Positions 1 through 64,000 of a stretch of 64,000 nucleotides of DNA are shown here, piece after piece. Under the pieces are notes generated by a model, which was not told where the DNA came from, did not search any database, and saw nothing but the letters and a program-made list of their open reading frames with translations. Positions within the stretch are counted from its first letter, which is position 1. Every line of letters starts with the position of its first letter. The translations under genes were made by a program, and so were the position numbers. This DNA is from Alkalibacterium thalassium (GTDB taxonomy: Bacteria > Bacillota > Bacilli > Lactobacillales > Carnobacteriaceae_A), in the NCBI RefSeq assembly GCF_900101165.1, contig NZ_FNFK01000006.1:1-64000 (forward strand), in the 5' to 3' direction.

Positions 1-154
1 TGGATAAGCCCTTTCCAGTTTCTTTATATGTCGTCGTCCATTCATTTAAGAAATGATTATAGACAAAGCGAGCAGATCCGATTGTTTTGTTTATCTGCTC
101 TTTCTGTTTTTCATTGGGGTAGAGACGAAATTTATACGCTTTATTATTGAACAT
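1..154 (-). CDS. tnpB: TnpB-family RNA-guided nuclease, N-terminal part (cut by window edge)
   Basis: The first 51 codons can be read on the minus strand, from an ATG at 154 preceded by an AGGAGG ribosome site. The protein opens with the YKFRLYP signature of the OrfB/TnpB N-terminal helix-turn-helix, and SARFVYN follows about 20 residues later as in this family. TnpB proteins of IS200/IS605 and IS607 elements are RuvC-type nucleases guided by an RNA transcribed from the element's end. The catalytic residues lie beyond the left edge, so activity cannot be judged. No tnpA is seen upstream of the start, so if an element is present it may be a tnpB-only type or have tnpA elsewhere. Confidence 0.8.
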
Positions 155-396
155 ACATTCCCCTCCTCTTTGTACTAAAAATACCCTAATGACGGGATTA
201 AAGCAAGGGGAACAATGACTTTTGTGTGACGAGTTATTGCAGGAATAAGACTTATTTTTTACTTTTTTCGAAAATACTGTCGAGCAAGCTCGAGCGCCAT
301 TCATCACCCGCTTATAGAAGCGAGTGTCTTCTGTCGCAGTATGATAAAGAATCTTCATTAAATAGTTTACTACATAATAGATTGAAGGCGAACCCT

Positions 397-1314
397 ATGG
401 ACATTTCATTAGTAATTTTCGATCAGCTGCTTCAGATGTTTTTCATTATGATGTTTGGATTCATCCTTGTAAAAATCAATTTTCTCAATATGGACGGCAG
501 TCAGCAGTTGGCCAATATCGTGACGAAGTTTGTCATTCCGATCGTTCTGATGCTCTCGTTTCAGCAGGACTACGACAGCGGTCAGCTGCAACTCCTCTTC
601 ACTTCCCTAATCGGATCCCTTGCCATTACACTCTCACGTATTTTCATAGCCCATACGGTATTGAGAAACCGGTCGAAGATAGACCGGTATGCCATCGTGT
701 TTTCGAATACTGCATTTATGGGTATTCCCATTATTCTACCGATACTTGGATACGAAGGCATCTTTTACTTATCCATGTATATAGTTGTTTCAGCAATTTT
801 CCAGTTTACATATGGAATATGGATGCTGTCAGAAGGTAATCAGCCGATCACTATAAAATCTATATTTACGAATCCGGCTAGTATCGGTGCGTTTGTTGGT
901 TTCGGCCTGTACATCACCCGTATCCCGTTGCCTGACGTTTTATATAATAGCCTGGATACGATTGGTGGCCTTAGTTCTCCTCTAGGAATGATCCTTCTTG
1001 GAGGCTATCTGGCCAGAAGTCAGTTCAAGGAAATATTCTTTGTTAAATCCAATTACTGGATCGTATTCATTCGTTTACTGATTGCTCCAGCCGTTGCTCT
1101 TCTGTTAATCTGGCTCTTACCGATCAGTGATCCTTCCGTCCTGCTGGTACTTGCCATAGCGAACTGTACACCGACTGCCGTGAATACTGCACTTTTTTCG
1201 CAGCTATACGGCGGGGATTACGAATACGGTGCACGCATCATCATTCTGGCCAGTTTCTTCTCGATCGTGACCATGCCGCTGGTCATCAGCTTGTCGACGC
1301 TCCTTCTTTTATGA
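397..1314 (+). CDS. AEC (auxin efflux carrier) family permease
   Basis: This 305-residue, highly hydrophobic protein has the two halves typical of AEC transporters. Family motifs include NTAFMGIPI near residue 110 and ANCTPTAVNTALF near residue 260, the second carrying the polar breaks in a transmembrane helix. The start at 397 is chosen because membrane sequence begins there; the frame stays open upstream to 226, but that extension is polar and unlike the family. Its ribosome site (GAAGGCG) is weak. Bacterial AEC members move malate, other organic acids or amino acids, and nothing here settles the substrate. A terminator follows, so it is probably monocistronic. Confidence 0.85.
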   Translation: MDISLVIFDQLLQMFFIMMFGFILVKINFLNMDGSQQLANIVTKFVIPIVLMLSFQQDYDSGQLQLLFTSLIGSLAITLSRIFIAHTVLRNRSKIDRYAIVFSNTAFMGIPIILPILGYEGIFYLSMYIVVSAIFQFTYGIWMLSEGNQPITIKSIFTNPASIGAFVGFGLYITRIPLPDVLYNSLDTIGGLSSPLGMILLGGYLARSQFKEIFFVKSNYWIVFIRLLIAPAVALLLIWLLPISDPSVLLVLAIANCTPTAVNTALFSQLYGGDYEYGARIIILASFFSIVTMPLVISLSTLLLL

Positions 1315-1344
1315 TTATGCTTTATAGCAATTATTCTAACAGAT

Positions 1345-1408
1345 GCCTCATTCTTTTCCGATTCTGTGCCTAGTGTATGGCTTTAGGAAAATGACTGAGG
1401 CTTTTTTT
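1345..1408 (+). terminator. Rho-independent terminator after AEC permease
   Basis: A stem of about 15 bp pairs GCCTCATTCTTTTCC (1345-1359) with GGAAAATGACTGAGGC (1386-1401) with one bulge, and a run of seven T follows. Confidence 0.8.
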
Positions 1409-1598
1409 CTGTCTCCTGGCTGGCGTTGAGTCTCTTGATGTGGTGAGAATCTACTAGTGCTTTTTACGTGGTGATTGTAGTCCTGGTAAGAGGGCGTATG
1501 CCTCCTATTCCGTACTTATGAAACAGTCACTCATCCTAAAAGTTCTGATAAGCAACAGAATCAGCTTATTCATCGATGTGATTAAATTTAATAAAACA

Positions 1599-1634
1599 AA
1601 AAGGAACACCATTAGTCAGAATGGCATTCCTTTT
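1599..1634. terminator. Bidirectional hairpin beside the ABC remnant
   Basis: AAAAGGAACACCATT pairs with AATGGCATTCCTTTT around a 6-base loop, with A and T runs on the two flanks. It lies just downstream of the minus-strand ABC-transporter remnant and is probably that gene's original terminator. Confidence 0.65.
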
Positions 1635-1652
1635 AATGTAACTGACTTAAGA

Positions 1653-1853
1653 TCAGGCATAGTTTTCAAACTGAGAATAATACAACTCAGAATACATGCC
1701 GCCTTCTTCCATGAGTTCATCATGATTTCCCTGTTCCACAATGCTACCATCATTGGCCTCGAAGTTCGATTCGGCATTTCTAATCGTGAAAAGCCAGTGA
1801 ACAATCACAAAGGATGTTTTATCCTTCAAGAGTCGCTTTATATAAAATATGAT
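1653..1853 (-). pseudogene. Remnant: C-terminal tail of an ABC exporter ATPase domain
   Basis: The minus strand reads about 65 codons, beginning without a start codon just after a stop at 1854-1856 and ending at TGA 1653-1655. It matches the end of ABC multidrug exporters (LmrA/MsbA type): KDKTSFVIVHWLFTIRNAE stands where intact proteins have T-SFVIAHRLSTIRNAD, then DGSIVEQGNHDELMEEGG. The H-loop histidine is kept, but the following HRLST has become HWLFT. Walker A, signature and Walker B sequences are absent, so this is a decayed 3' fragment. Its hairpin terminator survives at 1599-1634. Confidence 0.8.
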
Positions 1854-2008
1854 TCACTCTGTCAAATTAGATAGTTGCACCCGCACCAATATCACTAATC
1901 ATTCCACCTGTCTAATCAACCGCATTATTTATTCTGTTGATTAAAACGATCATAAGTTATAATGAGGATGTGAAAAAGGACGTAACTTAAATATTGGAGG
2001 GGACAAAT

Positions 2009-2380
2009 ATGGAAGAATTTGATACATTTATCAACAAGCTCGATTCCGTAGAACATCAGGATCGTGTGAGAGAGCTTCTGACGTGGATAGAGGATTCGTT
2101 TCCTCAACTGGAGAAACAATTCAAGTGGAACCAGCCGATGTTCGCCGATCACGGCACATTCATTATAGGTTTCAGTACATCCAAGAATCACCTTGCTGTA
2201 GCGCCTGAACAGGTTACGATGAATCACTTCGCAGAAGAAATTGCCGCAGCTGATTATGAAGCGACAAAGCAACTGTTCCGTATCAAGTGGAATCAGCCGG
2301 TTAACTACGATTTGTTAAGGACTATTATCCAGTTTAATATCGAAGATAAAGCAGATTACACTAAATTTTGGAGAAGCTGA
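2009..2380 (+). CDS. DUF1801 / YdhG-like protein
   Basis: This 123-residue protein of the DUF1801 (YdhG/Fra-like) fold starts at ATG 2009 behind GGAGGGG; a TTG in frame at 1994 lies before that site and is rejected. Family features include FKWNQPMF-DHGTFIIGFS and a second IKWNQPV segment. B. subtilis YdhG (Fra) has been described as a frataxin-like iron chaperone, but most relatives are uncharacterised. No partner gene is next to it; the upstream gene is a relic and the downstream gene a decayed channel. Confidence 0.8.
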   Translation: MEEFDTFINKLDSVEHQDRVRELLTWIEDSFPQLEKQFKWNQPMFADHGTFIIGFSTSKNHLAVAPEQVTMNHFAEEIAAADYEATKQLFRIKWNQPVNYDLLRTIIQFNIEDKADYTKFWRS

Positions 2381-2472
2381 TCCTAACTAAGCAGATTAAA
2401 GAGCCTGCTCAGTCAATCTGAACGGCCCCTTTTACATATGTACTATTAACTAGTTTAGAAAGAAGGAACCCT

Positions 2473-3224
2473 ATGACTGTATTAAAAAATATTATGATCC
2501 GATCATTATAATCCTGGCACTTTTCTCAGTGAGCATGGTCGTCATGGATAATCTGGCAGTCTTTGATATCGGTGTTTCCCCTTTCCTTGAAATCGACCGC
2601 CTGATATTGCTGCTCTTTGCTTACGATTACTTCAGCCGTCTATTAAAATCAGAAGAGAAAGCCGTTTTCTTCAGTTGAAATATAACTGACCGTATTGCTA
2701 TCGTTCCCTTTCATTCTGCCTTCTCGGTGTTTAGGTTTGCCCTTCTTTTTCGAATTGCCAGGTTATCCAGACTGTCTCGTATGAGTCGGCTGACCCGACT
2801 CTTTCGTATGACCCGATTAGTTGGACTGATAGGAAAAATGTCTCGCCATATCAAAATGTTCTTCAATACAAACGGCTTTGCCTACATGATCTATGCCAGC
2901 GGGACGATCCTGCTTATCGGTGCAACGGTCTACTCTATCGCAGAAGGTGTCAATTTCATCGACTCACTCTGGTGGGCGTTTGTTACCTCGACCACAGTAG
3001 GATACGACGATATCTCTCCAGAGTCCGTTGTCGGTAGACTGACCGCCATGGTTCTCATGCTGACAGGAATCGGACTTTTTGGAGCACTGACCAGTACAAT
3101 CACCTCATTTTTCATGGTGAGTAATGATGAAGAAGGAGAGGAATACAAAGAGGAAATCAAGGAACTGAATGACAAAATCAGTCAGCTGCTGATGAAAATT
3201 GAGAATATGGGGAGGAATGCTTAA
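2473..3224 (+). pseudogene. Voltage-gated potassium channel, disrupted
   Basis: The original frame would encode about 250 residues starting at ATG 2473 behind AGAAGGA. Three changes are visible. First, the run of six A at about 2484-2489 would have to be seven to read MTVLKKYYDPII; as it stands the frame stops after 12 codons. Second, an in-frame TGA sits at 2676-2678 between VFFS and NITDRIAIVPF. Third, the selectivity filter reads TVGYDDIS instead of TVGYGDIS. The S4 voltage sensor with arginine at every third position (about 2740-2850) and the S5-pore-S6 region are otherwise well preserved, so decay is recent. A residual product could start at GTG 2727 (165 residues), but it would lack S1-S3. 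Confidence 0.85.
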
Positions 3225-3229
3225 ATTAA

Positions 3230-3278
3230 AATAACCAGGATGAAAGAGTCAGATTTATTTCGTCCTAGTTATTTTTTT
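3230..3278 (+). terminator. Terminator after channel pseudogene
   Basis: AATAACCAGGATGAAA pairs with TTTCGTCCTAGTTATT and seven T follow. Confidence 0.75.
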
Positions 3279-3323
3279 GAATAGCTAAATAAAATATGGA
3301 CCAATTTTTATCGCCATCAGCAT

Positions 3324-3695
3324 TTAATCATCTGTCGGGAAAATGACACCATAGAATTCCGGCTCAACTTCCTTGTGGATTTCAACTAATTCTGTTGGCT
3401 CCATCTCATCGAAGAGTTCAGCATTAAAATGAATCGTACTGTCTTTCTTATATCGTAAGTACATAAATGTCCCACACGACTGACAGAACCCCCGCTCTGC
3501 CCAGCCAGATGAATCATATACAGAAACTGTCGATGATTCGCCGAAGTGATACTCTCCTTCCCTGTATGCATCAGTATAAACAATCGGTCCCGCCACCTGT
3601 TTCCTGCACATCACACAATGACAGACGTATACTTTTCCTTTCAGTTCTTTAACTTCTAGAACGGTATTCCCGCAAAGACATTTTCCATTAGGCAT
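3324..3695 (-). CDS. GFA / CENP-V domain zinc protein
   Basis: This 123-residue protein belongs to the GFA family (named for glutathione-dependent formaldehyde-activating enzyme). The expected zinc ligands are present: CLCG near residue 7, CHCVMC near residue 28 and CQSCG near residue 77. The start at 3695 is supported by TAGGAGAG just upstream; the frame is open to 3773 but that extension precedes the ribosome site. Most bacterial members have no proven enzymatic role, so only the fold and metal binding should be taken from this call. It is transcribed against its neighbours and appears monocistronic. Confidence 0.8.
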   Translation of the reverse strand: MPNGKCLCGNTVLEVKELKGKVYVCHCVMCRKQVAGPIVYTDAYREGEYHFGESSTVSVYDSSGWAERGFCQSCGTFMYLRYKKDSTIHFNAELFDEMEPTELVEIHKEVEPEFYGVIFPTDD

Positions 3696-3978
3696 GTTAC
3701 ACTCTCCTAACCTGTTCTTTTGAATTTCTATATGTATACATTTAATAGTAAATAGTTCAGGTATATAAAGCAACTCTTATCAAAACTATTCGATTCAAAA
3801 GAGTATATACGCATTGACTCCCCACTCATCTTCTTTCGTTCGGTACCATTATCAAGCTTAGCTTTGTAATAAAAAATAAGTTGCCTGACCCGGCTTTGTC
3901 AAGTCTATCCACTATTTTACGACTATTATATCCTTTTAATACAAATTGTCTGTTTAAACTCTAAGATAGGCGTGTTAT

Positions 3979-4021
3979 AGCAATACATATATTAATTAAA
4001 TATTTATTAATATATATTGCT
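3979..4021. repeat. AT-rich imperfect inverted repeat
   Basis: AGCAATACATATATTAAT faces ATTAATATATATTGCT around a short AT loop. It lies in the 450-base gap between the GFA gene and the DUF4352 lipoprotein. That gap also holds a 7-bp dyad (GTGAGTA/TACTCAC) near 4069-4090 and no gene that I can see. Confidence 0.6.
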
Positions 4022-4146
4022 GTAGGATTATTTTCGCCATGATAGGGTTCTGGTCTTACAGTAAGTCGTGAGTAAGAAGACATACTCACTACGTCAGTTA
4101 CTACCCTGTCAACCAAAACGGTATAACTTACGAGGAGGAAAAGTAG

Positions 4147-4716
4147 ATGGAAATGAAGAAATTATTGGCTTTAATATCTGCAAGCGCATTTTTACTAGCA
4201 GCTTGTGACGATGTAGACACCCCAGCAGATGATGACGATTCAGCAGCTGTTGAAGACGACACTGAAGCAGAAGTAACCGAGACAGAAGAGGTCGAGGAAG
4301 AGGCAGATACTGAAGAAGAAACAGCTGAAGCGGAAGAGGAGCCTGAAGATTCTGAATTACTGTCAATTGGAGAGTCTATTACAATTGATGATATAACGAT
4401 GACCATCACCAATGCAGAGTTCACTGACGAACGAAACCAGTTCGAAGAAGATGAGCCTGAACATGTCATTGCTATTTATTACACACTTGAAAACGACACA
4501 GATGACGACTATGGATATGGTATGGATTTTGATGTCTATGTGGACGGCTCTCAAGCAGATACATACCCGAACGACAATTCAATGGGTTCTGTTTCAAGCG
4601 GACGCTCAACTGATGGCGTAGCACATTACGCAGTAAATGGCGAAACTATAGAAGTCGAGTGGGAACCTTTATTTTCCTTTTCAGGTGAAAAAGGAATCTG
4701 GGATGTTACACCGTAA
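4147..4716 (+). CDS. Acidic lipoprotein with DUF4352-like domain
   Basis: The 189-residue product has a lipoprotein signal (basic MKK start, hydrophobic core, lipobox LLAAC with lipidated Cys20). A very acidic linker rich in Glu, Asp and Thr spans about residues 21-75. The remaining C-terminal part looks like a DUF4352 immunoglobulin-like domain (SIGESITIDDITMTITNAEF, then HVIAIYYTLEND). GAGGAGG at 4132-4138 supports the ATG at 4147; the ATG two codons on is an alternative. Such proteins sit on the outer membrane face, but their roles are mostly unknown. The linker's acidity fits an organism adapted to salt or high pH. Confidence 0.8.
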   Translation: MEMKKLLALISASAFLLAACDDVDTPADDDDSAAVEDDTEAEVTETEEVEEEADTEEETAEAEEEPEDSELLSIGESITIDDITMTITNAEFTDERNQFEEDEPEHVIAIYYTLENDTDDDYGYGMDFDVYVDGSQADTYPNDNSMGSVSSGRSTDGVAHYAVNGETIEVEWEPLFSFSGEKGIWDVTP

Positions 4717-4765
4717 TATTAATAAGGGAACGCACTTTCATGCTCTATTGTAGCATTAGTGCAGG

Positions 4766-4810
4766 ACAAAAGGCCTTTAGTGAGATAGTATCTCGCTAAA
4801 GGCCTTTTGT
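4766..4810. terminator. Strong terminator after DUF4352 lipoprotein
   Basis: A 20-bp nearly perfect stem (ACAAAAGGCCTTTAGTGAGA against TCTCGCTAAAGGCCTTTTGT) has a 5-base loop, with T and A runs within the arms. Confidence 0.8.
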
Positions 4811-4819
4811 GGTATAAAT

Positions 4820-4889
4820 AAAAATGCAAGTGAGGTCACATGAAAATAAGCATTTGACATCCTTCATTTCAGAGACACACTCACTTGCA
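4820..4889 (-). terminator. Probable terminator of the tRNA-Leu unit
   Basis: On the minus strand a 10-bp stem (TGCAAGTGAG/CTCACTTGCA) encloses a loop of about 45 bases and ends in a T tract, just downstream of the tRNA. The loop is longer than usual. Confidence 0.55.
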
Positions 4890-4901
4890 CTTTTCATAGG
4901 A

Positions 4902-4985
4902 TGCGCACGAGAGGACTCGAACCTCCACGGGGCATCGCCCCACCAGCCCCTCAAGCTGACGCGTCTACCATTCCGCCACGTGCGC
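4902..4985 (-). tRNA. tRNA-Leu (anticodon GAG)
   Basis: An 84-base class II tRNA. The acceptor arms GCGCACG/CGTGCGC pair fully, the T arm contains GGTTCGAGTCC, and the anticodon loop TTGAGGG on a TCAGC/GCTGG stem gives anticodon GAG. The long variable arm (GGGGC-GCCCC type) is as expected for leucine. The 3' CCA is not encoded. It stands alone, with its own promoter at 5005-5033. Confidence 0.95.
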
Positions 4986-5004
4986 TATTTTCTCAACAGA
5001 AGCT

Positions 5005-5033
5005 ATCATATCAATGTTTGAGTAAAATGTCAA
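5005..5033 (-). promoter_or_regulatory. SigA promoter of tRNA-Leu
   Basis: On the minus strand a TTGACA (5033-5028), a 17-base spacer and TATGAT (5010-5005) stand about 20 bases upstream of the tRNA 5' end. Confidence 0.85.
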
Positions 5034-5117
5034 TATACTGAACAGATATAACTTGTGCTCTACTTCCTTATCCCGGTATGTTATCTTAAAGATATAAAGA
5101 TTTTAGGAGGAAAACAC

Positions 5118-5729
5118 ATGATCAATACGGTAGTTTTTGATATGGGTAATGTTCTGATTCGTTACGCGCCCACAGAATTCATTAAATCGTTTACTGAAGA
5201 CGAAACGTCTCAGCAGCTCCTGCTCGATGCCATTTTTCTGTCGGATGAATGGTTGGATTACGATAGAGGGACCATTACAAAAGAAAAACTTATCGCGACT
5301 GCACAGGATCGGGTCCCTGAAGACTTGAAACCATCTATTCCCCGTCTGATGGATACATGGTTCGAAAACATGATGCCGATTGCCGGGATGGAAGAAATCC
5401 TACATAAATTGAAATCTAACGGGTACCAGCTCTTACTGCTATCTAATGTGTCTCAGGACTTTCACCAGTTCAAGGCTGTCATCCCAGGCATTGAATTATT
5501 TGACGGACTCTTTCTGTCTTCTGACTGGAAATGCATCAAGCCTGACACGGTTATTTATGAACAGTTCTTTGCTCACTTTGATCTCAATCCAGCTGACTGT
5601 TTCTTCATCGACGACCTGGCGATGAACATTGAAGGGGCAGCAAAGTTAGGCATGACCGGTCATGTCTTTGACGGGGACCTTACAAAACTCGAAGACTCAT
5701 TTAAAAAAGCTGGCATTCGCCTCTCCTGA
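5118..5729 (+). CDS. HAD-superfamily hydrolase, YihX-like
   Basis: A 203-residue HAD subfamily IA phosphatase. Motif I is FDMGNVLI, with the second Asp replaced by Gly as in YihX and epoxide-hydrolase-type members. Motif II is LLLLSN, the motif III lysine lies in CIKPD, and motif IV is FIDDLAMN. E. coli YihX dephosphorylates glucose-1-phosphate, and a similar sugar-phosphate role is possible here but unproven. The start at 5118 follows AGGAGG; the upstream in-frame extension to 5055 precedes that site and is rejected. No operon partner is visible. Confidence 0.85.
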   Translation: MINTVVFDMGNVLIRYAPTEFIKSFTEDETSQQLLLDAIFLSDEWLDYDRGTITKEKLIATAQDRVPEDLKPSIPRLMDTWFENMMPIAGMEEILHKLKSNGYQLLLLSNVSQDFHQFKAVIPGIELFDGLFLSSDWKCIKPDTVIYEQFFAHFDLNPADCFFIDDLAMNIEGAAKLGMTGHVFDGDLTKLEDSFKKAGIRLS

Positions 5730-5739
5730 ATCAAAAAAG

Positions 5740-5773
5740 ATCAGCATGGTTTCATTTATGAGCCGGCTGATCT
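5740..5773 (+). terminator. Weak terminator-like hairpin
   Basis: GATCAGC pairs with GCTGATC with partial inner pairing. What follows is TA-rich rather than a T run, so termination strength is uncertain. Confidence 0.4.
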
Positions 5774-5878
5774 ATATATAGACAAGTTCGGCTTTCCCCT
5801 CTGCCAATGGGTCAAATAACGGTTTATGGACCATTGATCCCACTTTTACTCTTGTATAGAACTGGGTCTATTCAAATT

Positions 5879-5899
5879 AATATGTGGGCCCCACATATT
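5879..5899. repeat. Perfect 21-base palindrome
   Basis: AATATGTGGG and CCCACATATT flank a single central base. It is isolated in the gap between two gene ends; function unknown. Confidence 0.6.
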
Positions 5900-5945
5900 T
5901 CCACCTTTTCTCTTCCTTATTTATAAAAAGTGACTCCTTTAATCG

Positions 5946-5987
5946 AAAAACTCCTAGCTGAGCGGATACTTACCGATCAGTTAGGAG
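5946..5987 (-). terminator. Terminator of the SprT-like gene
   Basis: CTCCTAACTGATCGG pairs with the facing CCGCTCAGCTAGGAG on the minus strand, followed by TTTTT. Confidence 0.75.
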
Positions 5988-6007
5988 CCTCTTAACATTC
6001 TATACTC

Positions 6008-6481
6008 TTAATTCACCGCTGTTTTCCCTTCGATTCTGCCTTTCAGTTCAAACTTGCCTTTACATCTGGCACAGACATATTTACTCAAGTTGAATCGACG
6101 CTGTCTGTGGATCAGGCTGTCACAAGATGTGCACCGATATTCCCAGTACTGAACGACTTTTTCTTCTCTCAGCGAAGGGACAAACCTTAAACCACCCACT
6201 TGCTTCAGTAGAACCTTGAAGTCACTGTCTTTGTGCTGATAGCCCCGGCCTTCAAGGTGCAGATGATAATGGCAGAGTTCGTGCCTGACTATTCCAATAA
6301 AGATCTCTTCACCCAGCTTATCGATTACTTTAGGGTTAAAGTCGAGATCGTGACTTTTCATATGATAGCGTCCACCTGTAGTACGCAGTCGACTGTTGAA
6401 AGTAGCTTGGTGTCTGAATGGCTTACCGAAATCATTCAAGGAAATCGTTTCGACCAGCTGCTGCAGTTCTTTCTGGTTCAT
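6008..6481 (-). CDS. SprT-like zinc metallopeptidase family protein
   Basis: A 157-residue SprT-like protein. The metallopeptidase site HELCHYHLHLEG (HExxH plus a further His) lies near residue 67, and a zinc ribbon (CTSC, then CARC) is at the C-terminal end. The start at 6481 has GGGGGAG about 5 bases upstream; the frame extends to 6541 but without a ribosome site. Bacterial SprT/SprL proteins are predicted proteases of unknown target. It lies downstream of tex in the same orientation with an 80-base gap and may be cotranscribed with it; a terminator follows. Confidence 0.85.
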   Translation of the reverse strand: MNQKELQQLVETISLNDFGKPFRHQATFNSRLRTTGGRYHMKSHDLDFNPKVIDKLGEEIFIGIVRHELCHYHLHLEGRGYQHKDSDFKVLLKQVGGLRFVPSLREEKVVQYWEYRCTSCDSLIHRQRRFNLSKYVCARCKGKFELKGRIEGKTAVN

Positions 6482-6563
6482 ATGCACTCCCCCATACAGA
6501 AGGAAGAAATGGCATGTTGACTGCCCACTCCGTTTCTTCATTCATACATCCTAATTTACCCTG

Positions 6564-8747
6564 TTATTTATTTTCCATTGTCAAAGCAATACGCCCTTTT
6601 TTCAAGTCAACTGATTCGATCCATACTTTGACAATATCCCCAACGGCAACGACATCTTTAGGATGCTTGACGAATTTGTTACTCAGTTTAGAAATATGAA
6701 CGAGACCGTCCTGTTTTACACCGATATCCACGAAGGCCCCGAAGTCCACCACGTTCCTGACGGTCCCTTCTAGTTCCATGCCTTCTTTTAGATCTTCCAT
6801 GGTCAGTACGTCTGTACGCAGCAGCGGCGCTGGCATATCATCACGCATATCACGCCCAGGTGCAACTAGAGCATTCAGGATATCTTCATAAGTTTCCTGA
6901 CCCAGTCCAGTTTCGTCGAGCACTTTACTGACATCAAGCATTCTGATGCGATTATTTAGATCATCAGATCCAAGATCAGCTTTAGATACTCCAGCCATAG
7001 ATAAGATTGTTTCAGCCTGCTTGTAGGTTTCCGGGTGAATGCCTGTATTGTCGAAGGGTTCTTTCCCATCCGGAATACGGAGGAATCCGACAGCCTGTTC
7101 GAAGGCTTTAGGTCCCAGACGTTTGACTTTCTTCAGCTGAGCCCGGCTCGTGAATTTTCCATTTTCTTCTCTAAATGTCACGACATTTTCTGCAGTCGTT
7201 TTTGTCAGACCGGAAATATGTTTTAAAAGTGCTGCACTGGCTGTGTTTACATTGACACCGACCTGGTTCACGACTGTTTCGATTACAAAATCCAATTGTT
7301 CCGTCAATTTCTTCTGAGATACGTCATGCTGATACTGCCCGACACCAATTGATTTCGGGTCGATTTTAACCAGTTCTGCCAGGGGATCCTGAAGGCGTCT
7401 CGCGATACTGACCGCACTCCGTTCTTCGACCTGGAAATCCGGAAATTCTCTACGGGCTTCTTCACTGGCTGAATATACAGAGGCACCCGCTTCGTTGACA
7501 ATGACATAAGCCACTTGACGATCGACGGATTTTAATTGCTCAGCGACAAAGGTTTCAGATTCCCGACTGGCTGTTCCATTTCCAATAGCGATTGTATCAA
7601 CGCTGTACTTCTTGACCATGTTCAGAAATTTTCCGGCTGCTTCCTCACGTTTCCTGCCCGACGCAGGTTTATGCGGATAAATGACATCGATTGCCAATAC
7701 TTTTCCTGTCGCATCGATTACGGCAAGTTTACATCCTGTACGGTAGGCTGGATCCAGCCCAAGAATGGTCTGATCTTTCAGTGGGGCCTGCAGCAGAAGG
7801 TTGCTCAGGTTCTCACCGAACACTTCGATGGCCTGATCTTCTGCTTTTTCAGTCAATTCATTTCGGATATCGCGTTCGATTGCCGGACCAATGAAACGTT
7901 TATACGCATCACTGATAGCTTCTTTCACTTTATTTGTTGCCGGTGTCGCTTTCCCATCCGGCAGCTCCTGCTTCATCATATACCCGTGGATACGGTCTTC
8001 GTCACTGTCGATCGATACCGACAGCACCTCTTCTTTTTCCCCACGGTTCAATGCCAGAATGCGGTGAGACACCAGCGACTTGACTGTTTCGGAATACTCA
8101 TAGTACATTTCATAGACGCCTTTTTCATCCAGAGACTTGTCTTTTACTCTGGATTCGATGGTTCCATTGTTGAAAGTAAATTCTCTGATCCATGTCCGGT
8201 ATGTCGGGTTGTCAGAAATATACTCAGCAAGAATTTCATGCACACCGCTGAGCACATCTTCAAGGGTTTCAACCCCTTTTTCAGCATCAATAAACTGGCT
8301 GGCTTCACCTTCGAGATCGCCTGAAGGAAAAGTCAGAATCCATTCCGCTAAGGGTTCAAGTCCCTGCTCTTTAGCAATCGTAGCTTTTGTACGGCGCTTC
8401 TGTTTATACGGACGGTACAAGTCTTCAACACGCTGCATTTGAGTAGCTGCTTTAATGTCCCTTTCCAGTTCCGGTGTCAGCTTACCTTGCTCCTCGATCG
8501 AAGCCAGAACATCGCTTTTTCGTTTTTCCAGATTTGTCAGGTAAGTATGGCGTTCTTCAATCTCCCTGATCTGTACTTCATCAAGTGATCCAGTCACTTC
8601 TTTCCGGTAACGGGCAATAAACGGCACAGTGTTGCCATCTTGAAGCAAGTCCAAAACGGACAGAATCTGCTTTTTCGAATAATCGGTCAATTCTTTATTT
8701 AAAAGTTGTATGATCTGATCTTTAGATGTATCTGTCAAAACGGTCAT
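6564..8747 (-). CDS. tex: Tex family RNA-binding transcriptional accessory protein
   Basis: This 727-residue protein has the full Tex layout: an N-terminal helical region, a YqgF/RNase H-like domain beginning near residue 325 (ILGLDPAYRTGCKLAVID), tandem helix-hairpin-helix segments around residues 490-560 (GVNVNTASAALL), and a C-terminal S1 domain from about 650 (GMELEGTVRNVVDFGAFVDIG). Length is normal for the family. Tex binds nucleic acid and is linked to transcription and to toxin or virulence gene expression in several bacteria; its exact role is unclear. An AGAGGAG site directly precedes the ATG at 8747. Confidence 0.95.
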   Translation of the reverse strand: MTVLTDTSKDQIIQLLNKELTDYSKKQILSVLDLLQDGNTVPFIARYRKEVTGSLDEVQIREIEERHTYLTNLEKRKSDVLASIEEQGKLTPELERDIKAATQMQRVEDLYRPYKQKRRTKATIAKEQGLEPLAEWILTFPSGDLEGEASQFIDAEKGVETLEDVLSGVHEILAEYISDNPTYRTWIREFTFNNGTIESRVKDKSLDEKGVYEMYYEYSETVKSLVSHRILALNRGEKEEVLSVSIDSDEDRIHGYMMKQELPDGKATPATNKVKEAISDAYKRFIGPAIERDIRNELTEKAEDQAIEVFGENLSNLLLQAPLKDQTILGLDPAYRTGCKLAVIDATGKVLAIDVIYPHKPASGRKREEAAGKFLNMVKKYSVDTIAIGNGTASRESETFVAEQLKSVDRQVAYVIVNEAGASVYSASEEARREFPDFQVEERSAVSIARRLQDPLAELVKIDPKSIGVGQYQHDVSQKKLTEQLDFVIETVVNQVGVNVNTASAALLKHISGLTKTTAENVVTFREENGKFTSRAQLKKVKRLGPKAFEQAVGFLRIPDGKEPFDNTGIHPETYKQAETILSMAGVSKADLGSDDLNNRIRMLDVSKVLDETGLGQETYEDILNALVAPGRDMRDDMPAPLLRTDVLTMEDLKEGMELEGTVRNVVDFGAFVDIGVKQDGLVHISKLSNKFVKHPKDVVAVGDIVKVWIESVDLKKGRIALTMENK

Positions 8748-8835
8748 CTCCTCTAAGTCTTCATCCCATCTATTTTAACATAAAAACAAAACGAACGAAC
8801 CGGGTTATCTGAAATTGATAACTCCTGTCCGTCCG

Positions 8836-9657
8836 TCAGCTGGTCGTGAAGGTCACCATACTGTTATTCAATTGTGTCGTAAAGTTCTTTATCCTCCAGT
8901 GCTTATGGTTGCCCACACAGGCACTGATATAAGTCCGCTCCCCATCTCTGACTGATTTTCTGAGATGGACATGACCCATGATGCTGTGTGTGATATTTGG
9001 ATACAATTCGTACAGTCTCTCATAAGCTCTGGCACCAAGAAAAGCGTTGGCATAATTATACACCCGATGCGGAAGCGGAATGACAAACTCCGGATGCGTC
9101 GCTACATGGGTCATTAAAATGACTTGTCTGTCTCTGACTGCCTCGAGATCCTGCAGAAGCTGGTCCAGCATATCCTGACTGACGGTCTGATCCGATCGTC
9201 CCCAGTTGACGTAGTGCCGGTCGTTCCAGGATGCAAATCCGTACTGCTTTTTTTCAAAGTCTTCCCTGCTGTACTTGTCATGGTTGCCATAACCGTAATC
9301 ATACCATCCCGGTGTTCCGACCACAGCAAGGTCGTCTCCAAATAGTTTAGGACGACCGACCAGTGAATAGGATTGCCGTTTAAAGAAGTGATCGATTTCA
9401 TTCGTATTTATCACGTCGTGGTCTCTCGCCCAGTAGTCATGATTCCCTGGCACAAACAGCACTGGAATGCCGCTCATCTCTTCAACTTTTTTAAGAAAAC
9501 GGTGTGTGGTGTCATAATGGTTCGACACATCTCCTGCAATCAACAGGCAATCCACATTCTGATCATGCAGCTTGTCTGTCAGCTGCTTTTCAAGATCCCA
9601 TTCGATAAATGCGTCATTGCGATCGATATGCAGATCCGATACTGTCGCTATCTTCAT
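8836..9657 (-). CDS. Calcineurin-like metallophosphoesterase
   Basis: A 273-residue cytosolic metallophosphoesterase. The dimetal motifs are in order: SDLHID (residue 8), AGDVSNH (about 41), PGNHDYW (about 70), THVA (about 185) and GHVHLRK (about 225). It resembles a family of putative phosphoesterases common in Lactobacillales. The substrate is unknown. It ends a two-gene unit with the phosphatase at 9666, separated by only 8 bases, so two unrelated branches of the fold are made from one transcript. Confidence 0.85.
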   Translation of the reverse strand: MKIATVSDLHIDRNDAFIEWDLEKQLTDKLHDQNVDCLLIAGDVSNHYDTTHRFLKKVEEMSGIPVLFVPGNHDYWARDHDVINTNEIDHFFKRQSYSLVGRPKLFGDDLAVVGTPGWYDYGYGNHDKYSREDFEKKQYGFASWNDRHYVNWGRSDQTVSQDMLDQLLQDLEAVRDRQVILMTHVATHPEFVIPLPHRVYNYANAFLGARAYERLYELYPNITHSIMGHVHLRKSVRDGERTYISACVGNHKHWRIKNFTTQLNNSMVTFTTS

Positions 9658-9665
9658 ACGTTGTT

Positions 9666-10409
9666 TTATCTCCCTCCGAAAAACTGGCTGAATGCATAGC
9701 CAGTGTTATTAACTTTATAATGATCGACTATGCCGTCTTTATCGAAAACCACTCCGTGAAGCGTTCCGCCATAAACAGCTCCTCCGTCCAGTCCGATCTT
9801 ACCATCCCCCGACAGCCAGATATCTGTGTTCGACCGTTCTTCATGAAGCATTGCCGTAACGGTATGGCCGAATACAAAGGTCTTATCAGTGTAGTTGGGC
9901 TGATCAAAGAACCCTTCTCTGATCCAGACGTAATCCCGGTCAGAAGTGTCAGTCCAGTCCTTCAATGTAAGATTCACACCAGCATGAGTAAATACATAAT
10001 CTTCCCATTCATATTTCAATGGCAGGGACTCGATGAATGGCTTCAACCAGGGCGCCTGAGATTTTACGCTTTCGGACAGCTCAACCGCATCATACTGTCC
10101 TTCCTTTATATCGAGAAAAGACTGCACAGTCACCATTCCCCCATTCATATCGTAAAGGGCAGCTGAATGTTGCGGGCTATTTAAAAAGTCCAGCAGCATG
10201 TCTTCATGATTTCCTTTCAGACAGACCGCTCCCTTATTCTCAACCAGATCGCGTGCCAGCCCAAAACAGGCTTTTGGATTTTCCCCTCTGTCTCCCAGAT
10301 CCCCCAGCAAAATGAGTTGTTCTTCTTCCTCTTTCCAGTGTGTCAGCAGCTCTATGAACATGTCATATTGACCGTGGACATCTCCAACTACGAATACTTT
10401 CTTTTTCAT
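9666..10409 (-). CDS. PPP-type serine/threonine phosphatase or diadenosine tetraphosphatase-like
   Basis: A 247-residue protein with the PPP-family signatures GDVHGQ (residue 9), GDLGDRG (about 36), KGNHEDM (about 64) and THAGV (about 135). GHT near 178 completes the metal site. These features fit PrpE-type or ApaH-like enzymes that cleave diadenosine tetraphosphate or protein phosphoesters; sequence alone does not decide. A GGAGGAA site lies about 9 bases before the ATG. It is first in the unit with the downstream metallophosphoesterase. Confidence 0.8.
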   Translation of the reverse strand: MKKKVFVVGDVHGQYDMFIELLTHWKEEEEQLILLGDLGDRGENPKACFGLARDLVENKGAVCLKGNHEDMLLDFLNSPQHSAALYDMNGGMVTVQSFLDIKEGQYDAVELSESVKSQAPWLKPFIESLPLKYEWEDYVFTHAGVNLTLKDWTDTSDRDYVWIREGFFDQPNYTDKTFVFGHTVTAMLHEERSNTDIWLSGDGKIGLDGGAVYGGTLHGVVFDKDGIVDHYKVNNTGYAFSQFFGGR

Positions 10410-10638
10410 GCCAGATTTCCTCCCCGTAACTCTTTCCAGTCTCTTCTTCAGCTAAGCATAGTTTACCACATACACTTTCTGCGGCCCAAAATCCCGTCTC
10501 GCTGCATACGTATGCGAATGCGTATAACGTTGAAGATTTCATGACTTCCACTCTTATTCATAGAAAAGGTCTATGCCTACCTGTATAATTAAAATTGTGT
10601 CTAAAAATATACTTTAATATAGAAAGGACGAAGATGAT

Positions 10639-11502
10639 ATGAAAGGAAAGAAGTGGATAGGAATCATTGTTTTCCTGCTATTTTTAGGTTTTGTAGGTTT
10701 CAGCATCTACAACACTACTCAGGAAGACGATACAGTTACCGTGCGGACTGCTGAAGTGGAAGAAAGTGACATTACAGAAGTCGTTGTAACGACAGGTATC
10801 ATCGAACCGACTCAGACTCAGGAGATTGTCGGCCAGGGTGTCGTGGCTGAACTGAATGTTTCTGTAGGAGATTCAGTCGAGGAGGGCGATACCCTTGTAA
10901 GTTACGTCGATGGAACAAGCTTCACCGCTAATTTCAATGGAACAGTAACAGAAGTCAATGTGACCGAAGAGGAAGCTGACGCTAATGCTCAGCAGGGCCA
11001 GCCGTCGCTAGTTGTTTCCGATCTGAATAATCTTCAAGTTGCCGTTCAGTTATCACGCTCAGATGCTGCGCTAGTAAATGTCGATCAGCCTGTTGAAATG
11101 GAATATGCTGACACTTTTTATGAGGGGACAGTATATTCCATAGATCCGGTAGCTACGTCAGAACAGACTCAGATGGGCTCTTCAATCAGTCTAGGAGCGA
11201 CGATTGCCTTCGATTCAGATACAGATGACCTGATTGCCGGTTTTGAAATTGATGTAGATATTATTGTAGACTCTGCTGAAAATGCACTTGTCATTCCTAT
11301 TGAAGCGCTAAATTATAATCAGGACAACGAACCCTATGTATACATCGTAACAGATGGTCAGGTCAGCGAAGTCATGATCGAAACAGGAATACAGTCTGAC
11401 GCGCATATTCAAGTAACTGACGGGTTAAGTGAAGGCGACCAAGTTGTTCTTTCTCCTGGCGAAGATCTTGAAGATGGAGCAGAAGTGGAAATAGACGAGT
11501 AA
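10639..11502 (+). CDS. MacA/YknX-type adaptor of an ABC exporter
   Basis: A 287-residue membrane-fusion (HlyD-like) protein. One N-terminal membrane anchor (about residues 5-22) is followed by barrel-sandwich lipoyl-like halves (VGDSVEEGDTLVSY near 81) with almost no alpha-hairpin between them, then beta-barrel and membrane-proximal domains. It is very acidic. In Gram-positive bacteria such adaptors (YknX) work with a MacB-like permease to export peptides or resist lytic toxins. The ATPase and permease genes follow directly, forming a three-gene operon. GAAAGGA precedes the ATG. Confidence 0.9.
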   Translation: MKGKKWIGIIVFLLFLGFVGFSIYNTTQEDDTVTVRTAEVEESDITEVVVTTGIIEPTQTQEIVGQGVVAELNVSVGDSVEEGDTLVSYVDGTSFTANFNGTVTEVNVTEEEADANAQQGQPSLVVSDLNNLQVAVQLSRSDAALVNVDQPVEMEYADTFYEGTVYSIDPVATSEQTQMGSSISLGATIAFDSDTDDLIAGFEIDVDIIVDSAENALVIPIEALNYNQDNEPYVYIVTDGQVSEVMIETGIQSDAHIQVTDGLSEGDQVVLSPGEDLEDGAEVEIDE

Positions 11503-11517
11503 TGAGGAGGTGTGCTC

Positions 11518-12225
11518 ATGATAGAAATCACTGATATTGAAAAGATTTATAAAATGGGCGGAGAAACCGTACGTGCACTGGACAAGGTGTCTCTTAAAAT
11601 CCAGGAAGGCGAGTTCACCTCAATTATGGGACCTAGTGGCTCCGGAAAATCCACGCTGATGAATATTCTTGGACTCCTGGACCGATTTGACAACGGCCGC
11701 TATCTGCTCAACGGTACGGATGTGTCCGATTTGTCGGATGCGGAGCTTGCGGGAATAAGAAATAAAGAGATCGGTTTCGTTTTTCAGTCATTCAATCTTA
11801 TGGCTAGAATGAATGTCCTTGAAAATGTCATGCTTCCCCTAGTATATGGAAAAGTTCCATATAAAGAAAGACGTAGACGAGCCACAGAAGCCCTCGAAAA
11901 AGTCGGTCTGGGCAATCGCCTGGAACATTTAACTAACGAAATATCTGGCGGTCAGAAACAGCGTGTAGCAATTGCCCGTGCAATTGTTAATGAACCATCT
12001 GTTCTTATGGCTGATGAACCTACAGGAAACCTGGATTCTAAAACCACTGAGGATATTATGAGAATTTTCCAGGAATTGAATGAGGAAGGTACGACAATTG
12101 TGATGGTTACTCATGAACCTGAAATGGCGGAATACACAAAACGTATTGTTCATTTCAGAGACGGTGTCATGAAAAAAGATGAACAGCTGACTCCTAAACA
12201 GATACCGAAGCGGGAGGTGGAGTAA
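11518..12225 (+). CDS. MacB/LolD-type ABC exporter ATPase
   Basis: A 235-residue ATPase with Walker A GPSGSGKST (near residue 40), Q-loop VFQSFNLM, signature SGGQKQRVAIARA and Walker B VLMADEPTGNLD. The last is typical of the MacB/LolD/YknY class. The start at ATG 11518 is placed 7 bases after GAGGAGG; the GTG at 11512 abuts that site and is less likely. It is the middle gene of the adaptor-ATPase-permease operon and energises export by the permease at 12226. Confidence 0.92.
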   Translation: MIEITDIEKIYKMGGETVRALDKVSLKIQEGEFTSIMGPSGSGKSTLMNILGLLDRFDNGRYLLNGTDVSDLSDAELAGIRNKEIGFVFQSFNLMARMNVLENVMLPLVYGKVPYKERRRRATEALEKVGLGNRLEHLTNEISGGQKQRVAIARAIVNEPSVLMADEPTGNLDSKTTEDIMRIFQELNEEGTTIVMVTHEPEMAEYTKRIVHFRDGVMKKDEQLTPKQIPKREVE

Positions 12226-13446
12226 ATGTTCATAAAAGAAAATCTGAAAATGGCTATAGATAGTATCTTTGCCAATAAAATGCGCTCCTTTCTGACCATG
12301 CTCGGGATAATAATCGGAATTGCCTCAGTTATTGCGATTCTGGCAGTTGGTAACGGAGCAGCAGATGAAATCACGCGAACCTTCAGCGATATTGGAGCAA
12401 CCACGATCAGTCTGAATGCGAACGATCCTGAACAGTCAGGAGACTTGATATCCAATGAAGATCTGAATGTATTGAGAGATTCTATCGATGAAATCCGTTA
12501 TATCTCACCTAATGAAACGACTTCAGGAAATATTTCATCAGTTGATGAATCACGGCAGGCCGTTATATCGTACGGTACGCCGGATCTTCAATTTGTCAGT
12601 CAGTCGATGAGCTCGACATTAGTTGAAGGGCGTTATTTCAATCAGGTTGATTTTGACGAATCACAGGATGTCATTGTAATAGATGAAGACGGTGCAGAAG
12701 CTTTATTCGGAACGACAGATGTGATCGGTGAGACGCTGCGTGTCACGGTCGCTCAAAGCCAGATGAACCTTAGAATTGTCGGTGTGGTCGAAGGATCTTT
12801 TGGAGATATGCAAGGTGCTTTCGACACCAGCCAGATTCCGTTGTTCGCAGCTATGCCTCAATCTACCTTAGGCAATCAGGTACCTCAGATGGCCGGTATG
12901 GATACTGTATCCATAGAGGTCGAAAGTACTGATCAGATCGATACTGTATCAAGTCAGGTCGTCAGACTTCTCGAACTGAGAAATAATGCAGTTGGAGATA
13001 ATGTATATAACGCAACTAATTTCCTTCAAGCGCTGGATCAGGTCAATAATGTGTTGAGCCTGTTTATCAACTTTATTGCTGCAGTAGCTGCTATTGCTCT
13101 GCTGGTCGGTGGTATTGGAGTAATGAATATCATGCTTGTATCTGTTACCGAACGGACTAGAGAAATTGGTACCAGAAAAGCCTTGGGCGCTACGACGCGT
13201 ACGATCCTGGTTCAGTTCCTGATGGAATCGATCATTCTAAGCCTTATTGGTGGAATGATCGGACTCACATTAGGCATTATCCTGTCCAACATCATCGCAG
13301 GAGCCCTTGATATTGTTCCGATTATTACACTGGGCAGTGTGGCGCTAGTGCTGCTCTTCTCTACTGCTGTCGGTGTCTTCTTCGGAATTTATCCGGCACG
13401 TAAAGCGGCTAGACTCAACCCGATTGATGCGTTGAGATACGAATAG
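12226..13446 (+). CDS. MacB-like ABC exporter permease
   Basis: A 406-residue permease of the MacB/FtsX type: one N-terminal transmembrane helix (about residues 20-42), a large extracytoplasmic domain (about 45-275), and three C-terminal helices (about 280-400). The GVMNIMLVSVTERTREIGTR region is typical of the class. Its ATG immediately follows the ATPase stop codon, implying translational coupling. With the two preceding genes it makes a YknXYZ-like mechanotransmitting exporter, probably for peptides or antimicrobials. A terminator follows at 13504. Confidence 0.92.
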   Translation: MFIKENLKMAIDSIFANKMRSFLTMLGIIIGIASVIAILAVGNGAADEITRTFSDIGATTISLNANDPEQSGDLISNEDLNVLRDSIDEIRYISPNETTSGNISSVDESRQAVISYGTPDLQFVSQSMSSTLVEGRYFNQVDFDESQDVIVIDEDGAEALFGTTDVIGETLRVTVAQSQMNLRIVGVVEGSFGDMQGAFDTSQIPLFAAMPQSTLGNQVPQMAGMDTVSIEVESTDQIDTVSSQVVRLLELRNNAVGDNVYNATNFLQALDQVNNVLSLFINFIAAVAAIALLVGGIGVMNIMLVSVTERTREIGTRKALGATTRTILVQFLMESIILSLIGGMIGLTLGIILSNIIAGALDIVPIITLGSVALVLLFSTAVGVFFGIYPARKAARLNPIDALRYE

Positions 13447-13503
13447 TTTAATGTTCAAGTGAACTGACAAAAGACCAATTAACTGCTAATATCTTCGGAT
13501 ATG

Positions 13504-13562
13504 CTCCTAATAAAGTATTCATTAGAAATATTAAAAATTCTACTGCTTTATTAGGAGTTTTT
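13504..13562 (+). terminator. Terminator of the MacAB-type operon
   Basis: CTCCTAATAAAG (13504-13515) pairs with CTTTATTAGGAG (13546-13557), followed by five T. Confidence 0.8.
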
Positions 13563-13806
13563 ACTATGCGTAAAAATAAGAAATGGACAACTTCTACATC
13601 ACTTCTGTCCAGAACGTCACTTATCCGATTTCTCTGAAAAGCAGCGCCTGTCTTTTATCTGATTGTCTGACTTCCTTGCTCACCATTCAAGTCTGAGTAT
13701 GGATTCATATCGACGTCTGATCGGCTATTTTATACGCTCATTCTACCACTTCCCAGCCACAACAGTTAACGTATCCCTTGGCCCCGTACAGTCGTGATAA
13801 AACAAA
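13563..13806. other. Gene-free spacer between converging units
   Basis: I see no coding frame with a ribosome site, no RNA gene and no clear repeat between the terminator of the exporter operon and the terminator of the purine permease. Confidence 0.6.
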
Positions 13807-13847
13807 AATGCCACTGGTAGACTCTTCAGATTCTTCCCAGTGGCATT
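13807..13847 (-). terminator. Terminator of the purine permease
   Basis: AATGCCACTGG pairs with CCAGTGGCATT. On the minus strand a T-rich stretch follows the stem. Confidence 0.75.
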
Positions 13848-13869
13848 CAACTATATTAGATTATATTTT

Positions 13870-15333
13870 TTAAAGCATACCCATGACAATAAAGTTGACG
13901 ATGAATAGAGCTGTTGTCGCCCAAAGAACCGGGTGAACGACTTGTGCTTTCCCTTTAGCTGCTTTGGTGATGATGTAGAACAGGAAGCCTGCTGCAATCC
14001 CGTATGAGATGCTGTAGGTGAATCCCATGAACAGAGAAGCGAAAAATGCAGGTACTGCTTCTTCAAGGTTGTTCCAGTCAATTTCTGCAAATGCAGACAG
14101 CATCAGAATACCGACTACGATTAGTGCTGGCGCTGTGGCAGCTCCAGGAACGACTGAAATCACTGGTGCAATAAAAGCTGTAAGAAGGAACATAGTAGCA
14201 GTTGTCAAGCTGGTCAGCCCAGTCCGCCCGCCAGCACCGATTCCCGCTGTACTTTCAACAAATGTCGTAACAGGTGACGTTCCAAAGATTGCTCCAACTG
14301 CTGTAGCAACAGTATCTGCCAGAAGAGCTTTTTCCATTTTTGTGTTAAGTCCTTTACCCTGATCCATTGCTTTTTCATCTTCAAGAGTAAATATACCTGA
14401 TTTTCGACCTGTTCCGATGAAGGTTCCGATTGTATCAAAGATATCTGTCAGTGTAAATGCAAAGACAGTGATAAGAATCAAAGCATAACGTGATGGGTCT
14501 GCAAGAAGTGACCCTAACCCTTGGGAGCTGAAAGCCGCTCCAAATGTCACACCCAATTCGCCGAACGTGGACAAGAAAGTATTAGCTGGGTTATTCAGTC
14601 CTGATAAATCAGTCACACCCATAGGAATTCCGATAATTGTTGTCGCAACGATTCCGATGAGGATCGCACCTTTAACATTGGCAAGCATCAGAACGACCAT
14701 AATAATCAGACCAATGATGGCAAGCAGTGCATAAGGATTGGCAAGGGTGCCCATGTCAGGAATAATTCCTCCACCAGTGACTACAGTATTAATCGCCCCG
14801 GTGATTTCTGATCCGGCTGTATAAGGTTCATTGTTGACAGAAATAATGTCCTGTCCTTCAGATGTAAATTCTAATAGTTGCGCATTCTTTAAACCAATAT
14901 AAGCAATAAATACACCGATTCCTCCGCCGATAGCATGCTGAAGGGATTCAGGTATCGCGTGAATGATTTTCTTTCTGATTGAAGTAACGGTAATTAAAAT
15001 CCCGACTACACCTGTGAGGAAAACCATGAATAAAGCTTCCTGCCAAGAAAAACCAAGTGCAAAGACTACTGTATAGGTAAAGAATGCATTCAGTCCCATT
15101 CCCGGTGCCTGCGCATAAGGAACATTGGCATATAGTGCTAAGATCAGTGTACCAACTGCTGTAGATAAAACAGTTGCCAGAAAGACCGCTTGGGTCGGCA
15201 TACCTGTTAATGACAGAATCTGAGGATTAACAAAAATAATATAAGACATAGCAAAGAATGTCGTTAATCCTGCAGTAACCTCCCGACCAATTGTTGTGTT
15301 ATTCTCCTTTAATTGAAAAAACTTTTCCAACAA
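13870..15333 (-). CDS. pbuG: Guanine/hypoxanthine permease (NCS2, AzgA/PbuG type)
   Basis: A purine permease of about 487 residues with 12-14 membrane helices. Family signatures are AGLTTFFAMSYIIFVNP near the N-terminus, YAQAPGMGLNAFFTY, and GTSPVTTFVESTAGIGAGGRTG near residue 350. The start is put at TTG 15333 because GAGAGAGGG lies 8 bases upstream and the LLEKFFQLKENNT beginning matches relatives; the frame is open to TTG 15387, so a longer form is possible. The guanine-class riboswitch and terminator upstream imply repression when guanine or hypoxanthine is plentiful. Confidence 0.9.
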   Translation of the reverse strand: MLEKFFQLKENNTTIGREVTAGLTTFFAMSYIIFVNPQILSLTGMPTQAVFLATVLSTAVGTLILALYANVPYAQAPGMGLNAFFTYTVVFALGFSWQEALFMVFLTGVVGILITVTSIRKKIIHAIPESLQHAIGGGIGVFIAYIGLKNAQLLEFTSEGQDIISVNNEPYTAGSEITGAINTVVTGGGIIPDMGTLANPYALLAIIGLIIMVVLMLANVKGAILIGIVATTIIGIPMGVTDLSGLNNPANTFLSTFGELGVTFGAAFSSQGLGSLLADPSRYALILITVFAFTLTDIFDTIGTFIGTGRKSGIFTLEDEKAMDQGKGLNTKMEKALLADTVATAVGAIFGTSPVTTFVESTAGIGAGGRTGLTSLTTATMFLLTAFIAPVISVVPGAATAPALIVVGILMLSAFAEIDWNNLEEAVPAFFASLFMGFTYSISYGIAAGFLFYIITKAAKGKAQVVHPVLWATTALFIVNFIVMGML

Positions 15334-15431
15334 AGATAAAACCCTCTCTCTTCTATGATTCTCCACTTGAATGGAGTCGTTAATCAAGGGTTATCTAATA
15401 ACGTGATGGATGGGATAAAGTTTAAGAAAGC

Positions 15432-15456
15432 AAAAAAAAGACGGATGGCCGCCTTT
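15432..15456 (-). terminator. Riboswitch expression platform terminator
   Basis: On the minus strand AAAGGCGG, loop CCAT and CCGTCTTT form an 8-bp stem with one G-T pair, followed by a T run. It lies about 35 bases after the purine aptamer and before the permease start. Confidence 0.8.
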
Positions 15457-15490
15457 AATTAACTACATCTTAAACAATCGCAATTGTTTA

Positions 15491-15557
15491 ATCTAATAGT
15501 CAATCCTTTAAGGGGATTGGTAGAGACTCTAGCCCATATCGCTAAATTATATTAGAT
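15491..15557 (-). promoter_or_regulatory. Purine riboswitch, guanine class
   Basis: The 67-base aptamer has all family landmarks. P1 pairs ATCTAATA with TATTAGAT. P2 closes loop GATATGG, followed by the junction AGTCTCTACC. P3 pairs CAATCC with GGATTG around CCTTAAA. J3/1 reads GACTA, with C at the position that selects guanine (U there would mean adenine). With the downstream terminator it should switch off the NCS2 permease when guanine or hypoxanthine binds. Confidence 0.9.
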
Positions 15558-15711
15558 AACGCTCTTATTAAGTTGCCTTAATCATAGTACATTATGAGAG
15601 GAATTTCAACAATAAACGAAAAATTAATCCGAATCACGAAGGTATCATTCGTATTTTTTGACACATTTTATCCTTATTGTGTTAAATTAAAGCGACCATT
15701 CGCCAAAACGG

Positions 15712-17073
15712 TTATTTCATTGTAACAAACTCTTCAGCAGCAGTCGGGTGGATAGCTATCGTCCGGTCGAAATCCTTCTTTGTTGCTCCCATCTGAATTG
15801 CTACTGCAAAGCCCTGAAGAATCTCATCCATCCCTTTTCCGATTCCATGAAGGCCGACCACTTTTTCATTTTTTCCTACACAGACCAGTTTCATGTATGC
15901 TTTTTGTCTATGCCCAGTGATCGAACTGTGCATTGAGGTAAAGGATGTCTTGTATATCTTGATATACTCTTCAGGATATAGGTCATAGACCTGCTCCTCA
16001 GTCATCCCAACGGTGCCAATAGGCGGATGGGTAAATATAACAGTCGGAATATTATCATAATCGACCTTGGCATTCTTCTTGTTATTAAATAGACGTTCAG
16101 ACAGCTGTCTGCCGGCAGCGATTGCCACTGGTGTCAGTTCAACTCTTCCAGTCACATCTCCGACTGCATAAACATTGTTTCCAGTAGTATTCTGATACTG
16201 ATCGACTTCAATATACCCTCCTGGATAAAGGTTGACGCCGGCAGCTTCAAGGTTAAGGCCTTCAGTATTCGGTGTGCGCCCTGTCGCCCAAAGTACCATT
16301 TCCGTTTCATGCGTGCTACCATCATCAAACACAAGCTCATACTTGTCTTCTCCCAGTTTTTTAACTTCAGTCACCGTTTTGTTCGTCTGAATCTTTCTTC
16401 CTTCAGCCCCAGCAAGTTCCGAGAATCCCTCGCAGATGATAGAATCAAAGTTATATAGTGGCTGAGGCTTTCTCACGAATAAATGCGTATCGACTCCCAT
16501 TGCATGGAAAATTCCGCTCATCTCTACCCCAATATAGCCGCCGCCGATCACTGCGATGCTTCCAGGCAGTTTTTCCAAATCGAAGATATCATCTGATACC
16601 ATCCCATATTCACCGCCGGGAATCGGAAGACGTTTGGGCTTTCCGCCTGTTGCTATCATAATATGTTCAGCAGTATAGGTCTTCCCGTCAACTTTAACCG
16701 TCGATTCATCAACAAAGACAGCTCTTCCTCTAATAAGATCAACTTTATTGCTGTCTAATCCTTTTTTATATGCCCCATGAAGGAACTTGATATACTTATC
16801 CCTATTTTCAACCATCTTCTTAAAATTCAGCTTGGGTTTATTCCCAAACTCAAGTCCGTACCCCTCCGCGTAATGATCGATCGATTCCATCATTTCGGCG
16901 ACATACCACATGACTTTTTTTGGTACACATCCCAGATTGACACAGGTGCCTCCCAAATTGTGTTCTTCAATGAGGCCAACTTTAGCTCCATGCATGCCCG
17001 CCCGGTTAGCAGAGGCAATGCCTCCGCTCCCCCCACCGATCACTAAATAATCGTATTCCTTCGTTCTCGTCAT
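15712..17073 (-). CDS. gor: Glutathione-disulfide reductase
   Basis: A 453-residue flavoprotein disulfide reductase. FAD binding is shown by VIGGGSGGIASANRA at residue 11. The redox-active pair is GGTCVNLGCVPKKVMWY (CxxxxC near 42-47). The NADPH-binding fold is AVIGGGYIGVEMSG near 175, the second FAD motif is VYAVGDVTG near 305, and the catalytic His-Glu is in HPTAAEE at the end. It reduces oxidised glutathione with NADPH. Its ATG overlaps the TGA of the upstream glycosyltransferase by 4 bases, so translation is coupled. No glutathione synthesis gene is in view, so glutathione may be imported or made elsewhere. Confidence 0.93.
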   Translation of the reverse strand: MTRTKEYDYLVIGGGSGGIASANRAGMHGAKVGLIEEHNLGGTCVNLGCVPKKVMWYVAEMMESIDHYAEGYGLEFGNKPKLNFKKMVENRDKYIKFLHGAYKKGLDSNKVDLIRGRAVFVDESTVKVDGKTYTAEHIMIATGGKPKRLPIPGGEYGMVSDDIFDLEKLPGSIAVIGGGYIGVEMSGIFHAMGVDTHLFVRKPQPLYNFDSIICEGFSELAGAEGRKIQTNKTVTEVKKLGEDKYELVFDDGSTHETEMVLWATGRTPNTEGLNLEAAGVNLYPGGYIEVDQYQNTTGNNVYAVGDVTGRVELTPVAIAAGRQLSERLFNNKKNAKVDYDNIPTVIFTHPPIGTVGMTEEQVYDLYPEEYIKIYKTSFTSMHSSITGHRQKAYMKLVCVGKNEKVVGLHGIGKGMDEILQGFAVAIQMGATKKDFDRTIAIHPTAAEEFVTMK

Positions 17074-17939
17074 CGTTTTCTTCCTTTCCTGCTAGTTTCT
17101 AATTTATGAAGTCCCGGATACACTTTCTTTTCTGCTTCAAAGTAATATCTCCCCAAAGCATACTTGTATTTTTCCCGTTCATCCCATGGTTTATATTTTC
17201 CTGAATAATGAATAAAGACAACGTTCTCTTCCACTTTACTATAATTATACTTCTGAGGAAAAAGAATTCTCAGTTTTTCATAAACTTTGGGATTCATATT
17301 GTAGACCCGCCAGTCTTCTTCTTTTATATCATTAACAAATATCAGGTTGAAAATGTCCTGGTCCGGAAGAATAAGAAATGGCTTATTTTCACGTATCGTT
17401 TCGACAATATGGTCTGCATTTTCAATTTTTCGCAATTTTTCGAGATTCATCAGTACTACACCCGAATTGAAATAATCATCAGATTCAAAATTTCTTAATC
17501 TTAAGTTATTGAATGGCTGAACCCATTTAGTTTTATACTTATAGTTTGTTGCAATAAAAGAATTCCCATGAAACGGTTTAGTGTATAAAGGTCTCACTTT
17601 ATTCAGGCAGATAATATCCGGATCGAGATAAAGAACTCGATCAACATGGTCCGGAAGAATATAAGGAGCAAACATCCATAAATACATTTCCAGTGCATAA
17701 TACCTGGTAATTGCCACTTTGTCAGATGATTTAAAATAGTTTTTACTGTAAATTGGTTCAAAAACATGCCCCTCTTTTTCAATAAACGTTCGCAGTTCTT
17801 CTAAGGTTTCATCCCTTATCCCTGTGTGAAGCAAATACATGCAGAATGTCTCATCCGGATTCGTATCTAAAATGGACCGAATCAGCACTTTCAGCGGAAA
17901 GACGTAGTTTTCGTTCAATGAAAAAAGTAAATTGATCAT
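17070..17939 (-). CDS. Family 8 glycosyltransferase
   Basis: A 289-residue GT8 enzyme (LgtC/general-stress GspA type). The DxD metal motif lies in RVLYLDPDII (near residue 102), with FNSGVVLMNL (about 160), LPDQDIFN (about 195) and a HYSGKYKPW segment (about 250), all typical. The start at 17939 lies just after GGAGGT; the upstream in-frame GTG at 17963 precedes that site. GT8 enzymes transfer glucose or galactose from UDP-sugars to cell-surface glycans or proteins. It is cotranscribed with gor by a 4-base overlap, an unexpected partnership. Confidence 0.87.
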   Translation of the reverse strand: MINLLFSLNENYVFPLKVLIRSILDTNPDETFCMYLLHTGIRDETLEELRTFIEKEGHVFEPIYSKNYFKSSDKVAITRYYALEMYLWMFAPYILPDHVDRVLYLDPDIICLNKVRPLYTKPFHGNSFIATNYKYKTKWVQPFNNLRLRNFESDDYFNSGVVLMNLEKLRKIENADHIVETIRENKPFLILPDQDIFNLIFVNDIKEEDWRVYNMNPKVYEKLRILFPQKYNYSKVEENVVFIHYSGKYKPWDEREKYKYALGRYYFEAEKKVYPGLHKLETSRKGRKR

Positions 17940-18103
17940 TCCTATACCTCCAGCAACAGTCACATATGCGTCGTGACTCCTTTATATCATTATACCTATT
18001 CTGTGTGGAAAACTCACTCAAATCACACTTTTCTTTTCCTTTTAAAGCTCTTTGAAATCCACTATAATTGATAAAGTACTGAATTTATGAAAGAAGGAAT
18101 CAT

Positions 18104-18682
18104 ATGAATAAGAAAGATTTATACTTAACTCTCTTTCGATCGACATTTTTTCTCAGCATGTTTACTTTCGGCGGAGGCTACGTTATCGTGCCACTGATGG
18201 AAAAGAAATTTGTGAATGAATTGGGATGGATCGATGAGGATGAAATGCTGAACCTGATCGCTATCGGACAGTCAGCGCCAGGGCCTATTGCTGTCAATAC
18301 ATCGATTCTGATCGGTTACCGTATGGCAGGATTTTCTGGTGCAATGGTCACGGTTCTGGGAACAATTCTCCCCCCATTAGGAATTATGACTGGCCTGGCA
18401 TATATTTATCTGGCTTTAAGAGATAATGCCTTAGTCAACAATGTGCTCCTAGGCATGCAGGCTGGGGTTGCAGCAATCATCGTAAATGTGGTCATAAACA
18501 TGGCTCTTCGAATCATTAAACAGAAGAAGATAGTGCCCGTACTGGTAATGATTGCGGCACTAATCGCCGGCATTGGCTTCCAGGTCAATATTTTGTGGCT
18601 GCTTTTTGTTTCGGCTCTTATTGGATTGATCATGACATTAATAGACTTAAAGAATAAACACGACAAGGGGGAGAGCAAATGA
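18104..18682 (+). CDS. chrA: Chromate transporter, N-terminal-type half
   Basis: A 192-residue single-domain CHR protein: FGGGYVIVPLMEK near residue 22, then IGQSAPGPIAVNTS near 56, and about six membrane helices. In Bacilli these short ChrA proteins are made as pairs that function together, probably as an antiparallel heterodimer, to export chromate or related oxyanions. The next gene overlaps by 4 bases and supplies the partner. GAAGGA precedes the ATG. It is divergent from the GT8-gor unit. Confidence 0.9.
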   Translation: MNKKDLYLTLFRSTFFLSMFTFGGGYVIVPLMEKKFVNELGWIDEDEMLNLIAIGQSAPGPIAVNTSILIGYRMAGFSGAMVTVLGTILPPLGIMTGLAYIYLALRDNALVNNVLLGMQAGVAAIIVNVVINMALRIIKQKKIVPVLVMIAALIAGIGFQVNILWLLFVSALIGLIMTLIDLKNKHDKGESK

Positions 18683-19245
18683 TTTACTTAGAACTCTTTC
18701 TCAGTTTTTTCCAGATTGGAATCCTCAGTTTTGGAGGAGGCTATGCTTCGCTGCCACTTATTGAACAGGAACTGATTACAGTTCAAGGCTGGATCACTAA
18801 CCAGCAGTTCATTGATATTTTGACATTATCAGAGATGACACCTGGCCCAATTGCCATTAATGCTGCAACTTTTTCCGGTAACCAGATTGCAGGAATCATG
18901 GGCGGAATCATTGCTACAATAGGTGTAACCTTACCGTCTGTCATAATTGTTCAACTTCTGGCATATTTCTACTTCAAGTATCAGAACCTGTCAATTGTTC
19001 AAGGTGTGATACAAGGTGTTCGTCCGGCAGTTGTCGCTCTGATTGCTTCTGCTGGTGTAACGATTTTCATGACAGCCATGTTTGGTCATAGCGACTGGCC
19101 GATCGTCCTTTCAGAAATCAACTGGGTTTCTGTCTTCTTCTTTGCAGCCGGGCTGTTTCTTATGAGAAAATTCAAGGCAAGCCCTATTCAGATTATTCTA
19201 GTGACTGGGGTAGCCGGAGGAATTGTCTACAGTCTTATTAAATAG
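18679..19245 (+). CDS. chrA: Chromate transporter, C-terminal-type half
   Basis: A 188-residue CHR-domain protein with FGGGYASLPLIEQE and LSEMTPGPIAINAATF, partner of the preceding gene. The ATG lies in the ATGA overlap, so the two halves should be made in equal amounts; GGGGGAG in the end of the first gene is the ribosome site. It is predicted to be a membrane transporter for chromate or another divalent oxyanion. A bidirectional terminator separates it from the convergent rnfC-rnfD pair. Confidence 0.9.
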   Translation: MIYLELFLSFFQIGILSFGGGYASLPLIEQELITVQGWITNQQFIDILTLSEMTPGPIAINAATFSGNQIAGIMGGIIATIGVTLPSVIIVQLLAYFYFKYQNLSIVQGVIQGVRPAVVALIASAGVTIFMTAMFGHSDWPIVLSEINWVSVFFFAAGLFLMRKFKASPIQIILVTGVAGGIVYSLIK

Positions 19246-19295
19246 TCCCCTTGACTGTTTTTGATTATCTAATAACGAACTAGCCTACGACCAAT

Positions 19296-19336
19296 AAAAA
19301 AAGCGTCAACGAGAGATATTCTCGCGGCGCTTTTTT
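19296..19336. terminator. Bidirectional terminator between chrA and rnfD
   Basis: An interrupted stem (GCGTCAACGAGA against TCTCGCGGCGC) is flanked by seven A on one side and six T on the other, serving both converging units. Confidence 0.8.
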
Positions 19337-19351
19337 GTTTATTTTATAGCA

Positions 19352-20380
19352 TTAGTTCGTGCTTTGACGATCGAATTTTGTTTGGGGACGGGTTTTGTGG
19401 CCGTAGATTCGTGGCATCAGCTTACTATCAATAAACGGTGCCAGGGCATTCATAATTAGGATCGAATACCCCACTCCACCCGGGTGGTCCAGTGTAATCC
19501 TGAACACAGCGGTCAACACACCACATCCGATAGCAAAAACAGTCTTCCCTTCTGGTGTTAGAGATCCTGAACTATAGTCAGTAGCCATATACGTGGCCCC
19601 GAAGAACAGAGTTCCTGTCAGAATGTGCGTCATTTGGAAATTCCAGTCAAAGCTGGACCATAATCCCATAACCACAAATGTTGTAAGGATATATAAAATC
19701 GGTACTTTTGGATTAATTACACGTCTGAAAATCAGATAAAGCATACCAATAAGTATTGCGAATTTAGAAGTTTCTCCAACATTTCCACCTAGATTAAATC
19801 CCATGAACAAATCGAATAGTCCAGGAACTTGTTCAGGCACGACCTGTGCCCCGTTACCGATAAACTCAAGCGGCGTGGCAGAACCTATAGCGTCGACCCC
19901 TCTGAATCCACTTCCCAGCAATCCACCGGGCAGGACCCAGTTAGCCAGCCAAGGAGTAAAGAGGGCCTTAATGACTACACGAGCAGCAACTGCAGGGTTG
20001 AAGTAGTTCCTTCCAATCCCACCATTAAGCTGCTTAACGATAACAATAGCAAAAATCGATCCAAACATGATCATCCATATTGGTGCAGTGACAGGCAAAC
20101 TTAAGGCGACCAGCATACCTGTTACTGCGGCACTGTGATCCTGTATTTTAATTGGTTTGTATGTCAGTTTCTGATAAATAAATTCAGATGCAACGGCTGT
20201 CCCAATACCAATTGCTACCATACCAAGGACCCACCATCCGAAGAAGAAGGTAGCCGCTAATGTTGGTGGAATCAGCGCGATTAAAACCTGGTCCATAACC
20301 CAAGCTGCTGTGCGTTTGCTGCGAACATGAGGTGAAGGACCGACTTGCAATTTACCTTTTACATCAATTGCCTGAGCCAT
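19352..20380 (-). CDS. rnfD: RnfD-like membrane electron-transfer subunit (copy 1)
   Basis: A 342-residue RnfD/NqrB-type membrane protein with about nine helices. Conserved elements include NGGIGRNYFNPAVAARVV (about 119-136), GETSKFAILIGMLYL (about 205), ATYMATDYSSGSLTP and GGVGYSILIMNALAPFID near the end. RnfD carries FMN covalently bound to a Thr in an S/T-G-A-T motif; here the matching segment is GSATPL with Thr169. It starts one base after the rnfC copy 1 stop. RnfA, RnfE, RnfG and RnfB are not encoded nearby, so this is not a standard Rnf complex. Its closest visible relative is copy 2 at 23236. Confidence 0.88.
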   Translation of the reverse strand: MAQAIDVKGKLQVGPSPHVRSKRTAAWVMDQVLIALIPPTLAATFFFGWWVLGMVAIGIGTAVASEFIYQKLTYKPIKIQDHSAAVTGMLVALSLPVTAPIWMIMFGSIFAIVIVKQLNGGIGRNYFNPAVAARVVIKALFTPWLANWVLPGGLLGSGFRGVDAIGSATPLEFIGNGAQVVPEQVPGLFDLFMGFNLGGNVGETSKFAILIGMLYLIFRRVINPKVPILYILTTFVVMGLWSSFDWNFQMTHILTGTLFFGATYMATDYSSGSLTPEGKTVFAIGCGVLTAVFRITLDHPGGVGYSILIMNALAPFIDSKLMPRIYGHKTRPQTKFDRQSTN

Positions 20381-20381
20381 C

Positions 20382-21710
20382 TTACTTCTCCTCCTTCGCT
20401 TTTATAGCAGCTTTAGCGGAACGAATATTTTCTAGAAGAGGAATTTTTGAAGGACAGATAAATGAACAGTTTCCACATTCGATACAGTCCATTGCCCCCA
20501 GCTCCTGAGCTTTATCAATATTTCCTCTTTCGAAAGCTTCACTGATAAGGATAGGTTGCAGACTGACCGGGCAGACATTTAGACATTCTGAACACATGAT
20601 ACAGTCGTGACTGTCCCCTTGTTCAGCTTCTTCAGGAGTCAGAACTGTTATAGCTGTCGTTCCTTTAATAATTGGAACCCCGAGATCCGAAACAGTTTTA
20701 CCCATCATCGGTCCACCACCCAGGACTTTTCCTGGTACGTCAGCAAATCCGCCGCAGTCTTCAATAAGCGAATCCATAGGAGTACCGATTTTAACTCGAA
20801 GGTTTTTAGGTTCTCTTATTGGTGTTCCGGACACTGATACAATACGTTCGATTAAAGGCTCGCCAAACTCGCAGGCGCGGTAGCAAGAACGGATCGTTGA
20901 TGTATTAGCCACGACACAGCGAACTTCAGCAGGAAGGCCACCAGGCGATACTTCTCTTCCAGTCATGCTCTTGATCAAGTTTTTCTCTGATCCTTGTGGA
21001 TACATTGTTTTCAATGGACGGACGAAAATATCGTCATATTCAGCAGAGGCTTCCTCAAGCGCCTTGATGGCATCCGGTTTATTATCCTCTACACCGATAT
21101 AGATGCGACGTAATTGAGGGAACAATGCTCTAGACAGATTAATTCCATGAATAATTTCATCTGCATGTTCCACCATGACTCTGTGGTCGGATGTAGAATA
21201 CGGTTCACACTCGGCCCCATTGATGATAAGTGTGTCAATCGTCATCCCCGGTGGAGGACTCAACTTAACAGCTGTAGGGAACGTTGCTCCACCCATTCCA
21301 ACGATTCCAGCTTTCCTGACTGTCTGAATGATTTCATCTTTTGACATGTCCTGAGACCGTCCTGGTTCGACGATTGGATCAGCTTTTGTATATTCATAGT
21401 CATTTTTGACAATGATACTGTCCACTTCTCCGCCACCGATTTTTCCACGTTTTTCTATAGCGATTACTTCACCTGAAACTGAAGAATATACATTTGCTGA
21501 TACAAATCCACCTTCTTCAGCAATCAGCTGACCGACCTTGACTGTCTCTCCAATTTCTACGACCGGTTTAGCAGGCGCTCCTATGTGCATGGATACGGGG
21601 TAAACCATGATTTTAGGGACTGATGCATCTACTATCGGTAACTTGCTCGTTCGTGATTTATTCTCTTCTGGATGGGAACCACCGTGTTTTCCCATGAACG
21701 AAAAACGCAT
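20382..21710 (-). CDS. rnfC: RnfC-like NADH/FMN iron-sulfur subunit (copy 1)
   Basis: A 442-residue RnfC homologue. The N-terminal region has a biotinyl/lipoyl-like fold (GAPAKPVVEIGETVKVGQLI). The NADH/FMN-binding Complex I 51-kDa-like core has GMGGATFPTAVKLSPP and INGAECEPYSTSDHRVM. An SLBB region follows, then two 4Fe-4S motifs: CIMCSECLNVCP and CIECGNCSFICP near residues 370-420. The ATG at 21710 is preferred over 21719 because AAAGGA abuts the first one and because copy 2 also begins MRF. It should take electrons from NADH on the cytoplasmic side and pass them to RnfD, encoded 1 base downstream. Confidence 0.9.
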   Translation of the reverse strand: MRFSFMGKHGGSHPEENKSRTSKLPIVDASVPKIMVYPVSMHIGAPAKPVVEIGETVKVGQLIAEEGGFVSANVYSSVSGEVIAIEKRGKIGGGEVDSIIVKNDYEYTKADPIVEPGRSQDMSKDEIIQTVRKAGIVGMGGATFPTAVKLSPPPGMTIDTLIINGAECEPYSTSDHRVMVEHADEIIHGINLSRALFPQLRRIYIGVEDNKPDAIKALEEASAEYDDIFVRPLKTMYPQGSEKNLIKSMTGREVSPGGLPAEVRCVVANTSTIRSCYRACEFGEPLIERIVSVSGTPIREPKNLRVKIGTPMDSLIEDCGGFADVPGKVLGGGPMMGKTVSDLGVPIIKGTTAITVLTPEEAEQGDSHDCIMCSECLNVCPVSLQPILISEAFERGNIDKAQELGAMDCIECGNCSFICPSKIPLLENIRSAKAAIKAKEEK

Positions 21711-21750
21711 CACATTCATCCTTTCTATAATTCCTGTCTAACCTAATTAC

Positions 21751-21792
21751 TTTTTTCACATACTTTCTTATAGTTATGTACATGTGAAAAAA
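21751..21792. repeat. Inverted repeat upstream of rnfC copy 1
   Basis: TTTTTTCACAT and ATGTGAAAAAA (11-bp perfect arms) enclose 20 bases, 41 bases upstream of the chosen rnfC start. It may be a leader hairpin or an operator. Confidence 0.6.
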
Positions 21793-21800
21793 CTGGTAGG

Positions 21801-21837
21801 TTCTGCTAATAATTTTAGTATACAATATGTAGCAGAA
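21801..21837. repeat. Inverted repeat enclosing a -10-like hexamer
   Basis: TTCTGCTA and TAGCAGAA (8-bp perfect arms) enclose 21 bases that include TATACT on the minus strand. This arrangement would suit a repressor site over the rnfC copy 1 promoter, but no strong -35 is seen. Confidence 0.5.
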
Positions 21838-21886
21838 AGATGAAAGTAATTCCATGTGATCTGTACAAATTCATTCTTGTATTTAT

Positions 21887-21916
21887 TTGTCAAACTAACG
21901 ATAATAGTGTTATAAA
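21887..21916 (+). promoter_or_regulatory. Probable SigA promoter of mgtC-like gene
   Basis: TTGTCA, 18 bases and TATAAA, about 20 bases before the TTG start. Confidence 0.55.
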
Positions 21917-21936
21917 AGTATGAGGGAGGAATCGGT

Positions 21937-22650
21937 TTGGAATTTACTCAGATAGAATTATTTTTAAGACTGATTCTCGCTGCAGTTGTCGGCGGGGTTA
22001 TTGGTTACGAACGAGAACTTAAGGGTCGCGATGCTGGGATACGCACCCATACTCTAGTAAGTCTGGGTGCAGCGATCATTACGATGACGCAACTGGAAGC
22101 CAGCAGATGGGTCTTGAACTTTGCCATGGACAACCCCGATTTTTCAACAATATTATCAACCGACATTACTCGTCTTACCGCTCAGATTGTCAACGGGATT
22201 GGATTCCTGGGCGCAGGAACAATTATTGTAAGTAGACGGACAGTGACTGGACTGACAACGGCTGCTTCAATATGGGCTGTAGCAAGTTTAGGTATTGCCG
22301 TGGGTATGGGTTATTATTTCATGGCAATCACAAGTACATTTATCATGCTGATCGTTTTGCGTCTGCTTAAAGGATTATTCAAGATCGACAGTACTAAACA
22401 ACTGGAGATTCAGTATAAAAATAGAGATGCTACACTTGCTTATCTAATGGAAACTTTTAAAGCAAACAATATCACTGTTGTTTCAACAGATCATTCTATT
22501 ACCTATTTGGAAGACGGAAGTTCACTTTGTGAAGATATGTATACATTGAACCTTCCCGCACAGTTTAACATGATACATTTCATATCTCAGGTTGGTGATT
22601 ATGAAGACATTCTTAAGATCAATACCATCAAAACTACACCAGACAATTAA
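21937..22650 (+). CDS. MgtC/SapB family membrane protein
   Basis: A 237-residue protein. Four to five helices in the first 145 residues carry the MgtC signature GYERELKGRDAGIRTHTLVSLGAA (residues 23-46) and NGIGFLGAGTIIV (about 87). A cytoplasmic ACT-like C-terminal domain follows. It starts at TTG 21937, 6 bases after GGGAGGA. MgtC proteins are linked to growth at low magnesium and to membrane potential or ATP synthase control rather than to magnesium transport itself. It is divergent from rnfC copy 1, and a terminator follows. Confidence 0.88.
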   Translation: MEFTQIELFLRLILAAVVGGVIGYERELKGRDAGIRTHTLVSLGAAIITMTQLEASRWVLNFAMDNPDFSTILSTDITRLTAQIVNGIGFLGAGTIIVSRRTVTGLTTAASIWAVASLGIAVGMGYYFMAITSTFIMLIVLRLLKGLFKIDSTKQLEIQYKNRDATLAYLMETFKANNITVVSTDHSITYLEDGSSLCEDMYTLNLPAQFNMIHFISQVGDYEDILKINTIKTTPDN

Positions 22651-22652
22651 GG

Positions 22653-22707
22653 AAAAGCAATAAAGATGTCAGTTGTCGCTAACAAGCTGACTTATCTTTA
22701 TTGCTTT
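22653..22707. terminator. Bidirectional terminator between mgtC-like gene and lipoprotein
   Basis: AAAGCAATAAAGAT pairs with ATCTTTATTGCTTT with extra inner pairing. A TATCTTTTT stretch follows on the plus strand. Confidence 0.75.
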
Positions 22708-22713
22708 ATCTTT

Positions 22714-23142
22714 TTATTCCACAGTAAACTCGGCAGTCAGCACTTCTCCTTCGATCTGTCTGACGACTCTGTACTCACCTGGTTCGAAGGGCTCATAGTA
22801 ATGCATGTTCAGTTCGTCTTCTGCCTCTTCTCCCGGACCCAGTATATGGGCAATCATAATAAATGACATCTCTTCCTCTGGTTCAACGGTTATCCACTGG
22901 TTCCCTTCCTGCTTTTCGACAGTGAATGCAATGCCATAGCTTATCTCTTCTTCAGACTGATTCGACACAGTAAGAATGAATGTCTCTCCTTCTGAATCAT
23001 ACACTTCCTGATTCAAGCTTATAGATACACCGTCCAATGTATCCACTTCTTCAAACGGTGACGGTTCTCCTGTATCTCCGCACCCGCTTAAAACCATTCC
23101 AATGATAAAAACTGCTCCTGCTGCAAGTGTTTTTTTCAGCAT
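22714..23142 (-). CDS. Lipoprotein with bacterial Ig-like domain
   Basis: A 142-residue lipoprotein: MLKK start, hydrophobic core, lipobox VLSGC with Cys21. The rest resembles the Ig-like (Big_14-type) fold of secreted Firmicute lipoproteins, with NQEVYDSEGETFILTVSN and the ending YYEPFEPGEYRVVRQIEG. The ATG at 23142 is preferred; a GTG at 23151 abuts the AAAGGG site. It is highly acidic. The gene lies between the two rnf pairs but ends its own unit. The function is unknown; a link to the Rnf proteins is only positional. Confidence 0.8.
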   Translation of the reverse strand: MLKKTLAAGAVFIIGMVLSGCGDTGEPSPFEEVDTLDGVSISLNQEVYDSEGETFILTVSNQSEEEISYGIAFTVEKQEGNQWITVEPEEEMSFIMIAHILGPGEEAEDELNMHYYEPFEPGEYRVVRQIEGEVLTAEFTVE

Positions 23143-23191
23143 ACTTAGCACACCCTTTTCTATTTTCTTAAGTATACTCTGAATAATACGT

Positions 23192-23226
23192 AAAAAAAAA
23201 CGGCCGGATCATTTTCCAGCCGTTTT
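23192..23226 (-). terminator. Terminator of rnf pair 2
   Basis: AAAACGGC pairs with GCCGTTTT, extended by CGG/CCA partial pairing, then a run of nine T on the minus strand. Confidence 0.85.
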
Positions 23227-23235
23227 ATTATCTAC

Positions 23236-24336
23236 TCAATTGTCTGTCAGCACGTCACGCTTGGTAAGCGGCTCTGTCAGATCATAATCCGGATGAACTC
23301 CGGGACGTTTCTTGTGACCGTAAATGCGCGGCATAACCAGTTTGTCTACAAATGGAATGATCGCATTCATAATAAGTATTGAGAAGCCAACCCCTTCAGG
23401 TGAAAAATTTCCAATTCTGAAAGCCGCAGTAATGATGCCAGCGCCGATCGGAAATACCGTTCGACCAAGAGGAGTCAGGCCACCTGAAGCATAATCCGTG
23501 ACCATGAAAGTTCCTGCCAGAAGCAAGGCTCCACTTAGAATGTGATACATCATGAATTCGAAATCAAATCCTGAGTAAACCAGCATGATCAGAGCAACTG
23601 TTCCGATATACATTGCCGGTATCTTAGGATTGATAATGCGTCGGAAGATCAGAAACGCCATGGCGATGAGTAATGCGATTGCACTTGTTTCACCAAGAGA
23701 CCCGCCCCATCCACCTTGATTTCCCAGGAACATATTCCAAAGCGTCTGCGCGCCGTCCGGTACTTCCTGCGCACCACTTGCAATGTAGAACAAGGGTGTT
23801 GCAGCAGCAACAAGGTCATCTGGAGTTGCAGTTGTAATAGCTTCTGCCTGACTTGCTGTGGTTATTATATCTTCTCCTGCAACAAATGTATTTACAATCC
23901 AAGGTGCCATCAAATACACGACACGTCCGCCTACAGCGGGATTGAACCGGTTTCTGCCGATTCCACCCGGAATCATCTTGACAACAATAATCGCGAATAG
24001 ACTGACAATAATAATACTGAACCATTGGGCACCGTTTGGCATACTTAAACCAATAAGCATACCTGTAACTACTGCTGATAAATCGGTCACAGTTACACGT
24101 TTTCTAACAATTTTTTCGTACAGGTACTCACTGATCACACACGTGATCACAGCAAGAACAGTAAGATAAAGTGTCTGGAATCCGAAGAAGTAGACACCCG
24201 CTGCCAACGGAAACAGCATGGCAATAATAACTTGCAGCATGATCCACTGTGATGACCATTTTTCAAATATGTGCGGTGAGTTGTCCAGCACTAAATCGTA
24301 ATCGGCCAAGGTGGTTTTTGTTTTATTCGTACTCAT
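23236..24336 (-). CDS. rnfD: RnfD-like membrane electron-transfer subunit (copy 2)
   Basis: A 366-residue paralogue of the protein at 19352, sharing PGGIGRNRFNPAVGGRVVY (about 123-141), GGSLGETSAIALLIAMAFL and GVGFSILIMNAIIPFVDKL. It has an insertion of about 16-20 residues before the flavin-site segment, which reads AAATPLFY with Thr180. The first residue of the usual S/T-G-A-T motif is Ala here, so covalent flavinylation needs testing; a second Thr at 171 (TTATP) is nearby. It starts 2 bases after rnfC copy 2. It belongs to the same incomplete Rnf arrangement as copy 1. Confidence 0.88.
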   Translation of the reverse strand: MSTNKTKTTLADYDLVLDNSPHIFEKWSSQWIMLQVIIAMLFPLAAGVYFFGFQTLYLTVLAVITCVISEYLYEKIVRKRVTVTDLSAVVTGMLIGLSMPNGAQWFSIIIVSLFAIIVVKMIPGGIGRNRFNPAVGGRVVYLMAPWIVNTFVAGEDIITTASQAEAITTATPDDLVAAATPLFYIASGAQEVPDGAQTLWNMFLGNQGGWGGSLGETSAIALLIAMAFLIFRRIINPKIPAMYIGTVALIMLVYSGFDFEFMMYHILSGALLLAGTFMVTDYASGGLTPLGRTVFPIGAGIITAAFRIGNFSPEGVGFSILIMNAIIPFVDKLVMPRIYGHKKRPGVHPDYDLTEPLTKRDVLTDN

Positions 24337-24338
24337 TC

Positions 24339-25652
24339 CTACACCGCCTTTGCATTCTGTCTGATAACCGTTTTAGCTTTTCTTATGTTGTCTAGTAAAG
24401 GAATCTTGGACGGACAGATATATGAACAGTTTCCGCATTCAATACAGTCCATAGCTCCAAGCTGTGCTGCTTTTTCGATATCTCCCCGCTCGTAAGCATT
24501 ACTGATAAGTATAGGCTGTAAGCTTACAGGACAGACGTTAATACATTCTGAACAGCGGATACAATCCATACGTTCTTCATCATCGACTTCTTCTGCAGTA
24601 AGGAATGTCACATGAGTGGTCCCTTTTGAGATAGGAATCGCTCCGTCTTTGATGGTTTTCCCCATCATAGGCCCACCGTGAATCACTTTACGTGGTGCTT
24701 CCTGGAAGCCACCACAAAAATCAATCACGTCATCAATCGGTGTACCCAGACGTACAAGCAGGTTTTTAGGGTCGGCAATTGGTGTCCCTGAAATCGTGCA
24801 GACACGTTCTACCATAGGTTTACCTAAGCGTACCGCACGGTATATCATCTGAAATGTCCCAACATTGGATACGACACAACCGATATCAGCTGGCAGGCCG
24901 CCTGCAGGCACTTGACGTCCTGTACAGTTCTCGATCAACTGCTTTTCAGATCCTTGAGGATATTTAGCTTCAAGGACTTTGATCTCAACTTTATCGTAGC
25001 CCTCAGCTGCTTTTTTCAGTGCTTCTCCAGCTTCTTTAGCATTGTCTTCGATACCAATGACTACTCTGTCAACGTTGAAGACTGAATCGATCACGCGGAC
25101 ACCTTCAATAATTTCGTCTGCATATTCGATCATCGTACGCAGGTCAGATGTAGAATACGGCTCGCATTCTGCTCCGTTAAGAATAAGCGTGTCGATTTTC
25201 TTGTCTTTAGGCGGTGACATTTTTACGTTAGTCGGGAATGTCGCTCCTCCCATTCCGGAAATACCGGCTCTTTTGATCAGTTCAGGAACAAATGCCGGAT
25301 CCACATTATCTCCTGCTTCCGGAAACGGCGGTTCTTCTGTGTATTCTCCATCATTTTTTATGATGACACATGTGTAGACATCACTGAGTACATCACGTTC
25401 TTCAATAGAAATGACTTCCCCACTTACTGATGACAGAACATTTGCAGAAATGAAGCCTTGAGCTTCCCCCAACAAGGTTCCCACCTTCACTTTGTCGCCC
25501 ACTTCCACTACTGGTTTGGCCGGAGCACCCAAGTGCATGGACATCGGGAAAACCATGATAGTCGGTGCATCTATTTTTTCAATTGCCTTATGGTGTGTAC
25601 GCGATTTATTATGTTTAGGATATGTGGCTTTTTGTACTGTTTTGAAGCGCAT
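24339..25652 (-). CDS. rnfC: RnfC-like NADH/FMN iron-sulfur subunit (copy 2)
   Basis: A 437-residue RnfC homologue clearly paralogous to copy 1: MHLGAPAKPVVEVGDKVKV, GMGGATFPTNVKMSPP, LNGAECEPYSTSDLRTM, and two 4Fe-4S motifs CIRCSECINVCP and CIECGNCSYICP. GAGGAGGAAAGGG lies before the ATG. It should oxidise NADH through bound FMN and hand electrons to its RnfD partner. The 588-base region upstream holds two promoter-like sequences and palindromes, so this copy is likely regulated separately from copy 1. Confidence 0.9.
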   Translation of the reverse strand: MRFKTVQKATYPKHNKSRTHHKAIEKIDAPTIMVFPMSMHLGAPAKPVVEVGDKVKVGTLLGEAQGFISANVLSSVSGEVISIEERDVLSDVYTCVIIKNDGEYTEEPPFPEAGDNVDPAFVPELIKRAGISGMGGATFPTNVKMSPPKDKKIDTLILNGAECEPYSTSDLRTMIEYADEIIEGVRVIDSVFNVDRVVIGIEDNAKEAGEALKKAAEGYDKVEIKVLEAKYPQGSEKQLIENCTGRQVPAGGLPADIGCVVSNVGTFQMIYRAVRLGKPMVERVCTISGTPIADPKNLLVRLGTPIDDVIDFCGGFQEAPRKVIHGGPMMGKTIKDGAIPISKGTTHVTFLTAEEVDDEERMDCIRCSECINVCPVSLQPILISNAYERGDIEKAAQLGAMDCIECGNCSYICPSKIPLLDNIRKAKTVIRQNAKAV

Positions 25653-25732
25653 TCCCTTTCCTCCTCAAATATATGTAACTCCTATTTCAACCCTAACTGT
25701 GTAACAACTTGCTTTAGTCTAAATTCAATAGC

Positions 25733-25750
25733 ATTATAATAATTTCACAA
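25733..25750 (-). promoter_or_regulatory. Possible proximal promoter element of rnfC copy 2
   Basis: TATAAT (25738-25733 on the minus strand) lies about 80 bases upstream of the start codon. TTGTGAAAT just upstream (25750-25742) resembles one half of a Rex (NADH-sensing repressor) site. The other half and a good -35 are not seen. Confidence 0.35.
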
Positions 25751-25852
25751 TAATTTTCATGAGTCTATCGCTACATCATCTGACTTAAGAATAACGAATT
25801 ATACATAAAAAGTAAAGTAACATCGGGCTTCTTACATTTATTATGTCCAAAA

Positions 25853-25882
25853 ATATTACAAATGAAAATGGTTCTCATTCAA
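25853..25882 (-). promoter_or_regulatory. Promoter with Fur-box-like palindrome upstream of rnfC copy 2
   Basis: On the minus strand TTGAAT (25882-25877), an 18-base spacer and TAATAT (25858-25853) form a SigA-like promoter. The 19-base near-palindrome AATGAAAATGGTTCTCATT (25861-25879) fills the spacer. It matches 11 of 14 defined positions of the 7-1-7 Fur consensus TGATAAT-N-ATTATCA. The start codon is about 200 bases away, so a long leader is implied. Confidence 0.45.
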
Positions 25883-26193
25883 TTTATTCTCTTTAAATTG
25901 AAATTAATTGTGAAAAAAGTTCTTTTTGATCATTCGCTCATATACTTCTGAGCTTCTATTTAATACATATTATAAACTAAATTTGTAGGAGTTATTTGCA
26001 ATAAGCTATATTCTTATCTATCGTTCTCAATTAGCCTAGTAATTGAGAACTGTGTCAAGGGAGCCTTTTTTATATAATCCAACAATTACTTAAGATTTGT
26101 CATTATTCTGTTAAAAAAGATTCCTTTTAATTTGTCACAAATTAATCTTTCAGAAATGAGTATTCTTCCATATCCTCATATTTTTCAGACAAA
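25883..26193. other. AT-rich regulatory spacer, no gene
   Basis: No coding frame of note. It contains a perfect 11-bp inverted repeat (listed separately) and a TTGTGAAAAAA element at about 25908. The rest is AT-rich. Confidence 0.5.
26023..26050. repeat. Perfect 11-bp inverted repeat
   Basis: GTTCTCAATTA, 6 bases, TAATTGAGAAC. It shares GTTCTCA with the Fur-like palindrome 145 bases away. A T run follows only 12 bases after the stem, so it is not a typical terminator. Confidence 0.6.
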
Positions 26194-26238
26194 TAAAAAA
26201 TCTATCATCCCCCGGCATAAAGCAGGAGAATAATAGAT
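26194..26238 (-). terminator. Terminator of whiA operon
   Basis: On the minus strand ATCTATTATTCTCC pairs with the facing GGGGGATGATAGAT, followed by a run of T. Confidence 0.8.
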
Positions 26239-26240
26239 AA

Positions 26241-27179
26241 TCAGACTTTCTGTGCCGACCTGATATCTTCGGCTATTTTATTTATTTTTCTTAAACGATG
26301 ATTCACTCCAGATTTGGAGACCCCACCATTAGGCACTAGTTCACCCAGTTCTTTCAGGCTCACATCCGGATGATCGATGCGTAACTTTGCCATTTCCCTT
26401 AATTTATCCGGTAATGTATCCAGACCTCTTGCCTGAGCAATCAGATGAATATTTTCGATTTGCCTGCTTGCTGCATCAATGGTCTTGTTCATATTTGCAT
26501 TCTCGCAGTTGACGAGACGGTTGACTGAATTACGCATGTCTCTTACGATCCTTACATCTTCGAAGCGGAACATGCTCCCAGTTGCCCCGATCATGGCCAG
26601 AAAATCAGCAATTTTTTCTGCTTCTTTCAGATAAACGATATAGCCGTTCCGTCTCTCATGAATACGCGCATTCATATCGAACATCTGCATCATCTCGCAG
26701 ATGTCCTCATTGTGCTCTTCATAGCTTGAATGGATTTCCAGATGATAACGGCTGGTGTCCGGACTGTTGACAGATCCACTGGCAAGAAAAGCTCCTCTCA
26801 GATAGGATTTGGCTTTCTGCTTGTTAGTTTTTATCTCTTCAGGGATATGTCCACTGTAGAGCACACCATCCATGATGCCCAGCTCCTTTAAAATGAGCTC
26901 ACTTCCACTTTTAAGTCGAACGATATACACATTGTTCTTTTTTAATTTCATTTTCTTTCTAACCAGCAGCTCTGATTCCACATCAAAATTGTCTTTGATC
27001 AGCGAATAGATTCTACGGGCTATTGCAGCATTTTCTGTCTGGACATTCAATAAGAAGTCGTGGTCGACAATACTCAGTGTTCCGTTCATCCTAATCAGAG
27101 CGGCCAGTTCTGCTTTGGCATGCTCTGGATGGACTTCCAGAAGTGTGAGTTCTTTTTTTACTTCAAAAGCAAATGACAT
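26241..27179 (-). CDS. whiA: WhiA, DNA-binding cell-division/chromosome factor
   Basis: A 312-residue WhiA with a degenerate LAGLIDADG homing-endonuclease-like N-terminal part ([31 protein letters not shown] near residue 150) and a C-terminal helix-turn-helix ([25 protein letters not shown], about 273-297). Length and order match the family. In Bacillus, WhiA affects division and chromosome segregation. It is the last gene of the rapZ-yvcK-whiA operon, 43 bases after yvcK, and is followed by a terminator. Confidence 0.95.
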
Positions 27180-27222
27180 GGGTTCACTTCCTTACTTTCA
27201 GTGACTCTACTTAACTAAACTT

Positions 27223-28248
27223 TCAGTTGTTTTCAAAATACTGTTTGATTTTACGCTGGCTGTTAAATGCTGTACGGAATATTTCTTCAGCAACTTTTTC
27301 TCCATCATGATAGACACCTTTTGGGGTCAATTCCAGAAAATCATCAGAAATGATCAGTGGCACTTCTTCGCTTAGTCCTCTAAAATCATGTTCGACTTGA
27401 AGCAGATATTCTTCGTTCGCTTCCTGATCGATATACTGATCCGGTACCAGACCAATATTAGTAATAGCGATATCCACAAATCTCTCTCCGAGATGCTTGT
27501 GCAGGACACGCAGATGATCAGCATCAGAAAGCCCTTCAGTTTCACCCAATTGGGTCATGATGTTTGAGATATAGACTACGTTGGCTTCTGTCTCCATAAC
27601 TGCTTTTCCAATATCAGGAATCATCAGATTAGGAAGGATACTGGTAAAGAGGCTTCCAGGTCCCAGTACAACCATATCCGCATCCATAATAGCTGATATG
27701 ACCTTTCTGCTGGCTTGAACTGGCTTTCTTCTTTCTACACAAGAGACAGCCACATAGTCGATCATTTTACCGCCTTTGGGAATTTGTGATTCTCCGGTCT
27801 GGGTCGACCCATCCATATAACGCGCATGGAGGACTAGCGGTTCTTCAGCCGCAGGATAAACATGCCCTTTCACATGCATCATCTTAGCGAGCAGTTGAAC
27901 GGCATCATAAATATTGCCACGCATATCAGCTGTTGCCTGAATAATGAGATTCCCAATCGTATGTCCTGACAAAGCCTCATCTTGAGACTTGAACCGGTAC
28001 TGAAAAATCTCTTTCTGCAGTTCCGGTATTTCTGACAGAGCAATAAGTACATTTCTCAGGTCACCTGGCGGAACAGCATTGAAGCTTTTTCTTAACGCAC
28101 CGCTGCTCCCTCCATCGTCTGCAACTGTCACAATAGCCGTGACATCTGCATCTTTTTCCTTAAGACTTTTTAAAATAACTGGCAACCCAGTTCCACCGCC
28201 GATCACGGCAATTTTTGGTCTTCTTTTATTGATTAATGATGATTTCAT
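27223..28248 (-). CDS. yvcK: YvcK/GlmR gluconeogenesis and envelope regulator
   Basis: A 341-residue protein of the CofD/YvcK family. The N-terminal nucleotide-sugar site is VIGGGTGLPVILKSLKEK, followed by VTVADDGGSSGALRKSF and PPGDLRNVLIALSE. In Bacilli it binds UDP-GlcNAc and stimulates GlmS, directing carbon to cell-wall precursors. Its start overlaps the rapZ stop by 4 bases, giving translational coupling. The fixed order rapZ-yvcK-whiA is a hallmark of Firmicutes. Confidence 0.95.
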   Translation of the reverse strand: MKSSLINKRRPKIAVIGGGTGLPVILKSLKEKDADVTAIVTVADDGGSSGALRKSFNAVPPGDLRNVLIALSEIPELQKEIFQYRFKSQDEALSGHTIGNLIIQATADMRGNIYDAVQLLAKMMHVKGHVYPAAEEPLVLHARYMDGSTQTGESQIPKGGKMIDYVAVSCVERRKPVQASRKVISAIMDADMVVLGPGSLFTSILPNLMIPDIGKAVMETEANVVYISNIMTQLGETEGLSDADHLRVLHKHLGERFVDIAITNIGLVPDQYIDQEANEEYLLQVEHDFRGLSEEVPLIISDDFLELTPKGVYHDGEKVAEEIFRTAFNSQRKIKQYFENN

Positions 28249-29132
28249 GACCGTACAATGGACTCCTTTACTTTATCCTTGTCTCTGTGTGAAACATTGA
28301 CAGGATAGCCGTCAGCTTTTATTTTATTCGCAATCCGTTCAACTAAGGCAACTGACCGGTGTTTACCCCCAGTGCAGCCAATAGCGACAGTCAGATTGCT
28401 TTTTCCTTCTTTCTTGTACCCTGGAAGTGTATATTCCAGCAGATCAGTGAATTTTTTATAGAATGATTCAGTCTCCGGCTGCTGCATGACATAATCATAT
28501 ACGTCTTTGTCCAGGCCCGTCTGCGGCTTCAGTTCTGGAATGTAGTGCGGGTTAGGAAGGAACCTGACATCCATTACCACATCAGCATCAATAGGTACAC
28601 CATACTTGAAACCGAATGAGACCATTTCAACTCTGAACATCTCTTTCTCTTTTACTTTGAACTTCTCGATCAGTTTTTCTCTCAACTGACGTGGAGTAAT
28701 GCTGCTGGTATCAATAACGACTTGTGCTTTCATGCGAATGTCCTTCAGCAGCTCTCTTTCTTTCTTGATTCCTTCAATAGTTCGTTCATTTTTTGCCAGT
28801 GGATGAGCCCGACGAGATTCTTTGTATCTGGTGACCAGTTCTTCGTTGGTCGCGTCCAGAAACACAATACGTGTTCGAATTAGAGGCGTATTGTCCATCG
28901 TCGCAATTGCTTTGTTGATCTCTTCAAAGAAATCCTGCATTCTTAGGTCCATAACTAAGGCAATTTTACTGAACTGACCTGTTTCTCTAACCAGTTTCCA
29001 GAAGGTCGGAAGGAGATTTGGAGGCATATTATCGATGCAGTAGTACCCCATATCTTCAAAACTCTGCATAGCTACTGTCTTACCTGCTCCGCTCATACCT
29101 GTAATAATCACCAATTCTAAATGTTCGTTCAT
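28245..29132 (-). CDS. rapZ: RapZ-family nucleotide-binding protein (YvcJ)
   Basis: A 295-residue RapZ/YvcJ protein: Walker A ITGMSGAGKTVAM at residue 10, Walker B-like ALVMDLRMQDFFEE near 60, and a C-terminal domain with IGCTGGKHRSVALVERI near 252. E. coli RapZ binds an intermediate of amino-sugar synthesis and guides sRNA decay; Bacilli homologues are GTP/ATP-binding and affect competence. It is first in the rapZ-yvcK-whiA operon. Confidence 0.95.
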   Translation of the reverse strand: MNEHLELVIITGMSGAGKTVAMQSFEDMGYYCIDNMPPNLLPTFWKLVRETGQFSKIALVMDLRMQDFFEEINKAIATMDNTPLIRTRIVFLDATNEELVTRYKESRRAHPLAKNERTIEGIKKERELLKDIRMKAQVVIDTSSITPRQLREKLIEKFKVKEKEMFRVEMVSFGFKYGVPIDADVVMDVRFLPNPHYIPELKPQTGLDKDVYDYVMQQPETESFYKKFTDLLEYTLPGYKKEGKSNLTVAIGCTGGKHRSVALVERIANKIKADGYPVNVSHRDKDKVKESIVRS

Positions 29133-29294
29133 TATGCCACTCCTTTACTCTTACCACATACCTATCAACTAACCTTAGCAGTTTATTTATTATAACATTC
29201 CTGGCGTGTCATGTATACTCTGCTCATGAATAGTCATATGCTGTTCATACTACAAGACCACTGGACTGACTGAACTGTCCAATGGTCTGATAGT

Positions 29295-29492
29295 TTATTC
29301 TTCTCTTTCACATGTGCTGGTACCAATCAAAGCGTATGCCCCACAGCGGCGGGTGAGTGCTGTCCCCATAAGCGGGAGAAAAGCCAGTCCCAGAAATCTT
29401 ACCGGTCCATTTAAAATGAACAGCATAGGAAAGACTGCAGCAGCTAAAATGAGACGAATCGTGCGGTCAGTATTTCCGACATTCTTTTTCAT
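29295..29492 (-). CDS. DUF2892 small membrane protein
   Basis: A 65-residue protein with the DUF2892 (YgaP membrane-domain) pattern: NVGNTDRTIRLILAAA at the start, two helices (about 13-28 and 31-47), and a conserved CGAYALIGTSTC ending. In longer proteins this module anchors rhodanese domains; here it stands alone. The two cysteines near the end might be functional. GGGGGGGAT precedes the ATG closely. The gene sits 30 bases downstream of pgm's far end, in the same orientation but upstream of it, so it may be transcribed with pgm. Confidence 0.8.
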   Translation of the reverse strand: MKKNVGNTDRTIRLILAAAVFPMLFILNGPVRFLGLAFLPLMGTALTRRCGAYALIGTSTCEREE

Positions 29493-29521
29493 TTGTAAAT
29501 CCCCCCCTAAAGAATCAGTCC

Positions 29522-31249
29522 TTAGTTTGCATCAATAATTGACTTGATATCTGCTTCGAACGAGGAGATTTTCTCCTCTACAACTACGCCAGAGTCATCC
29601 TGTGCTGAAATATAGAATTTGATTTTAGGTTCTGTTCCTGATGGTCTGGCTGCAATCCAGCTTCCGTCAGCTAGCGTGTACTTCAGAACATTGGCTTTAG
29701 GCAGATTAATTGTATCTTCACCACTCTGAGTTTTCACTGTCTGCTTCTGGAAGTCTTCCACTTTGCAAACTTTGATGCCCCCAAAATGAGCTGGTGCCTG
29801 ATTTCTTAGAGTATTCATGAGATTATTGATTTTTTTCGTTCCTTCCATGCCTTCCATCTTGATTGAGATGGTCTTCTCTTTAAAGTGACCATATTGATGA
29901 TAAAGTTCATGAAGGGCATCGAAACAGCTGAAGCCTTCTTCTTTATAATGTGCAACCATTTCAGCAACCATGACTAGAGCTTGGATCGCATCCTTATCTC
30001 TGACAAACGGCTGGACGAGATACCCGTAACTTTCTTCAAATCCGAACATGAAAGTATAATTCTGGTCTGCTTCGTACTCCTTGATTTTTTCTGCAATAAA
30101 CTTGAATCCAGTAAGCACGTTGACAGATTCTACTCCATATTTGTCAGCAATGGCAGATGGCAGTTCGCTTGAAACAATCGACTTGATGATCACACTGTTT
30201 CCTGGAAGCGTTCCTTTTTTAGTATGTGCCTTCAGAATATATTCAATCATCAGACTCGCGATCTGGTTTCCGCTGAGTACTTCGTAGTGCCCTTCAGAAG
30301 TTTTAACAGCCATCCCCAGACGGTCTGCATCAGGATCAGTCGCTATCAAAACATCTGCATCTTCTTTTTTCCCCTGCTCGATGGCCAGCTCAAAAGCTTC
30401 CGGGTCTTCAGGATTGGGAGATTTTACAGTTGAAAAATCCGGATCTGCTTCAGCCTGTTTCTCAACAAGAGACACTTTTTTGAACCCAGCCTGTTCAAGC
30501 GCTTTGACTCCCAACATTTTTCCTGTGCCGTGGAGAGGAGTAAATACGATTTTAATGTGACGTCCCTGACGATCTGCCAGTTCCTGGTCGATTGTCACTG
30601 TTCTCAGATAATCTAAGTAGACACGGTCGACATCCTTACCGACGATTTTCAGCAGTCCTTTTTCCTCTGCTTCAACTGCGGTGAGTGTATCGATAGATAA
30701 AATGTCAGAGACACTTCTGACATATTCGGTCAGCTCATCAGCTTCTTTGGGCGGCAGCTGGCCCCCATCTTCCCCATATACCTTATACCCATTATACTCA
30801 GGTGGATTATGGCTGGCAGTGATCATAATGCCTGCTGCTGCTTTAAAATGACGTACGGCAAATGACAGTTCAGGCGTCGGACGAAGGTCTTCAAAAACAA
30901 AAGCTTTAATGTTGTGAGCAGCTAATGTTCTGGCAGACTCTAGGGCAAATTCCTTTGACATATGACGGGAGTCATAAGCAATCGCAACCCCGCGTTCAGC
31001 AAACTCTTTTCCCTGACTCTCTAGAAATAGGGCCAGTCCTTCAGTCGCTTGACGGACAGTATAATAGTTCATTCGATTCGTTCCAGCCCCAATGATCCCA
31101 CGCATACCAGCCGTTCCAAATTCCAGAGAAGTGTAAAAAGCATCTTCCAAAGCTGCTTCGTCAGCTTTATTCTTTTCAAGATCTGACCTCACCTGTTCAT
31201 CCAAGTCGTCAAAATCGACCCATGTTTCGTATGTTTCTTTCCATTCCAT
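29522..31249 (-). CDS. pgm: Phosphoglucomutase / phosphomannomutase (PgcA type)
   Basis: A 575-residue alpha-D-phosphohexomutase. The phosphoserine loop is MITASHNPPEYNGYKVY (near residue 140), the metal-binding loop ATDPDADRLG (about 300), the sugar-binding loop FGFEESYGYL (about 395), and the phosphate-binding loop ARPSGTEPKIKF (near 535). It interconverts glucose-6-phosphate and glucose-1-phosphate for UDP-glucose, with GalU encoded upstream. The start at 31249 is preferred because AAGAGGG stands before it; the frame extends to 31270. Confidence 0.94.
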   Translation of the reverse strand: MEWKETYETWVDFDDLDEQVRSDLEKNKADEAALEDAFYTSLEFGTAGMRGIIGAGTNRMNYYTVRQATEGLALFLESQGKEFAERGVAIAYDSRHMSKEFALESARTLAAHNIKAFVFEDLRPTPELSFAVRHFKAAAGIMITASHNPPEYNGYKVYGEDGGQLPPKEADELTEYVRSVSDILSIDTLTAVEAEEKGLLKIVGKDVDRVYLDYLRTVTIDQELADRQGRHIKIVFTPLHGTGKMLGVKALEQAGFKKVSLVEKQAEADPDFSTVKSPNPEDPEAFELAIEQGKKEDADVLIATDPDADRLGMAVKTSEGHYEVLSGNQIASLMIEYILKAHTKKGTLPGNSVIIKSIVSSELPSAIADKYGVESVNVLTGFKFIAEKIKEYEADQNYTFMFGFEESYGYLVQPFVRDKDAIQALVMVAEMVAHYKEEGFSCFDALHELYHQYGHFKEKTISIKMEGMEGTKKINNLMNTLRNQAPAHFGGIKVCKVEDFQKQTVKTQSGEDTINLPKANVLKYTLADGSWIAARPSGTEPKIKFYISAQDDSGVVVEEKISSFEADIKSIIDAN

Positions 31250-31353
31250 TGTATACCCTCTTTTCTGCATGATTAATTATCCGCTTTCTTTTCTTTTTCC
31301 ATTGTAACATTTTTACTGAAACCTTGCATGAAAAAAGTATACACGTTGAAGTG

Positions 31354-31389
31354 AAAAACAGAGCCAGGAATGTGCTATTCCTGGCTCTG
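31354..31389 (-). terminator. Terminator of trxB
   Basis: A perfect 13-bp stem (CAGAGCCAGGAAT/ATTCCTGGCTCTG) has a 5-base loop, and five T follow on the minus strand. It separates trxB from pgm. Confidence 0.85.
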
Positions 31390-31407
31390 CTACAAATTAT
31401 CAATGAT

Positions 31408-32391
<984 letters not shown>

Positions 32392-32473
32392 TTACTAGAA
32401 CCATTAACACTTACTTTTTGTAAGTTAGCTACTTCCTATATAAGTATACTAGATATAAACAATAAGTCAAGAG

Positions 32474-32527
32474 TAAAACTCCCCTTATAATAAACAGCTA
32501 CAGCTCTTCTGTTCACTATAAAAGGAG
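32474..32527 (-). terminator. Terminator of galU
   Basis: CTCCTTTTATAGTGAACAG pairs imperfectly with the facing CTGTTTATTATAAGGGGAG, ending in TTTT on the minus strand. Confidence 0.65.
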
Positions 32528-32557
32528 CCTGACTTCTACTATCGTCTTCTGTCTGCT

Positions 32558-33493
32558 CTACTCTTTTGCATGCTCAAGTTCATGAGCTTCTGCATCCATC
32601 TTATTTTCAACGTTTCCATTTTCCAGGTCTTTAGCAAGATCCACAATATATTGCCTCAAGTTGTCTTTCACTTGAGGGTGTTTCAAACCGTATTGAATTG
32701 TTGTTTTCAGGAAGCCGAACTTGTCTCCGACATCGTAACGCTCACCTTTGAATTCCTTGGCAAACACGCGCTGTGTTTTGTTTAATATGTCAATCGCATC
32801 CGTAAGCTGGATTTCTCCACCTTTTCCAGGCTCAAGATTTTCAAGAATGTCAAAAATCTCCGGAGTCATCAGATAACGGCCGATAATCGCCAAATCACTA
32901 GGGGCTTCATCCGGATCAGGTTTTTCAACAAACTTGCGTACGTTGTATAAGCCTTCCCCTGCCTCAGCTTCAGGATCGATGATGCCGTAACTGGACGTTT
33001 CTTCATGCGGAACTTTCATTACAGCAATGTTTGAGGCATGAGTCTTCTCATAGCCCTCGATCAGCTGCTTAGTCAAAGGCACTTCGTCAGCCATGACGTC
33101 GTCTCCCAGCATGATGACAAAAGGTTCGTTCCCTACAAAAGCTTTCGCCTGAAGGACCGCATGACCCAGCCCCAGAGGATACGCCTGTCTGGCGAAATAC
33201 AGGTTCAGACCTGTTGTCTCTTCGACTAGTTCAAGCAGTTCGTCTTTTCCTTTTGCCCGAAGGTTCTCTTCCAGCTCTGGATTTGAATCAAAGTGATCTT
33301 CGATCGGACGCTTCAGTTTTCCCGTAATAATCAGAATATCTTCAATACCAGATGCGATGGCTTCCTCTACGATAAACTGAATCGTCGGTTTGTCCACGAT
33401 CGGAATCATTTCTTTAGGCATAGCCTTTGTAGCAGGTAAAAACCGTGTGCCGTATCCTGCTGCTGGAATAATGGCTTTTCTTACTTTCTGCAT
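32558..33493 (-). CDS. galU: UTP-glucose-1-phosphate uridylyltransferase
   Basis: A 311-residue GalU with the nucleotidyltransferase signature [20 protein letters not shown] at residue 9 and MLGDDVM near 130. KPD-P and [14 protein letters not shown] near 260 complete the family pattern. It makes UDP-glucose for glycolipids, wall polymers and possibly the GT8 glycosyltransferase at 17070. AAGGAG precedes the ATG. gpsA is 48 bases upstream, so the hprK-lgt-gpsA-galU genes may share a transcript. Confidence 0.95.
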
Positions 33494-33541
33494 AGTTCTC
33501 TACTCCTTCTTACCTTAAGTATACGCGCTTTCAACATTAGT

Positions 33542-34543
33542 TTATTCAGACTTTCCTTCACGCTGCATTAAATTAAGTATAACATATTTCACATCAGAGT
33601 CATTGTAAACGACGTTATAAATAGCCTCCGTGATCGGCATTTCAATATTGAACTCTTGAGCCAGTTCATATGCTGCCTTGGTGGTGGAGATTCCTTCAAC
33701 AACCATGCCCATTTCATCAAGAATTGTTTCCACCTTTTTACCTTTACCGATCTGATAGCCTGCCCGCCAGTTTCTGGAATGCGGGCTCGTACAGGTAACG
33801 ATGAGATCTCCCACCCCGCTTAATCCCATAAATGTTAGTGGATCCGCACCAAGCTCCAGACCTAATCTGCTTATTTCAGCAAGCCCTCGCGTGACTAAAC
33901 CAGCCTTGGCATTATCGCCATAACCCAGACCCGCGATTACACCGGCGCCCAATGCAATAATATTCTTTAAGGCAGCGCCAATTTCTACCCCTATGATGTC
34001 TTCATTTGTGTAAACTCTGAAGTAATCATTTAAAAATATATTCTGAGTCAGTCGGGCTGCTTCTATATTTTCAGATGCGGCCGTAATAGTCGTCAGATCT
34101 TTCGCTACGACTTCCTCTGCATGGCTGGGACCGGACAGGGCTACAATCCCGGTCATCCTGTCAGGCTCAATCTCTTCTTCAAGTATAGTCGATATACGTT
34201 TATGTGTTTCGGCCTCGAGTCCTTTTGAAGCATGGACCACCGTCACTTGATGGTCAAGAAGCGCGTTGACCTGTTGTGCAGTCTGTCGAATCCCCTTTGT
34301 CGGAATGACAAACAGAATGATATCTGCATCTGCTATCACTTCTTTCAGGTCAATGCCAGCCGTAACTCCTTCAGGAAAGGTGAATTCTGGAAGGTAGTGT
34401 TTATTTGTATGGTTCCGGGTAATTTCTTCTGCCTGATGAGAGTCTCTTGTCCAGAGTCTGACGTCATGTCCGTTCTCAAAGAGGACAGTAGCCAGGGCAC
34501 TTCCCCAGGATCCTGCTCCTAGTACAGCAATCGTCTTGTTCAC
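33542..34543 (-). CDS. gpsA: NAD(P)-dependent glycerol-3-phosphate dehydrogenase
   Basis: A 333-residue GpsA: Rossmann motif [14 protein letters not shown] at residue 7, substrate-binding region [17 protein letters not shown] near 185 (catalytic Lys within AALKN), and [19 protein letters not shown] near 245. It reduces dihydroxyacetone phosphate to sn-glycerol-3-phosphate for phospholipid and lipoteichoic acid synthesis. It follows lgt, whose substrate phosphatidylglycerol depends on this reaction. Confidence 0.95.
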
Positions 34544-34566
34544 TGATTTCTCTCCTCACTCATGAC

Positions 34567-35445
34567 TTACTTCTTACTGTTCTCATATTTCCGGCGCTTC
34601 TCTTCAAATATCTTTTCAGGTTCAATACCGACCGCATAATAAGGCGGTGTCGGGTAGACATATAATCTTCTGTAGATGATCAGTCCAATACCGACAACGA
34701 ACAGCACAAGTGACAGTACTTGTGATACTCTCAGTCCTCCACCAATATATAAACTGTCTGTACGCATACCTTCGATAAAGAAACGACCGAATCCGTACCA
34801 TATGAGGTAGCTGAGAAACACTTCTCCACGTCTGAACAGTTTCGTTTTAGCTCGCAGAGTCATAAGAATGGCAAAGCCAATCAGATTCCAGACGGACTCA
34901 TAAAGGAACGTCGGGTGATAGTAACTGCCGTCGATGTTCATCTGGTTAATGATAAAATCAGGAAGCTGCAGCCTTTCCAGAAACTGTCGTGTGACTTCTG
35001 TTCCGTGAGCCTCCTGGTTGATGAAATTGCCCCAGCGGCCGATTGCCTGTGCTAGCATAACGTGAGGGGCGAGAATATCGACCAGCAGCCATAAAGGAAC
35101 GTTCCGCTTGTTCGCGTACCAGTATAGTGTAATAAAACCGAGAATCAGACCGCCATATATAGCAAGCCCACCTTCCCAGAAGTAAAAGATCCTGATTGGA
35201 TCGGCGAGGTAGGTCTGAAGTTCGAATAGCACATAATACAACCGTGCTCCAATTATACCGGCAGGAATGATCCAGAAGGCCATATCGACAATAAAATCTT
35301 CTTCGATACCTCTTCTACCCGCTTCTTTCATGCTCAGCCAGACTGCCGCAAACATCCCCGTCACAATGATAATGCCGTACCAGGCCACTTCTAATGGTCC
35401 GAGACGAAATGCGATAGGATCTATGCTACTTATAATACTGTTCAT
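34567..35445 (-). CDS. lgt: Prolipoprotein diacylglyceryl transferase
   Basis: A 292-residue membrane enzyme with about seven helices and the Lgt signature GRWGNFINQEAHG (Arg, Asn and Glu of the active region) near residue 135. HPTFLYES (about 183) and GRFFIEGMRTDSLY (about 220) follow. It moves diacylglycerol from phosphatidylglycerol to the lipobox cysteine, so it would process the two lipoproteins at 4147 and 22714. It lies 11 bases downstream of hprK in the conserved hprK-lgt order. Confidence 0.95.
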   Translation of the reverse strand: MNSIISSIDPIAFRLGPLEVAWYGIIIVTGMFAAVWLSMKEAGRRGIEEDFIVDMAFWIIPAGIIGARLYYVLFELQTYLADPIRIFYFWEGGLAIYGGLILGFITLYWYANKRNVPLWLLVDILAPHVMLAQAIGRWGNFINQEAHGTEVTRQFLERLQLPDFIINQMNIDGSYYHPTFLYESVWNLIGFAILMTLRAKTKLFRRGEVFLSYLIWYGFGRFFIEGMRTDSLYIGGGLRVSQVLSLVLFVVGIGLIIYRRLYVYPTPPYYAVGIEPEKIFEEKRRKYENSKK

Positions 35446-35456
35446 ACAATTTCCTC

Positions 35457-36410
35457 CTAATTATTCTGCTGATTATCCAGAGTGTTCTGCTGGATCAGAT
35501 TATTCAAGTTTGTTTCAAAGGTTTGGGTTGCATCATAACCCATTTCTTTAGCACGGATATTCATCGTAGCTATTTCAATAATGATTGACAGGTTACGTCC
35601 AACTTTTACTGGAATAGACAGTTTTGGAATGTCGACGTTAAAGAAACGCATATTGTCAAGATTGTGTCCCAGACGATCGTACTGGCGGTTCTTGTCCCAA
35701 TGTTCCAGGTTGATGACGAGATCCACCGTCTTCTTGGAACGGATTGACCCTACACCAAACAGGTTGACTACGTCGATAACACCGATTCCTCTGATTTCAA
35801 TCAGATGTCTTAAGATTTCAGGTGGTTCACCTATGATCCGACGTTCATCCATCATGTATAGCTCGACCCTGTCATCTGCAACGAGGCGATGCCCACGCTG
35901 GATCAGCTCAAGTGCCGTCTCAGACTTTCCTATTCCGGAGTCTCCGATTATCAGGACCCCCATCCCGTAAATGTCAACTAGCACGCCATGCTGAGAAATG
36001 CGCTCGGCCAGTCTTTCTTCCAGGAAATTCGTCACATTTGAAGACAGTCTGGTTGTTGACCGTTTAGATAACAGAACTGGGATACCCTTTTCTTCAGCTG
36101 CCTTGATCAGTTCCTGAGGCGGTTCTTGATTTCTCGACACTAGGAATGCTGGTGTATCTGCCTGGCACATTCTCTTCATGATAATATAACGCTCATCACT
36201 TGTCATACGCTCTGTAAACGACAATTCAGTTTTTCCTAGCAGCTGTATTCTATTCTGTGGATAAAAGCTGAAATAGCCTGTCAGCTCAAGGGCCGGACGA
36301 GAAAGATCACTGACTGTGATTTCTCTATCTAGATGCTCTTCGCCGACGACAACTTTGATATCGTCCATCGCATCTACTAACTCGTGAATTTTTACTACTG
36401 GAGTAGTCAT
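35457..36410 (-). CDS. hprK: HPr kinase/phosphorylase
   Basis: A 317-residue HprK/P with an N-terminal DRTGG-like domain, Walker A GDSGIGKSETALELI (near residue 154) and the kinase signature IEIRGIGVIDVVNLFG (near 203). It phosphorylates Ser46 of HPr and reverses this, setting carbon-catabolite repression through CcpA. GGAG precedes the ATG. It is the first gene of the lgt-gpsA-galU run; the gap upstream holds no gene before the tandem-MerR regulator. Confidence 0.96.
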   Translation of the reverse strand: MTTPVVKIHELVDAMDDIKVVVGEEHLDREITVSDLSRPALELTGYFSFYPQNRIQLLGKTELSFTERMTSDERYIIMKRMCQADTPAFLVSRNQEPPQELIKAAEEKGIPVLLSKRSTTRLSSNVTNFLEERLAERISQHGVLVDIYGMGVLIIGDSGIGKSETALELIQRGHRLVADDRVELYMMDERRIIGEPPEILRHLIEIRGIGVIDVVNLFGVGSIRSKKTVDLVINLEHWDKNRQYDRLGHNLDNMRFFNVDIPKLSIPVKVGRNLSIIIEIATMNIRAKEMGYDATQTFETNLNNLIQQNTLDNQQNN

Positions 36411-36584
36411 AGTTTAGCTCCTTTTCAATTTATCAAACATGACTTAATCATATCATATTTAGGTAATGCTTTATAGATGAAACCTTTCCATTCGACTGCT
36501 TGAGAAATTTCTTCATCTGATTATTCCCGACCGGCTATATTCCAACAGTCTATTTTCCACAGTGTACCTTGCACTAGTCCTTTC

Positions 36585-37331
36585 TTACCTGAAGTATCCG
36601 TAACTTCCCAAATTTTCCGTGGCCCATTCATCCCCAGGAACCGCCAGGCTGTCTATCAGCTGAGTTAGATTACTTATCCCTTTCATACCGGCAATAAGTG
36701 ACTGATCGATATAAGTTAGTGATTCGATTGCCATCTCCCTTGTCCGCTGCAGATTCTCCACATCCGTACCTGCCAGCACCTCCCGGACGATGTCTAATGA
36801 CCATGCCGCCCGAGAGACGGTGCGTATAATCAGTACACGTTTAACCTCCGCCTGGGTATAGAGACGGTAGCCACTTTCCGGGTCGCGTTTTGGATCGATC
36901 AGTCGCTCCTTTTCCCAGTGACGTAAGGCTGATGTTCTCACGCCTGCTATTTCGGCCACTTCACCAATAGTATACACTTCGTTCCTTTTCCTGATCTGGT
37001 CGATCCAGCCAATGTCATCAGTATCCAGCATGTGAATCACTTGTTCTGCCTGAATTCTTTCTCTATGCAGACTTGCCTGTGCAGCATTGACTTTCCACAA
37101 TGCCTGAAGAAATTTTTTCTGCTGGATCAGAGGCATGATCTCTTTGACTAACCCCATTCCGTAACCGATGTTCATCTTAACAATACACTTGAAGTAGGCC
37201 AGATGACTATCCGTATAATTACGATAACCACTGTCGGTCCTTGGAATTTCAGGTACTAATCCCCATTCTTCATAGTGTTTTAAAGTGCTTGTAGAAATAT
37301 CGCATGCTCTGGCAATATCTATTCCTCTCAT
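36585..37331 (-). CDS. Transcription regulator with two MerR DNA-binding domains
   Basis: A 248-residue regulator with two MerR-type winged helix-turn-helix units: residues about 3-70 (DIARACDISTSTLKHYEEWG, then SGYRNYTDSHL) and about 119-186 (YTIGEVAEIAGVRTSALRHW, then ESGYRLYTQAE). Normal MerR proteins carry one such domain plus a dimerisation helix and effector domain. No effector-binding cysteines or drug-binding domain are evident. The start at 37331 follows AGGAGG. It is divergent from the exporter at 37601, which it probably controls. Confidence 0.88.
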   Translation of the reverse strand: MRGIDIARACDISTSTLKHYEEWGLVPEIPRTDSGYRNYTDSHLAYFKCIVKMNIGYGMGLVKEIMPLIQQKKFLQALWKVNAAQASLHRERIQAEQVIHMLDTDDIGWIDQIRKRNEVYTIGEVAEIAGVRTSALRHWEKERLIDPKRDPESGYRLYTQAEVKRVLIIRTVSRAAWSLDIVREVLAGTDVENLQRTREMAIESLTYIDQSLIAGMKGISNLTQLIDSLAVPGDEWATENLGSYGYFR

Positions 37332-37600
37332 CTTGTATCCTCCTGAATTGGATGCGCTTCTGACTATTTCCAGGCTATCTGACCACAACCTGCTGCAGTA
37401 TATCCCGTTATAAAGTAGTAGCTTTAAGTAAATAGTTAACTTAATATTTTTTATAGTAATTTATTCAGCATTTTTTATCAAAAAGTTGTGACCTTGCATC
37501 AATGTAGTACACTGGTATAGAAGGCAGAACAATAATAACATGTCCTGTGATAAAAGGATATGTGTATCTGTTTATATGTAAAAAAAGGAGAGTGGTACTG

Positions 37601-38548
37601 ATGGATCAGACAATTGATCTGGCAGTCGAAACAAAAGGTCTGGTAAAACAGTTTGGAGGATTTACAGCAGTTGATAATATTGACTTGTCAATAGAAAAAG
37701 GAACAGTCTACGGATTTTTAGGACCAAATGGTGCAGGAAAGACAACCACTGTTCGTATGCTTAGTACCCTGCTGAAAATTGATGAAGGAGAAGCTCGTAT
37801 TTTCGGTCATGACGTATCTAAAGAAGCCAGAAAAATTCGTCCCCGTATAGCTTTGACAGGGCAGCACGCGTCTATTGATGAAGATTTAACTGGAACTGAA
37901 AACCTCGTCATGATATCAAGACTAATGGGTTTCACAAGAAAAGAAGCAAAGCAGAGAGCATATGAGTTACTTGAAGCGTTCGGATTGTCGGAGGCTGCCG
38001 GAAAACAAGTCAAAAACTATTCTGGTGGAATGCGTCGAAGACTCGATATTGCTGCCAGTATCGTTATCACTCCGGACCTCCTGTTTCTGGATGAGCCGAC
38101 AACTGGCCTGGATCCTCGAAGCAGAAACCAGGTCTGGGAAGTCGTTCGGGCACTGACTAAAGCCGGCACAACTGTTCTGCTGACAACTCAGTATCTTGAT
38201 GAAGCCGATCAGTTGGCTGACCGTATAGCTGTCATTAATAAAGGAGCGGTCATTGCTGAAGGGACACCCTCCGAACTGAAAGCTTCAGTAGGATCAGGCA
38301 TGCTTCATATTACTCTTAAAAATAAAACAGATATCGAACAAGCAGAAAAAGTGCTGGAAACGAGGTTTGATGCTTTAATCCGCAGATCATCCAGAGAATC
38401 TGAAATTATAGTTAACGTCAGCAGCTCATCAGAAGCATTAAAAGCACTGAACAATCTGGAATCTGAAGGCATTGAACTGGTGACTTTTTCCCTAAGCCAG
38501 CCGAGTTTAGATGAAGTTTTCTTAGCTTTAACTGATGACGAGGAATAA
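37601..38548 (+). CDS. DrrA-type ABC exporter ATPase
   Basis: A 315-residue ATPase of the daunorubicin-resistance class: Walker A GPNGAGKTTTVRML (near residue 43), signature YSGGMRRRLDIAASI (about 145), Walker [14 protein letters not shown] and a C-terminal extension of about 90 residues. The start at 37601 follows AAAGGAGAG; the in-frame codons back to 37547 precede that site. It pairs with the permease 16 bases downstream to expel a drug or metabolite, and the divergent tandem-MerR protein is the likely regulator. Confidence 0.92.
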   Translation: MDQTIDLAVETKGLVKQFGGFTAVDNIDLSIEKGTVYGFLGPNGAGKTTTVRMLSTLLKIDEGEARIFGHDVSKEARKIRPRIALTGQHASIDEDLTGTENLVMISRLMGFTRKEAKQRAYELLEAFGLSEAAGKQVKNYSGGMRRRLDIAASIVITPDLLFLDEPTTGLDPRSRNQVWEVVRALTKAGTTVLLTTQYLDEADQLADRIAVINKGAVIAEGTPSELKASVGSGMLHITLKNKTDIEQAEKVLETRFDALIRRSSRESEIIVNVSSSSEALKALNNLESEGIELVTFSLSQPSLDEVFLALTDDEE

Positions 38549-38564
38549 GAAGGAGGAACTTAAA

Positions 38565-39392
38565 ATGGAATTCAATCAGAATAAATCAAAAGATAATCTT
38601 CAGCAGACGATCATCTCATCACATCGTCCAACCCCGCCACACGCACTGTCGTCTGTCGGCACTTTTGCTATGCGATCGTTACTCAAGACTAAACATACAC
38701 CCATGGCCCTTATGGACATCACTGCCATGCCTATTCTTTTTCTGATAATGTTCACCTATCTTTTTGGTGGAGCAATAGCAGGTTCAGTTCAGGACTATTT
38801 ACAGTTTATTCTTCCAGGAATTCTAGTACAGACGGTTATTCAGATTACAATGTATACCGGTCTGGACTTAAATAAGGATCTGCAGAAAGGTTTTTTTGAC
38901 CGTCAGCGTACTTTACCCATCTGGTCCCCCTCATCCCTAGTAGGATCAATGACTTTTGATGTGCTGAGGTACACCATTGCCTGTCTCATCATGATAGGTT
39001 TTGCAATGATTCTGGGATTTCGTCCTCAAGGTACACTTATAGGGCTTGTCTCTGCTGTCGGCCTTCTCCTGATCTTTTCCTTCAGCCTGTCGTGGATATG
39101 GACCGTACTGGCTCTTATCATGGAATCTGAAAATGCCTTAATGGCTACCTCTATGATGATCATATTCCCTCTGACTTTCCTAAGCAGTGCCTTTGTAGAT
39201 CCTGAAACCATGCCTAGAGTACTGGAAGTATTTGTAAGCATCAACCCAATTTCCATGCTGGTGGATTCTGTAAGGGGCTTGATGCATGGGTATACTGTCG
39301 GGACAGAAATTGTTTGGACTCTGATATCTTCAGGAATTCTATTAGCTGTCTTCGGTCCGTTGACGATGTATCTGTACAAAAGTAAAAACTGA
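38565..39392 (+). CDS. DrrB-type ABC-2 permease
   Basis: A 275-residue ABC-2 permease with six predicted helices. The DrrB hallmarks are YLQFILPGILVQTV (about 88), KDLQKGFFDRQRTLPI (about 118) and NPISMLVDSVRGLM (about 235). The start at 38565 follows AAGGAGGAA; an earlier in-frame ATG at 38535 overlaps the ATPase gene without its own ribosome site. It forms the membrane channel for the ATPase at 37601. Confidence 0.92.
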   Translation: MEFNQNKSKDNLQQTIISSHRPTPPHALSSVGTFAMRSLLKTKHTPMALMDITAMPILFLIMFTYLFGGAIAGSVQDYLQFILPGILVQTVIQITMYTGLDLNKDLQKGFFDRQRTLPIWSPSSLVGSMTFDVLRYTIACLIMIGFAMILGFRPQGTLIGLVSAVGLLLIFSFSLSWIWTVLALIMESENALMATSMMIIFPLTFLSSAFVDPETMPRVLEVFVSINPISMLVDSVRGLMHGYTVGTEIVWTLISSGILLAVFGPLTMYLYKSKN

Positions 39393-39430
39393 TAAGTTTA
39401 TGTCTAGCTCGTAATATGGATATTTTCCAT

Positions 39431-39470
39431 GAAAAAAGCTGATCAGCATCTATGCCGATCAGCTTTTTTT
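39431..39470. terminator. Bidirectional terminator between DrrB-type gene and yvlD
   Basis: AAAAAAGCTGATC pairs with GATCAGCTTTTTTT around a 12-base loop. Confidence 0.85.
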
Positions 39471-39799
39471 CATGCATTATTGAAATACGCATTGAGTCCT
39501 GACACTACAAGAGCCACAAACAGAGTCAATGAAAAGGAGCTGAAGGCGAATCCGCTCACTAGTGCGGCGGTAAACCACAACATCAGTCCGTTGATGATAA
39601 AATAGAATAAGCCCAGTGTCATTACTGTGATAGGCAATGACAATATAACCAGTATAGGCTTCACTGTAACATTAAGAACGCCGAATACAACTGCCGCTAT
39701 AAGAGCTGTCACCCATGAATCGATCTGAAACCCTTGAAGGAATCCAGCCAGTGCCAGAAATATGAGAGTATTAGCTAAAATGCGCTGCCACCATTTCAT
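39470..39799 (-). CDS. YvlD-type four-helix membrane protein
   Basis: A 109-residue membrane protein of the 'phage holin family'/YvlD group: four hydrophobic helices, with VFGVLNVTVKPILVILSLP (about 38-56) as the recognisable segment. Despite the family name it is not a phage lysis protein. It is the last gene of a yvlB-pspC-yvlD unit, 3 bases after pspC. In Bacillus and Listeria this unit is linked to envelope stress and lies beside hprK. Confidence 0.85.
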   Translation of the reverse strand: MKWWQRILANTLIFLALAGFLQGFQIDSWVTALIAAVVFGVLNVTVKPILVILSLPITVMTLGLFYFIINGLMLWFTAALVSGFAFSSFSLTLFVALVVSGLNAYFNNA

Positions 39800-39802
39800 A
39801 GA

Positions 39803-40105
39803 TTAAAAGTCACTCCAGTCGTCCTCTTCCAGTTTTTCGGCTTCTTTACGTTTAGGTTTATATGAGACACCACCGAAAGGAGAAGGTTTTTTCTTATTGG
39901 AAGCTAATTTACTTGTCTGATCATCACTTTCCGGCATGACGAGCGCTAAAAGGAGATAGATAGGCACTGTAGACCCTACTCCGATGAAAGTAGCAACAAC
40001 GACGATCACTCTTAGAAGAACAGGATCGATATTGAAGTACTCACCCAAACCACCCAGCACACCAAAGATGACAACATTATCTTTTGATTTTGATAATTTG
40101 TTCAT
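39803..40105 (-). CDS. PspC-domain envelope-stress protein
   Basis: A 100-residue protein with an N-terminal PspC domain (LSKSKDNVVIFGVLGGLGEY, then one to two helices around residues 30-58) and a basic, polar cytoplasmic tail. PspC proteins sense membrane damage; Bacilli homologues of YvlC type work with the neighbouring YvlB and YvlD. The gene lies 23 bases downstream of yvlB. Confidence 0.88.
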   Translation of the reverse strand: MNKLSKSKDNVVIFGVLGGLGEYFNIDPVLLRVIVVVATFIGVGSTVPIYLLLALVMPESDDQTSKLASNKKKPSPFGGVSYKPKRKEAEKLEEDDWSDF

Positions 40106-40128
40106 TTTACACTCCTCTTTCCGTTCAA

Positions 40129-41835
40129 TTATTTATCTGTATCTTTAATTAAAATATTTCCTGTTGTAGTACCGGCATAAAAGCTCATTGGCGCATCACC
40201 GGTAACACGCTTTACATGCATCGTATGCTCGATTTTTTCCATCGGTTCTGTATCGGACAAGCGGCTTTTCACTTTTCCGAATGTTGTTTTAGCTTTTCCC
40301 TCAATAGCGCGTCCTTTAGGAAGAGCCATTTTAACATTTCCATTGACAGTAGTCGCGTTCACTCTGACAATTTTCTGATCGGATAGTGTAACTTTAATTT
40401 CTCCGTTCGTCGTAGTAAAGTCTGCACTTTCCGTTTTCCCGTCAAAGACGATCGATCCATTCACTGAACCTGCAAGGACATCTCTCAAGTCCGCCTGCTT
40501 GACAGTTATCTGTCCATTCGAACCTTTTGCCTCAAGCATGGTTGCTGACAGTCCTTCGAAGGTCAGTGATCCATTAGTAGATTTTGCAAAGACATCTTTT
40601 GCTTCTATATCTTTGAGCGACAGTTTACCATTCAGCATGGTGATTGAAACATAATCGTAAGTTCTCTGCGGCAGGGTCACTTCCAGTTCAACATAGACAC
40701 GTTTGTTAGGCATATGACACAACAGTTTGTCTTCGTCGATCGTTACTGTGCTTCTGGCATCGAATGATTTTTCAGGTGTGTCTTCATCCATTTTACCATA
40801 TAATTTACCTTTTGCCTTAAATGACATCGTTTCTCCCTGACCAGGTTTCAGAATCAGTTTTCCATTAGCCAGCTTGAAGTCAAGAATAGTCGCTGTGGTT
40901 GAGTCGTACTGCCATTCTTTAGTAAATTCCTTTGTACTTAAAGAAGGAATTTTCAAGTTGATATCCTTCCAGCCGAAATGACTCATGGCCTGCTCAATGT
41001 TTGTACGAATGGTTTCTGACACATCATTTTTAGAGGCCTGATCCACTTTAGTTTTGATGATCTTGGACCACTCTTTACTTGCAGCATCCAGTTTTTCTCC
41101 AGCTTTAGACAATTCCTCTGTGGCTTTTTTCTCCCAGTCTTCAGGAAGCTCGAACTTTGAAGTTGCCTGTTTAGCTTTCAGCGTCCACTGCTTCATCTTA
41201 GTGCGGTGGAGTTTCTTCATGAGTTCAGCTTTCTGAGCAGCCAGATCATTGACTTCTTCTTCAAGTTCCTGAATCTCTTCAAGAAGTTCTGACGATGCTT
41301 CCTGTGATTCTTCAATCTCCAATTCGTCAATTTCTGTCAGCTGTTCATCGAGCTCATTAATCTCTTCTCTGAGAGTAACGATTTCTTCAGTAGTATCTAC
41401 ATCATCTAGCTGTTTGATCAGTTCAAGTTCTTTCTGGATGGCTCTGATTTTTTCAATAATTTTGTCTTTTTCGTCTTGGACGGTTTTTCTTCCTGACGCT
41501 TTAAGTCCTTCGAGTTCTTCTTTCTTCAACTCAAGAGATTTCTTTCTGTTCGCCAGGTTTTCATTAATCGTATCCAGTTCCACAGAATACTGATTGATTT
41601 CAGAAACCAGCTGTTCAAGTGAGGCTTCTGCTTCTTTCTGCTTCTCCCTGCTGTCATCGTCTAGAGCTTCTTCAATGTGCACATCTGCCTCGTCAGCCTT
41701 TTCTTCAGTATTAAACGCTGCTTCTGCTTCTTTTCTGTCATATTTCTTGGCAAGTGATTCCAGAAGATCCAATCCTTCTTCAGTTGAAATAACTCCATTT
41801 TTCATCAACTCAAGAATACGTTCTCTTTCGTTCAT
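40129..41835 (-). CDS. YvlB-like DUF4097 protein with SHOCT-like start and coiled coil
   Basis: A 568-residue protein in three parts: an N-terminal SHOCT-like segment (ERERILELMKNGVISTEEGL), a long charged coiled coil (about 45-245), and a repetitive beta-rich DUF4097 domain (about 290-560) with recurrent NG-x-(I/L)-x-(V/L) turns such as TTNGEIKVTL and TVNGNVKMAL. No signal peptide is seen, so it is probably cytoplasmic or peripheral. The start at 41835 follows AGGAGGG. It heads the pspC-yvlD unit. The coiled coil is longer than I would expect in B. subtilis YvlB. Confidence 0.85.
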   Translation of the reverse strand: MNERERILELMKNGVISTEEGLDLLESLAKKYDRKEAEAAFNTEEKADEADVHIEEALDDDSREKQKEAEASLEQLVSEINQYSVELDTINENLANRKKSLELKKEELEGLKASGRKTVQDEKDKIIEKIRAIQKELELIKQLDDVDTTEEIVTLREEINELDEQLTEIDELEIEESQEASSELLEEIQELEEEVNDLAAQKAELMKKLHRTKMKQWTLKAKQATSKFELPEDWEKKATEELSKAGEKLDAASKEWSKIIKTKVDQASKNDVSETIRTNIEQAMSHFGWKDINLKIPSLSTKEFTKEWQYDSTTATILDFKLANGKLILKPGQGETMSFKAKGKLYGKMDEDTPEKSFDARSTVTIDEDKLLCHMPNKRVYVELEVTLPQRTYDYVSITMLNGKLSLKDIEAKDVFAKSTNGSLTFEGLSATMLEAKGSNGQITVKQADLRDVLAGSVNGSIVFDGKTESADFTTTNGEIKVTLSDQKIVRVNATTVNGNVKMALPKGRAIEGKAKTTFGKVKSRLSDTEPMEKIEHTMHVKRVTGDAPMSFYAGTTTGNILIKDTDK

Positions 41836-41974
41836 GGTACACCCTCCTATTTGGTTTATCCTCATTTGTTTTTATCCATGTCTTTATTAGCTTCCTATCT
41901 AACTTATATTATGACTGAAGAAAGCTGATTTGTCATAGGTCTTACGACTGATTTTTGACCTATAATAAAAAACA

Positions 41975-42005
41975 TAAAAACCCGTCTCTGATAAAAAGAC
42001 GAGTT
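41975..42005 (-). terminator. Terminator of uvrA
   Basis: AACTCGTCT pairs with the facing AGACGGGTT (one G-T pair), then TTT-A-T on the minus strand. Confidence 0.7.
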
Positions 42006-42018
42006 CTTATAGACTTTT

Positions 42019-44850
42019 TTAATGCGGGACTTTATCCAGGATAGATTTCAGGAAGTGGCCCGTATAGCTGTTCTCACACTCTGCGATTTCCTCAGGTGTA
42101 CCTGTTGCAATAATCGTTCCCCCACCGGCTCCACCTTCAGGTCCCAGATCTATAATATGATCCGCTACCTTGATGACATCAAGGTTGTGTTCGATAACAA
42201 GAACGGTATTTCCTGCTTCAACCAGTCGGTCGAGAACTTCCAGCAGACGGGCAATATCATCGGCATGCAGGCCTGTCGTCGGCTCATCTAGAATATAGAA
42301 GTTGTGGCCATTCTGACGTTTGTGCAGCTCACTGGCCAGCTTCATTCTCTGAGCTTCTCCTCCTGATAATGTCGTTGCGGGCTGCCCAAGAGTCATATAG
42401 CCTAAGCCGACATCAATAATCGTCTGGAGTTTCCGCTCGATTTTGGGAATATTAGAGAAAAAGTCGACAGCTTCTTCGATCGTCATGCCGAGCACTTCTG
42501 AGATATTCTTTCCTTTATATTTTATTTCAAGTGTTTCTGAGTTGTAGCGTGTGCCGTGACAGATTTCGCACGGGACATATACATCAGGCAGGAAATGCAT
42601 CTCGATTTTTAATATGCCATCTCCTCTGCACGCCTCACAGCGTCCGCCCTTGACGTTGAAGCTGAAGCGTCCTTTTTTGTATCCACGCATCTTGGCTTCA
42701 TTCGTTTTGGCAAACAAATCTCTGATGTCATCGAATACACTCGTATAGGTTGCCGGGTTACTTCTAGGCGTTCTTCCGATCGGACTCTGATCAATATCGA
42801 TGACTTTTTCAAGCTGTTCATATCCTTTTATCGACTTATATTTACCAGGACGAGCTTTGGAACGCCCTACTTCACGTGCCAGAGCCTTTTTCAGTATCTC
42901 ATTGACCAATGAACTTTTACCTGAGCCGGATACACCTGTGACGGCTGTGAATCGTCCTAAAGGAAAAGTGACATCCACATCTTTCAAGTTGTTTTCGGCC
43001 GCTCCTTTGATTTCAATCGTCCCGTGATCTTCGTGTCGTCGTTCAGCAGGGACAGGAATGGCTTTCTTGCCGGATAGATATGCCCCGGTGATAGAATCAG
43101 GATGCTGTTCGATTTCTTCAGGCGTACCCATAGCAACCACTTCTCCCCCGTTTTCTCCGGCACCGGGACCAATGTCAATCAGATAGTCAGCTGCCCGCAT
43201 GGTATCTTCGTCATGTTCTACGACAACCAGGGTGTTACCAAGATCTCTCATTTTTTTTAGGGAATCGATCAGCCGGTTATTGTCCCTCTGATGCAGCCCT
43301 ATAGACGGCTCATCAAGAATATAGAGAACGCCGGACAGATTCGATCCAATTTGTGTCGCAAGACGAATACGCTGAGCCTCTCCACCTGACAAAGTTCCTG
43401 CTTTTCTATTCAAAGTCAGATAATCCAGACCGACATTACGAAGGAAGGACAACCGGTCCTTGATTTCTTTCTTAATTGGGGCAGCGATTGTCGTATCTGT
43501 GTCAGAAAGAGAGAGCTCATCAAAAAAGGTGTGTGCTTTTTCAACTGAATAGCTACTGACATCTCCGATATCTTCTCCTCGAACCTTGACTGACAAGGCC
43601 TCTCTGTTAAGACGTTTCCCATGACAGACATGACATTCCAGTTCTGTCATATACTGCTGCATCTGATTGCGGGTAAAGTCACTGTTGGTTTCATGGTATC
43701 GTCTCGAGATGTTGTTCAGGACTCCTTCAAAAGGAATCATTGTGTCTCTTACACTTCCAAAATCATTTTTATAGTGGAAATGGAATTTCTTGGTACCTGA
43801 TCCATTCAATACGATAGTCTGTTTCTTCTTAGGCAGAGCCTCAAAAGGCACAGTTGTATCAACATCAAAAGCATCACATGCCTGGGACAGCATCTGAGGA
43901 TAATAATTGGAACTGATCGGCTGCCAGGGCAGTATCGCTCCATCATCCAGAGACAGGCTTCGGTCCGGAATCACAAGATCGACATCTACTTCAAGTTTTG
44001 TTCCAAGGCCATCACATTCAGAACACGCACCGAATGGCGCATTGAATGAAAACAGTCTAGGTTCTAACGGCGGAAGAGTAAAGCCGCAGACTGGACAGGC
44101 ATAGTGTTCACTGAACAGAATCTCTTCTTGATCGATGATATCAGCTATGACATAGCCGTCTGCCAGTGACAGTGCAGCTTCAACAGAATCAAACAGGCGG
44201 GAACGGATGCCTTCTTTTACTACGATACGGTCAATGATGACTTCGATCGAATGTGTTTTATTCTTATCCAGTTCAATCTCGTCACCGATATCCATGACTT
44301 CGTTATCCACTCTCAGTCGGACATAACCTTCACTTTTGATTTTCTCAAGCACTTTTTTATGCTGTCCCTTTTTCTCTTTGACGATCGGAGACAGGATCTG
44401 CAGACGTGTGCGTTCTGGATACTCCAGTATACGATCAACCATCTGTTCGATGGACTGACTTGATATTTCAGTGCCGTCGTTCGGACAAATCGGCTTGCCT
44501 ATACGGGCATACATCAGGCGCAGGTAGTCATTGATTTCAGTAACCGTCCCTACTGTCGAACGGGGATTGTTACTCGTGGTTTTCTGGTCAATGGAAATTG
44601 CAGGACTGAGCCCTTCTATGCTGTCGACGTCCGGTTTGTCCATCTGACCTAAGAATTGTCTAGCATAGGCGGACAGCGACTCAACATAGCGCCGCTGTCC
44701 CTCTGCATACAAAGTGTCAAATGCCAGTGAACTTTTTCCCGATCCTGACAACCCCGTCATTACAACCAGTTTGTCTCTTGGTATTGTCACATCCACATTC
44801 TTAAGATTATGCGACCTTGCGCCTCTCACTTCTATTTTATCGTTTGCCAT
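42019..44850 (-). CDS. uvrA: Excinuclease ABC subunit A
   Basis: A 943-residue UvrA with two ABC modules ([19 protein letters not shown] near residue 32, [15 protein letters not shown] near 640) and matching LSGGEAQR signatures. Zinc modules are CPVCG-CSEC (about 253-281), CHVC/CPN in the insertion domain, and [16 protein letters not shown] (about 735-765). It scans DNA for bulky lesions. The start at 44850 follows AAGGAAGG; the ATG at 44871 has no ribosome site. In related genomes uvrB lies directly upstream, but here an HD-domain gene does. Confidence 0.95.
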
Positions 44851-45010
44851 TCTATTGCCTTCCTTTGCCATTGATCTAATTTATCACGCTTATGGTATCT
44901 TTATTGTACATTTTTCATTCTGAATATTCGACTATTTGACTTGTTCTGACGGTACATAAAAAGGAAAGAGCGTACCCTTTCCTCCAAATGACTCTGATAG
45001 TATATCACAC

Positions 45011-45676
45011 TCACTCTCCTAAAGCGAATGTTTGTTCTATGTTGTGATGTTTGAGTATTTTTTCTGAAATTTTCTCAAGTTCCGACTGATTTGTAAATTC
45101 ACCGCTGAGCAGATCAGGAAGAATTTCAGACAGAATATATTTTACAGATACCATTTCTTTAAATTCCAGAATGGTATTAAGTGACTCCTGATAGATTTCA
45201 GTAAAGAGATGCTCTGGATTGCCTTTCTGAATTTCCCCGAAGGACTCATATAAAAGATCGACCTTATCTGCAACTGACAGAATTTTCCCTTCAAGGGTAT
45301 CATCTTTCCCTTCTTTCAAACGTTCATAGTATATCGCCTGAAACTCTTTAGGAATTTCCTGCTCAATGAAATGATGCGTCATTGACTCTTCTACATTCGC
45401 CAGCCGCTCTCTCAAGTCCGGATCGGCATATTTGACAGGCGTTTTAATGTCCCCAATGAAAATCTCCGCGTAGTCATGATTAAGTGCTTTTTCATACAAG
45501 GCTTTCCAGTTGATCTCATTGCCGTGATATTCTTCTACTGTCCCCAGAAACTGAGCAATTTTTGTGACTTTGAATGAATGTGAGGCAACAGAATGTTCCT
45601 CGAACTTAAACTTTCCCGGGCAGCGATATATTTTTTCCAGATCACTTAAACTTTTAAAATATTCATGCATTCCCAT
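45011..45676 (-). CDS. HD-domain hydrolase, YfbR-like
   Basis: A 221-residue HD-domain protein. The metal site comprises His in EEHSVASHS (near residue 31), HD in NHDYAEIFIGD (near 68) and Asp in SVADKVDLLYE (near 133). It resembles YfbR-type 5'-deoxynucleotidases, which remove phosphate from dNMPs, but other HD phosphohydrolases share this pattern. GGGGGAGA lies 8 bases before the ATG. It is upstream of uvrA in the same direction, with a gap of about 160 bases. Confidence 0.8.
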   Translation of the reverse strand: MGMHEYFKSLSDLEKIYRCPGKFKFEEHSVASHSFKVTKIAQFLGTVEEYHGNEINWKALYEKALNHDYAEIFIGDIKTPVKYADPDLRERLANVEESMTHHFIEQEIPKEFQAIYYERLKEGKDDTLEGKILSVADKVDLLYESFGEIQKGNPEHLFTEIYQESLNTILEFKEMVSVKYILSEILPDLLSGEFTNQSELEKISEKILKHHNIEQTFALGE

Positions 45677-45727
45677 AATGTATCTCCCCCTGTTTGTGCC
45701 TAAAGTTACTTTATACTAACAACTATC

Positions 45728-46870
45728 TTACCCGTTTTCAAATCTTTTTTTCAGAATGTCAGCTGGGTCATAAACAAACTCGATTGTGCTGTGAGTAATA
45801 TTCTTCTTGACCAGTTCCTGTCTGATGGTTGTCTTGACCTCTTCGAGTCGCTTCTGATCAGAGCAGCCTGTACTTAATGTGACTGTCAGTGCATGTTCCC
45901 GTCCATCGATTGACCAGATATGAAGGTGACTGATATTTGTTACTTCTTCAGACCGTATGAGCAGCTCTTCAATTGTCGACCTAGAAATATTTTTGGGTGT
46001 GGCTTCAAGAAAGACTTGAATCGTCTCTTTGAATAACGGCCAGGTCTTGATTATAATGAAGAGAGCAACCGCTACCGATAATAGAGGATCAAGGTAATAC
46101 CAGTCGGTAAAATGCAAAGTGACGCTGACTGCCAATACACCAAGCCATCCCAGTAAGTCTTCGATCATGTGCAGATTAATAAGGGATTCGTTATGTGAGT
46201 GTCCTTTACTCATGAGCCACGCAGCAAAGCCGTTCGCTCCAATTGCAGCTATCGCCAGCCATAACATCCCCTGATAATTGACTGGTTCCGGCGAAAAGAT
46301 ACGTGGAACAGAATGAAAAATAACAAGTGCAGACCCACCAATCAGAACAACAGATGTAAGCAGAGCCCCAAGAAGAGAAAAACGCTGATGGCCGAAACTG
46401 TACTGGTCATTAGCTTCTTTACCTGACAGTCTTTCAAAATAGCCTGCTGCCCCAACGGATAAAGCATCACCTAAGTCATGAACGGCATCACTGACGATGG
46501 CCATACTATTAAAAAGAAAGCCAAAAATAAATTCGATAATCGAGAACATGAGGTTCAAATAGAAAACAACCGTGATTTTAGTTGTTGCTGACTGACTCTG
46601 CATGCCTGTCAGTCCATGATGATCGTGGCCATGATGTCCATGCTGATGATCAGTTGAATCAGTCTCCTCATAACTGTCAATTAATGTCAGTTTATTAAAC
46701 TCCAGTATTTTAAAAATTGCCGTTAGGTCCGCTTTACTTTCATCCACAGTGAGCTCTCTGTGATCATAATCAATGCTGACTGCTGCATCGTGCTGACTCG
46801 CATTGATTCTTGTCTCCAGTTCGGTACTGCAGTTCCCGCAGTGCAGTCCTTTGATCTTATACGTTATCAT
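45728..46870 (-). CDS. Cation-diffusion-facilitator metal exporter with N-terminal HMA-like domain
   Basis: A 380-residue CDF transporter. Residues 1-65 form an HMA-like metal-binding domain with GLHCGNC (CxxC at 11 and 14). A His-rich linker follows (DHQHGHHGHDHHG, about 75-88), then six helices with metal-site motifs SDAVHDLGD and HMIEDLLG, and a cytoplasmic C-terminal domain. Such transporters export Zn2+, Cd2+ or Co2+ by proton exchange. The start at 46870 overlaps the end of the upstream arsR-type gene only at its ribosome site (AAGAGGT). The HMA-CDF fusion is uncommon. Confidence 0.92.
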   Translation of the reverse strand: MITYKIKGLHCGNCSTELETRINASQHDAAVSIDYDHRELTVDESKADLTAIFKILEFNKLTLIDSYEETDSTDHQHGHHGHDHHGLTGMQSQSATTKITVVFYLNLMFSIIEFIFGFLFNSMAIVSDAVHDLGDALSVGAAGYFERLSGKEANDQYSFGHQRFSLLGALLTSVVLIGGSALVIFHSVPRIFSPEPVNYQGMLWLAIAAIGANGFAAWLMSKGHSHNESLINLHMIEDLLGWLGVLAVSVTLHFTDWYYLDPLLSVAVALFIIIKTWPLFKETIQVFLEATPKNISRSTIEELLIRSEEVTNISHLHIWSIDGREHALTVTLSTGCSDQKRLEEVKTTIRQELVKKNITHSTIEFVYDPADILKKRFENG

Positions 46871-46874
46871 ATGA

Positions 46875-47168
46875 TTACCTCTTTTCATTTGCATGGGATA
46901 TGACTTGTGTGAGTAAGTTATAGACATGGTCATCAGCTAGAGAATACACCCTTTTTCTGCCTTCTCTTCTAACACCTACAAGCCGGACATTTTTCAGTAT
47001 CTTGAGCTGGTGTGAGAGCGCTGACTGTTTAACCTCAAGGCTTTCAGCCAGTTCAGTCACGCTCATTTCAGAATCAGAAAGTGCATAAATTATTTTCAGA
47101 CGTCCAGGATCACTTAATGCTTTAAACAGATCAGTCACTTCGTTGATTGTTTCACCGGAAAGGGACAT
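46875..47168 (-). CDS. ArsR/SmtB-family metal-sensing repressor
   Basis: A 97-residue winged-helix repressor with LFKALSDPGRLKIIYAL and the recognition helix VKQSALSHQLKILKNVRLV. The C-terminal helix carries ADDHVYNLLTQVISHANEK with DxH and Hx-spaced His typical of alpha-5 zinc sites (CzrA/SmtB). The ATG at 47168 is preferred because AAGGAGA directly abuts the ATG at 47174. It precedes the CDF exporter and should be released from DNA by excess Zn or Co. Confidence 0.9.
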   Translation of the reverse strand: MSLSGETINEVTDLFKALSDPGRLKIIYALSDSEMSVTELAESLEVKQSALSHQLKILKNVRLVGVRREGRKRVYSLADDHVYNLLTQVISHANEKR

Positions 47169-47206
47169 AGACATTCTCCTTTTACATAATACGTATTTTG
47201 CATACA

Positions 47207-47228
47207 TGAACAGATATTCATATGTTCA
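47207..47228. promoter_or_regulatory. ArsR/SmtB-type operator
   Basis: A 22-base dyad TGAACA-(10)-TGTTCA with further inner symmetry (GATAT/TCATA), close to the SmtB/CzrA operator pattern ATATGAACA...TGTTCATAT. It lies 39 bases upstream of the repressor start. Confidence 0.8.
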
Positions 47229-47318
47229 CTTTACCATATATTCGGAATTTATCAAGTCTTTAATAAACTCGTCTGTAATAAAATATTCTCCGGTTCTATT
47301 TGCACTTAATGTCCAGAC

Positions 47319-47378
47319 AAAAACAGCACGGCCCTGACTTCCTGAATAACTGCAGAAAAGATCAGAACCATGCTGTTT
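47319..47378 (-). terminator. Hairpin at the boundary between arsR upstream region and MinJ-like gene
   Basis: AAACAGCATGGTTCTGATC pairs imperfectly with the facing GTCAGGGCCGTGCTGTTT, followed by T on the minus strand. It is placed downstream of the minus-strand MinJ-like gene. Confidence 0.7.
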
Positions 47379-47426
47379 AAATTTTATCTCAAATTGTCAC
47401 CATTGAATCCAACCTGTGGACATCAT

Positions 47427-48629
47427 TTATTTAACCAAACTAATTTCTTCCAGGAGAACAACACCGAGATCATGAGGATCGTTTTCATACAGTGCGGTTT
47501 CTGTCATGACCAGCTCACCATCAATACGTTTTATCTTAAGCTTGCAGTAGGAGCGGCTCAGAAAGAGGGATTCGGTAAAATCTTCCGCACTTTCGAGTTT
47601 TTTCTGGTTAGACTCCAGTATCGTATCCCCAATTTCAATGTCCATTTTTTCGGCAGGACTGCCGGGTCTTACGGCTACTACACGCAGGCCTTCTTCAGCA
47701 GGTCCAAACCGGAAGTTCCATTTCCTTTCCCGAAGTCTGTGTCTATAAAGCACAATCACTCCACCAAGGAGAAGGACAGCCAATCCTACAGCTGCTAGTT
47801 CAACCTGCCAGAAAGTTAGTGCAAACAGGATGACGCCTATGACGGATAAACTGACAAAGTCTTTTACCAGCAAGTTCTTAGCCTGTGTCGGCATCTGAGC
47901 CTGTACTGTATACCTGAAGCCTATCAGAACAGGCAGGATCAGAAATGAATAGGGCTGATCGCCGATTGAAAAAACAGGCCACCAGTCAAACAGTTGGGTG
48001 AAGGTAGTCCCGGGAACGACAACCACTAGAGGAATCAGCCATAATGGTGTCATACGGTATCGGGCAACGAGTTTTCCTCGCTTCGTTTTCAGAAAGCGTG
48101 GAGTAAACTGATTGATTTTAGCTATATGAAGAGTAAGAATCGTGCTCAGCAAAACTAGGATAACCAGTGCCAATATGGGTTGCAGCCCCTGAAAAGACAA
48201 ACTGTCTCCTTGTATGAGCGGGCTATTGAACTGACTGACAATTACTGTGACACTCATATTCTCTGGCACGAAAAAACCCAGAACAAGAATCAATAATGCT
48301 GAGAGACTGAACGTAAATACCGGATGAAGAAAACGGTAGCCGAAACCAAGCATGAGTAGCGTAACGATCTGATAGGCAATGATCCAGTCAAGACTGACTG
48401 GAAGTCCCGCAATGAAAGAAACAGCAGACAGGATGGCCCCTGGTATCAGTCCCCATAAGAAGAATCGCTTCAGTTCATAATGGTCCTTGTATATGCTTGC
48501 TCTCAATTGATGACGTGCGTACTTGAAACGTCTGCTCTTCGCTATAAAAACGAGTGCAATTCCGACAAGAAAGGTCGGCTGTAAGATGAATAGAACTAGT
48601 GCGAGTACAATATTTTGCAATACGGTCAT
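47427..48629 (-). CDS. MinJ-like membrane protein with C-terminal PDZ domain
   Basis: A 400-residue protein with about seven to eight membrane helices (residues 5-305) and a C-terminal PDZ domain (LRVVAVRPGSPAEKMDIEIG near 320). This architecture, length and proximity to ftsEX match B. subtilis MinJ, which bridges DivIVA and MinD in division-site selection. The start at 48629 is preferred because AGAAGGG abuts the ATG at 48638. It is the last gene of the ftsE-ftsX-hydrolase-minJ run. No DivIVA or MinCD gene is in view, so the function is inferred. Confidence 0.75.
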   Translation of the reverse strand: MTVLQNIVLALVLFILQPTFLVGIALVFIAKSRRFKYARHQLRASIYKDHYELKRFFLWGLIPGAILSAVSFIAGLPVSLDWIIAYQIVTLLMLGFGYRFLHPVFTFSLSALLILVLGFFVPENMSVTVIVSQFNSPLIQGDSLSFQGLQPILALVILVLLSTILTLHIAKINQFTPRFLKTKRGKLVARYRMTPLWLIPLVVVVPGTTFTQLFDWWPVFSIGDQPYSFLILPVLIGFRYTVQAQMPTQAKNLLVKDFVSLSVIGVILFALTFWQVELAAVGLAVLLLGGVIVLYRHRLRERKWNFRFGPAEEGLRVVAVRPGSPAEKMDIEIGDTILESNQKKLESAEDFTESLFLSRSYCKLKIKRIDGELVMTETALYENDPHDLGVVLLEEISLVK

Positions 48630-48718
48630 GCTGGTCATCCCTTCTTTTCTTTCTCTTCATCATTTTATCATACCCACTTGGAAAATAGGGGCCTGTTCTG
48701 ACAAAAACTTGAGGATAA

Positions 48719-48766
48719 ATAAAAAAACCTTTCACTTATCGATAATAATCGATGAATGAAAGGTTT
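48719..48766 (-). terminator. Terminator of the NlpC/P60 hydrolase gene
   Basis: AAACCTTTCATTCATCGAT and the facing ATCGATAAGTGAAAGGTTT form a long stem with a 4-base loop, followed by TTTT on the minus strand. Confidence 0.85.
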
Positions 48767-48773
48767 AAATAAT

Positions 48774-49946
48774 TTATGGACGTCCAAAACCTGCTACATA
48801 GTTAGACCAGTAACCTGATGTAAATGAAGCTACTGCTACACCAGTGGAAGACTGTGCACCAATAAAGCGGCCCCCACCAAGGTAAATACCTACGTGGTCG
48901 ACTGAACCTGACTGGTTAAAGAAAATCAGATCCCCAGGCTGCGCTTCTGACAATGAAACACGTCTGCTGGCTCCGAACTGTGCTGCTGCACTTCTTGGAA
49001 TGCTTCTTCCAGCACGACGGAAAACAAACTGAGTATAACCTGAACAGTCGAATCCTGCAGGTGTCGTACCGCCATATGAATAACGGGATCCTGTCAGACT
49101 ATGTGCGTTGCTGACCACCCCACCTGATGCTGCAGGCTCTGCTTTTTCTTCAGCTGGCTTGCTAGAAGAACTAGTACTGACCTGATCTTCCTCAGTCGCC
49201 TGTGACACATTGACTGGAGCCGCTGATTCAGCAGCTGTTCTTGATGTCTGAATTTCTTCCAGACGACGCTGACTTTCACGCTGCTGTGCTAAGAATGCTT
49301 CTCTTTCTTCTCTTACTTGGGAGCGTTCTGCTGCAATGGCCGCCATCATCATTTCCTGCTCGGCTTGATTTTCTTCTAGCTGAACTTTAGAATTTTCCAG
49401 GTTGGCAGCCAAAAGAGTCTGTTCTTCCTGTTTTTTGATAGTCAGACGTTCATTTGCTGCAATCAGCTCTTTGTCCTCTATCTGTTTTTCCATAAGATTC
49501 TGGTTCGCAGAAAACAGGGTGTTCACTACATCGATACGCCCGAACGCATCGCCAAGCGACTCGGAATCTAAAATAAATCTGAGAACATTTCCGGATTGTC
49601 CATTGACTTGCATCGCACGAATTTGAGACTGAAGCTGTTCTTCTCTCTGTTCAATCTGTTTAGAAACGGTACTTATTTCTTTCTGAATTGCCTCCAGTTC
49701 GTCGGTTGTTTCCTGAAGCTGCTGAACAAATTCTTCAGCTTCCTTTTCAGTCGCTTCGATTTTTTCAGCAATTTCTTTCAGTTTCTGTTCTGCTTCTTCT
49801 TCCTTCGAATCAAGAGCGTCCATTCGTTCAGAGTAGTCCCCTTCTGTAAGAGGAGTAGCCTCTCCTTTAAACGGTATTCCACTCAAAACAGTCATTCCTA
49901 TTATTCCTGCCACAATCGCATTCTTCAATTTACTTCTATTATCCAC
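48774..49946 (-). CDS. Secreted coiled-coil NlpC/P60 peptidoglycan hydrolase (CwlO/PcsB-like)
   Basis: A 390-residue exported hydrolase. A signal peptide (about 1-30, ending SGIPFKGEA) is followed by a long coiled coil (about 40-240), a Ser/Ala/Glu-rich linker (about 240-280) and an NlpC/P60 domain with catalytic Cys301 in GFDCSGY and His351 in VDHVGIYL. The architecture is that of CwlO, PcsB and P45, whose coiled coil is activated by FtsEX. Its gene lies directly downstream of ftsX, strongly suggesting the same control. Confidence 0.92.
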   Translation of the reverse strand: MDNRSKLKNAIVAGIIGMTVLSGIPFKGEATPLTEGDYSERMDALDSKEEEAEQKLKEIAEKIEATEKEAEEFVQQLQETTDELEAIQKEISTVSKQIEQREEQLQSQIRAMQVNGQSGNVLRFILDSESLGDAFGRIDVVNTLFSANQNLMEKQIEDKELIAANERLTIKKQEEQTLLAANLENSKVQLEENQAEQEMMMAAIAAERSQVREEREAFLAQQRESQRRLEEIQTSRTAAESAAPVNVSQATEEDQVSTSSSSKPAEEKAEPAASGGVVSNAHSLTGSRYSYGGTTPAGFDCSGYTQFVFRRAGRSIPRSAAAQFGASRRVSLSEAQPGDLIFFNQSGSVDHVGIYLGGGRFIGAQSSTGVAVASFTSGYWSNYVAGFGRP

Positions 49947-50016
49947 GTCTGTCTGCCTCTTCTCTGCTATTCTGTTTTTATATGTACGAGAGGGAAGCCC
50001 CTCTCCTTAAATGATC

Positions 50017-50904
50017 TTAAACTTTCAGGAATTTTCTGATGGATAGTGATGATCCGACACTACCAATGACGACACCGATCGTCAGAAGAAGTGCAACTAG
50101 CTGAACCAGGAACGGATTTGGTGCCAGTAAGGCAAAATAGGTTCCTGACAGATAAGTCATGATGGTATCAAATCCACTAAGATAAATATAAGAGATGATT
50201 GAGACTGGTATCAGTGCTCCGATAAATCCGATAAGCGCTCCTTCAATTAGGAACGGCCAGCGGATGAACCAGTTTGTCGCACCAACTAGTTTCATGATCT
50301 CGATTTCGGTTCTTCTTGAGAAAATCGTAATCCTTATCGTGTTCGCAATTAGGAAGACAGCTGTGAAAATCAGTGCAACAATTATAACTGCTCCGACATT
50401 CCTCACAGTAGCCATGACTTCGAACAATCGGTCAGCCGTCGCACCGCCATAGTTTGCATCCGCTACATAGTTCATGTCTTCAACCTGGTCAGCTACGTCC
50501 GATGTAACTTCAGGTGCTTCGGTATTGACGATGAACACATCGTAAAGCGGGTTGTCATCACCCTCAAACAGACCAAATTCGTCACCGTATCTTCCGATAA
50601 CCTTACTCAGTTCGTCATGTCTGCTTGAGAATACAACATGTTCCACTTCATCCAGCTCTTCAAGGTTCTGCTGCAGAGCTTCCTGATCTTCTTCTTCAGC
50701 TGCCAGATCGATATAAACTCTGACACTAACATCTTCTTCAACATCTGTTGCAAGTTTATTGACGTTCATCAGGATTGCGATGAAACTCCCTACAAGAAGC
50801 AGGGTAACTGCAACTGCACTGACCGCCGCGAAAGTCATCCAACCGTTACGTTTAATACTTTTAAATGATTCTTTAATATGTCTCCAGAATGTTCTAGCTC
50901 TCAT
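50017..50904 (-). CDS. ftsX: FtsX, cell-division ABC permease-like subunit
   Basis: A 295-residue FtsX with four membrane helices (about 25-47, 170-195, 220-245, 265-290) and an extracellular loop of about 120 residues between the first two. RRTEIEIMKLVGATNWFIRWPFLIEG is characteristic. It overlaps the 3' end of ftsE by 11 bases; GAAGAAGGGG precedes ATG 50904. FtsEX senses or transmits ATP hydrolysis to a secreted hydrolase, here encoded next to it. Confidence 0.95.
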   Translation of the reverse strand: MRARTFWRHIKESFKSIKRNGWMTFAAVSAVAVTLLLVGSFIAILMNVNKLATDVEEDVSVRVYIDLAAEEEDQEALQQNLEELDEVEHVVFSSRHDELSKVIGRYGDEFGLFEGDDNPLYDVFIVNTEAPEVTSDVADQVEDMNYVADANYGGATADRLFEVMATVRNVGAVIIVALIFTAVFLIANTIRITIFSRRTEIEIMKLVGATNWFIRWPFLIEGALIGFIGALIPVSIISYIYLSGFDTIMTYLSGTYFALLAPNPFLVQLVALLLTIGVVIGSVGSSLSIRKFLKV

Positions 50905-51580
50905 ATCCGTATACCCCTTCTTCCTGGTCACGGGCAATACGGCCGTTTTCAACTGCCAGTACTCTATGCCTTACTCGGTTCACTATGTCACTGTTGTGCG
51001 TTGCCATGATGACCGTTGTTCCCTGATTGTTGATTTCTTCAAGCAAATCCATAATCCCCCATGCTGTTTCAGGGTCTAAGTTACCCGTCGGTTCGTCTGC
51101 GATTAGCACTCGCGGCATATTAGTAATTGCTCGAGCAATCGCTACACGCTGCTGTTCTCCACCGGACAGTTCATTTGGAAACATGCGAACTTTGTGTTTC
51201 AGTCCAACAAGATCGAGGACTTCCAGTACACGTTTCTGAATCTGTTTCGGATTTTTACCAACAACTTGCATCGCATAAGCGACGTTCTCATATACGGTCA
51301 GTCTTGGCAGGAGTTTAAAGTCCTGATAGACCACGCCGACATGTCTTCTGAGGAAAGGTACTTTCTTAGCTTTCAATTTCAATAAGTCAAATTCTCCTAC
51401 TTTTACATTTCCTTTAGTTGGAACTTCTTCTCTGTAAATCATTTTTATAAAAGTAGATTTACCCGCTCCACTTGGACCTACAACATATACAAATTCACCT
51501 TGGTCGATTCTTACATCGAGACCATTTATAGCAGTGATGCCATTAGGGTACTTTTTGTAGACATTAGTCATTTCTATCAT
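50894..51580 (-). CDS. ftsE: FtsE, cell-division ABC ATPase
   Basis: A 228-residue ATPase: Walker A GPSGAGKSTFIKMI (near residue 36), Q-loop VVYQDFKLL, signature LSGGEQQRVAIARA and Walker B VLIADEPTGNLD. It starts the ftsE-ftsX-hydrolase-minJ-like run. A 580-base gene-free leader lies upstream, between it and prfB. Confidence 0.95.
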   Translation of the reverse strand: MIEMTNVYKKYPNGITAINGLDVRIDQGEFVYVVGPSGAGKSTFIKMIYREEVPTKGNVKVGEFDLLKLKAKKVPFLRRHVGVVYQDFKLLPRLTVYENVAYAMQVVGKNPKQIQKRVLEVLDLVGLKHKVRMFPNELSGGEQQRVAIARAITNMPRVLIADEPTGNLDPETAWGIMDLLEEINNQGTTVIMATHNSDIVNRVRHRVLAVENGRIARDQEEGVYGYES

Positions 51581-52089
51581 TAAATAATCACCTATCTATT
51601 GAAATTTTAACTTCTTAACTTCTGGTCTGCTATGTGTGTGGCTTATTCTAGCCTTCATTAGTATATCATCGGGAAAACAGATGTCTGTTTTAAAACAATT
51701 ACAAAAATATTTCATTGTAAGGAAATCGTATTATTATAGTGTAAATAACATGTTTTATATAACCTAATTCAACATACCTCCCCACTTTTAACTTTATTTT
51801 AATCATAAATGGGAAATTATATTATAAACACACCGGATATTCTTTTTTTTTGGGATTAACAAACCAAATCGTTTGTTACATCCATCAATACACGTTTGAC
51901 ATATAATTATGTCCGATTTTTGACAATTCAGGACATATTGATAACTGTTCACTTGCTACCTAATAATACTTATATTAATGAATATATAAATCAGGCGAGG
52001 AGTTCTATTTATCTTTTCAAATGCTGCCGGTAATGCCAGCTGTCCAACCCTATACTTTTACTTAGTAATAAATTCTGAACAATAACAAT
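51581..52089. other. Long AT-rich gene-free region upstream of ftsE
   Basis: No convincing gene. It holds a perfect palindrome AAAACAGA-TG-TCTGTTTT (51674-51691), a 7-bp dyad TATGTCC/GGACATA (51908-51937), and a minus-strand TTGTCA-17-TATGTC promoter-like pair near 51900-51930. A 14-codon frame from ATG 52020 has a GCGAGGAG about 20 bases upstream, too far to support translation. Confidence 0.5.
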
Positions 52090-52126
52090 AAAAGAATGAT
52101 CCGATTTTCATCCGGACCATTCTTTT
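52090..52126 (-). terminator. Terminator of prfB
   Basis: AAAAGAATGGTCCG pairs with the facing CGGATCATTCTTTT, with T run on the minus strand. Confidence 0.8.
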
Positions 52127-52164
52127 ATATGCATATTTATCCCTGATTATAATAAACAGGTAAT

Positions 52165-53272
52165 TTAAGAGCGGTTCATTGAGGCTCGAAGATAAGACTC
52201 GATAAACGGATCCAGATCCCCGTCCATAACGGCATCAGTATTACCCGTCTCGTAATTTGTCCTGTGATCCTTCACCATCGAGTAAGGATGGAACACATAG
52301 GATCTGATCTGCGAACCCCACCCTATTTCTTTTTGTTCTCCTCTTATTTCATCCATTTCTTTCTGTTTCTCTTCCATTTCTTTCTGATACAGTTTAGCTT
52401 TCAGCATGTTCATAGCTGTTTCTCTGTTAGCCAGCTGTGATCGCCCAGCCTGACTGGATGCGACAAGTCCTGTTTCTTTATGAGTGATTCTGACAGCTGA
52501 CTCTGTTTTGTTGATGTGCTGTCCTCCAGCTCCACTCGCTCTGAATGTATCGACTCTTATATCATCCGGGTTGATCTCAATATCAATATCTTCATTGATT
52601 TCAGGTGTCACATCAATTGAGACAAATGACGTGTGACGGCGACCACTTGAATCAAATGGAGAGATCCGCACTAGACGGTGGACCCCTTTTTCAGCTTTCA
52701 GCATGCCATATGCATTCATTCCTTTAACCAGCAGGGTCACACTCTTGATGCCAGCTTCATCACCACTCTGGTATTCAAGAACCTCATAACTGAAGCCTTT
52801 CTTATCGATCCAGCGTGTATACATGCGGTAAAGCATTTCACCCCAGTCCTGAGATTCCGTTCCTCCGGCACCAGGATGAAGCTCGATAATCGCATTGTTC
52901 TTGTCATAAGGCCCGCTAAGCAGCATATCCAGCTCAAACTGCTCGACTGCTTTATCAAGCTCTGATAATGTCATTTCTATTTCTTCTCTTAGATCCGGAT
53001 CATCTTCATCCCTGAGCATGTCTATCAGAAGTTCTACTTCTTCAGTTTTTGCTTCGAGTGATGTGAATGACTGGTATACACTTTTCACTTCATTTGCTTC
53101 TTTGATGACTTTCTGGGCAGACTCCTGGCTGTTCCAGAAATCGGGGTCCGCCATCATATGATCATACTCTGCTATATCTGTTTCCAGCGTCTCTAAGTCA
53201 AAGAGACCCCCTGAAGTCTTCAACCTTCTGTTTGGCTGAAGTTAATTTTTGAGACATTTCACTAATTTCCAT
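52165..53272 (-). CDS. prfB: Peptide chain release factor 2 with programmed +1 frameshift
   Basis: RF2 of 368 residues made from two frames. Translation begins at ATG 53272 (GGAGG 6 bases upstream) and runs 24 codons to an in-frame TGA at 53200-53198. The conserved slippery context AGGGGGTCTCTTTGAC shifts ribosomes +1 so that ...RGSL continues DLETLETD. The anticodon-like SPF tripeptide (RISPFDSSG) and catalytic GGQ ([14 protein letters not shown]) are present. Low RF2 raises frameshifting, so the gene is self-regulated. It follows secA by about 70 bases. Confidence 0.96.
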
Positions 53273-53296
53273 AGTCATCCTCCATTTAATGGTAAG

Positions 53297-53329
53297 GAAA
53301 AGGAACAGATCGTGTTATCCGTTCCTTTC
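53297..53329. terminator. Hairpin between secA and prfB
   Basis: AAAGGAACAGAT faces ATCCGTTCCTTT around a 6-base loop. Only a weak T tract follows, so partial termination or RNA stability is possible. Confidence 0.45.
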
Positions 53330-53343
53330 TCCCACTATTCTTC

Positions 53344-55809
53344 TTATCCCATTCTCGTCTGTGTTTCTTCATCGTGAGAATAGGTTGGTTTTTTATTTTT
53401 GAGACGGACATTCTGTTTCTTCCCGCCATTAGGTGTAGCCTGTTCTCTTTGCAGGTTCTGTCTGATTTGAGATTTCATCAGCAGACGAGTCACTTCGTAC
53501 TCGATCTCTCCAATCATTTCCTCAAACAGAGTAAAGCCTTCCTGCTGATATTCGGTCAGTGGATTGAACTGTCCATATGAACGCAGTCCGATTCCCTGAC
53601 GCAACTGGTCCATCTGGTCGATATGATCCGTCCATTTACGGTCAACGACTCTAAGGATAACCACTTTCTCAAATTCAAGAACTTGTTCCTTACCGTTAAG
53701 CTGAGATGTTTTCTCATCGTAATTGGCACGGGCCAAATCGACTAGAAGGTCAGTGATCTGAGAAGCCGACTTCCCTTTAAGGTCATCCTGTGTCAGGTCT
53801 TCTGGATGAACAAGTACAGTATGCGCAAATTCTTCAATGTGTGCCAGATTCCATTTCGTTCTGTCTTCCTGCTGAGTATTCAGCTGAACATAACGCTCAA
53901 TCGTTCTTCTGATCATCGGAATCGTGACATAACTAAGTGATTCCTGTTCCAGAATCACTTCCTGACGCTGAGAATAAATGACTTCACGTTGTTCTCTCAT
54001 GACATCATCGTATTTCAAAACATTACGACGGGTATCATAGTTGTTCCCTTCCACACGCTTCTGAGCTGATTCCACTTGTCGGCTAATCATTTTACTCTGG
54101 ATCACAGCATCGTCTTCTGCAATTTTTAACCGCTCGAGAACCATGCGGATACGTTCTGAACCGAATCGTTTCATAAGATCATCTTCAAGAGAGAGGTAGA
54201 ATTGTGATACTCCTGGATCTCCCTGACGGCCGGCACGTCCACGCAACTGATTATCGATACGTCTGGATTCGTGACGTTCTGTCCCGATAACTGCCAGTCC
54301 CCCGAGTTCTTTGACTCCAGGTCCCAGTTTGATATCAGTACCACGACCAGCCATATTTGTTGCGATCGTTACCGCACCAGGCTGTCCAGCATTTACGACA
54401 ATTTCAGCTTCTCTGAAGTGATTTTTAGCATTCAGTACTTCATGAGGCACACCGGCTTTTTTAAGCAGGTTGCTGATCAGTTCTGATGTTTCAACTGCAA
54501 CCGTACCGACAAGTACTGGCTGACCTTTGGCATGACGTTCTTTGATGTCTTGAACCACTGCATTGAATTTACTCTCAAGAGTCGGATATAGAAGATCGTC
54601 ACGGTCGTCACGGATAAGCGGTCGGTTCGTCGGAATAGCTACAACATTCATATTGTAGATTTCTCTGAATTCTTCTTCCTCTGTCTTGGCAGTACCCGTC
54701 ATCCCTGACAGCTTCTTGTACATACGGAAGTAGTTCTGGAACGTGATCGTGGCCATAGTTTTGGATTCTTTCTGGATCTCAACATTTTCTTTCGCTTCGA
54801 TCGCCTGGTGAAGTCCGTCAGAGTAACGACGCCCTTCCATGATACGACCCGTAAACTGGTCAACGATTTTTACTGCACCTTCGTCAACAACATAATCGAC
54901 GTCCTTGTGCATGATAAAGTTTGCTCTCAATGACTGATCCAGGTGATGCACTAAGGCCTGGTTTTCGATGTCGTACAAGTTGGAGACACGGAAAGTCTTC
55001 TCAGCCTTTTCAATCCCTTCTTCAGTAAGGGAAATCGATTTGGACTGAAGATCGATTGTGTAGTCTTCCTCTTCTTTCAAGCCTTTTACGAAGAAGTCAC
55101 AGCGCGTATAGAAAGAAGTCGAACGGTTGGCCTGACCGGATATGATCAGAGGCGTTCTCGCTTCATCAACGAGGATCGAGTCGACCTCATCCAGGATCGC
55201 AAAGTTCAAAGGACGCTGAACCATCTGTTCTTTATACACAACCATGTTGTCTCTTAAATAGTCGAATCCCAGTTCATTGTTTGTAGAATAGGTGATATCG
55301 CATTTATAGGCTTCTCGTTTTTCTTCAGATGATTTCGAGTTCAGATTCAGCCCGACAGTCAGTCCCATCCAGCGGTAAAGCTCACCCATTTCATCAGCAT
55401 CACGTGTAGCCAGGTAGTCATTGACTGTAACAACGTGAACTCCTTCCCCTGAAATTGCATTGAGGTATACAGGCATAGTCGCTGTCAGTGTTTTACCTTC
55501 ACCGGTTTTCATCTCGGCGATATTTCCTTCGTGAAGAGCAATCCCCCCCATTAGCTGAACTCTGAATGGATAAAGCCCCAGAACTCTTCTCGCTCCTTCT
55601 CTAATAGATGCAAAGGCTTCTACCAGCAGATCATCCAGGGATTCTCCAGCAGAATACCTCTTTTTAAACTCTTCTGTTTTAGCTTTCAGTTCATCGTCAG
55701 ACAGTGCTTCCATATCGGCTGACAATGCTTCAATTTTATCGGCGATTTTCCCATATCGACGTAACGTTTTTTTATCGTTCTCAAAAATCTGCTTTAATAA
55801 ATGAGCCAT
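53344..55809 (-). CDS. secA: Preprotein translocase ATPase SecA
   Basis: An 821-residue SecA with all core elements: Walker [16 protein letters not shown] (near residue 102), DEAD-like [17 protein letters not shown] (about 207), [13 protein letters not shown] (about 490) and [20 protein letters not shown] (about 530). The tail ends in basic residues without the C-terminal CxCxSGKKxxxCH zinc motif found in many SecAs. It drives Sec-dependent export of the lipoproteins, LCP proteins and hydrolase in this window. It lies in the conserved hpf-secA-prfB order. Confidence 0.97.
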
Positions 55810-55944
55810 GAATACAAATCTCCTCTATTCGTTGATTCTTCGTACACTTCCGGATTTTCTCATACTTTATTATCATACCACTATTATCCTGCAAAAAAAA
55901 GGCTTGAGAGTGTATATCCACAGCAGTGTTCTGTTTTTGTTCAT

Positions 55945-55972
55945 AAAAAAGGCGGACATGCTGCCCGCCTTT
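55945..55972 (-). terminator. Terminator of hpf
   Basis: AAAGGCGGGCAGCATGTCCGCCTTT hairpin (AAAGGCGG against CCGCCTTT), continued by T on the minus strand. Confidence 0.8.
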
Positions 55973-55984
55973 GGAAACGATGAA

Positions 55985-56551
55985 TCAATCTGTTTCGATC
56001 AGTCCATATTTTCCGTCTTTACGTTTATATACGATGCTTGTTCCATTAGTATCTGCATCTTCAAAAATGAAGAAGTTATGTCCCAGCATGTCCATTTGAA
56101 GCACCGCTTCTTCTGCATCCATCGGTTTCAGACTCAGACGTTTTGTTCTGACGATCGATGCGCTCAATTCTTCTTCGTCGCCTTCATTATCCAGATTAGC
56201 CCATAAGTCCGAATCGACCGGCTGCGGCGCATCTACGCCCTGGGAACGGCGGTTTTTTCTATTGATTTTAGTTTTATATTTTCTCATTTGTCTTTCCAGT
56301 TTATCAACGACTAAATCTATGCTTCCATATAAATCTGGGGAAGTTTCCTCTGCACGAAGGACAACATACGGAAGTGGTATAGTAACTTCGACTTTTGCTG
56401 TTTTGTCAGAGTATGTCTTCAGATTGACGTGTGCATTAGCTTCAGGAACATCCTTGAAATATTTCTCGATTTTCCCTACCTTTTTCTCCACATACTCTCT
56501 AATTGCCTGAGTCACCTCAATGTTTTCTCCTCTAACATTGTATCTAAGCAT
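55985..56551 (-). CDS. hpf: Long-form ribosome hibernation promoting factor
   Basis: A 188-residue HPF with an N-terminal ribosome-binding beta-alpha-beta domain (LRYNVRGENIEVTQAIREYV) and a C-terminal dimerisation domain (VRTKRLSLKPMDAEEAVLQM to the end), as in the long form that makes 100S ribosome dimers. GGAAGGG precedes the ATG. Two good promoters lie upstream, and a terminator separates it from secA, so it is expressed as its own unit. Confidence 0.95.
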   Translation of the reverse strand: MLRYNVRGENIEVTQAIREYVEKKVGKIEKYFKDVPEANAHVNLKTYSDKTAKVEVTIPLPYVVLRAEETSPDLYGSIDLVVDKLERQMRKYKTKINRKNRRSQGVDAPQPVDSDLWANLDNEGDEEELSASIVRTKRLSLKPMDAEEAVLQMDMLGHNFFIFEDADTNGTSIVYKRKDGKYGLIETD

Positions 56552-56590
56552 AATACTTCACCCTTCCAAAACTAGTATAATATAAGTGTA

Positions 56591-56619
56591 ATTATACAAC
56601 CAATATTATCATCAAGCAA
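56591..56619 (-). promoter_or_regulatory. Proximal promoter of hpf
   Basis: TTGCTT (56619-56614), 17-base spacer, TATAAT (56596-56591) on the minus strand, 40 bases before the start codon. Confidence 0.75.
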
Positions 56620-56644
56620 TTATATTCCTTTATTGCTTATTTCA

Positions 56645-56673
56645 ATTATACATGAGAGCGATTACTTTCTCAA
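56645..56673 (-). promoter_or_regulatory. Distal promoter of hpf
   Basis: TTGAGA (56673-56668), 17-base spacer, TATAAT (56650-56645) on the minus strand. It lies 54 bases from the proximal promoter, so hpf seems to have tandem SigA-type promoters. Confidence 0.65.
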
Positions 56674-56699
56674 CGAAATTGTATCTGGACTTCTCTTCA

Positions 56700-57392
56700 T
56701 TATCTGAATAGTGAAAAAGACCGGATAGAAGAAGGCTCCATCGGAAGAATCAGGTCTAAGGCATGATAAATTGTCCGACCAGTAGTGTAGATATCATCTA
56801 CCAGCACAACTGGTTTCCCTCGAATCAGTTCGCCATGACAGGGATCTATCTCAAAGGGCTGCGGACTTTCAAGACGCTGTTTCCTATTTTTTCCTGACTG
56901 TCTGCCACATTGATATCTGTTTACCAAAACTGAATTGTACGTGACTCCCGAGACAGCCAGAAGTAGCTCTGTCTGGTTGAACCCCCTGGTAGAATAACTT
57001 TCTCTGGATACAGGAATGGGAATGATCAACGCTGTCTGTCCTATTTTTCTGAAATACTCTTTTACTTCTTTAACGAAAAGTTCGGCAATGGCGCAGTCAC
57101 CTGTGAACTTGAACTGTTCGATGATCTGGCTGGCGAATTCGTTGTAAGCGTACATTGCCTCGTGAATATGAGTGTGTCCCTGATATGTCTTCTGCCAGCT
57201 TAGACAATCCGGGCAATAATCGGTCTTGTCTTGAATACGGCTGCATCCTCTGCACGTCAGTTGATCATTCAGACTCTCCAGTTTCTCTCTGCACTGAAAA
57301 CATAAGGTGTCGGGTTGCAGTTCAAAGCGGACCAGCGCATGTATTGTCAGGGTATTCGAATGAATTGTCCCGCACCATTTACATCTGCTCAT
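56700..57392 (-). CDS. comFC: ComFC, competence-associated phosphoribosyltransferase-like protein
   Basis: A 230-residue ComFC: an N-terminal zinc-finger region (CKWCG, CFQC, CRGC, CPDC) and a C-terminal PRTase fold (RGFNQTELL near residue 140, VVLVDDIYTTGRT near 190). It works with ComFA in DNA uptake and possibly recombination. The start at 57392 gives a 4-base overlap with the comFA stop; the open frame extends to 57470 inside comFA and is rejected. Confidence 0.93.
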   Translation of the reverse strand: MSRCKWCGTIHSNTLTIHALVRFELQPDTLCFQCREKLESLNDQLTCRGCSRIQDKTDYCPDCLSWQKTYQGHTHIHEAMYAYNEFASQIIEQFKFTGDCAIAELFVKEVKEYFRKIGQTALIIPIPVSRESYSTRGFNQTELLLAVSGVTYNSVLVNRYQCGRQSGKNRKQRLESPQPFEIDPCHGELIRGKPVVLVDDIYTTGRTIYHALDLILPMEPSSIRSFSLFR

Positions 57393-58732
57393 AAGAGGAG
57401 TCCTTTCTTTGCTGCTTGTCTGTTCATCTGTCTGATCTGTTGTACTGCTCCCTTGGAGGATCTGGTCCACTCTTCAAGATAAAAAGTTACTTTGCCTTCA
57501 GGATAGTCAGCAGACCGACCGGCCCTTCCTGCAATCTGTACAAGAGCCGATTCCGTGTAGACATCGTGGTCGGCAGCGAGAACGATGACATCGATATTTT
57601 TGAATGTTACGCCTCTTTCGAGGATAGTGGTTGTTATCAAAAATTGCAGCTCTCCTTTCCGCATGGACTCTACTTTTTCTTTTCTGAATGGATCCTGAGC
57701 ATGGACACTTTCAAATCTGGTGGTACTGAAAAATCGTCTTAGAGCTGGCAGAATGCTATCCATCAGTCTGATAGTCGGGATGAACAGCAGAAACTTCTGT
57801 CTTCGAGAAATAAGCATCAGAATCTGTCTGCAGGCTTTGGAGGCGGATATATCACTCATAGAAAATATGTCTTTTTCCCTGATGATTTTCGGCACAGGAA
57901 GCGGGTAGCCGTGATAGCGCGCAGGCAGGATACTGGCTTCGATCTGACCCTTTACAATTTTTCTCTGCAGCTTCGTGTCAGGTGTAGCCGTCAAATAAAT
58001 AGTACTGGACTGTTTTTTAACTGCCTTTTCTGATGCATAGTACAGCCCTTCATTCTGATAATAAGGAAAGGCGTCAATTTCATCTATAATCAGTACGTCA
58101 AAAGCCTCTTTAAATCGAAGGAGCTGATGTGTCGTTGCAATTACCAGCTGAGTGTAGATATAGACAGACTCCTCTCCTCCATAAAGCAGAGCAGTCTGAA
58201 TATCAGGAAAGGCTGCTTGAATCCTTGGGGCCAGTTCCAGACAGACATCTATTCTGGGTGAAGCCACGCAGACTCTCTTTCCCGCCTCCAATGCCTCACT
58301 GATTCCTTTAAACAGCATCTCTGTTTTACCTGCTCCAGTAACGGCCCATACCACACGATCTGTAAATTCTTTAATAGAGAGAACAATTTCTTTAGATGCC
58401 TTTTCTTGCTGCTCCGACAAACTCCCCTGCCATTTCAAATAGGGTACGGGCTTTTTTGAAAACAAATCTGCCGCTTCATAGGTCACTAGTTTATCGCATG
58501 CTCTCACCTTTCCCAGCTGAATGCAGTACCTACAGTAGATACAATTGTTCCCGCAGATACACGGGTATATTTCAGTAAGTTTGGAGAAAGAGCCACACCG
58601 ATTGCACTGAGCTCGTCTTTTAGCTGAATGAAATGCCGGCCGGAACGTACACCCAGAGAGGTCACTTTCTGTATACTCAGTGAGCAGATCACTGAGCAGA
58701 AGTTCCCTGCCAATCAGATTAGTCAGGTCCAC
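57389..58732 (-). CDS. comFA: ComFA, competence DNA-uptake ATPase
   Basis: A 447-residue DEAD/DEAH-type ATPase with a four-cysteine zinc finger (CNRCG-CICG-CIYC-C near residues 40-75), Walker A VTGAGKTEM (near 130), Walker B LIIDEIDAF (about 215) and helicase motif VI QIAGRAGRSADYP (about 405). ComFA drives transformation DNA across the membrane. Presence of both comF genes suggests, but does not prove, natural competence. Confidence 0.94.
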   Translation of the reverse strand: MDLTNLIGRELLLSDLLTEYTESDLSGCTFRPAFHSAKRRAQCNRCGSFSKLTEIYPCICGNNCIYCRYCIQLGKVRACDKLVTYEAADLFSKKPVPYLKWQGSLSEQQEKASKEIVLSIKEFTDRVVWAVTGAGKTEMLFKGISEALEAGKRVCVASPRIDVCLELAPRIQAAFPDIQTALLYGGEESVYIYTQLVIATTHQLLRFKEAFDVLIIDEIDAFPYYQNEGLYYASEKAVKKQSSTIYLTATPDTKLQRKIVKGQIEASILPARYHGYPLPVPKIIREKDIFSMSDISASKACRQILMLISRRQKFLLFIPTIRLMDSILPALRRFFSTTRFESVHAQDPFRKEKVESMRKGELQFLITTTILERGVTFKNIDVIVLAADHDVYTESALVQIAGRAGRSADYPEGKVTFYLEEWTRSSKGAVQQIRQMNRQAAKKGLLL

Positions 58733-58803
58733 CTATCTTACCTCCTCTTTTTATCATAGTTTTCCGCTAACTAATATATTGTCCGTCTATTTTAAAACTC
58801 ACG

Positions 58804-58833
58804 AAAAAAGGCCACCACTTTGGGTGACCTTTG
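58804..58833 (-). terminator. Terminator of degV-like gene
   Basis: AAAGGTCACCCAAAGTGGTGGCCTTT hairpin on the minus strand with a T run after it. Confidence 0.85.
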
Positions 58834-58856
58834 AATAAATATATAAACGCTGTGGC

Positions 58857-59714
58857 TTACATTCTGGAGTAATCTTTCGTCCAGGACATTCCGATAGCTC
58901 CTTCGCCAGTATGAACGCCAACGACGGGTCCCAGAAAACTGAAGTTGAAGCGGACAGTCGGATACTTTTCTTTCAAGGATACCATGAATTGTCTGGCTTC
59001 TTCTTCACAGTAAGCGTGGACAACAGTCGCCTGAATAGGGAAATGAGAGTTTTTTACAGACTCTTCAAAGACGCTCTCCATCTTTCTGACTGCTTTTTTC
59101 TTGGTTCTGATTTTGTCGAACGGAATAATCTCTCCAGCTCTCATCGTGAGAACAGGTTTTATCTTAAGCAATGTCGCGACGCCCCCGGCAGTTTTAGACA
59201 AACGTCCACCTTTTATAAGATTTGTCAGATCATCGACAACAAAATAGATTTCAGTCTCTGATTTCAGTTCTTCCATACGCTCAATAATATCGTTTACTGA
59301 TTTACCCAGCTTGGCCATTCGTGCAGCTTCCTTGACCTGAAAAGCCAGTCCTGCTCCTGCCAGACCTGAATCAACCGGGTGGACTGAAATACCTTGTATA
59401 GATTCCGCAACGCTGAACGCGTTCTGGAAAGTCCCCGAAATCCGGCTGGACAGATGGATACTGATGATTGCATCATAGTCATCTTGCAGACTTTCATACA
59501 AAGCCGTGAAATCCCCTACAGTAGGCTGCGAACTCGTCGGCAGCTGTTCGGCTTCTCTAACTTTTTCAAAAAATTCATCCGTAGTCATATCGATTTCTTC
59601 TTTATATACTTTTTTCCCAAAGATACAGGATAAAGGTACAAAATGAATATTTTCCTCTTTGTACTCCTGTTCATTTAAGTACGCCGTGCTATCTGTTACA
59701 ATTGCAATACGCAT
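58857..59714 (-). CDS. DegV family fatty-acid-binding protein
   Basis: A 285-residue DegV-family protein: IVTDSTAYL at the N-terminus, the strongly conserved TSQPTVGDFTALYESL (residues 60-75), IHLSSRISGTFQNA (about 90), and a C-terminal HTGEGAIGMSW. The fold binds fatty acids, and some members (FakB) deliver them to the fatty-acid kinase FakA; others are unstudied. fakA is not in view. It is upstream of comFA, in the same direction, but separated by its own terminator. Confidence 0.92.
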   Translation of the reverse strand: MRIAIVTDSTAYLNEQEYKEENIHFVPLSCIFGKKVYKEEIDMTTDEFFEKVREAEQLPTSSQPTVGDFTALYESLQDDYDAIISIHLSSRISGTFQNAFSVAESIQGISVHPVDSGLAGAGLAFQVKEAARMAKLGKSVNDIIERMEELKSETEIYFVVDDLTNLIKGGRLSKTAGGVATLLKIKPVLTMRAGEIIPFDKIRTKKKAVRKMESVFEESVKNSHFPIQATVVHAYCEEEARQFMVSLKEKYPTVRFNFSFLGPVVGVHTGEGAIGMSWTKDYSRM

Positions 59715-59850
59715 ATTTAATTTTTCACCTCCTAATTATATGAGTTGACCTGGTAGACTCATTCAACCCATTCCTGGCTGACTACGTCTCATATAAAAGA
59801 CTGACTTCTATTATACACCAACACAAGAACGAATTGAAAGGGACCTGAGT

Positions 59851-60486
59851 ATGAAAAACTTTCGAACTTTGAAACAGAACGGCCAGTATGAGCTGATTAT
59901 AAAAAAGTCAAGCTTCATATGCACATTAGCACGAACAGAGACCGAAGAGGAGGCCCAGCAGTTTATCGATACACTGAAGAAAGAGCACTGGAAAGCTAAT
60001 CATAACTGTTCGGCCTACCTCATAGGTGAAGATGGACTGATACAGCGAGCATCTGATGATGGCGAACCCAGCGGAACCGCCGGTGTGCCAATGCTTGAAG
60101 TCCTGAAAAAAAATAAGCTGCAGAATGTTTCAGCAGTGGTCACCCGCTATTTCGGCGGGATTAAACTTGGAGCTGGAGGTCTAATCAGAGCCTACAGCAG
60201 TGCTGTCAGCGAAACACTCAAAGAGCTCGGTATTGTCGAAAAGAGACGCCACCAGTTTATACAGATCACCGTTTCATATCCTATGAGCGGCAAGCTGCAG
60301 AATGCTCTCCATCAGTCTACTTATCGTCTGGAATCCATTGGCTATACTGACCAAGTCACATTTACCTGCCTAGTCGAGAGTGAACGTATCCATACATTCG
60401 AAAAAGAAATCACTGAGTGGACCAGTGCCCAGTTTTCTCAGTCTAACGGGGCTGAGGCATGGGTTGAAGTGCCTATCGATGTCTAA
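59851..60486 (+). CDS. YigZ/IMPACT family protein
   Basis: A 211-residue YigZ protein. The IMPACT domain carries ANHNCSAYLIGE (about 50), ASDDGEPSGTAGVPML (about 68), and VVTRYFGGIKLGAGGLIRAY (about 95-114), with a C-terminal DUF1949 ferredoxin-like domain. Its function is unsettled; homologues bind nucleic acid or affect proline peptides. AAAGGGACC lies 9 bases before the ATG. It is divergent from degV and precedes the LCP gene without a clear link. Confidence 0.92.
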   Translation: MKNFRTLKQNGQYELIIKKSSFICTLARTETEEEAQQFIDTLKKEHWKANHNCSAYLIGEDGLIQRASDDGEPSGTAGVPMLEVLKKNKLQNVSAVVTRYFGGIKLGAGGLIRAYSSAVSETLKELGIVEKRRHQFIQITVSYPMSGKLQNALHQSTYRLESIGYTDQVTFTCLVESERIHTFEKEITEWTSAQFSQSNGAEAWVEVPIDV

Positions 60487-60542
60487 AATAAGAATAAATA
60501 GTGAAAAGTGAGCAAATCAGACTGTTATTTTCTTTGAGTCTC

Positions 60543-60571
60543 TTGACACTTACGGTCATTCAGCCGATAAT
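60543..60571 (+). promoter_or_regulatory. SigA-type promoter of the first LCP gene
   Basis: TTGACA (60543-60548), 17-base spacer, GATAAT (60566-60571), about 53 bases before the GTG start. Confidence 0.7.
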
Positions 60572-60623
60572 AATACAGGATTACTCTTTTTAACTATAGT
60601 AAGGCATCGAAGGAGACAGTAAA

Positions 60624-61703
60624 GTGAGTAAATTAAAACCAAATTCTAGAATCTATTCAAATCATCGTCAGAAAAAGAAAAGGCAGCGAATTATTCTAGG
60701 GATCCTTATTCCATTATTTACTGTCATTCTCATAGGAGCTATGTATGCTGCACGTTTATTTGCCACGATCGAAAATGAAATCAATGCTTCATTCGTAGAA
60801 ATCGACAGGCCGGAACCAGTTGAAGAAGTCAACCCTATCGATCAGCCGGTCTCTTTTCTTTTCATGGGAATCGATAACGACGATGTGCGTGGCCTTCAAT
60901 CCACTCGAGCAGATTCCATCATATATGCTACTTTAAACCCTTTAACACATGAAATGAATATGTTGTCCATTCCACGAGACACCTATGTGCCGATCATGAG
61001 AAACGGTACAGTCGTTCGATGGGACCGAATCAATGCCGCTTATGCAATCGGCGAAGAAAGCGTCATGGTCCAGACGATCGAAGAATGGCTGGACGTCCCT
61101 GTCCACTACTATGCTACCTTCAATTTTAATGCCTTTATAGATATTATTGACGAACTTGGCGGTATCGAAATGGAAGTGCCTGTAACGATCACTGAAATGG
61201 ACTCTTCCGATCAGTCCGGAGCGATCCAACTCGAAAAAGGGGTCCAAAAACTTAACGGAGAAGAAGCCCTGGCTTTAGCTCGAACACGAAAAATCGATGA
61301 TGATGTTGCACGTGGTCATCGCCAGCAGCTGATTATTGAAGCGATTATTCAGAAAGCTCTTGAATTTCAGTCAATTTCCAAATATACAGCTATTGCTGAG
61401 ACAGTGGGAAGCAATATGCGCACGAACATGAGAATGAGAGACATGACAGCTATTGCCCAGACTGGGTTGAATCAGGCGTTTACTGTTGAATCACATGTGT
61501 TTGAATGGTCAAGTTTTGTTGAAAGAGACATGGACCTGGTTAGGATTCACCCTCAAAGCTTCACTGCAATCCAGTCCGAACTTCAGGATTCTCTGAACCG
61601 TACAGAAAAAGATGATCAGTCTAGTTTCTCTGAAGACAGATCAGAAACTCAGACCAGCAGTTCCAGCGAAGAGGCCTCTGGAGCTGGAGATTCATCAGAC
61701 TGA
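60624..61703 (+). CDS. LytR-CpsA-Psr (LCP) wall polymer ligase
   Basis: A 359-residue LCP protein starting at GTG 60624 with AAGGAGA upstream. It has a short basic cytoplasmic tail, one membrane helix (about 24-47), an LCP domain with MGIDN-RADSIIYATLNP (about 75-115) and MLSIPRDTYVPI (about 117), and RGHRQQLIIEAII further on. The end is Ser/Asp-rich (DDQSSFSEDRSE-). LCP enzymes move undecaprenyl-linked polymers such as teichoic acid to peptidoglycan. It faces tagO across a terminator. Confidence 0.93.
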   Translation: MSKLKPNSRIYSNHRQKKKRQRIILGILIPLFTVILIGAMYAARLFATIENEINASFVEIDRPEPVEEVNPIDQPVSFLFMGIDNDDVRGLQSTRADSIIYATLNPLTHEMNMLSIPRDTYVPIMRNGTVVRWDRINAAYAIGEESVMVQTIEEWLDVPVHYYATFNFNAFIDIIDELGGIEMEVPVTITEMDSSDQSGAIQLEKGVQKLNGEEALALARTRKIDDDVARGHRQQLIIEAIIQKALEFQSISKYTAIAETVGSNMRTNMRMRDMTAIAQTGLNQAFTVESHVFEWSSFVERDMDLVRIHPQSFTAIQSELQDSLNRTEKDDQSSFSEDRSETQTSSSSEEASGAGDSSD

Positions 61704-61742
61704 CCTTGAACTGTCATAAATGTTTCGTATTCATGATACAAT

Positions 61743-61799
61743 AAAAATCACGTTTTCAGATCAGTACTATTATCTACTGAACTGGAAACGTGATTTATT
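61743..61799. terminator. Bidirectional terminator between LCP gene and tagO
   Basis: AAATCACGTTTTCAG pairs with CTGGAAACGTGATTT around an inner CAGTA/TACTG stem, followed by T-rich DNA. Confidence 0.85.
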
Positions 61800-61863
61800 T
61801 ATTTTCTAAGAAAAGTTAACATCCTGTTCTTGGAAAAAGACTATGCACTGGACAGCACTAGTC

Positions 61864-62970
61864 TTACCCGTTCAGTTTCCTGCCGAAATCTTTCAGCCTT
61901 TTTAATAGCGGACGACGGTCTTCTCCCACAAGCCCTATGATTTCTACAAAGAGCTCAACACCCAGCATGACAAAAATAGTCAGAAGAATCGATCCGATCA
62001 GTGTTGAAAAATTATAAAGCATGGCGATTACTGAAAAAATAGCAGATACACAGTAGATAGCGAGCACTGTCTGCCTGTGTGACAAGCCCAGAGACATCAG
62101 ACGATGGTGAATATGATTTTTATCCGCAGTTGAAATCGACTGCCTGTTCAGTTTCCTTCTTATCATGGCAAACAGCGTGTCTGTGACAGGAATCCCCAAA
62201 ATAACGATTGGAAGGATCAAGGAGATAAGAGTGGCATTTTTCAACCCTTGAAGAGAAAATACACCAATCATGAATCCGAGGAATAATGCCCCCGTATCTC
62301 CTAGAAAGATACTGGCCGGCTGAAAATTATATGGCCAGAAACCTGCTATCGCCGCTACCAGGACGAATGTCATAATCGAAACCGAAACTTCTTCAACGGT
62401 GAGGAAGAAAAATCCGATAACTCCCATAGTAAGCAGGGCAATCATAGAAATACCACTTGCTAACCCATCCAGTCCATCGATCAGGTTGATTGCATTGGTC
62501 AGACCGACGATCCACAATATGGTAAAGGGCATCTGCCAAGAACCGAAAGAGAGAGTCCCTAAGTAAGGTATCGTCATCGTTTCAAGAGCCACATCCCCAA
62601 GCCCGTATACGAGCCCTGCAGCAGTGATTATCCCAATCAGCTTAACCAGAGGCTTCAACTCATATTTATCGTCGATCATCCCGGTGATGACAATCACCGA
62701 TGCTCCAGCGAAAAGCGGAACGATCTGACTATATGGAATTGGTAGGAGAACGAATGATGAAAAAAAGAAAGCAATAAAAATAGTAATGCCTCCCATTGTC
62801 GGCATAACTTTATCATGCACTCTTCGTTCTTCAGGGACATCTAGTATATTGAATGCCCTGGCAACCACTTTAAAGACCGGTGTTAAAATCAGGGTGCTGA
62901 TCGTGGTAAATATACAAACCATCAGCACAATAAACATATTATACATATTCGTACTCATTTCTTTAAACAT
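61864..62970 (-). CDS. tagO: TagO/TarO, undecaprenyl-phosphate GlcNAc-1-phosphate transferase
   Basis: An approximately 368-residue polytopic MraY/WecA-family enzyme with 10-11 helices. Signatures: MIDDKYELKP (about 96-105), NLIDGLDGLASG (about 162), FLGDTGALFLGFM (about 225) and the HIHHRLMSLGLSHRQ loop (about 290). It makes the first lipid-linked intermediate of wall teichoic acid. The start is uncertain: ATG 62970 has no ribosome site and lies only about 9 bases after a TATAAT; ATG 62958 or 62946 are alternatives. Confidence 0.93.
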   Translation of the reverse strand: MFKEMSTNMYNMFIVLMVCIFTTISTLILTPVFKVVARAFNILDVPEERRVHDKVMPTMGGITIFIAFFFSSFVLLPIPYSQIVPLFAGASVIVITGMIDDKYELKPLVKLIGIITAAGLVYGLGDVALETMTIPYLGTLSFGSWQMPFTILWIVGLTNAINLIDGLDGLASGISMIALLTMGVIGFFFLTVEEVSVSIMTFVLVAAIAGFWPYNFQPASIFLGDTGALFLGFMIGVFSLQGLKNATLISLILPIVILGIPVTDTLFAMIRRKLNRQSISTADKNHIHHRLMSLGLSHRQTVLAIYCVSAIFSVIAMLYNFSTLIGSILLTIFVMLGVELFVEIIGLVGEDRRPLLKRLKDFGRKLNG

Positions 62971-62978
62971 TTTATATA

Positions 62979-63010
62979 ATTATAGCATCCTGTATGGAAA
63001 AATCCCAATT
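62979..63010 (-). promoter_or_regulatory. Probable tagO promoter close to the start codon
   Basis: On the minus strand TTGGGA, 18 bases and TATAAT (62984-62979) would begin transcription a few bases before ATG 62970. This implies a leaderless mRNA or use of a downstream start. Confidence 0.5.
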
Positions 63011-63078
63011 GCAATTAAAAACAACTTGAATTAAACTTATTTAATAACACACATTCCTGTTTTAGAAAAGAGGACTCT

Positions 63079-64000
63079 ATGCGATCAGACAGACAGACAC
63101 AAAAAGAAAAACGAAAATTATGGATTAAACGCAGCTTGCTGACTGCTGTCATAGGTCTTGCCTTTGTAGTCGGTACCTTTTCAGGGTACTATGGCTATCA
63201 AATCGTTCAGCTCCTGGCAGATGTCTCTGAAGATACTCCCGAAGAACTGAGGGATACTTCAGAAAGTGATGAATCGATCAGAGCTATGCACCCGATTTCG
63301 ATTCTCGCTCTCGGACTGGACGAAGATGACGTATCGAGCCGCTCTGATTCCATGATGGTCATTACGCTCAACCCAGGGCAGGAATCAACGAAAATCGTTT
63401 CAATCCCGCGTGATACACTTATCACCTTGCCAAACAGTGACAGGCAGGAAAAAATGAACGCCCTTCATGCCATTTACGGCATTTCTGGTGTTATCGATTA
63501 TATTGAAGACTACCTGGCCATTCCTATATCCTTCTATGCAACGTTAAATTTTGACGGTCTGGTCGATTTAGTAGATGCTGTAGGAGGTATTACTGTTGAC
63601 TCCCCGCTGTCCTTTACCGTACAGGACAGTGAGGAAACCTTAAATGCTATAGAGATCGAAGAAGGGAAGCAGGTACTTGACGGAGAACAGGCACTCGGCT
63701 ACGCCAGAATGCGGAAGCAGGATCCTCGCGGTGATTTCGGTCGACAGGAAAGACAGCGTCAGGTCATCGAAGCCCTGGCAGATGAACTGCTCTCTTTCGG
63801 TTCGATTGCTAACCTGACCCCCATCCTTAATGCGATTCGTCCCAATATGCAGACCAATATGACGGGACAGCAGATCATGTCTGTTGCATCAAACTACAGA
63901 CCAGCTGCACAGAGTGTAGAATCCATAGAAATCGCCGGTACAGAAGATTTTGTCTACTTCCCGGAATATGGTCATGAGTTGTATGTATACCGGCCTTATG
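63079..64000 (+). CDS. Second LCP-family protein (cut by window end)
   Basis: The first 307 codons of another LytR-CpsA-Psr protein, from ATG 63079 behind AAAAGAGGA. A basic start and membrane helix (about 20-42) precede the LCP domain: ALGLDEDD, RSDSMMVITLNP (about 94), VSIPRDTLI (about 115), and RGDFGRQERQRQVIEAL (about 218). It is divergent from tagO. With the first LCP gene it flanks tagO, so the two may share teichoic-acid attachment or split substrates. Confidence 0.92.
   Translation, partial: MRSDRQTQKEKRKLWIKRSLLTAVIGLAFVVGTFSGYYGYQIVQLLADVSEDTPEELRDTSESDESIRAMHPISILALGLDEDDVSSRSDSMMVITLNPGQESTKIVSIPRDTLITLPNSDRQEKMNALHAIYGISGVIDYIEDYLAIPISFYATLNFDGLVDLVDAVGGITVDSPLSFTVQDSEETLNAIEIEEGKQVLDGEQALGYARMRKQDPRGDFGRQERQRQVIEALADELLSFGSIANLTPILNAIRPNMQTNMTGQQIMSVASNYRPAAQSVESIEIAGTEDFVYFPEYGHELYVYRPY

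Follow-up and report, generated by a model that had tools for sequence, protein, structure and literature searches.

Two intact rnfC-rnfD gene pairs are located at positions 19352-25652 of the 64-kb stretch of Alkalibacterium thalassium DNA analysed here (the window). Rnf is a ferredoxin:NAD+ oxidoreductase, usually described as a six-subunit machine. Judging from the sequence, we lean towards reading each pair as the NADH-to-outside half of Rnf, retained to work on its own and to export electrons in one direction. A search of the literature returned no description of RnfCD standing alone.

Two rnfC-rnfD pairs and the missing Rnf subunits

Both pairs lie on the reverse strand, pair 1 consisting of rnfC1 (20382-21719) and rnfD1 (19352-20380) and pair 2 of rnfC2 (24339-25652) and rnfD2 (23236-24336). 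As the initial annotation had stated, rnfC precedes rnfD in each of them, with a gap of 1 base in pair 1 and 2 bases in pair 2, and all four genes pass the NCBIfam cut-offs. RnfC1 and RnfC2, the NADH/FMN subunits with two [4Fe-4S] clusters, share 56% identity and score 508.7 and 515.1 bits (TIGR01945, cut-off 245.95), and the membrane flavin subunits RnfD of the two pairs score 264.8 and 241.1 bits (cut-off 207.05; TIGR01946 for RnfD2). The product of rnfC2 comprises Complex1_51K, RnfC_N, SLBB, and Fer4 domains, while PF03116 is the sole domain of RnfD1 (5.5e-90) and RnfD2 (2.3e-83), with no fused PF00175 NAD domain. The closest solved structures are 7zc6 chain C for RnfC1 (E 8.5e-124, with 8/8 cluster cysteines retained) and 9eri chain D for RnfD1 (E 6.2e-68).

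The flavinylation motif reads DAIGSATPL in RnfD1 and DLVAAATPL in RnfD2, and sequence comparison showed that the predicted FMN-attachment threonine is invariant in all pairs. The [4Fe-4S] cysteines and the NADH/FMN residues of RnfC are likewise retained throughout; the sequence gives no sign of a loss of NADH/FMN binding in both RnfC copies, which the initial annotation had named as evidence against its own reading. The loop ahead of the flavin threonine spans 36-45 residues in the source genus (vs. a median of 29), and it was rejected as a diagnostic of half pairs because it is not present in all of them.

Profiles built from 61-66 complete operons gave no match to RnfA, RnfE, or RnfG in the window, and the only RnfB matches were weak ones to the ferredoxin tails of both RnfCs, which agrees with the earlier statement that rnfA, rnfB, rnfE, and rnfG do not occur in these 64 kb. 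A search of the whole genome (a 99%-complete assembly of 124 contigs) gave no RnfA/E match above the cut-off, the sub-cut-off match being LrgB, and no intact FMN_bind (RnfG-type) protein is encoded in it. The sole FMN_bind gene of the genome is a pseudogene of a PplA-like lipoprotein with three lesions (start region lost, internal stop, and IS insertion), and no FMN_bind gene lies near either pair. ApbE, for which a genome search had been proposed in the initial annotation, is encoded in the genome as a lipoprotein on a contig other than that of the pairs. Other D-x-[ST]-G-A-[ST] flavinylation motifs were sought by pattern search, which returned only unrelated proteins or out-of-frame matches.

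Distribution, ancestry, and candidate acceptors

RnfD is present in 27 of 148 relatives, forming 40 rnfC-rnfD pairs. No rnfA, rnfB, rnfE, or rnfG gene is adjacent to 38 of these pairs, and the other two lie within complete rnfCDGEAB operons, in genomes that both hold an extra pair as well. The recurrence of the half-pair arrangement (38 pairs, 27 genomes) is far above chance. The coexistence of a full operon and an extra pair in two relatives would fit a reading of the A. thalassium pairs as reserve subunits for a full Rnf encoded at another locus, an objection already foreseen in the initial annotation. This is hardly credible, however, because neither RnfA/E above the cut-off nor an intact RnfG-type protein was found in the 99%-complete genome, and an RnfA-like profile detected RnfA in no relatives besides those two.

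The two pairs arose by an ancient duplication: the pair 1 clade and the pair 2 clade (support 1.00 each) both cover the genera g1, g6, and g8. Compared with a congener, both pairs are under purifying selection (dN/dS 0.02-0.2). In the tree, the branches of the pairs are longer than those of canonical sequences, as would be expected if the pairs were degenerating remains of a former Rnf complex. That explanation is very improbable, since frames and cofactor residues are intact in 38 pairs, purifying selection on the pairs is strong, the putative operators are conserved, and the pairs have been retained since before the g1/g6/g8 genus split.

A match to FMN_bind occurs in 24 of the 27 RnfD genomes (the broken gene of A. 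thalassium counted), and in none of the three congeners without RnfD. In relative G016, eetA (NusG_II), prs, and glmU precede pair 1 on a single strand, and the eetA-prs-glmU block also flanks the ndh2-pplA-apbE-ubiA locus of Marinilactibacillus. Both the FMN_bind distribution and the adjacency to eetA favour a split system, in which RnfCD is the membrane half and an unlinked FMN_bind lipoprotein (PplA- or RnfG-like) is the obligatory acceptor, along the lines of flavinylation-based extracellular electron transfer (EET). Nevertheless, we consider such a system unlikely, because the FMN_bind gene of A. thalassium is broken while its pairs are intact and selected, and because three RnfD genomes (G005, G006, and G035) keep intact pairs with no FMN_bind match. 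On the same grounds, a requirement for an extracytosolic flavoprotein partner, which the initial annotation had named as one possible acceptor beside quinone and ferric iron, is not upheld. ApbE is retained in congeners without rnfCD (G001, G002, and G008), so that its presence is no proof of RnfD as its substrate.

RnfCD could also be an NADH:quinone reductase, i.e., a simplified NQR passing electrons from RnfD to (demethyl)menaquinone. RnfD is homologous to NqrB, and a UbiA enzyme gene lies beside a polyprenyl synthase gene in the A. thalassium genome, but no cytochrome bd was found in the 27 family genomes, and G004, G010, G016, and G018 retain one or two pairs with no UbiA prenyltransferase, which makes this reading a little less likely again than the split system. 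All of 20 rnfCD genomes have a UbiA enzyme, an FMN_bind protein, or both, whereas 11 of 40 genomes without rnfCD have neither (p 0.011, kinship ignored), and quinone or flavoprotein may thus serve as acceptors.

Transcription units and upstream elements

Each pair forms a two-gene unit, with a clear terminator noted for pair 2: an intrinsic terminator on the reverse strand (23197..23226, with a 12-pair stem and a T tail) stands directly after rnfD2, which delimits rnfC2-rnfD2. The Big_14 lipoprotein gene (22714-23151) was rejected as an operon partner because of this terminator in between, and so was MgtC (21937-22650), which is encoded on the opposite strand. An inverted repeat with A/T flanks, read in the sequence at 19300..19336 between chrB and rnfD1, is probably a two-way terminator common to both sides. 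The chromate-transporter-family pair chrA-chrB (PF02417; 18104..19245, forward strand) is convergent with rnfC1-rnfD1, and neighbourhood comparison showed that this layout is kept in two families, any link to rnfC1-rnfD1 being conjectural.

A Fur-box-like palindrome, TGAAAATGGTTCTCA, is located at 25863..25877, about 210 bases upstream of rnfC2, and the site occurs at the aligned position in 9/9 congeners. The best copy matches TGATAATNATTATCA at 14/14 positions, and the window's own copy matches the consensus at just 11/14. Across 449 kb from congeners, every match of at least 13/14 (three in total) lies upstream of rnfC2, as do nine of 12 sites of a relaxed Fur motif, one per genome. Pair 1 has no Fur-box-like site. 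One pair thus carries a conserved putative iron-response switch, which points to iron reduction, and the distinct clades together with a site on pair 2 only accord with the earlier proposal that the two diverged copies have separate roles. Between the promoter region and rnfC2 lies another conserved element, TTGTGAAATTATTAT (25737..25752, reverse strand); TGTGAAA is invariant upstream of rnfC2 in nine congeners, and a similar element is also present upstream of rnfC1. These elements resemble Rex/CRP half-sites but form no standard operator, and were rejected as such.

Proposed electron route and comparison with known systems

In the proposed exporter, RnfC would oxidise NADH via FMN, and its two [4Fe-4S] clusters would relay the electrons to RnfD, where they would cross the membrane via riboflavin and an FMN that ApbE is predicted to attach, on the outer face, to the conserved threonine. 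Presumed acceptors are small extracytosolic compounds, such as ferric chelates, free flavins, quinone-like shuttles, and dyes; where an FMN_bind lipoprotein is present, it could take the electrons instead. The half of Rnf through which ferredoxin feeds in (RnfB, the [2Fe-2S] RnfA/E, and RnfG) appears to have been lost, so that no ferredoxin-NAD+ coupling and probably no pumping would be expected. Pair 2, under putative Fur-type control, would probably serve iron reduction for reductive iron acquisition, while pair 1, constitutive or otherwise regulated, would perhaps dispose of electrons in the manner of EET.

Set against Rnf (RnfABCDEG; 9eri, 7zc6, 8ahx), both proteins are orthologous to their namesakes by sequence, cofactor residues, and CD gene order, whereas RnfA, RnfE, RnfG, and, within the window, RnfB are missing, implying that ferredoxin entry, the [2Fe-2S] step, and the RnfG flavin are all absent. 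Na+-NQR has homologues of the two proteins, NqrB for RnfD and NqrA for RnfC, but NqrA is cofactor-free, and six subunits plus quinone are needed. In published NQR/RNF-like systems, which are mainly actinobacterial and CPR, an RnfD-like domain without the RnfD threonine is fused to an NqrF-type NAD domain (PF00175) and accompanied by an FMN_bind subunit, and iron assimilation was suggested for some of them (Meheust 2021, PMC8238504; Huang 2024, PMC11334425). They share with RnfCD a one-way NAD(P)H-to-outside route built from an NqrB/RnfD relative. By its sequence, however, the RnfCD architecture is distinct: RnfC is separate, the threonine is kept, FMN_bind is dispensable by gene content, and the clustering with FMN_bind/ApbE is absent. 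The minimal Rnf/Nqr-like systems to which the pairs had been likened (PMC8238504) thus provide an analogy only. Gram-positive EET (Ndh2, PplA, FmnB/ApbE, EetA, EetB, and demethylmenaquinone) is resembled in the ApbE and EetB-like genes of this genome, which also encodes a UbiA enzyme, and in the adjacency of pair 1 to eetA in a single relative, but electrons enter via Ndh2 there and would enter via RnfC here, and the PplA homologue is broken.

Annotation pipelines take a lone RnfC or RnfD as a sign of a ferredoxin:NAD+ pump. Here, half of an Rnf is retained in 27 genomes, duplicated, and under putative iron-type control. If electron export is true, RnfCD would give fermenters that lack cytochrome bd a simple NADH-to-outside route and would be a candidate explanation for dye and iron reduction by alkaliphilic indigo-vat bacteria. 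It would also offer a natural test of the minimal set of Rnf parts needed to move electrons across a membrane. According to a previous study, Alkalibacterium reduces indigo, and predicted RnfC abundance follows dyeing intensity (PMC10572741); functional predictions of this kind may mislead for the source group.

In some Enterococcaceae, rnfCD has a third gene with it that is distantly related to RnfA. The relation was weak in a first profile comparison and was not detected by Pfam, while a later genome search supports it, the third-gene profile finding RnfA at 1.1e-6 and 3.2e-5. More tentatively, and with clearly less confidence than in electron export itself, RnfC2-RnfD2 might be a Fur-controlled two-protein transmembrane NADH:ferric (or flavin) reductase, derived from one half of an ion pump and with no extracytosolic flavoprotein, RnfC1-RnfD1 a second, differently regulated exporter underlying extracellular dye reduction in the source group, and the third gene of the Enterococcaceae a decayed, cluster-free RnfA kept as a scaffold. 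The third gene has no conserved cysteine and hence lacks the Fe-S cysteines of RnfA, a loss that would be expected if the Fe-S entry route had been given up.

The rnfC-rnfD pairs and the rest of the host genome

The window was initially annotated as carrying two rnfC-rnfD pairs with gaps of 1-2 bases and without rnfA, rnfB, rnfE or rnfG in 64 kb, and this description was borne out by the coordinates, cut-offs and profile searches. On the minus strand, rnfC1 (20382-21719) is separated by one base from its partner rnfD1 (19352-20380), and rnfC2 (24339-25652) by two bases from rnfD2 (23236-24336). Against the RnfC and RnfD families of Pfam and NCBIfam, all four products score far above the curated cut-offs, and profiles made from complete rnf operons detected no RnfA, RnfE, RnfG or RnfB in the 64-kb window. 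RnfC1 and the RnfC of 7zc6 can be aligned over their full length (E 8.5e-124), with the cysteines of both [4Fe-4S] clusters (8/8) and the GxGGAxFP and ECEP segments kept, and RnfD1 is alignable with RnfD of 9eri and 7zc6. The FMN-carrying threonine of RnfD is retained in all pairs. Complete Rnf complexes often have TATP, SATP or GATP at this place, and the window motifs GSATP and AAATP stay within their range. According to substitutions relative to one congener, all four genes are under purifying selection (dN/dS 0.02-0.2); the parts are present, intact and selected for.

FMN_bind is the domain of RnfG and PplA. The initial annotation had proposed to search the whole genome for rnfA/B/E/G, apbE and FMN-binding-domain lipoproteins. 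The host assembly comprises 2.36 Mb in 124 contigs, with a completeness of 99.1%. ApbE flavin transferase is present as a single lipoprotein, whose gene adjoins an EetB-type Hpre_diP_synt_I gene, and no RnfA/E match exceeded the family cut-off; a sub-threshold match proved to be an LrgAB pair. RnfB was searched for in the window and the fetched loci. The FMN_bind search of the host genome returned a 25-residue piece only, and a Marinilactibacillus lipoprotein used as query hit two pieces, both at contig ends (C118:1-460 in L186, C94:9600-9790 in L148). Compared with an intact orthologue from a congener (162 residues), this PplA-like lipoprotein gene is missing the start and the signal-peptide portion, contains an internal TAA stop and is split by an IS200/IS605-type (TnpB) element, and is therefore a pseudogene; orthologues in G003, G007, G009 and G011 have no stops. 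Thus, the sole FMN_bind protein found in the host genome is a pseudogene, yet both rnfCD pairs are intact.

Distribution and history of the pairs

RnfD was found in 27 of 148 relatives; class-wide, strong matches were rare (7 of 399 genomes matched) and confined to this order. In the fetched neighbourhoods, 38 of 40 rnfC-rnfD pairs were bare, without A, B, E or G. The remaining two belong to full rnfCDGEAB operons, one in G063 and one in G104, and each of these genomes holds an extra bare pair. In the named-genome scan, the best 80 relatives outside this group had complete operons nearly throughout, the exceptions being prematurely ending contigs and lone RnfC-like proteins.

In a tree built on joined RnfC and RnfD against Rnf, the two diverged copies proved to be ancient paralogues, the pair-1 and pair-2 clades each having a support of 1.00. 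Both clades include the genera g1 (Alkalibacterium), g6 and g8, indicating that the duplication predates these genera; in G018, the pairs still stand in tandem, ordered as they are in the window. The Enterococcaceae pairs form their own clade, whose nearest neighbour (support 0.74) is complete Rnf from the same order; Rnf may thus have been reduced twice.

In five Enterococcaceae genomes (L036, L039-L042), rnfD is followed by a gene for a membrane protein of 188-193 residues, which matched no Pfam family. Profile-profile comparison with RnfA/E was weak; searched against genomes, the profile of this protein recovered its own family and RnfA of two complete-Rnf genomes (1.1e-6 and 3.2e-5), with which it shares the tail pattern ERLxxxxIPxxLQGxPI. 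No conserved cysteine occupies the RnfA cluster positions in this family, and we read the protein, a remote relative of RnfA, as a putative RnfA scaffold minus its Fe-S cluster. Its profile found no such gene in the window's genome.

Regulation and neighbouring genes

When the rnfC2 upstream regions of nine congeners were aligned, the best-conserved block proved to be a palindrome, behind which comes a stretch resembling a promoter. The palindrome matches the Fur consensus at 14/14 positions in G010 (TGATAATCATTATCA), at 13/14 in two other congeners and at 11/14 in the window (25863-25877, TGAGAACCATTTTCA). In 449 kb of genus sequence, matches of at least 13/14 occurred three times, all upstream of rnfC2, and a relaxed motif placed 9 of its 12 sites there, one per genome. 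A candidate Fur-type operator is therefore present upstream of pair 2, for which we infer an iron role. The upstream region of rnfC1 has no Fur-box-like site, and this different regulation agrees with the early proposal that the two copies serve separate partners or conditions. A TGTGAAA half-site-like element is kept upstream of both rnfC1 (about 21750-21800) and rnfC2 (about 25737-25752), and possibly one regulator recognizes both. In another genus, an exact PerR-type box (TTATAATGATTATAA) lies ~200 bases upstream of pair-1 rnfC (L055, G018).

A chrA-chrB chromate-transporter-family pair (18104-19245) is convergent with pair 1 in the window's family, and also with rnfCD of a different clade in three Enterococcaceae genomes; across the two families, this arrangement was seen in the window, L040-L042, L044, L046-L048, L053, L055-L061, L063 and L064. 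In G016, eetA, prs and glmU directly precede pair 1 on one strand, and in Marinilactibacillus the eetA-prs-glmU block flanks the ndh2-pplA-apbE-ubiA extracellular-electron-transfer locus. Downstream of rnfD2, behind a terminator, a gene for a fast-evolving Big_14-domain lipoprotein (22714-23151) is kept in nearly all congeners.

Proposed electron path and acceptor

The half-Rnf, meaning the bare rnfC-rnfD pair, is a real, conserved and little described system with two ancient, differently regulated paralogues. In Rnf, electrons pass from ferredoxin through RnfB, the RnfA/E [2Fe-2S] cluster, RnfG FMN, RnfD FMN and riboflavin, and RnfC to NAD+ (PMC12174285 and established knowledge). The pairs here retain only C and D, and with them the NADH-facing end of the path and its outer flavin. 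Run in reverse, this half would be an NADH-driven electron exporter, with covalent FMN, outward direction and acceptor all presumed. The pairs had been likened to minimal Rnf/Nqr-like systems. In the published NQR/RNF-like systems (PMC8238504, PMC11334425), the principle is the same; however, the NAD domain there is fused and a subunit of the FMN_bind type is included, and the half-Rnf is therefore outside that family by definition.

Alkalibacterium species are indigo reducers (PMC12501876). In a community study (PMC10572741), no PplA was found in A. pelagium, and RnfC abundance, predicted from 16S data rather than measured, correlated with dyeing (0.93) and was mostly assigned to Alkalibacterium (84%); the study treated RnfC as part of the ferredoxin:NAD+ pump. 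Our result suggests that this Alkalibacterium RnfC does not belong to such a pump, and makes rnfCD a candidate for the missing reductase.

As for the acceptor, every family member examined lacked cytochrome bd. UbiA prenyltransferase was absent from four genomes with pairs, and an FMN_bind match from three, so that, judged by gene content, endogenous quinone is not required in every case, and nor is an FMN_bind protein. Genomes lacking both UbiA and FMN_bind numbered 0/20 with rnfCD versus 11/40 without it (p 0.011, uncorrected for kinship), which fits delivery of electrons to any extracytosolic or membrane acceptor at hand. Another type of short FMN_bind protein (129-161 residues, motif TGST) occurs in G004 (L147:9385-9774), directly before a flavodoxin-like gene, and in G010 (L146:12233-12716); these are the two congeners without UbiA.
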